Part shown: positions 1 to 36,240 of the stretch, piece after piece | Layout: every line of letters begins with the position of its first letter | Position numbering within the stretch: the stretch's first letter is position 1 | Source of the DNA: Comamonadaceae bacterium | GTDB lineage: Bacteria > Pseudomonadota > Gammaproteobacteria > Burkholderiales > Burkholderiaceae_C | Length of the DNA stretch: 36,240 bases | Reading direction: 5' to 3' | Assembly: GCA_947448325.1 (NCBI GenBank) | Contig: CANFMK010000005.1 | Span: 1 to 36,240 of the forward strand | Made by a program: the position numbers and the translations under genes | The notes under the pieces: generated by a model | Database searches by the model: none | What the model saw: only the letters and a program-made list of their open reading frames with translations | Told to the model about the DNA's origin: nothing

Positions 1-675
1 ATCACACGCCAAATGCAAGACGAGTTGGCCTTGGCCAGCCAGCGCAAAGCGGCCGCAGCCATCCAAGCAGGCCGATTCAAGGACGAAATCGTCCCGGTCG
101 CCATCCCACAGCGCAAGGGCGACCCCGTTATTTTCGATACCGACGAATATGTGAACCAAAAAACCAACGCCGAAGCCTTGGCCGGTTTGCGTCCTGCCTT
201 TGACAAAGCAGGCAGCGTGACCGCAGGCAATGCCTCAGGCATCAACGATGGCGCTGCGGCGGTGGTCGTCATGTCGGCTGCCAAAGCGGCGGCTCTGGGT
301 CTCAAACCCTTGGCCCGCATTGCGGCCTTTGGCACCAGCGGTTTGGATCCGGCCACCATGGGCATGGGCCCCGTGCCTGCCTCGCGCAAAGCGCTGGCCC
401 GCGCCGGCTGGAACGCCAGCGATGTGGACCTGTTTGAATTGAACGAAGCGTTTGCGGCGCAGGCTTGTGCGGTGAACAAAGAATTGGGCATCGACCCCTT
501 GAAAGTCAACGTCAATGGCGGTGCGATCGCCATTGGGCACCCCATTGGTGCATCCGGCTGCCGCATTTTGGTGTCTTTGCTGCATGAAATGCAGCGCCGT
601 GATGCCAAAAAAGGCTTGGCCGCTTTGTGCATCGGTGGCGGCATGGGGGTGTCTCTCGCCCTCGAACGCGCCTGA
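1..675 (+). CDS. phaA: Acetyl-CoA acetyltransferase (thiolase), C-terminal part, truncated by window start
   Basis: Frame is open to base 1; thiolase motifs [28 protein letters not shown] and [14 protein letters not shown]; followed by phaB. Confidence 0.93.
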
Positions 676-720
676 TTTTTTCATTTTTTCAACCACACTC
701 ATATTCAGGAGACAACCCCA

Positions 721-1457
721 TGAGTCAAAAAGTAGCTTACGTCACCGGCGGCATGGGCGGCATCGGAACCGCCATTTGCCAACGCCTTCACAAAGAAGGC
801 TTCACCGTCATCGCCGGTTGCGGCCCCACGCGTGACTTCAATAAATGGCTGGACGAGCAAAAAGCGCTCGGCTATACCTTTTATGCCTCCGTTGGCAATG
901 TGGGGGATTGGGACTCCACTGTGGAAGCTTTCACCAAAGCCAAGGCCGAACATGGCCCGATCGATGTGCTGGTCAACAACGCCGGTATCACCAAGGACCG
1001 CATGTTCTTGAAAATGAGCCGCGAAGACTGGAGTGCGGTGATGACCACCAACCTGGACTCCATGTTCAACGTGACCAAGCAAGTGGTGCCCGACATGGTC
1101 GAGCGCGGCTGGGGACGCATTATCAACATCTCTTCGGTGAACGGTGAAAAAGGCCAAGCCGGTCAAACCAACTACTCGGCCGCCAAAGCCGGTATGCATG
1201 GTTTTTCCATGGCCTTGGCACAAGAGATGGCCACCAAAGGCGTGACGGTCAACACCGTGAGTCCCGGCTACATTGGCACCGACATGGTCAACGCCATTCG
1301 CCCTGACGTACTGGAAAAAATCGTGGCCACCGTGCCCGTCAAGCGCCTGGGTAAGCCCAGCGAAATCGCCTCCATCATCGCCTGGCTGGCCAGCGAAGAG
1401 GGCGGTTACGCCACCGGTGCTGACTTCTCGGTGAACGGTGGTTTGCACATGGGCTAA
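721..1457 (+). CDS. phaB: Acetoacetyl-CoA reductase (SDR family)
   Basis: MSQKVAYVTGGMGGIGTAICQRL; NNAGITKD, YSAAKAG and SPGYIGTDMV motifs; ATG at 721 rather than the longer ORF start at 627. Confidence 0.94.
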
Positions 1458-1478
1458 GTCGATTTCGACGCTCCCTTC

Positions 1479-1500
1479 AAACCCCGCTTCGGCGGGGTTT
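1479..1500 (+). terminator. Strong hairpin after phaB
   Basis: AAACCCCGC-TTCG-GCGGGGTTT, perfect 9-bp stem with TTCG loop, 22 bp after the phaB stop; short T-rich tail. Confidence 0.85.
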
Positions 1501-1543
1501 GTCATTTTCAAGGCTGAATGGGAAGGGCTGGGATAATCAGCCT

Positions 1544-1633
1544 ATGTCTGATGCTATTTCTGTGGCCCTGAGGCCGTCCCACAACCCTTGGCGCCTGTCT
1601 GTGGCCCCGATGATGGATAGGACGGAGAAGTGA
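1544..1633 (+). pseudogene. dusA: dusA 5' remnant (29 codons), separated from the rest of dusA by the island
   Basis: Translation MSDAISVALRPSHNPWRLSVAPMMDRTEK*; PWRLS-APMMD matches the N-terminus of the complete dusA product at 13810 (PWRLSCAPMMDWTD). Similarity ends just after the MMD codons. Confidence 0.82.
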
Positions 1634-1657
1634 GCATCTATGCGGGCTGCAGAGGAC

Positions 1658-1679
1658 CTCGTAGCAATCTCGTAGCAAT
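1658..1679. repeat. Two perfect tandem 11-bp repeats next to the dusA junction
   Basis: CTCGTAGCAAT CTCGTAGCAAT, 25 bp downstream of the dusA remnant. Confidence 0.8.
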
Positions 1680-1698
1680 TCATTCCTCTGCCAAGCCA

Positions 1699-1938
1699 TC
1701 AAATTCGGTTTGCTTTCCACTTTTTCGTGGCCAGCTCTCGTTGGGCGTCAATGTACTGCGCTACGTCTGATATGTGAGCGCACCAACGCGGCCCGACCTT
1801 GAACATCGGGATTGGGACCGATTCGGCGGACAACATGTTGGACATGGTTTCTCGCTTCACGCCCATCAGCTCAGCGACCTGCTCTCGCGATAGGACTGGT
1901 TTTTCGTAAAGCATCAAGAGTGCGAGTTCTCTTTTCAT
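1699..1938 (-). CDS. AlpA/excisionase-like small HTH protein
   Basis: MKRELALLMLYEKPVLSREQVAELMGVKRETMSNMLSAESVPIPMFKVGPRWCAHISDVAQYIDAQREL...; HTH followed by 'VGPRW...SDVAQYI' as in AlpA-type regulators. ORF could extend to 1980. Confidence 0.6.
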   Translation of the reverse strand: MKRELALLMLYEKPVLSREQVAELMGVKRETMSNMLSAESVPIPMFKVGPRWCAHISDVAQYIDAQRELATKKWKANRI

Positions 1939-2286
1939 ATCTGCCTTTCTTGGCGTAGTTGGGGATGAGCGATGTCCCACAGTGTCAGTGGCACTTATCG
2001 CTCTCGGAGCGACAAACTACGTACAAATTAACAATGCGTCAAATGCTTGGGCATTGACGCAATTTAATAGCTGGGCAAGGTGGACGGCTCTGAAAGGCCC
2101 TAAGCAGACCGTCGCTGCAAACGCCTAAATAAATGCGAACAAATAAAGCAGTCGTTGGAAGTCGCCAAAATTTGCGGACTTTGTTACACCGCTTTGGCGC
2201 GGCTTAGAGGTGGCAGGTCAAAGTGACCGAGGTGCTCGTGAGGCCCATTGATAGACCGTTTGACCGCCCAAGAAGATGCGCAAGGT

Positions 2287-2580
2287 TTAACTCTCGAAAA
2301 GATTTGCCTGAGGATGAATGAGCAACCTCTTTTTTTGTTCCCTTACATTTTTGATGTAGGCCATCGGCGTTTGATGCTTATGTATTTGGAATAGTGGAAT
2401 TAAATCTTTATGTGATAGGCCACTTTGATCGGTGAGTTGCTCCCAACCGATACTGGTTTCAAAATTGACTGAAATCCAAAGACACAATGATTCAATTTTT
2501 TCAGCATTGGCGGCAGTCAAAATTGAATTGATTCTGGTGATTCGTTTCATTGCACATTCCAAAAAGGAAAAGGCACTCAT
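2287..2580 (-). pseudogene. Truncated AraC-family HTH domain
   Basis: ...NFETSIGWEQLTDQSGLSHKDLIPLFQIHKHQTPMAYIKNVREQKKRLLIHPQANLFES*; first HTH of the AraC domain present, second HTH missing. Confidence 0.5.
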
Positions 2581-2638
2581 TGGGGTCTTCAGCCTTACCC
2601 CTCAATTCAAGAGCCTTCTGAGGCCTGGGCGTTTGACA

Positions 2639-3565
2639 TCAGGTCAGTTTCCCTCCACCCAAGACTTTTTGATTCACGCTGACTTTGTCGGCTTTGACCC
2701 CTTGTTCGTCAAAGGTGACGCGCTGATTGACACGGTTGTGAGGCCAATAATCGGCCACTGCATAGTGCTGGGTGGATCGGTTATCCCAAATGGCAATGCC
2801 ATGAGCCTCCCACTGATGATGAACCATGAATTCAGGCTTCTTCATCCATTCCAGCAAAAACCGCAAAACACCCACCGCTTCATGGCGATCTACCCCTTCG
2901 ATGTTGCGAGTGAAATCGCTGTTGACGAAAATACATTTGCGCTTTGAATCGGGGTTGATGCGCACGACCGGATGCACCACAGGTTTGAAAGCTCTGATGG
3001 CTGCAATCAAGGCCTCATCACCGCGTTTCCCCAACGCTTCCCGAAAACCTGAAACTTCCCAACTGTGAACAGCGGTGAGCCCCTCTAGATATTTTTGCAT
3101 GCCAGGGGACAACCACTCATAGGCCTTGCTGGTACTGATCCAACACGTGTTGCCCCCTGCTGGTGGCGTCACAGTGATTTGAATCGCCGTGCCCAAGGGA
3201 GGATGAGGCTTCCAACTGATATCCGTGTGCCAATTGTCGATGGACGGTGGACGCTCGGGGTCGGAGGTGATGACCTCCAGGTCTGGTGAAGAAGGATGCC
3301 GGTCAAAATAAGAACCCGAGGACAAGGGGCCAAACACTTTGGCCAAGGCAATGTGCTGATCGGGTGTAATGACTTGAGGTCGAAAGAAGATCACCTCAAA
3401 ATCAAACAATGCTTGACGCAATTCAGCTTGAACGGGCTTGCTCAACGGTTGGGTCAAATCCACGCCTTCGATCCACGCAGCAAAGTTGGGCATGCGCGGC
3501 ACGGGCTTGATGTGCTTGTAGCGTTTGGCGATATTGATCAGTTTCAGGGGTTTGGTATTGGCCAT
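2639..3565 (-). CDS. TauD/TfdA-family 2-oxoglutarate-dependent dioxygenase
   Basis: NWHTDISW (HxD), AIWDNRSTQHYAVADY and distal RVTF region; N-terminal GVDLTQPLS...FDFEVIFFRPQ typical of the family. Confidence 0.9.
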   Translation of the reverse strand: MANTKPLKLINIAKRYKHIKPVPRMPNFAAWIEGVDLTQPLSKPVQAELRQALFDFEVIFFRPQVITPDQHIALAKVFGPLSSGSYFDRHPSSPDLEVITSDPERPPSIDNWHTDISWKPHPPLGTAIQITVTPPAGGNTCWISTSKAYEWLSPGMQKYLEGLTAVHSWEVSGFREALGKRGDEALIAAIRAFKPVVHPVVRINPDSKRKCIFVNSDFTRNIEGVDRHEAVGVLRFLLEWMKKPEFMVHHQWEAHGIAIWDNRSTQHYAVADYWPHNRVNQRVTFDEQGVKADKVSVNQKVLGGGKLT

Positions 3566-3660
3566 GGGAACTCACTTTCGCGTGAATGAAAAAAAGGGGA
3601 GAAGCAGGAGGGGCGGATAGATTGGAAAATTGGTGATGTTTCAGAAAATCCAAAACTAGG

Positions 3661-4416
3661 TCATTGCCAATGGAGCAAACGTTTTTCAAGCCATGTCATG
3701 GTTTTCATCACACTGACGCCGATCACGGCCAAGACCAAGAGCAGGGCCATCACCCCATTGACTTCAAAAGTGGAGCCTAAATAGGCCAATGATTGGCCAA
3801 GACCCTTTTCTGAGGCAATGATTTCCGCGCCGATAACGCCCAAGAGTGAATAGATCAACCCCAAACGCAGCCCCGAAAAAATCACCGGTACAGCACCCGG
3901 CAGGGTGACCTGAAAAAACGTTGATATTGCGCTGGCGCCCAAAGTCTTGCAAAGGGTCACATGGTCTTGACTCACGCCACGTATGCCTGCAACGGTGCTT
4001 GACAACACAATAAAGAAAGTCAAGCTACAACCCAGTGCAATCTTTGAACCGAGCCCCAAGCCAAACCACAAGATGAAAAGTGGTGCCAATGCAATTCGTG
4101 GCATCACATTCATCGCGTTCAAATAGGGCTCAAGAAACTTCTCAAATTTTGGAAACCCGACAAACAACAAACCTACGGTTATAGCGGCCACACTGCCAAT
4201 CGCAAAAGAAATTAGAGTCCCGGCCATGGTCCAACCCATGTCAACCCACAGTTGTCCAGATGTGAAGTTGTTCCATAAAAATTTCAAAATTCCGCTGGGT
4301 TGCCCCACAAATGTCGGATCGAGCCAACGGTTGACTGTGAGCCATTCGCCCAGTGCGAACATGACACAGACAAAGACCAGGTGTACGCCAGCCCACTTTA
4401 ATTTTTCAACCTTCAT
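3661..4416 (-). CDS. ABC transporter permease (TauC/SsuC-like)
   Basis: MKVEKLKWAGVHLVFVCVMFALGEWLT..., EAA-type loop GASAISTFFQVTLPGAVPVIFSGLRLGLIYSLLGVIGAEIIASEKGLG. Start overlaps the upstream ATPase end. Confidence 0.88.
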   Translation of the reverse strand: MKVEKLKWAGVHLVFVCVMFALGEWLTVNRWLDPTFVGQPSGILKFLWNNFTSGQLWVDMGWTMAGTLISFAIGSVAAITVGLLFVGFPKFEKFLEPYLNAMNVMPRIALAPLFILWFGLGLGSKIALGCSLTFFIVLSSTVAGIRGVSQDHVTLCKTLGASAISTFFQVTLPGAVPVIFSGLRLGLIYSLLGVIGAEIIASEKGLGQSLAYLGSTFEVNGVMALLLVLAVIGVSVMKTMTWLEKRLLHWQ

Positions 4417-5215
4417 GTTTGCTCCAACCAGATTCAAGATGCGACCATATCTGCGCATAAAGCTCGTGGAAATGGGGGTCTTTTTGAAGATCGCGAATGG
4501 AGCGCGGACGTGGCAAGTCAATGGCAATATTGGCCACGATGCGTCCAGGCCTTGAGGTCATGACCACCACACGATCAGAAACCGCGACGGCTTCTGATAA
4601 ATCGTGCGTCACAAAAAGGACCGACTGCTGATGTTGTTGGCACAGGCGCAACAACAGATCTTCCAGTTGCAGTTTGGTTTGCGCATCCAGCGCGCCAAAA
4701 GGTTCATCCATCAACAAGACTGGAGAACCCAAAGCAAAAGTGCGGGCCAGAGCAACCCTTTGACGCATGCCGTGCGAAAGCGCTTTGGGATAGGCCTTTT
4801 CAAAACCTGCCAAACCCACCTCAAGCAACATGGCTTGGGCACGTTCTTTGGCTTGTGCCACGGGCACGCCGCGCACTTGCATGCCAAACATGGCGTTTTC
4901 TAAAGCGGTCTTCCAAGGGAGCAGGCTGTCGCGCGCTAGCATATAGCCGACTTGGGGATTGCCTTGCACGGGCGAAGCGCCAGCCAGTTTGATCGTGCCT
5001 TTTCCGGTCTGCGCCACCAAACCAGCAGCCATATTCAAAAGCGTTGTTTTGCCACAGCCACTGGGGCCGACCAAGGACACAAATTCGCCTTGCTGAATGT
5101 GCAATGACACGTCAAATAAGACCGGGCTCGTGCCATCAAAACTCAAACTGAGACCATCGACCGCAATGGCAAGCAATTCAGGATGAGATTCGATGCTGGT
5201 GTTGACCTTGTGCAT
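4406..5215 (-). CDS. ABC transporter ATPase (TauB/SsuB-like)
   Basis: Walker A GPSGCGKTTLL, signature LSHGMRQRVALAR, Walker B VLLMDEPFGALD. Confidence 0.93.
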   Translation of the reverse strand: MHKVNTSIESHPELLAIAVDGLSLSFDGTSPVLFDVSLHIQQGEFVSLVGPSGCGKTTLLNMAAGLVAQTGKGTIKLAGASPVQGNPQVGYMLARDSLLPWKTALENAMFGMQVRGVPVAQAKERAQAMLLEVGLAGFEKAYPKALSHGMRQRVALARTFALGSPVLLMDEPFGALDAQTKLQLEDLLLRLCQQHQQSVLFVTHDLSEAVAVSDRVVVMTSRPGRIVANIAIDLPRPRSIRDLQKDPHFHELYAQIWSHLESGWSKHEG

Positions 5216-5218
5216 GGA

Positions 5219-6223
5219 TCAACGCAGTTGCAATATTTTTGAGGTGTCGACTGTTTTATCGATTTGTGCTGTTTTGTGTAAATAGTCGGCGGCAGCTTGC
5301 AAGGCTTTAGGATCAAGCGAGAAGCCTGCGCCGGAGATGGAACCTCGCAATGATGTTTCTACAGCCAATGCGCCTGCAGGCCCTTCTATCTTGAAGGTGT
5401 CGTTGATGATTTTCAGCAATGCATTGAAATTAGCGGGATTCTGAACAAAAACCTCAGACTCACGCATGGCTTTGGCAAATCCGTCCAATGTGCTGGCTTT
5501 CTTCTGCGCAAAATCTCCGCGCACCGTCATTGGCCCCGCAGCACCGTTGAGTTGTGTGATCTCCTTGGGGCCTTCGCCCTTACGGGGGTCCACGATGATG
5601 CGGCAGACTTTCATCGCCACACAAAAGCCGTCCATGGGCGAGAACAGCATGAGCGCGTCTATTTGTTTGTTTGCAATAGCGGGCAAAGCCGTATTGGGAG
5701 AGCCCACCGGTACGATGGTCACGTCACTGCCGGACATACCTGCTCCTTTGAGCATGTCGAGCAACTGAAATTCAGCACCGGAGCCCCGTGCCGTGACACC
5801 GATTTTTTTGCCTTTCAAATCGGCCATCACGGCTGGATAGCCTTTGGCCGCATTCGGCGTTTCAGTGTGTGCACCGGCCATCAGATAGAAAATGTTGCCA
5901 CGTGAACCGCTGCCGATGATTTTGAGATCAGCGCCCTTGTTGACCGCTTGAATCACGACCTCTGCGGGGCCATAAGCCACATCAATGTCACCGGCGAGCA
6001 GTGTCTGAATTCCCAAAGGCGCGGCCGGAATCGATTTGAGTTCGCATTTGATGCTATTTTTCTCGCAATACCCATTGGCGATTGCCACTCGCACCAAGAC
6101 ATTGCCAAGACCGGGGTAATCCTGAATCCGCAGGGTTTCCATCTGCGCCCAAACCGTGGCGCCCCAAGTCAGGGCCGCAAAGCCCAAAGCAGTTCTAACG
6201 AGTGAGGAAAAAAAGAGTGGCAT
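5219..6223 (-). CDS. ABC transporter substrate-binding protein (SsuA/TauA/NMT1-like)
   Basis: Signal peptide ...TALGFAALTWGATVWAQ; LLAGDIDVAYGPAEVVIQAVNKGADLKIIGSG; same operon as permease and ATPase. Confidence 0.88.
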   Translation of the reverse strand: MPLFFSSLVRTALGFAALTWGATVWAQMETLRIQDYPGLGNVLVRVAIANGYCEKNSIKCELKSIPAAPLGIQTLLAGDIDVAYGPAEVVIQAVNKGADLKIIGSGSRGNIFYLMAGAHTETPNAAKGYPAVMADLKGKKIGVTARGSGAEFQLLDMLKGAGMSGSDVTIVPVGSPNTALPAIANKQIDALMLFSPMDGFCVAMKVCRIIVDPRKGEGPKEITQLNGAAGPMTVRGDFAQKKASTLDGFAKAMRESEVFVQNPANFNALLKIINDTFKIEGPAGALAVETSLRGSISGAGFSLDPKALQAAADYLHKTAQIDKTVDTSKILQLR

Positions 6224-6296
6224 GTCGTCTCCAATGTGATGGCTGATCCTTGAGCAAGGTCAAGTCGATCTCATTTGAAAACGCAACGAATTGATC

Positions 6297-6318
6297 AATT
6301 GTTACCCGGGTGACAATT
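6297..6318. promoter_or_regulatory. Candidate Crp/Fnr-type operator
   Basis: AATTGTTACCCGGGTGACAATT: 22-bp dyad, 10 of 11 base pairs symmetrical; contains TGTTA-N6-TGACA. Lies between the divergent SBP gene (starts 6223) and Crp-like gene (starts 6381). Confidence 0.6.
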
Positions 6319-6380
6319 TAAGGGAAAGCACCCAAAATGGATGCTCGACCGAAACCAGCTCTTTCCCGATCCACCGTTCT

Positions 6381-7076
6381 ATGAATTCAGTACCCCCCGC
6401 GCTTCGTGGCACTTCCCTGAAGAGCATCGATGTCATGGCCTTGTCTCAGTCATGGGCTGAGAATTCGGCCCTGATGCCGCGCACCACAGAGGCTTTGATG
6501 AAAATCGGCGTGGTTCGGCCATGGCAAACGGGTCAAGTTGTCCTGAGTCGCGGTCAGTCGATTTCGGTGGCCCTTTTGCTGATCAAGGGCCGAATGCGTG
6601 TCAGTGTGACCACCCTGGATGGCGAGGAACAACTTTTGCGCTGGATGTTGCCCGGCGAAATTTCGGGTTTGAGTTCCGTTTTTGCCGATACCACTTACCC
6701 GGCCGATTTGGTGGCAGCTGTCCCTAGTCAAGTTTTACAGATCGAGCGCGTGAAGTTGCTGGAACTCATCAGTCAAGACGCTTCAGTGGCGGTGGACTTG
6801 CTTCGCATATTGGGCTTGCGTATCAATCAGTTGTTTGACACCTTGGCCGATCAGGTGATGCCCACGCTGGAAAAAAGAGTCTGGGCCACTTTAGAGCGCA
6901 TCGCCAGGTTCAATAGCGTGCAAGTTCCTGACGGTGTCCAGCTGCTGGTCAGTCAAGCCGATTTGGCGCAAGCGGCTATGGCGTCGCGGCAAAGAGTGAA
7001 TCAACAGCTGAGGCGCTTTCAAGCCCAGGGCCTTATTCGACTGGGTTACCGCAACATCGTTTTGCTGCGCAAGTGA
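6381..7076 (+). CDS. Crp/Fnr-family transcriptional regulator
   Basis: cNMP-like sensor region followed by C-terminal HTH 'LLVSQADLAQAAMASRQRVNQQLRRFQAQGLIRLGYRNIVLL'. Start MNSVPP chosen; ORF opens at 6291. Confidence 0.87.
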   Translation: MNSVPPALRGTSLKSIDVMALSQSWAENSALMPRTTEALMKIGVVRPWQTGQVVLSRGQSISVALLLIKGRMRVSVTTLDGEEQLLRWMLPGEISGLSSVFADTTYPADLVAAVPSQVLQIERVKLLELISQDASVAVDLLRILGLRINQLFDTLADQVMPTLEKRVWATLERIARFNSVQVPDGVQLLVSQADLAQAAMASRQRVNQQLRRFQAQGLIRLGYRNIVLLRK

Positions 7077-7351
7077 GATCTTATTGGGTTTGTGACGCTC
7101 TTAAGAGGTCATGGCTAGTAGGGGCGCAAGGTGAGATTGCGTTCCCATAAGGTAGTAGGCTGACGGTTGGATGAATGGGGTTTAGTCACTATTTTGCATC
7201 TGCCAAAGAATTCGAAGGCTGGAATCCTTTTGGAATACGGCGCTCTAAATTCGGGCCAGTATTTCTGAATGAGATTTAGCGCATTTCGGGTCCGAGTGTC
7301 AGCAGCTTACGATAACGTTTTTTTGAGTGCGGTAATCACTATCGTCAGGGC

Positions 7352-7936
7352 TCAAATAGTTACTATCGCTTTCCTTGGCCAGTTGGCTCGGCTGCCACCT
7401 TGGCGCCGACCGAGCGTTCCCACAGCCTTCTGATCTTGGGCCACTGCCAAGGCGTTAGATTGCATTTTTAGCAAGATTGAAGCCAACATTTTTCTCTCAC
7501 TGGTCGACACATTTGCCATTACACCTTGGTGCACATCAACCACACGTGGAAAAATCTGGGAAAACAAAACATGCCCAGCTGAAGTGAGTAGCACCAGCGC
7601 GCGACGTCCATCACCCGTAACACGCTGTCGCTCAACAAGGCCCTTGAGAATCAAGGCGCGCAAAGTCTTGGACGTTTGCGAGCGGTCAACCGTGGTTCGT
7701 GCCGCTAGATCTGAGGGCGACAAAGCGCCCAGATGTGCCAGCATGGCGACAAATTGCCATTCTTCACGGGTGATGCCATAGCCACTTTCGCACAACCGAG
7801 TGACAACGGAACCGCTGACACCCACAAATTCAGAAAATAGAAAATTCACCAAATCGAAAATCGATGAAGGTGAAGCCAAGTCAGGCAGATGGGGCGTTGC
7901 AATCAAAGAACTTTTGGGAAGGCCCATGTCACACAC
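7352..7936 (-). CDS. MarR-family transcriptional regulator
   Basis: ITREEWQFVAMLAHLGALSPSDLAARTTVDRSQTSKTLRALILKGLVERQRVTGDGRRALVLLTSAG; GTG start at 7936 or ATG at 7927. Confidence 0.87.
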   Translation of the reverse strand: MCDMGLPKSSLIATPHLPDLASPSSIFDLVNFLFSEFVGVSGSVVTRLCESGYGITREEWQFVAMLAHLGALSPSDLAARTTVDRSQTSKTLRALILKGLVERQRVTGDGRRALVLLTSAGHVLFSQIFPRVVDVHQGVMANVSTSERKMLASILLKMQSNALAVAQDQKAVGTLGRRQGGSRANWPRKAIVTI

Positions 7937-7958
7937 TTCTTAAGGGAAAGCCCCAAGA

Positions 7959-7979
7959 GTAATGGATTTTTTCCATTAC
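7959..7979. promoter_or_regulatory. Candidate MarR operator
   Basis: GTAATGGA-TTTTT-TCCATTAC, perfect 8-bp inverted repeat between the divergent marR and aminotransferase genes. Confidence 0.6.
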
Positions 7980-8031
7980 CCGTTTACTACCTATCCTCTC
8001 ATTTAATTCAAAGCCAAGGGAAATCAGACGG

Positions 8032-9390
8032 ATGCAAACTCCTATTGATATACGCAGCGCCAATGCGCAGCACATGTACCACCCGATGATTGACCCAAAG
8101 ACGGTCGCGCAAAGCCCGCCTTTGATCTTGGAACGAGGGGAAGGCGTTTACGTTTATGACATCGACGGCAAACGCTATTTGGACACAGTCGCGTCCCTCT
8201 GGAATGTGAATGTAGGCCACAACCGCCCTGAAGTGATCGCGGCCATGAAATCGCAGTTGGACAAGCTCGCCTATTACTCCACCTTCCAGAATACCTCCAA
8301 CCCACCCGCCATCGAGCTATCGGCTCGCTTGATTCGAATGTTTGCCCCAGAGAAAATGAGCAAAGTATTTTTTTCTTCTGGGGGGTCTGATGCGATAGAA
8401 ACCGCCCTGAAACTGTCGCGGCAATATTGGAAACTGAACGGACAAAACAGCCGCGAGCAATTCATCTCACTCAAATGGGGTTACCACGGCGTGCACTTCG
8501 GAGGAGCTTCAATTAACGGCAACCCCATGTTCCGCAGTGCATATGAGCCTTTGCTTCCCGGTTGCCACATCGTGGAAAGCCCTTACGCCTACCGTAACCG
8601 CTGGAACGAAGAGGATCCAGTACGACTTGCCCAACTTTGTCTACAAGATCTGAGAGACACCATCCAACGAGTCGGTTCTGAACACATTGCAGCCTTTGTG
8701 GCCGAGCCGGTGCAAGGTGCGGGGGGCGTGATCGTGCCGCATGCCAGCTACTGGCCGGGACTGCGTCAACTACTTGACGACTACGGAATTTTGTTAATTA
8801 GTGATGAAATCGTGACCGGGTTTGGCCGCATTGGTGCCATGTGTGGCGCACGCGCATGGGGCGTTGCCCCGGACATCATGGCAATGGCCAAAGGAATCAA
8901 CTCGGGTTATGTCCCGCTCGGCGCAACTTTGGTGAACGAGCGAGTGGCTCAGGCTTGGACGCAATCGGGCGTCCCTGCAGCCATGATGCACGGCTACACC
9001 TATTCGGGCCATGCACTGGCGTGTGCCGCCGCCAACGCGAATCTGAACATTGTGGAAGCCGAAGACTTGCCCGGGCAAGCCTTGGCAGTTGGCGACTACA
9101 TGCAAAAGTGCCTGCAAGAACTGATGCGCTATAGCCATGTGGGGGATGTGCGCGGCATGGGGATGATGGCGGCCATTGAGTTGGTGGTCGACAAAGCTAG
9201 CCGCGACATGCTTACGCCGCCATCGCCTTACATCCAGGCTTTGGTTGGCACCGCACGCCAAGAAGGCGCCATCATTCGAGTGCAAGGCAATCGTTTGATT
9301 TTGTCGCCTCCATTGGTGTTCTCCCTTGGAGACGTAGACGAAATGATGGAAATTTTGCACACTTCCTTTGCTGCTGCCGAAGCAATCTGA
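8032..9390 (+). CDS. Class III (omega) aminotransferase, PLP-dependent
   Basis: GVYVYDIDGKRYLDTVASLWNVNVGH, FFSSGGSDAIETALKLSRQYW, LLISDEIVTGFGRIG, MAMAKGINSGYVPLGATLV (PLP lysine). Confidence 0.94.
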   Translation: MQTPIDIRSANAQHMYHPMIDPKTVAQSPPLILERGEGVYVYDIDGKRYLDTVASLWNVNVGHNRPEVIAAMKSQLDKLAYYSTFQNTSNPPAIELSARLIRMFAPEKMSKVFFSSGGSDAIETALKLSRQYWKLNGQNSREQFISLKWGYHGVHFGGASINGNPMFRSAYEPLLPGCHIVESPYAYRNRWNEEDPVRLAQLCLQDLRDTIQRVGSEHIAAFVAEPVQGAGGVIVPHASYWPGLRQLLDDYGILLISDEIVTGFGRIGAMCGARAWGVAPDIMAMAKGINSGYVPLGATLVNERVAQAWTQSGVPAAMMHGYTYSGHALACAAANANLNIVEAEDLPGQALAVGDYMQKCLQELMRYSHVGDVRGMGMMAAIELVVDKASRDMLTPPSPYIQALVGTARQEGAIIRVQGNRLILSPPLVFSLGDVDEMMEILHTSFAAAEAI

Positions 9391-9421
9391 ACCTTTCGAA
9401 CTATCAATACAGGAGATTGAG

Positions 9422-10390
9422 ATGAACAAATCTACAACGTCCCGCAAAGGCATCATGGCGCTGGCCGCCTTGGCTATCTTGAGTGCTTTGCCCGCCATGG
9501 CACAAGACAAATGGCCTAGTAAGCCCATTGAGATTATTTACCCCTACCCACCCGGCAACGACATGGATATCGTCACTCGCCTGCTCGCTGAAGGCATGAG
9601 CAAACGCCTGGGTGTGCCTGTGCAAGTCATTAACAAACCTGGCGGGGGCGGCGTGGTTGGTTTTGCCGAAATGACACGCGCAAAACCCGACGGATACACC
9701 ATCGGCACTTGGACACCAGGGCCGGGTATTTCACAAATCATTGCCGGAAATACGCCTTACAAAATGGCGGATTACCAGTCCGTGGGGGGCATGCTGATCA
9801 ATGATTTTGTTCTGGCCTCGCGCGGAGACATTCCGGCCAACAACCTCAAGGAGTTCGCTGCCTGGGCCAAGCAATCGGGCAAACCCGTCACCATCGGCAG
9901 CTACGCGCCCGCCGCCGTGCCGGCCTTGATCGCCGCCAAGATTGCCAAAAGGGACGGCTGGCCCTACAAAGTTGTCTCCTTCCCCAATCCCAGCGCAAAG
10001 GAACTGGTTGCTGGCGACGCAGACGTCACGACAGCAGGTGCGGAAGGTGCGCTTTCTTACGCCAAAGCGGGACAGATCAAAATTCTCTCTGCCTGGGGAC
10101 CAGCACGCAACCCCGTCTTTCCGAATGTAGCCACTCCAGCGGAGGAAGGCTATGGCGACATTTATTCTTGGGGCGGAATGGCGGCCCCTGCCGGAGTGCC
10201 CAAAGACATTGTCAACAAGCTGTCTGCTGTGATGATGGAAGCCTTGAAAGACAAGCCCGTGCAAGACCAATTCAAAAAAGCCGGTATTCCCGCCTTGTCC
10301 ATGACAGCAGATCAGATGTCTAAGCGTGTTGCGGATGACAGCAAATGGATTGCCGAATTGATGAACGAATTAGGCTTCGCTAAAAAGTGA
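9422..10390 (+). CDS. TTT substrate-binding protein (Bug/TctC family)
   Basis: Signal peptide ...AILSALPAMAQDKWPSKPIEIIYPYPPGNDMDIVTRLLAEGMSKRLGVPVQVINKPGGGGVVGF. Confidence 0.93.
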   Translation: MNKSTTSRKGIMALAALAILSALPAMAQDKWPSKPIEIIYPYPPGNDMDIVTRLLAEGMSKRLGVPVQVINKPGGGGVVGFAEMTRAKPDGYTIGTWTPGPGISQIIAGNTPYKMADYQSVGGMLINDFVLASRGDIPANNLKEFAAWAKQSGKPVTIGSYAPAAVPALIAAKIAKRDGWPYKVVSFPNPSAKELVAGDADVTTAGAEGALSYAKAGQIKILSAWGPARNPVFPNVATPAEEGYGDIYSWGGMAAPAGVPKDIVNKLSAVMMEALKDKPVQDQFKKAGIPALSMTADQMSKRVADDSKWIAELMNELGFAKK

Positions 10391-10881
10391 GCGCCCAAAA
10401 GTCAGTGGCATCCTGGAAAGGCTCCTGGGACAAGGGCTTGATAGCTCTGTGCATCTTGGTATCAGCTGCCGCCTGGATGGCCACTCCCCAGCTGATAACG
10501 CCTTATCCGCTACAAGCGCCCTGGTTCGAATCTGCCGCTTTCTTTCCCCGTGTGACTTTGGGAGTGGCGTGTATCGCGGGCTTGGTGGAGTTATACCAAC
10601 GACGCAGAGCCGTGGAGGTGGCCGACTCGGATGAACTCGACTCCAGCAGCGCCAGCATGCTTCAGGCACTGGGTATGTTGGTGTTGTTTGGGCTGTATAT
10701 GCTCGCAGTCCCTTGGGCCGGCTATTTGACAAGCACCGTCGCCTTTTTGATGGCCAGTGGTGCATGGCTGGGTTTGAGTTGGCGTGCTACGCTCACCTTG
10801 AGTTTGCTGCTATCGCTGACTATGTGGTGGGTATTTGTCAAAGTGCTCAAGGTGTACTTCGGTCACGGTTGGTTGATTTGA
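10387..10881 (+). CDS. TTT small membrane subunit (TctB family)
   Basis: Four hydrophobic segments, position between tctC-like and tctA-like genes. Confidence 0.85.
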   Translation: MSAQKSVASWKGSWDKGLIALCILVSAAAWMATPQLITPYPLQAPWFESAAFFPRVTLGVACIAGLVELYQRRRAVEVADSDELDSSSASMLQALGMLVLFGLYMLAVPWAGYLTSTVAFLMASGAWLGLSWRATLTLSLLLSLTMWWVFVKVLKVYFGHGWLI

Positions 10882-10883
10882 GT

Positions 10884-12407
10884 ATGGATTTTTTCAGCAG
10901 CTTGAGTCAGGGATTTGCTTCTTTGGGAACGTGGCCCATCGCTACCTCCTTGCTTATCGGTGCGGCCTTGGGCATCATCGTGGGTGTTTTGCCAGGCGTT
11001 GGTCCCGGGGTGACGATAGCGGTACTGCTGCCCTTCACTTACGGCATGGCGCCTCTGGCGGGCATTTCACTTTTGCTGGGCGTGTATTGCGGGGCTTTTT
11101 ACGGCGGTGCAGTGACCTCCATTTTGATCCGCACACCTGGTGAAGCCTCCTCGATCATGACCATGTTCGATGGTTACCCGATGGCCAAAAGCGGACAAGC
11201 ACAACGCGCACTGTCACTTGCCTTCATGTCGGCCTTTGTGGGCGGCATTGCCAGCGCTTTGCTACTGGGACTGGCGGCAAGACCGATGGCCGGCTTTGCC
11301 GCTCGCTTTGGTGCCCCGGAGAGTGTCATGGCGATCGTTTTGGCGGCCGTGTGTGTGGGCAAAGCCTATCGCAAACAATTTGCCTCTGCCATGATGATGA
11401 TGGGCTTAGGTTTCTTTTTGGCTACTGTTGGCATCGATCCTAACTCCAACGAGCAACGCTATACCTTTGGCATTGCAGGCGTACTCAGCGGAATCCCACT
11501 GGTGCCTGTGGCCGTAGGCTTATTTGGCATGGCCCAAGCACTGGTGATGGTGAGCTCTCCTGTGCCCAGCTTTGACGCATCTCTGATTCAGAACGCCGGC
11601 TTGTCTTGGCGCGGATTTCTGGAACCCTTCAAATACCCTAAGGCCATGGCCAAGGGCTTGTTTCTCGGCTCGGCCATTGGCGTGCTGCCTGCAGTAGGGG
11701 CGGCGCTGTCGACCTCGCTGGCCTATTTTTGGGCACAACGCGGTGCCAAAGACACCACGCCGTTTGGCCAAGGCAACCCCGAAGGAATTGTGGCTGCCGA
11801 ATGCGCCAACAATTCCAATTCTGGTGGGGCCATGATCACGGTGCTCACCCTGGGCATTCCAGGGGATGCAATCACAGCCATCATCATGGGCGTGTTTGTG
11901 GTCCACGGCATCGTGCCGGGACCCTCTTTGTTTATGGACCGACCCGAGATCATTAACGGCGTGCTGGCTTCTTTGCTGGTGATCAACGTGGTCATCCTGG
12001 CCTTGCTGGTGCTCACGGTCAAACCCTTGGCACGTTTGGCCTATGTCAACCCACGCATTTTGGGATTGGCGATTTTGGCGCTGTGTTTCGTCGGCGCGTT
12101 TTCGGCCGCCAACAGCATGTATTACGTCAGCATTGCTGCCGTCTTTGGCGTGCTCGGACTCATCTGCGCTCGCGCCAATATTCCCACCATCCCCTTGATT
12201 TTGGGCATGGTCATGGGCGATACCTTGGAGGCTTCACTGCGCCAAGCCTTCGGCCGCAGTGAAGGCGCATTCAACCCTTTTTGGGAACGCCCTGTTTCTG
12301 CCGTTTTACTCGGTATCACGGTATTGCTAATCATTTGGCCCTGGCTCTTGAGCCTGTTTGCAAAGCGCGTCATACCCTATGAAAACAACAGCCTACATCA
12401 CCGATGA
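10884..12407 (+). CDS. TTT large membrane subunit (TctA family)
   Basis: MDFFSSLSQGFASL...LGIIVGVLPGVGPGVTIAVLLPFTYGM, GGAVTSILIRTPGEASSIMTMFDGYPMAK, GGAMITVLTLGIPGDAITAIIMG. Confidence 0.95.
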   Translation: MDFFSSLSQGFASLGTWPIATSLLIGAALGIIVGVLPGVGPGVTIAVLLPFTYGMAPLAGISLLLGVYCGAFYGGAVTSILIRTPGEASSIMTMFDGYPMAKSGQAQRALSLAFMSAFVGGIASALLLGLAARPMAGFAARFGAPESVMAIVLAAVCVGKAYRKQFASAMMMMGLGFFLATVGIDPNSNEQRYTFGIAGVLSGIPLVPVAVGLFGMAQALVMVSSPVPSFDASLIQNAGLSWRGFLEPFKYPKAMAKGLFLGSAIGVLPAVGAALSTSLAYFWAQRGAKDTTPFGQGNPEGIVAAECANNSNSGGAMITVLTLGIPGDAITAIIMGVFVVHGIVPGPSLFMDRPEIINGVLASLLVINVVILALLVLTVKPLARLAYVNPRILGLAILALCFVGAFSAANSMYYVSIAAVFGVLGLICARANIPTIPLILGMVMGDTLEASLRQAFGRSEGAFNPFWERPVSAVLLGITVLLIIWPWLLSLFAKRVIPYENNSLHHR

Positions 12408-13500
12408 ATTGTGCTTTTGGCATGACCCCGGCAATTACGCACTCATGCTCAAACCCGGTGGGTTCATTGAACCCTACAACCGTCACATTGAAAATGCCGA
12501 CCCTAAGAGACGACTGCATAACCTGCTGCAAACCAGTGGGCTTATGTCGCAGTTGAAAGTCATGCCAGCGCGAGACGCGCAACACCATGAACTCACGCGC
12601 ATCCACAGTGCCGAGTACGTGCGTAAAGTTCAAGCCATTGCCTTGCAAGGTGGCGGGGACACGGGCGTGGGTGCGCCCATATCGGCCAACGGCTGGGACG
12701 CGGCTAGCCGCTCCGCAGGCTGTGCCCTGAGCGCAGTCGATGCCGTGATGCAAGGTCAAGCCGATTCGGCGTACGCACTGACTCGACCACCGGGCCACCA
12801 TGCCGAGCCCGAACAAGGCATGGGCTTTTGCGTTTTCTCCAATGCCGCCTTAGCCGCTGCTCACGCGATCGAGGCCTATGGCTTGCAACGGGTTGCCATC
12901 ATCGACTGGGACGTGCATTTTGGCAACGGGACACAAAAATGTTTTGAAAGCCGCAGCGATGTGCTGACTCTCTCGGTGCACCAGCAAGCGGGTTATTTAA
13001 TGGTCAAAGGCGAGGTCGACGAACTCGGCGTTGATCAAGGACTAGGTTACAACATCAACGTCCCCTTGCCACCGGGTTGTGGCTTCGGTGCTTACCGGGA
13101 AGCCTTTAAAAAAATCGTTCTGCCTGCCCTGGAGGCTTACCGACCGGAACTAATCATCGTGGCTTGCGGCTACGACGCCGGTCGTTTTGACCCCTTGGGC
13201 CGGATGCTGCTGGATGGAGTGGCTTTTCGATGGATGACCGATGCCGTGATGGATGTAGCACAGCGCCACGCACAGAGTCGATTGGTTATGACCCACGAGG
13301 GGGGCTACTGTCCTGTGTCCGTGCCCTTTTGGGGACTGGCGGTACTGGAACAACTCTCAGGCCACACAACGCAAGCCTCTTGCCCTTTCACGCCACAGCA
13401 TGACCAAATGCCTGCACAAAAATTGCAAGACTTTCAACGGGATTTGACTCGGCAATGGGCCGCCCATTTTGAAGATGTACGTCAACGTTTCTGGCGTTGA
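12379..13500 (+). CDS. Class II histone deacetylase / acetylpolyamine amidohydrolase family protein
   Basis: TRPPGHHAEPEQGMGFCVFSNAALAAAHA, VAIIDWDVHFGNGTQKCF (Zn ligands), VACGYDAGRFDPLGRM. Confidence 0.92.
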   Translation: MKTTAYITDELCFWHDPGNYALMLKPGGFIEPYNRHIENADPKRRLHNLLQTSGLMSQLKVMPARDAQHHELTRIHSAEYVRKVQAIALQGGGDTGVGAPISANGWDAASRSAGCALSAVDAVMQGQADSAYALTRPPGHHAEPEQGMGFCVFSNAALAAAHAIEAYGLQRVAIIDWDVHFGNGTQKCFESRSDVLTLSVHQQAGYLMVKGEVDELGVDQGLGYNINVPLPPGCGFGAYREAFKKIVLPALEAYRPELIIVACGYDAGRFDPLGRMLLDGVAFRWMTDAVMDVAQRHAQSRLVMTHEGGYCPVSVPFWGLAVLEQLSGHTTQASCPFTPQHDQMPAQKLQDFQRDLTRQWAAHFEDVRQRFWR

Positions 13501-13809
13501 GTGAGGGTGTTACGATATTTTTTGTAAACGTGGCAAGTGAGAAATCGTTGGTGTCCTGACTCCAAATTGAAGTAACAAAGGAAGTGACCGCTTTGGAGAA
13601 ATCCACTCGATTTCCAGATGCACCCCGAACGGCCCCTAACGCGACAAACCGGGTACTCGGCCACAGCTTCCTAACCACCAAGCAGTTAGCAAATTCAGCT
13701 GCCTAGAATCTGGGATACGCAGATCAAAAACTGGATAATTAAGAATAATTCGTCAAATTTAGACAAATTTAAAAAAATATCCTAAGTTGCTGACTTTAAA
13801 AGACTTTCA

Positions 13810-14811
13810 ATGACATATTCGCCTTGGAGACTAAGTTGCGCACCAATGATGGACTGGACCGACCGCCACTGTCGTTTTTTCCACCGCCTGCTTACGCGCC
13901 ACACTTTGCTGTACACCGAGATGGTGACCACCGGTGCTTTGCGCCATGGCAGTGAACCCAGGCATTTGCGCTTCAACGCTGAGGAGCATCCCGTGGCCTT
14001 GCAGTTGGGCGGCAGCGACACCGCGGATCTGGCGCACGCCGCCAAGCTGGGTCAAGCTTGGGGTTACGACGAAATCAACCTCAACTGCGGCTGTCCCTCG
14101 GACCGGGTGCAGCGCGGCGCGTTTGGTGCTTGCTTGATGAACGAACCGCGCACCGTGGCCGATGGCGTCAAAGCCATGTTGGATGTGGTGGATGTGCCTG
14201 TCACTGTCAAGCACCGCATTGGCATTGACAAGGTCGAAAGCTACGACTTTGTGCGCGATTTTGTCGGCACGGTGAGCCAGGCCGGTTGCAAGGTGTTCAT
14301 CGTGCACGCCCGCAACGCCTGGTTGGATGGCTTGAGCCCCAAAGAAAACCGCGAAATCCCGCCCCTGCGTTACGAGCTGGCCTACCGGCTGAAACAAGAC
14401 TTTCCGGGCCTGACCGTCGCGGTCAATGGCGGCATCAAAACCAACGCGGAAATCACCCAGCATTTGCAGCAGGCTGACGGCGTGATGATCGGCCGCGAGG
14501 CCTATTACAACCCCTGGTTGCTCACCAGCTGGGACGCGGCCTTCTTTGGTGACGATCACCCCATCGCGACGCGCGAGGCGGTCGAAGAAGCCATGGTCCA
14601 CTACATGGAGCGCGCCTTTGCCGAGGACGGTTGCCCCTGGTACGCGATTGCCCGGCACATGCTGGGGCTGTACCACGGCGAGCGCGGCAGCCGCTATTGG
14701 CGTCAGACCTGGAGCAACCACCAACTCAAGCCCTTGCCGCCGCGCCAAGTCTGGGCCTTGGCCCGAGAGGCCTTGGCCCGGGGTGCTGAAAAGCCCGTCG
14801 ATGCCCATTGA
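13810..14811 (+). CDS. dusA: tRNA-dihydrouridine(20/20a) synthase DusA, regenerated with a new 5' end
   Basis: PWRLSCAPMMDWTDRHCRFFHRLLTRHTLLYTEMVTTGAL, EINLNCGCPSDRVQRGAFGACLM, VKHRIGID, VNGGIKT, DGVMIGREAYYNPW. Confidence 0.96.
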   Translation: MTYSPWRLSCAPMMDWTDRHCRFFHRLLTRHTLLYTEMVTTGALRHGSEPRHLRFNAEEHPVALQLGGSDTADLAHAAKLGQAWGYDEINLNCGCPSDRVQRGAFGACLMNEPRTVADGVKAMLDVVDVPVTVKHRIGIDKVESYDFVRDFVGTVSQAGCKVFIVHARNAWLDGLSPKENREIPPLRYELAYRLKQDFPGLTVAVNGGIKTNAEITQHLQQADGVMIGREAYYNPWLLTSWDAAFFGDDHPIATREAVEEAMVHYMERAFAEDGCPWYAIARHMLGLYHGERGSRYWRQTWSNHQLKPLPPRQVWALAREALARGAEKPVDAH

Positions 14812-15718
14812 AGCCCAGCGCCTGGCGGCGCACACCCGCATCGCCTTGGTGCTGATTTGGCTCACGCCTTTGCTGTGGACGGTCAACCAAGTGGCGGCCC
14901 GCATTGCACCGGGGGTGATCGCGCCGCATGTGCTGGCTTTCGGTCGCTGGAGTTTGGCGGGCTTGGTGCTCACTGTGCTGGCGCGCCATGAACTCTGGCG
15001 CATGCGTGCGTGGGTGCGGGCCACCTGGTACCAATCGCTGATTTTGGGGGCTTGTGGCATGTGGATTTGCGGCGCCTGGGTGTACATCGCTGGGCAAAGC
15101 ACCAGTGCGATGAACATCTCGCTCATCTACGCCTCCTCTCCCATCATGATTGCCGTGGGTTCGGTGCTGTGGCTGGGCGAGACATTTTCCAAGCGGCAAA
15201 TCCTCGGCGTCGTCTTGGCCTTCACCGGTGTAGCCCATGTGGTGGTGCGCGGCGATTGGTCGCATCTGTCGCAGGTGCAGTGGGTGGCAGGGGATCTGTG
15301 GATCTTGGCGGCCGCTATGGCTTGGGCGGCCTATGCGTTGCTGCAGAAAAAGTGGCACAGCCCTTTGGGTGCCACCGCGCGCTTGGCCACCATCTGCATG
15401 GGCGGTGTCGCCGTGCTCTTGCCTTTTGCGGCATGGGAATTGAATTTGCCGGAGACCCCCCCGATGGGGCCGGCCGCTTGGGGCTTGATCGGACTGACGG
15501 CCTTGGTGCCTGGCTTGGGGGCTTATTGGATTTACGGCTGGACGCAAAAAATCTTGGGCACCAGCCGCGTGGCGGTGACATTGTATTTGGGGCCCTTGTA
15601 TGCCGGTTTGGCCGCTTGGTTGCTCTTGAACGAACCCATGGGCTGGCACCATCTGCTGGGCGGGGTCTTGATTTTGACGGGCGTGGGATTGGTGATGGCC
15701 TTCAAACGCGAGTCTTAA
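14801..15718 (+). CDS. EamA/DMT-family transporter
   Basis: MPIEAQRLAAHTRIALVLIWLTPLLWTVNQVAARIA..., two EamA-like halves, LLNEPMGWHHLLGGVLILTGVGLVM; overlaps the dusA end by 11 bp. Confidence 0.9.
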   Translation: MPIEAQRLAAHTRIALVLIWLTPLLWTVNQVAARIAPGVIAPHVLAFGRWSLAGLVLTVLARHELWRMRAWVRATWYQSLILGACGMWICGAWVYIAGQSTSAMNISLIYASSPIMIAVGSVLWLGETFSKRQILGVVLAFTGVAHVVVRGDWSHLSQVQWVAGDLWILAAAMAWAAYALLQKKWHSPLGATARLATICMGGVAVLLPFAAWELNLPETPPMGPAAWGLIGLTALVPGLGAYWIYGWTQKILGTSRVAVTLYLGPLYAGLAAWLLLNEPMGWHHLLGGVLILTGVGLVMAFKRES

Positions 15719-15730
15719 AGCGGCATCACA

Positions 15731-15750
15731 CCCCCACAAGTGGGCTTTTT
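15731..15750 (+). terminator. Candidate terminator after the EamA gene
   Basis: CCCACAAGTGGGC followed by TTTTTT just after the stop at 15718; short stem. Confidence 0.5.
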
Positions 15751-16385
15751 TACTGCGCCGCTTGCAAGCCGTTCATGAAGTGGGCTGTCATGCGCTGTGC
15801 GGCCAATTCCGGTTGGCGTTCGACCAAAGCCTGCACAATGCCTTGGTGTTCGGCCAAGGATTGCTCCAGTCGACCTTCTTTGAACAGCGAGTGGTGCCGG
15901 TTCAACTTCATCACTTTGCGCAGGTCAGCCACCATCTGATCGCGCCAACGGTTGTCGGCGATCGCGAGTAGTAGCATGTGGAAGTTTTCGTTGATCTCAA
16001 AAAAACGGTCACGGTCGTTCACCGCAGCCGCCAACGCGTTTTGACTCTCTTGAATTTGGGTCATTTGCGCTTCGGTGGCGTTGGCTGCGACCACCCGGGC
16101 TGCGTCAGATTCCAGCAAAGACAGCAGGTGGTACACATCGCGCAGATCTTTTTCAGACACTTCGGTCACGTAGGCGCCGCGCCGCACCTTCATGGTCACC
16201 AAGCCCTCGGCGGCCAACACTTTCAGGGCTTCTCGCAAAGGCGTGCGGCTGATGCCCAGCGCCTCGGCGATGCGCAACTCGTCAATCCAGCTGCCAGCCT
16301 CCAGTTCCCGCGCAAAAATGCGTTGCCGCAGCAGTTCGGCGACTTCTTCGTACAGGGCGCGAGGGGCGAGAGACAGGGCTGACAT
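15750..16385 (-). CDS. GntR-family (FadR/FCD) transcriptional regulator
   Basis: LYEEVAELLRQRIFARELEAGSWIDELRIAEALGISRTPLREALKVLAAEGLVTMKVRRGAYV plus FCD domain; divergent from mcm. Confidence 0.92.
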   Translation of the reverse strand: MSALSLAPRALYEEVAELLRQRIFARELEAGSWIDELRIAEALGISRTPLREALKVLAAEGLVTMKVRRGAYVTEVSEKDLRDVYHLLSLLESDAARVVAANATEAQMTQIQESQNALAAAVNDRDRFFEINENFHMLLLAIADNRWRDQMVADLRKVMKLNRHHSLFKEGRLEQSLAEHQGIVQALVERQPELAAQRMTAHFMNGLQAAQ

Positions 16386-16572
16386 GGTTCAGAAGGAGGC
16401 TAGGGCAGGGGCCAAAGGCGGGATTTTTTGCAAATGGGCAGTCGAAGGTGATTGTAAGCCGGTTAAAATATTTTGCATCAATAATTATGAATCACGAAAT
16501 TTGTAAGCAGATCAGCGGTCCCAAGCCCCCAAAATCTGTTCCAGCTCATTTTTGTCTCGAAAGTGCCCCGCC

Positions 16573-18729
<2,157 letters not shown>

Positions 18730-18768
18730 TCGCCCGCGCGGCAGGCCAGGTTCAACCCATCACGCGCC

Positions 18769-19782
18769 ATGACACCTGAGCAACTGCTCCAGGGACTGCT
18801 GCACGGCAATGCGCCGGTGCAGCGGCGCGCCATGGCCAAGGCCATCACCTTGTTGGAGTCCACCCGCTTGGACCACCGTGCACAAGCCGACGAGTTGCTC
18901 ACCGCCATGCTGGCGCACACCGGAAAGTCTTTTCGGCTGGGCATCAGCGGTGTGCCGGGTGTGGGCAAGTCCACTTTCATTGAAGCGCTGGGTTTGTATC
19001 TGATCGGCTTGGGTCACCGCGTGGCGGTGTTGACCATCGATCCCTCCAGCACCGTGTCCGGGGGCTCCATCTTGGGCGATAAGACGCGCATGGAGCACCT
19101 GAGTGTGCACCCGCAGGCCTATATCCGCCCCAGCCCATCCAGTGGCACCTTGGGCGGCGTGGCCGAAAAAACCCGCGAATCCATGCTGGTGTGCGAGGCC
19201 GCAGGCTATGACGTCGTGATCGTCGAGACCGTGGGCGTGGGCCAGTCCGAAACCGCGGTGGCCAACATGAGCGATATGTTCGTGCTCTTGCAGCTGCCCA
19301 ACGCGGGTGACGACCTGCAGGCCATCAAAAAAGGCGTGATGGAGATCGCTGATCTGGTGGTCATCAACAAGGCCGATATCGACGCCCTGGCCGCCACCCG
19401 CGCGCAATTGCAGATCACCAGCGCTCTGCAGCTTTTGGGCATGCACGCTTCGTCGGGCCATATGCACGGTGACGACAGCGTCTGGCACCCCCAAGTGGTG
19501 CAACTGAGCGCCTTGCTGAACCAGGGCGTGGACAGCTTCTGGGCGGCTGTGAGCGAATTCAAAGCCTTGCAAATGAAGAACGGCCGCTTTGCTATGCGCC
19601 GCCAACACCAGGCCTTGTCGTGGATGTGGGAGCGCATCGACGCCGGTCTCAAACACAATTTTCGGGCGCAGCCGCGTGTGCAAATGCTGCTGCCCGAACT
19701 CAGTCAACAAGTCGCTGCTGGCCAACTGGCCGCTTCGACGGCCGCCCGTCAACTGCTCAGCGCCTACCAGGCGCAGAGTTAA
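18769..19782 (+). CDS. meaB: MeaB/ArgK-type G3E GTPase chaperone of methylmalonyl-CoA mutase
   Basis: LGISGVPGVGKSTFIEALG, LTIDPSSTVSGGSILGDKTRM, DVVIVETVGVGQSE, VINKAD; adjacent to mcm. Confidence 0.95.
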   Translation: MTPEQLLQGLLHGNAPVQRRAMAKAITLLESTRLDHRAQADELLTAMLAHTGKSFRLGISGVPGVGKSTFIEALGLYLIGLGHRVAVLTIDPSSTVSGGSILGDKTRMEHLSVHPQAYIRPSPSSGTLGGVAEKTRESMLVCEAAGYDVVIVETVGVGQSETAVANMSDMFVLLQLPNAGDDLQAIKKGVMEIADLVVINKADIDALAATRAQLQITSALQLLGMHASSGHMHGDDSVWHPQVVQLSALLNQGVDSFWAAVSEFKALQMKNGRFAMRRQHQALSWMWERIDAGLKHNFRAQPRVQMLLPELSQQVAAGQLAASTAARQLLSAYQAQS

Positions 19783-19814
19783 TTTGAAATCTTCCTGGAG
19801 AAAAGAGAGCAACC

Positions 19815-21347
19815 ATGCAAGACATCATCGAACAACTGGAACACAAGCGTGCTGCGGCCCGCATGGGCGGCGGGCAAAAGCGCATCGATGCGCAGCACGC
19901 CAAAGGCAAACTCACAGCGCGCGAGCGCATCGAGGTGTTGCTGGACGAGGGTACGTTTGAAGAGTGGGACATGTTCGTCGAACACCGTTGCACCGACTTC
20001 GGTATGGAAGACAACAAGATTCCTGGCGATGGCGTGGTCACCGGCTACGGCATGATCAACGGCCGATTGGTGTTTGTCTTCAGCCAAGACTTCACCGTCT
20101 ACGGCGGCGCATTGTCTGAAACGCACGCCGAGAAAATTTGCAAAATCATGGACCAGGCCATGAAAGTCGGCGCACCCGTGATCGGCTTGAACGACTCGGG
20201 CGGCGCCCGGATTCAAGAAGGCGTGGCTTCTCTGGGCGGTTATGCCGACGTATTCCAGCGCAACGTCATGGCTTCTGGCGTGGTGCCGCAGATCAGCATG
20301 ATCATGGGCCCGTCGGCCGGTGGTGCGGTGTATTCCCCTGCCTTGACCGATTTCATCTTCATGGTCAAAGACACGTCTTACATGTTTGTGACGGGCCCTG
20401 AAGTGGTCAAGACCGTGACGCACGAAGAAGTCACGGCCGAAGAATTGGGCGGCGCCTTGACGCACACCACCAAGAGCGGTGTGGCCGACATGGCGTTTGA
20501 GAACGACGTGGAGGCGCTGCTCATGCTGCGTCGCCTGTACAACTACCTGCCGCTGAACAACCGCGAAAAAGCGCCTGTGCGCCCCAGCGGTGATCCCTCT
20601 GGCCGCATGGACATGAGCCTCGACACCTTGGTGCCCGAGAACGCCAACAAGGCTTATGACATGAAAGAACTCATCGTCAAAACTGTGGACGATGGCGACT
20701 TCTTTGAGCTGCAGCCTGACTACGCTAAAAACATCCTGATCGGTTTTGCCCGCATGGAAGGCCAAACCGTGGGCATCGTGGCGAATCAGCCGCTGGTGCT
20801 GGCCGGTTGCCTGGACATCAAAAGCTCCATCAAGGCGGCGCGCTTTGTGCGCTTTTGCGATGCCTTCAATATCCCCGTCATCACCTTTGTCGATGTGCCC
20901 GGCTTCATGCCCGGTACCTCACAAGAGTTCGGCGGCATCATCAAGCACGGCGCCAAGTTGCTCTACGCCTATGCCGAATGCACCGTGCCGAAAATCACCG
21001 TCATCACCCGCAAAGCTTATGGTGGCGCGTACGACGTGATGGCCTCCAAGCACCTGCGTGGTGATGTCAACTTTGCCTGGCCCAACGCCGAGATCGCGGT
21101 CATGGGCGCCAAAGGCGCGGTGGAAATCATCTTCCGTGAAGACAAGGGCGACCCCGAAAAACTGGCCGCCAAAGAAGCCGAATACAAAGCCCGCTTTGCC
21201 AACCCCTTTGTGGCCGGCGCGCGAGGCTTCATCGACGATGTGATCCAGCCGCACGAAACCCGCAAGCGCATTTGCCGCTCGCTGGTCATGCTCAAAGACA
21301 AAAAGCTCGACAACCCCTGGCGCAAGCACGGGAACATCCCGCTTTAA
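19815..21347 (+). CDS. pccB: Propionyl-CoA carboxylase, carboxyltransferase (beta) subunit
   Basis: [95 protein letters not shown]. Confidence 0.96.
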
Positions 21348-21366
21348 GCCCAAGGAGAAGAAGAAC

Positions 21367-23415
<2,049 letters not shown>

Positions 23416-23916
23416 ATGAGCGCTGCGCATCGCCCTTTTAAAGTGCTGGGCATTCAGCAAATCGCCATCGGCGGACCCGACAAGGGCCGCTTGAAAAAGC
23501 TCTGGGTCGACATGTTCGGCCTGGAAGTGACCGGCACGTACCAAAGCGAACGTGAGAACGTGGACGAAGACATCTGCGCCATCGGCGTCGGCCCGTTCAA
23601 GGTCGAAGTCGATTTGATGCAGCCCATGGACATTGAGAAAAAGCCTGCGGTGCACGCCACGCCCTTGAACCATGTGGGCTTGTGGATCGACGATTTGCCA
23701 GTGGCGGTCGAGTGGCTCAGCGCCCAAGGCGTGCGTTTTGCGCCTGGCGGCATCCGCCAAGGGGCGGCGGGTTTTGACATCACATTTTTGCACCCCAAAG
23801 CCAATGAGGAATTTCCGATTGGCGGGGAGGGCGTGCTGATTGAGTTGGTGCAAGCGCCGCCCGAAGTGGTCAAGGCCTTTGCCGCCTTGGCGGCATCCCA
23901 CGCTGCCGCGCACTGA
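23416..23916 (+). CDS. VOC-family protein, probable methylmalonyl-CoA epimerase
   Basis: [65 protein letters not shown]; starts directly after the pccA stop. Confidence 0.75.
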
Positions 23917-23971
23917 AGCACTCAGCACAGCAGATCGGCACAGCGATCTGCGATCTGTGCATTCAAGCCCG

Positions 23972-24688
23972 TCAGGTCTCTCCGGTCTGGCGGGCTTTGG
24001 CTTTGGCGGCGGCTGCGGCGATGGCCGCTTCAATCACACGGCGCTTGCGCGCCAGTTCAGCGGCTGGGTCTGCGCCTTCTGGCACTTTGGTGTGGTGCGC
24101 CAGGTCGGCCAAGTGGGATTGCGCTTTGGCCAAGGCTTGGTCTTGGTGGGTGAGCTCTTCTTCGCGAAGGCGCTGCTGTCGCTGGGTGTAGCGTTCACGC
24201 GCGGTGTCGGCTTGCGCTGCACTCCAGGCGGCCCAACCGGTGCGCGCATCGCTGACGGGCACCATTTCAATACAGTCGACGGGACACACGGGCAGACACA
24301 AATCACAGCCGGTGCAAGCTTGCTCAATCACGGTGTGCATCTGCTTGTTACTGCCGATGATGGCGTCGGTGGGGCAGGCTTTGATGCACAGGGTGCAGCC
24401 AATGCACCAGGCTTCGTCGATCACTGCCACCGTTCTGGGGGCTTCCACACCGAAGTTGGCATCCAGGGGCAAAGCAGGCAGCGCAGTCACCTGCGCAATG
24501 CGGGCAATGCCTTCGGCGCCGCCCGGCGGGCATTGGTTGATACCCGCTTCTGAGCGTGCAATGGCCAAGGCGTAGGCCGCGCAGTCAGGGTAGCCACAGC
24601 GCGTGCACTGCGTTTGGGGCAGCACAGCGTCGATACGCTGTGCCAAAGCGCGTTGCGCGGGCGTGATGCCCGCGCTGGCTGGTGTCAA
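23972..24688 (-). CDS. RnfB/RsxB-like iron-sulfur protein (4Fe-4S ferredoxin)
   Basis: RIDAVLPQTQCTRCGYPDCAAYA, DEAWCIGCTLCIKACPTDAIIGSNKQMHTVIEQACTGCDLCLPVCPVDCI. TTG start at 24688 overlapping the upstream stop (TTGA) proposed. Confidence 0.88.
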   Translation of the reverse strand: MTPASAGITPAQRALAQRIDAVLPQTQCTRCGYPDCAAYALAIARSEAGINQCPPGGAEGIARIAQVTALPALPLDANFGVEAPRTVAVIDEAWCIGCTLCIKACPTDAIIGSNKQMHTVIEQACTGCDLCLPVCPVDCIEMVPVSDARTGWAAWSAAQADTARERYTQRQQRLREEELTHQDQALAKAQSHLADLAHHTKVPEGADPAAELARKRRVIEAAIAAAAAKAKARQTGET

Positions 24689-26121
24689 GCCTTGGCCTTT
24701 CGGCTGGCCGTTTTGGCTTTGGGGGTTTTCACGGCCAAAGCTTTCGCCGCGACTTTGCGCGCAGGTTGAGCGGCTTTGGCTGCAGCACGTTTCACCGCGA
24801 CCACGGGTTGGGCTGCCGCTTTGACCGCTTGAGCGGGGCGAGCCACTTTGGCCGCTTGGGGGGCGTGGCTCAAAATGAACTGGCGCACCTGGGGGTACAC
24901 CACTTCGCGCCAGCGGCGACCGCTGAAAATGCCGTAGTGACCAGCACCGGGCACTTCCAAATGTTGGCTGTCTTTTTTGGCAATGCCTGTGCACAGGTCA
25001 TGGGCCGCAGCCGTCTGGCCAGAACCGGAAATATCGTCCAGTTCGCCTTCCACCGTCAGCATCGCGGTGGTGGTGATGACTTGGGGGCGAACCAGTTCAA
25101 TGCGACCGTCCACGCCTTTGACGTTCCAGGTGCCGTAGACCAGGTTGAAGTCTTGGAACACGGTGCGGATGGTTTCCAAGTAGTAGTCGGCGTCCATGTC
25201 CAGCACCGCGTTGTACTCGTCGTAAAACTTGCGGTGGGCTTCGATGCTGGCATCGTCACCTTTGATCAAGTCTTTGAAATAGTCGTAATGGCTGTTGGCA
25301 TGGCGGTCGGGGTTCATGGCCACAAAGCCGGTGTGCTGCAAAAAGCCAGGGTAGACGCGGCGGCCGGCGCCTGGGAAGTTGCCCGGCACGCGGTAGATCA
25401 CATTGTTTTCAAACCAATCAAAACCCTTGGTGGTGGCCAGGTTGTTCACTGCAGTCGGTGATTTGCGCGCATCGATGGGGCCGCCCATCATGGTCATGGT
25501 CAAAGGTGTTTTTTCGCCGCGACTGGCCATCAGCGAGATGGCCGCCAGCACCGGCACGGTGGGCTGGCACACGCTCACCACATGGCAGTTGCCGTAGATG
25601 GATTGCACGTGGCGGATGAACTCTTGCACATAGTTGATGTAGTCGTCCAGGTGAAACTCGCCATCTTCCAGGGGCACGAGACGGGCGTTCTTCCAGTCGG
25701 TGATGTAGACCTTGTGGTCCCCCAACATGGTGCGCACGGTGTCGCGCAACAAGGTCGCGTAGTGACCTGACAAAGGCGCCACGATCAGCACGGGCGGCTG
25801 GCTTTTGAGTTTGCTCAAGGTGGCGGTGTCATCGGAGTAGCGTTTGAAGCGCAGCAACTCGCAAAACGGTTTTTTGATTTCAATGCGCTCATGAATCGCC
25901 ACGTCCACGCCATCCACATCGACGGTGCGAATACCAAACTCAGGTTTCTCGTAATCTTTGCCTAAACGGTGAAACAGGTCATATCCTGCGGCCATGCGCT
26001 GGGTCAGAGGGGTCTGGCCGGCCAGGTTGCCGGGGTTGCTGAGCAGCTTGGCTGCGGTTTGCGCGAGGTCAGAGAAGGGCTCCATGAAGGAGCGTTGGGT
26101 TTCGTAAATTTGGTAAAGCAT
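24685..26121 (-). CDS. phaZ: Intracellular polyhydroxyalkanoate depolymerase with Lys/Ala-rich C-terminal tail
   Basis: MLYQIYETQRSFMEPFSDLAQ..., VCQPTVPVLAAISLMASRG (lipase-box-like with Cys), PGAGHYGIFSGRRWR; tail AAAKAAQPARKVAAKALAVKTPKAKTASRKAKA. Confidence 0.93.
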   Translation of the reverse strand: MLYQIYETQRSFMEPFSDLAQTAAKLLSNPGNLAGQTPLTQRMAAGYDLFHRLGKDYEKPEFGIRTVDVDGVDVAIHERIEIKKPFCELLRFKRYSDDTATLSKLKSQPPVLIVAPLSGHYATLLRDTVRTMLGDHKVYITDWKNARLVPLEDGEFHLDDYINYVQEFIRHVQSIYGNCHVVSVCQPTVPVLAAISLMASRGEKTPLTMTMMGGPIDARKSPTAVNNLATTKGFDWFENNVIYRVPGNFPGAGRRVYPGFLQHTGFVAMNPDRHANSHYDYFKDLIKGDDASIEAHRKFYDEYNAVLDMDADYYLETIRTVFQDFNLVYGTWNVKGVDGRIELVRPQVITTTAMLTVEGELDDISGSGQTAAAHDLCTGIAKKDSQHLEVPGAGHYGIFSGRRWREVVYPQVRQFILSHAPQAAKVARPAQAVKAAAQPVVAVKRAAAKAAQPARKVAAKALAVKTPKAKTASRKAKA

Positions 26122-26222
26122 GGCGGAGACATCCCTAAATTGTTGCGCTGCAGCAATATACCAGTTGGGTCCCCTGAAAGTTGGAGGGGAAACACTAATC
26201 CACTGTCGCCTGTGTGCAAATG

Positions 26223-26250
26223 AAAAAAGCCGCTCCGAGGAGCGGCTTGG
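26223..26250 (-). terminator. Terminator of the aminotransferase gene
   Basis: On minus strand AAGCCGCTCC-TCG-GAGCGGCTT followed by TTTTC. Confidence 0.85.
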
Positions 26251-26277
26251 GAGGCAAAAAGTCAGTGAAATGTCAGC

Positions 26278-27474
26278 TCAAACCACTTTGGCAATGGATT
26301 GGCAGACGTAATCGACGTTTTTGCTGTTCAGCGCGGCCACACACATGCGACCGGTGTCGGTGCCGTAGACGCCAAATTCATTGCGCAGGCGCACCATTTG
26401 GTCCTTCGACAGCCCCGAGTAGCTGAACATGCCAATCTGGCTGGTGATGAAGCCCATATCTTGCTTGACACCTGCAGCTTTGAGACCGTCCACCAGTTTT
26501 TGGCGCATGGCCTTGATGCGCACGCGCATCTCGCCCAGTTCGCCTTCCCAATGCGCGCGCAACTCGGGGTTGTTCAGCACTGCAGCCACCACGGCACCAC
26601 CGTGGATGGGTGGGTTGGAGTAGTTGGTGCGGATGGCGATTTTCAGCTGCGAGAGCACGCGGCCGCATTCTTCTTTGTCTTGGCACAGCACCGACAGGGC
26701 GCCCACGCGCTCACCGTACAAGCTGAAGCTCTTAGAGAACGAGGTGGAGACCAAAAAGTTCAGACCTGCTGCCACAAACTTGCCGATCACAGCGCCGTCT
26801 TCGGCAATGCCGTGGCCAAAGCCTTGGTAGGCCATGTCCAGGAAAGCGGTCAAGGCCTTGTTTTTGACCACGGCCACCACCTGGTCCCACTGGGCGGCGG
26901 TGATGTCGTAGCCGGTGGGGTTGTGGCAGCAAGCGTGCAAGACCACGATGGTGCCGGGCGCTGCGGCGTTCAGGCTGGCCAACATGCCTTCAAAATTGAC
27001 GCCGCGCTTGTCAGCGTCGTAGTAGGCGTAACTGTCCACCTTGAAGCCGGCGTTCATGAACAAAGCGCGGTGGTTTTCCCAGCTGGGGTCTGAAATCAAG
27101 ACGGTGGCGTTCGGGCTGAGTTTCTTCAAAAAGTCAGCGCCAATTTTCAAACCACCGGTGCCGCCAATGCCCTGGACGGTGGCGACGCGGCCGGAGGTCA
27201 CAGCTTCGCTTTGCGCGCCAAAAACCAGACTTTTCACGGCAGCGTCATAGGCGGCGATGCCGTCAATCGGCAAATAGCCTCGTGCGGTGGGCGTGGCCAT
27301 CAGGGTTTTTTCGGCCGATTGAACGCATTGCAGCAAAGGCAGTTTGCCGTTGTCGTCGAAATACACGCCCACGCCGAGGTTGACTTTGTTGGGATTGGTA
27401 TCGGCAGCAAATTGCTCGTTCAAACCCAAAATCGGGTCACGCGGGGCCATTTCAACGGCGGTAAACAGAGACAT
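26278..27474 (-). CDS. Aspartate/aromatic amino acid aminotransferase (class I)
   Basis: MSLFTAVEMAPRDPILGLNEQFAADTNPNKVNLGVGVYFDD, VVLHACCHNPTGYDIT, STSFSKSFSLYGERVGAL. Confidence 0.94.
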   Translation of the reverse strand: MSLFTAVEMAPRDPILGLNEQFAADTNPNKVNLGVGVYFDDNGKLPLLQCVQSAEKTLMATPTARGYLPIDGIAAYDAAVKSLVFGAQSEAVTSGRVATVQGIGGTGGLKIGADFLKKLSPNATVLISDPSWENHRALFMNAGFKVDSYAYYDADKRGVNFEGMLASLNAAAPGTIVVLHACCHNPTGYDITAAQWDQVVAVVKNKALTAFLDMAYQGFGHGIAEDGAVIGKFVAAGLNFLVSTSFSKSFSLYGERVGALSVLCQDKEECGRVLSQLKIAIRTNYSNPPIHGGAVVAAVLNNPELRAHWEGELGEMRVRIKAMRQKLVDGLKAAGVKQDMGFITSQIGMFSYSGLSKDQMVRLRNEFGVYGTDTGRMCVAALNSKNVDYVCQSIAKVV

Positions 27475-27602
27475 GAAGTAAATCCTAAAGTCAAAAGAAA
27501 GTACCGAAGTGGGGTTTCGGTTACGCTTGCGGGTTACCCCTTATTTTAGCGGGATGGACGGGCCTTTCTTGATGAGCCCATTTCCCGCGCACATTGGCTG
27601 AC

Positions 27603-29690
27603 ATGTCTGAACTTGCGCAAGTGAACAATGAGATGCCTCCCGGGCATTTTGTGAGCTATCCCGACTCGCCTTTTGAGTTGTTCCAGCCTTATCCACCGGC
27701 CGGCGATCAACCCACGGCCATCGAAAAGCTGGTGGAAGGGGTGCATGACGGTGAAGTCTTTCAGACCTTGCTGGGCGTGACGGGTTCGGGCAAAACCTAC
27801 ACCATGGCCAACGTGATTGCCCAATTGGGCCGTCCGGCGATTGTGTTTGCGCCCAACAAAACCTTGGCCGCGCAGTTGTACAGCGAGTTCCGCGAGTTCT
27901 TCCCCAAAAACGCGGTGGAGTACTTTGTCAGCTACTACGACTACTACCAGCCCGAGGCCTATGTGCCGCAGCGCGATTTGTTCATCGAAAAAGACTCGGC
28001 GATCAACGAGCACATCGAGCAGATGCGCCTGTCGTGCACCAAAAGCATCATGGAGCGGCGCGATGTGGTGATCGTGGCCACGGTCTCGGCGATTTACGGC
28101 ATTGGCGAGCCCGAAAGCTACCACCGCATGATCATGACGCTGCGCAACGGCGACAAGCTCGGTCAGCGCGATGTGATTGCGCAGCTCATTCGCATGCAGT
28201 ACCAGCGCAACGACATGGAGTTTTCACGCGGCAAGTTCCGGGTGCGGGGCGACACCATCGACGTGTTTCCGGCCGAACACTCCGAGTTGGCGATTCGCAT
28301 CGAGTTGTTTGACGATGAGATCGAAAGCCTGCAGCTGTTTGACCCACTCACCGGCCGCATCAAACAGAAAATCCCACGCTTCACGGTGTACCCCTCGAGC
28401 CACTATGTGACCCCGCGCGACAAGGTGCTGGCGGCAGTAGAGACCATCAAGATGGAGCTCTCTGACCGGCTCAAGGAGTTGGTGGGCATGGGCAAATTGG
28501 TCGAAGCCCAGCGCTTGGAGCAGCGCACCCGCTTTGATTTGGAAATGCTCTCCGAGGTTGGCCACTGCAAAGGCATTGAGAACTACACCCGCCATTTGTC
28601 CGGCGCGGCGCCAGGCGATGCGCCCAGCACCTTGACCGATTATTTGCCGCCAGACGCCATCATGTTTTTGGACGAGAGTCACCAGATGATTGGCCAGCTC
28701 AGCGCCATGTACAACGGCGACCGCTCACGCAAGACCACCCTGGTGGAATATGGCTTTCGCCTGCCCAGCGCGCTGGACAACCGACCGCTGAAATTTGAAG
28801 AATTTGAAACCAAGATGCGCCAGTGCATCTTCGTTTCGGCCACGCCCGCGGACTACGAAAAACAGCACGCGGGCCAAGTGGTGGAGCAGGTGGTGCGGCC
28901 CACGGGTTTGGTGGACCCGCTGGTGGAGGTGCGCCCCGCCATCCATCAGGTGGACGATGTGCTGCAAGAAATCCGCATTCGCGCGGACAAAAACGAACGG
29001 GTGTTGATCACCACCTTGACCAAGCGCATGTCCGAGCAGCTCACCGACTATTTGAGCGACAACGGGGTGCGGGTGCGCTACTTGCACTCCGACATCGACA
29101 CGGTGGAGCGGGTGGAAATTTTGCGCGACCTGCGCCTGGGGGTGTTTGATGTCTTGGTCGGCATCAACTTGCTGCGTGAGGGCTTGGACATTCCCGAGGT
29201 GTCTTTGGTGGCGATTTTGGACGCCGACAAAGAAGGCTTTTTGCGCTCTGAGCGCAGCCTGATCCAGACCATTGGCCGCGCCGCGCGAAACCTGCACGGG
29301 CAAGCCATTTTGTATGCGGACCGCATGACCGAGTCGATGAAAAAAGCCATCGGCGAAACCGAGCGCCGCCGCGAAAAGCAAATCGCCCACAACCTGACCT
29401 ATGGGATCACGCCGCGCAGCATCGTCAAACAGGTGCGCGATTTGATCGACGGGGTATACAGCGAAAAGTCCGGCAAAGAAGCCGAGCGCCTGGAACTGGC
29501 CGCCGTGCAGCGCGCCAAAGTCGAGGACATGAGCGAAAAAGACGTGGCCAAAGCCATCAAACAGCTGGAAAAGCAAATGATGGAACATGCCCGCAACCTG
29601 GATTTTGAAAAAGCTGCTGGCGTGCGCGACCAATTGGCTGTGCTCAAGGCACAGGCTTTTGGGGCGGTGGGAACCGACCGCATCGCTTGA
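27603..29690 (+). CDS. uvrB: Excinuclease ABC subunit B
   Basis: [89 protein letters not shown]. Confidence 0.98.
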
Positions 29691-29708
29691 AGGGTTAACC
29701 CGGACCTT

Positions 29709-29731
29709 AACCCGACCAATTTGATCGGGTT
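29709..29731. repeat. Inverted repeat between uvrB and iscR
   Basis: AACCCGA-CCAATTTGA-TCGGGTT, perfect 7-bp arms; no U-tract follows. Confidence 0.6.
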
Positions 29732-29736
29732 CTGCT

Positions 29737-29761
29737 ATACTTGACCGCGTTAGTAGGACAA
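29737..29761 (+). promoter_or_regulatory. Candidate IscR type 1 (autoregulatory) site
   Basis: ATACTTGACCGCGTTAGTAGGACAA resembles the E. coli type 1 consensus ATASYYGACTRWWWYAGTCRRSTAT, best in the left half; ~30 bp before iscR. Confidence 0.6.
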
Positions 29762-29789
29762 GTTTGTTTCACCCCCACCGGAGCCCGCC

Positions 29790-30326
29790 ATGCGTTTGAC
29801 CACCAAAGGCCGATTTGCCGTCACGGCCATGATCGATCTGGCCCTGCGCCAGCACAGCGGCCCCGTCACCTTGGCGGCCATCAGCCAGCGCCAGCACATT
29901 TCTCTGTCTTATTTGGAGCAGTTGTTCGGCAAGCTGCGCCGTCACCAGTTGGTGGAGTCCACCCGGGGGCCGGGCGGCGGTTACTCTTTGGCGCGCAAAG
30001 CGGCTGAAATCACTGTGGCGGACATCATTGTGTCGGTCGACGAGCCGATCGACGCGACCCACTGCGGCGGCAAAGAAAATTGCCACGGCGAAACCGGCCG
30101 TTGCATGACGCACGATTTATGGGCAGCTTTGAACACCCGCATGGTGGAATTTTTGGATTCCGTCACATTGCAAAAAATGGTGGACGACCAATTGGCCAGC
30201 GGCGTCACCATCGATGACAAGCCCGCCATCAAACGCGCGATTTCGGCCATGCCGGTGGTTCAACCCATTCGCGTGAATGCCCCCAATTCTGTTTTCGCCT
30301 TGGGCAACGCCTTCGCGAAGAACTGA
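29790..30326 (+). CDS. iscR: Fe-S cluster assembly regulator IscR (Rrf2 family)
   Basis: [51 protein letters not shown], cluster ligands [17 protein letters not shown]. Confidence 0.97.
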
Positions 30327-30370
30327 ATTCAAACACATCAATCTCCTTTTTTGTGAACGTCGAGCACCCC

Positions 30371-31591
30371 ATGGACACCACGCCACACTTTCCGATTTAC
30401 ATGGACTACAGCGCCACCAACCCCTGCGACGAGCGGGTGGTCGACGCCATGGTGCCTTGGCTGCGTAACCACTTTGGCAACCCAGCTTCGCGCAGCCACG
30501 CCTGGGGCTGGGAGGCCGAAGCCGCTGTTGAAAAAGCCCGCGAGCAAGTTGCGGCCTTGATCGGTGCCGACCCCCGCGAAATCGTCTGGACCTCTGGCGC
30601 CACCGAATCCAACAACTTGGCCTTGAAAGGTGCGGCCCACTTTTACAAGTCCAAGGGCAAGCACCTGATCACGGTCAAGACCGAGCACAAAGCCATTTTG
30701 GACACCATGCGCGAGCTTGAGCGACAAGGCTTTGAAGTGACTTACCTGGACGTGCAGGCCGATGGCTTGGTGGACCTGGACGTGTTCAAGGCGGCGATTC
30801 GCCCCGACACCATTTTGGCCAGCGTGATGTTCGTTAACAACGAAATCGGTGTGATCCAAGACATCGCCGCCATTGGCGCGATCTGCCGCGCCAAAGGTGT
30901 GATCTTCCATTGCGACGCGGCGCAAGCCACGGGCCGGGTAGACATCGATCTGACCCAGTTGCCTGTGGACTTGATGAGCCTGACCTCGCACAAAACCTAT
31001 GGCCCCAAGGGCATTGGCGCTTTGTTTGTGCGCCGCAAGCCGCGCATTCGTTTGGAAGCGCAAATGCACGGTGGCGGTCATGAGCGCGGCATGCGCTCTG
31101 GCACTTTGCCCACACACCAGATCGTGGGCATGGGCGAGGCCTACCGCATTGCCAAAGCAGAAATGCACGAAGAGAACATCCGCATCCGGGCTTTGCACGA
31201 CCGCATGTTGGCGGGCTTGCAGGGCATTGAGCAGGTGTTCATCAATGGTCACACCGAAAAGCGCGTGCCCCACAACCTGAACATGAGCTTCAACTACGTC
31301 GAGGGCGAGTCGCTGATCATGGGCATCAAAGGCTTGGCGGTCAGCAGCGGTTCGGCCTGCACGTCGGCCAGTTTGGAGCCCAGCTATGTGTTGCGCGCCC
31401 TGGGCCGCAGCGACGAGTTGGCGCACAGCAGCCTGCGCATGACGATCGGTCGCTGGACCACTGAAGCGGAGATCGACTACGCGGTCGACACGATCAAGAA
31501 GAACGTGGCCAAGCTGCGCGATTTGAGCCCCCTGTGGGACATGTACAAAGACGGCATTGACATCAGCACTATTCAATGGGCCGCCCACTGA
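30371..31591 (+). CDS. iscS: Cysteine desulfurase IscS
   Basis: [65 protein letters not shown]. Confidence 0.98.
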
Positions 31592-31612
31592 ACACCAAAT
31601 AGGAGTACGAAC

Positions 31613-31999
31613 ATGGCATACAGCGACAAAGTGGTCGACCACTACGAAAATCCCCGCAACGTGGGCACTTTTGACAAGGGCGACGAGGATGTGGGCACCG
31701 GCATGGTGGGCGCGCCTGCTTGCGGCGACGTGATGAAACTGCAGATCAAGGTGAATCCACAAACCGGTGTGATCGAAGACGCACGCTTCAAAACCTACGG
31801 TTGTGGTTCGGCCATTGCGTCGAGCTCCTTGGTGACCGAATGGGTCAAAGGCAAAACGCTGGACGAAGCCGCGGCTTTGAAGAACAGCCAAATCGCCGAA
31901 GAGCTGGCCTTGCCGCCCGTGAAAATTCACTGCTCCATCCTGGCCGAAGACGCCATCAAGGCCGCAGTGAACGATTACAAGCAAAAACACGCGCACTGA
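31613..31999 (+). CDS. iscU: Fe-S scaffold IscU
   Basis: [79 protein letters not shown]. Confidence 0.98.
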
Positions 32000-32000
32000 C

Positions 32001-32324
32001 ATGGCTGTCTCATTGACCGAAGCGGCCGCTCGCCATGTGACGCGCTACCTGTCCAAGCGTGGCAAAGGTGTGGGCGTTCGTCTGGGCGTGAAAACCACCG
32101 GTTGCTCGGGCTTGGCCTACAAGCTTGAATATGTGGACGAGGTGGCGCCGGAAGACGTGGTGTTTGAAGGCCATGGCGTGAAGGTCTTGATCGACCCGAA
32201 AAGCCTGGCCTACATCGACGGCACCGAACTCGATTTTGTGCGCGAAGGCTTGAACGAGGGGTTTCGTTTCAACAACCCCAATGAGCGCGATCGCTGTGGT
32301 TGTGGCGAATCTTTCCGCGTGTGA
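32001..32324 (+). CDS. iscA: Fe-S assembly protein IscA
   Basis: [30 protein letters not shown]. Confidence 0.97.
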
Positions 32325-32842
32325 TCTCGCTGCAGTCCAACGACTTTGAATTGTTTGGCGTGCCCATGGGCTTTGCCTTGGCGCGCGAGTCGGTGGACGC
32401 CCGATGGAAAGAACTCCAGCGCGAAGCGCATCCTGACAAGTTTGCCGCCCAAGGGGATGCCGCACAGCGATTGGCCATGCAATGGTCAGTACGCATCAAC
32501 GAAGCCTATCAACGCCTCAAAGACCCGGTCAAACGCGCCGCCTACCTGTGTGAACTGCATGGTGCGCCGGTGCAAGCCGAAAACAACACCGCCATGCCGG
32601 CTGCTTTTTTGATGCAGCAAATGGCTTGGCGTGAAGCTTTGGACGAGACCCATACCGAGCCGGCCCTGGAGGCCTTGATGGCCGAAGTCCAAAGCGCTAG
32701 AGCGCAATGCTTGACGGAGCTGGCCCGCATGATTGATGAGGCTGGCGACTATATGCAAGCCGTAGGGCAGGTCAGGGCCATGATGTTCATGGACCGCTTT
32801 GCCACCGAAGTGCGCCATCAACTCGACAAGCTGCTCGACTGA
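32321..32842 (+). CDS. hscB: Fe-S co-chaperone HscB
   Basis: [36 protein letters not shown] (HPDK), GTG start at 32321 overlapping the iscA stop. Confidence 0.93.
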
Positions 32843-32868
32843 GCCGACATCCTTTTTTACGACATTCC

Positions 32869-34731
32869 ATGGCGCTTTTACAGATTTCTGAGCCGGGCCA
32901 AGCGCCCGATCCGCACCAGCGGCGCATTGCCGTGGGCATTGACCTGGGCACCACCCATTCGCTGGTGGCCTCTGTGCGACATGGCGTCGCCGAATGTTTG
33001 CCTGACGATCAGGGCCACTTCATCTTGCCTTCGGTGGTGCGGTATTTGCCCGGGCAGGGCCGGCAAATCGGCCGAGAGGCTGTGGCCGCCGCCGCCAGCG
33101 ATCCGCAAAACACCATTGCTTCGGTCAAACGTTTCATGGGGCGCAGCCTGCAAGACTTGTCACACCCCGAACAACTGCCTTATGCCTTTGTCGACAAAGC
33201 GCAAGGCATGTTGTCGTTGCAAACGGTGCAAGGCGAGAAATCCCCGGTCGAGGTCAGCGCTGAAATTTTGGCCACTTTGCGCTACCGTGCCGAAGACACC
33301 TTCAACGACGATCTGTATGGCGCGGTGATCACCGTGCCGGCGTACTTTGACGATGCGCAGCGCCAAGCCACCAAAGACGCCGCGCAACTGGCCGGACTGA
33401 ATGTGCTGCGCCTGATCAATGAACCCACGGCCGCAGCCATTGCCTACGGTTTGGACAACGCCAGCGAAGGCGTTTACGCCGTCTTTGATTTGGGGGGAGG
33501 CACCTTTGACATTTCGATACTTCGTTTGACCCGCGGTGTGTTTGAAGTGATCGCCACCGGCGGCGATTCGGCTTTGGGCGGTGACGATTACGACGAGATG
33601 CTGGCGCAATGGATGCTGAGCCATGCCCATGCGTTGGCCACCACGCCGCAAGACAAAACCGTGCTCAAAGCAGCGGCTCGGCAGGCCAAAGAAGCGCTGT
33701 CTCAAGATACTCAAACCACCGTGCAAGTGAGCCTCTCAGCCCACACCCTGGACGTGTCGGTGACGCGTGCCGACTTTGAAACGGCCACTGCCGCACTCAC
33801 CCAGCGTTGCCTGTCGGCGGTGCGCAAAGCCCTGCGCGATGCGCAGCTGGTCAAAGGCGACATCCAAGGGGTGGTCATGGTCGGTGGCTCCACCCGCATG
33901 CCGCAAATTCAAACCGCTGTGGCGCAATTTTTCGGCCAAGCGCCTTTGAACAACCTCAACCCCGACGAAGTCGTGGCACTCGGCGCGGCCATTCAAGCCA
34001 ATCAATTGGCGGGCAACGACGCCGCAGGCGATTTGTTGCTGCTTGACGTGATTCCCTTGTCATTGGGCATCGAGACCATGGGCGGTTTGGTCGAGCGCAT
34101 CATCCCGCGCAACCAGACCATTCCCACGGCCATGGCGCAAGACTTCACCACCTACAAAGATGGGCAAACCGCTTTGGCCTTGCACGTGCTGCAAGGTGAG
34201 CGCGATTTGGTCCAAGACTGCCGCAGTTTGGCGCGCTTTGAGCTGCGCGGCATCCCGCCCATGGCGGCTGGTGCGGCGCGCATTCGTGTGACGTTCACGG
34301 TGGACGCTGACGGCTTGCTCAGCGTCAGTGCCAAAGAGCAAATGAGTGGTGTTGAAGCCACCATCGATGTCAAACCCTCGTATGGTTTGAGCGACACGCA
34401 AATCGCCACCATGTTGCAAGACAGCTTCACCACCGCCGAGGTGGACATGAAAGCCCGTGCACTGGTGGAAGCCCGCGTGGACGGCGACCGCATGCTGTTG
34501 GCCACGCAAAGCGCCCTGGATGCCGACGGCGGCCTGCTCAGCGCCGAAGAACGCAGCACCATCGAGCAACTCATGCAGCAACTGCGTCAAGCGGTGCAGA
34601 CCGAACAAGACGCCAAAACGCTCGAGGATGTGACCTTGGCGCTGGCCAAAGGCACTGAAGCCTTTGCCGCCGAGCGCATGAACCACAGCATCCAAAAAGC
34701 CCTTTCAGGCCAAAACATTCAATCCCTGTGA
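32869..34731 (+). CDS. hscA: Fe-S chaperone HscA (Hsp70 family)
   Basis: [67 protein letters not shown]. Confidence 0.97.
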
Positions 34732-34758
34732 AGGGCCTTGAGCTAACATTCACCCGCT

Positions 34759-35097
34759 ATGCCCGTCATCAAAATCCTGCCTCATCCTGAATACTGTCCT
34801 GCTGGTGCTGAAATCACAGCGCCATCAGGCACCAGCATTTGCGAGGCACTGCTGGACCACAAAATCAATATCGAGCATGCTTGCGACATGAGTTGCGCCT
34901 GCACCACTTGTCACGTGATCGTGCGCGAAGGCTTGGCCAGCTTGAATGAGCCAGAAGAAACCGAAGAAGACCTGCTCGACCGCGCCTGGGGTTTGGAGCC
35001 GAACTCGCGTCTGAGCTGCCAAGCGTTTTTGGCCAAGCAAGATGTGGTGATCGAGATTCCGCGCTACACCATCAACCACGCCAAAGAGAATCACTGA
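34759..35097 (+). CDS. fdx: ISC system 2Fe-2S ferredoxin
   Basis: HACDMSCACTTCHVIVREGLASL...EEDLLDRAWGLEPNSRLSCQA. Confidence 0.97.
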   Translation: MPVIKILPHPEYCPAGAEITAPSGTSICEALLDHKINIEHACDMSCACTTCHVIVREGLASLNEPEETEEDLLDRAWGLEPNSRLSCQAFLAKQDVVIEIPRYTINHAKENH

Positions 35098-35813
35098 TGC
35101 GTCAAATCTTTCTCGATACCGAAACCACGGGCTTGTCTGCCGAGGGCGGTGACCGCGTGATTGAAATCGGCTGCGTCGAGCTGTTCAACCGCAAGCTGAC
35201 CGGCAACAACTTGCATTTTTATTTGAACCCTGAGCGCGACAGCCACGAAGATGCACTCAAGGTGCACGGCATCAGCAATGAATTTTTACGCGACAAACCC
35301 AAGTTCGCCCAGGTGGCGCAAGAAGTGTTGGACTACTTGCGTGGCGCTGAAATCATCATTCACAACGCCGCATTTGACATTGGCTTTTTGAACAAAGAGC
35401 TGGAGCGAGTAGGGCAGGCACCGTTCACCACCCATGTGTCCAATGTCATCGACACCTTGGTCATGGCCAAGCAGATGTACCCCGGCAAACGCAACAGCCT
35501 GGACGCGCTGTGCGACCGTCTGGGCGTTGACAATTCAGGCCGTACCCTGCACGGCGCGCTGTTGGACGCCGAGTTGTTGGCCGATGTGTACATCAACCTC
35601 ACACGTGGCCAAGAAACCCTGGTGATGGAGATCAGCGACGACCAACCTCAACATCAAACGGATGTGCAGATTGATTTGTCCAGTTACACACTGCCCGTGC
35701 TGCGTGCGAACGACAACGAACTCTTGGCCCATGAGGACATGCTCAAGCAGTTAGACAAATCCAGCGGCGGCAAAACCCTGTGGCGAAACCTGGGCGCCAG
35801 CCTGGAGGGGTGA
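35097..35813 (+). CDS. dnaQ: DNA polymerase III epsilon subunit (3'-5' exonuclease)
   Basis: RQIFLDTETTGLSAEGGDRVIEIGCVE, HNAAFDIGFLNKEL, LDALCDRLGVDNSGRTLHGALLDAELLADVYI; start overlaps the fdx stop by 1 nt. Confidence 0.96.
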   Translation: MRQIFLDTETTGLSAEGGDRVIEIGCVELFNRKLTGNNLHFYLNPERDSHEDALKVHGISNEFLRDKPKFAQVAQEVLDYLRGAEIIIHNAAFDIGFLNKELERVGQAPFTTHVSNVIDTLVMAKQMYPGKRNSLDALCDRLGVDNSGRTLHGALLDAELLADVYINLTRGQETLVMEISDDQPQHQTDVQIDLSSYTLPVLRANDNELLAHEDMLKQLDKSSGGKTLWRNLGASLEG

Positions 35814-35853
35814 TTTTTTATGGCATAATTGCGCTCTTCGCTTCACAGCGTAA

Positions 35854-35893
35854 GGGCGGTTAGCTCAGGGGTAGAGCACTGCATTCACACTGC
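35854..35893 (+). pseudogene. tRNA-Val(CAC) 5' half, truncated just after the anticodon loop
   Basis: GGGCGGTTAGCTCAGGGGTAGAGCACTGCATTCACACTGC: acceptor 5' strand, complete D arm, anticodon stem 5' strand and loop TTCACAC; then TTAATTGCC... with no TpsiC arm or ACCGCCC acceptor 3' strand before the next tRNA. Confidence 0.8.
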
Positions 35894-36016
35894 TTAATTG
35901 CCGAGTTTTTTGTGTCAAAAAAGTTGAGAAATTTCTTTTTAAATTCAAGCACTTGCAACGTAAAGTTAAAGTGATTTAAGAAGAAAAAAGTAGTAAAGTC
36001 CAACTATACTACTCGT

Positions 36017-36032
36017 CATAGATTTTTCTATG
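36017..36032. repeat. Hairpin in the AT-rich inter-tRNA segment
   Basis: CATAGA-TTTT-TCTATG, perfect 6-bp stem. Confidence 0.5.
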
Positions 36033-36153
36033 TCTTTTCTTAGATTTTGGGTACGCAAAAGTAGGTAGTTTTGAATGTGTCGGTGATAGTTAAGTCACTG
36101 AAGCAGTAGAGTAAAAAGCTTGGTACTTCAAAGTAGCAAGCAGCAAAGAATCT

Positions 36154-36228
36154 GGGTCGTTAACTCAGCGGTAGAGTGCCACCTTCACACGGTGGAAGCC
36201 AGTGGTTCGATCCCACTACGACCCACCA
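36154..36228 (+). tRNA. tRNA-Val(CAC), complete with encoded CCA
   Basis: GGGTCGT...ACGACCC acceptor stem, anticodon arm CCACC-TTCACAC-GGTGG, T arm CAGTGGTTCGATCCCACTA (approx.), terminal ACCA. Confidence 0.9.
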
Positions 36229-36240
36229 GATCAAAAAAGC

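Follow-up and report, generated by a model that had tools for sequence, protein, structure and literature searches.

Within a 36,240-nt stretch of DNA (the window), five genes lie in close succession on the forward strand. The first encodes a class III (omega-type) PLP aminotransferase (AT; 8032..9390; PF00202, E 1.1e-95; NCBIfam PRK07481) and is followed by genes for a TctC/Bug periplasmic binding protein (9422..10390; PF03401, E 5.6e-40), a small membrane subunit, TctB, with a GTG start (10387..10881; PF07331, E 2.6e-14), and a large permease subunit, TctA (10884..12407; PF01970, E 1.4e-123). The last encodes a class II HDAC-fold Zn amidohydrolase of the HdaH type, similar to sub-cluster 1b (12379..13500; PF00850 Hist_deacetyl, E 2.9e-82), with a reading frame open from position 12358, an ATG at 12379, and an end at 13500. 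Because the spacing between neighbours is so small (in order, a 31-nt gap, a 4-nt overlap, a 2-nt gap, and a 29-nt overlap), the layout supports a single five-gene operon spanning 8032-13500. After the HDAC gene, it is 309 nt to the start of dusA, the gene that comes next. Using Pfam and NCBIfam, we recovered every gene that an earlier note on this DNA had listed, in the same layout and at or very near the positions it gave. An upstream TauD/ABC cluster was also considered as a part of the system and rejected, as it does not lie alongside the operon in relatives.

The source organism is a freshwater bacterium (Comamonadaceae), and the operon comes with its own putative switch gene, a divergent MarR-family regulator on the reverse strand (7352..7936; Pfam MarR_2, E 1.6e-13). 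The intergenic region between the MarR and AT genes contains an inverted repeat, GTAATGGA-TTTTT-TCCATTAC (7958..7980), that is a probable MarR operator: the same palindrome, conforming exactly to a degenerate pattern, recurs at 20 related loci, L090 among them, and at the 20 loci where the cluster is complete, the MarR gene is divergent. At up to two mismatches, 7958-7980 is the sole site in the bacterium's own genome, and an operator search of this genome for further regulon members found none; at up to three mismatches, the total number of matches equals that of the reversed control pattern. One good site in its own genome, along with conservation in related loci, suggests that the MarR protein is a dedicated local repressor and that the palindrome is its putative operator.

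The structures closest to the HDAC-fold protein in the PDB are those of PaHdaH (PA3774; 5li3/5g0x), with a score of 357 bits and ~47% identity. The two proteins share their family, catalytic residues, and type of L1 loop, as well as the motifs RPPGHH (residues 136-141 of the window protein) and EGGY (residues 307-310). The Zn ligands, on whose alignment the earlier note had made its proposal depend, match those of PaHdaH (D178, H180, and D266), as do the histidine pair H140/H141, N183, and Y310, and the catalytic residues are invariant or nearly so across 83 aligned sequences. Traits described for class II HdaH sub-cluster 1b include a tetrameric state and lysine deacetylase activity. The combination of RPP and EGGY motifs goes with selectivity for acetyl rather than long-acyl groups (Graf et al. 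2024, PMC11532494). In a tree built by a quick method, with some long branches and with PaHdaH as the only published sub-cluster sequence, a branch with an SH-aLRT of 100 separates all 79 putative 1b rows, including PaHdaH, from other HDAC-family proteins, and the window protein belongs to a 15-row subclade (support 99) inside this group. The N-terminal L1-loop insertion is present in the window protein, in an altered sequence two residues shorter than in PaHdaH; members of its subclade have a distinct L1 loop (PYNRHIEN) and, following the conserved HQ, no longer show the F/Y-P rim motif seen in nearly all other 1b sequences. This remodelled active-site rim argues for a changed substrate, and the window enzyme probably acts on a different compound than PA3774 does. 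A lysine in the rim loop was considered as a carboxylate anchor and rejected, since the residue at this position is variable (K, R, S, Q, or T).

The AT scores 644.8 bits against NCBIfam PRK07481, above the curated cut-off of 575, and its closest solved structures are the omega-transaminases 5lh9 and 6s54. Its AKG lysine, LW, GYHG, and IIR arginine align with 6gwi, and we take these residues to be the PLP lysine and the Trp, Tyr, and Arg of amine transaminases. For the importer, all three subunits known from TctABC/Bug systems are encoded with standard Pfam matches. Tripartite tricarboxylate transporter (TTT) systems mostly import carboxylates. The window TctC displays a PPGND motif where solved Bug proteins (BugD, BugE, and TphC in the PDB) have a GG motif, and this replacement, found in 23 of 25 sequences of the linked TctC cluster, may point to an unusual ligand for this TctC group. 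The window cluster includes no aldehyde dehydrogenase (ALDH) gene, and the best ALDH homologues in the genome are unlinked and at most 41% identical. Six related loci (L057, L060, L090, L096, L097, and L122) encode an SSADH-like ALDH within the operon or next to it; in L090, it is combined with the same TTT importer and the same operator, with the palindrome located in front of the ALDH gene that heads the operon.

The cluster is also kept elsewhere, as the earlier proposal needed it to be: the complete MarR/AT-TctC-TctB-TctA-HDAC arrangement was found in 20 related loci, mostly from Limnohabitans and other Comamonadaceae. Cultured Limnohabitans strains with the cluster include sp. 15K and planktonicus II-D5. 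Its distribution is patchy: of 401 genomes from the same family, no more than 11 have an HDAC at E <= 1e-90. Farther away, the HDAC-AT pair stays and the importer is replaced, the options being TTT, an SsuABC/NMT1-type ABC importer (L057 and L060), a Liv-type ABC importer (L122), an NCS1-type permease (L132-134), or none, as in L062, where the HDAC gene lies directly 3' of the AT gene and the run lacks a transporter. Ruegeria pomeroyi also has a Liv transporter linked to an HDAC, and open-access papers on the transporters of this strain gave no substrate for it. No AT is encoded near the HDAC in some of the close relatives (L063, L070), and many of the Rhodobacterales-like 1b HDACs are solitary. 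Solitary 1b HDACs are seen chiefly in one alphaproteobacterial-looking group (family f95). Since at least 7 to 11 changes in AT linkage are required on the HDAC tree, and since the ATs of L132, L185, and L130 come from other class III subfamilies, the HDAC-AT association probably arose more than once, through repeated recruitment. Distances between HDACs and between ATs are correlated (rho 0.88), a value confounded by species history.

From the observed gene content, packing, residues, conservation, and palindrome, we infer the reactions, their order, the repressor binding, and the substrate class of a system that we consider likely to be an inducible operon for breaking down an N-acetylated primary amine, proceeding by import, deacetylation, transamination, and oxidation. 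In this scheme, the MarR repressor would sit on the palindrome at 7958-7980 until the substrate or one of its products caused it to let go. TctC would capture the acetamide and TctAB would carry it into the cytoplasm, where the HDAC-fold Zn hydrolase would strip the acetyl group. The class III AT would then convert the freed primary amine into an aldehyde, and a semialdehyde dehydrogenase, presumably encoded elsewhere in the genome and in-operon in several relatives, would oxidize this aldehyde to a carboxylic acid. Ectoine catabolism follows a similar logic, with import, deacetylation of an N-acetyl amine by DoeB, and transamination by the class III aminotransferase DoeD, although DoeB belongs to another hydrolase family without the HDAC fold, and the regulator and importer of the ectoine system differ from those of the window. 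The earlier note, which had proposed import, deacylation, and transamination in this order, knew of no characterised pathway with this combination of genes, and we likewise found none described in the open-access literature. Its pathway logic is now backed by conservation of the cluster, importer swaps around a constant HDAC-AT pair, ALDHs added in relatives, and a conserved operator. Points that weigh against the scheme are the absence of an ALDH gene from the window cluster, the close HDAC relatives without a nearby AT, the solitary 1b HDACs, the lysine deacetylase activity assigned to HdaH enzymes in the literature, and the usual preference of TTT systems for carboxylates.

As for the substrate class, an acetamido-carboxylic acid would fit because of the TTT importer, the omega-type AT, and the SSADH-like dehydrogenases of relatives, and we tentatively propose such a compound, e.g., an N-acetyl omega-amino acid like 4-acetamidobutyrate or 5-acetamidovalerate. 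Other N-acetyl omega-amino acids, e.g., N-acetyl-beta-alanine, are possible substrates as well. Some sister loci have additional neighbours: a sulfatase gene adjoins the HDAC gene in L057 and L060, a GMC oxidoreductase and a sulfatase are found in L062 and L063, and an amidase in L096 and L097, while HdaH genes adjoin monoamine/arylsulfatase genes in Klebsiella and hpa genes in Agrobacterium and Pantoea. Such neighbours would be expected if the sulfatases, GMC oxidoreductases, amidases, and SDRs of sister loci belonged to the pathway, with the AT and importer serving a larger molecule, i.e., another conjugated amide such as a sulfated, aromatic, or amino-alcohol N-acyl compound. This reading also gains from two 1b relatives known to hydrolyse the amides of small molecules, here pesticides, namely PrpH (propanil) and DmhA (dimethoate) (PMC11532494), although these enzymes carry RPA and a hydrophobic L1 motif, whereas the window HDAC retains RPP. 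We nonetheless regard a conjugated amide of this kind as rather improbable, as the extra genes are absent from the operons of the window and its closest relatives and vary from one locus to another.

Unlikely in turn is the degradation of an N-acetylated polyamine or diamine, for which the HDAC would be an acetylpolyamine amidohydrolase and the AT would act on putrescine or cadaverine. The acetylpolyamine amidohydrolases PA1409, PA0321, and MrApaH (cluster 4) share their superfamily, fold, and Zn chemistry with the window HDAC and have a catabolic role, enabling growth on acetylated amines (PMC4784309), and putrescine transaminases are known among the class III aminotransferases (6gwi, 338.9 bits). 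However, acetylpolyamines are made unlikely by the inactivity of the HdaH-type PA3774, the best-studied relative, on acetylcadaverine and acetylputrescine, on both of which the mutant grew normally (PMC4784309), by the confinement of bacterial polyamine deacetylases, among the enzymes tested, to cluster 4 (PMC11532494), and by the gatekeeper motif of the window HDAC, which, judging by the motif itself and by the alignment with PaHdaH, is PLG (DPLGRM) instead of the PIS of bacterial cluster 4 or the PEG of HDAC10. Cluster 4 is separate from the window HDAC and much lower in sequence score, with 131.9 bits for the ApaH structure 9gkz vs 357 for PaHdaH. Hence, the part of the earlier proposal that named N-acetylputrescine and N-acetylcadaverine as candidate substrates is disfavoured.

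AcuC, a protein lysine deacetylase, regulates AcsA. A comparable role for the window HDAC, as a protein lysine deacetylase regulating the AT, the transporter, or acetyl-CoA metabolism, is very unlikely: HdaH enzymes do act on acetyl-lysine substrates in vitro (PMC11532494, PMC4784309), but the importers encoded next to 1b HDACs come from several families unrelated to one another, and in many cases no AT is present, which does not suggest one protein target. Moreover, neither an acetyltransferase gene nor acs is annotated next to the window operon.

The reading preferred here, an operon for breaking down an N-acetylated primary amine, bears on how HdaH enzymes are viewed more generally. In the literature, these are lysine deacetylases for which protein substrates have been proposed, and the natural substrate of HdaH is stated as unknown (PMC4784309, PMC8556138), as is the physiological substrate of PA3774 (PMC8556138). 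We compared the surroundings of HdaH-type (1b) genes to those of control HDACs, i.e., other HDAC-family members from the same order, with a simple home-made gene caller and a hydropathy threshold. The HDAC gene lay in one same-strand run with a gene for a polytopic membrane protein at 41 of 75 1b loci vs 2 of 19 controls, and a polytopic membrane protein was directly adjacent in 25 of 75 vs none of 19. Likewise, a class III AT was encoded within 6.5 kb at 20/67 1b loci vs 1/21 controls (Fisher p 0.014), and importer genes were nearby at 37/67 vs 2/21 (p 0.00015); as all these counts include related genomes and are not phylogenetically independent, they are indicative only. This genomic context suggests that many bacterial HdaH enzymes may serve to break down small molecules, a catabolic role broader than that described in the literature. 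Whether many bacterial class II HdaH enzymes are mainly hydrolases of small-molecule N-acetyl amines within import-catabolism operons, with the window subclade representing a new specificity, is to us an evenly balanced proposition. As an importer, a deacetylase, and an AT are here placed together under one regulator, the question of the HdaH substrate becomes directly testable: the inducer of MarR and the ligand of TctC would be expected to reveal the substrate of the HDAC, and the importer swaps would allow the same question to be answered independently from other genomes.

The cluster adjoining the operon in the window, which encodes a TauD/TfdA dioxygenase, an ABC permease, an ATPase and an NMT1/SsuA-like binding protein (2639-6223, minus strand) along with a Crp-type regulator (6291-7076), is of the sulfonate or taurine uptake type, and was not found next to the operon in relatives.

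Among the HDAC-bearing loci of other genomes, L127 (Klebsiella aerogenes LR134125) and L146 display a 4-nt overlap between an MFS permease gene and the HdaH gene. Because the L127 pair lies near moaE/moaF, the arylsulfatase genes atsA/atsB and an amine-oxidase-like gene, its neighbourhood hints at catabolism of a monoamine or sulfated amine. HdaH is also found on plasmids of Agrobacterium and Pantoea (L126, L184), where homoprotocatechuate (hpa) catabolic genes adjoin it. On Rhizobium plasmid pRACO34Ac, the HDAC gene is apparently broken into two reading frames, with a two-piece match and no annotated gene at that position (L125, 9001-10118).

A second HDAC-fold protein was detected near the HdaH-type HDAC in L138, L145, L136 and L156, which putatively combine two HDAC-fold enzymes of differing types in one operon. 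TRAP-transporter-like genes are present in L138 and L136, and L138 includes a Pfam-confirmed ornithine-cyclodeaminase-like gene. Uncharacterised proteins of the UPF0261 (Tm-1-like) type are repeatedly encoded in loci that have both HdaH and an aminotransferase (L097, 3965-5218; L096; L095; L122); in L095-L097 their neighbour is an additional class III aminotransferase, which is hemL-like.
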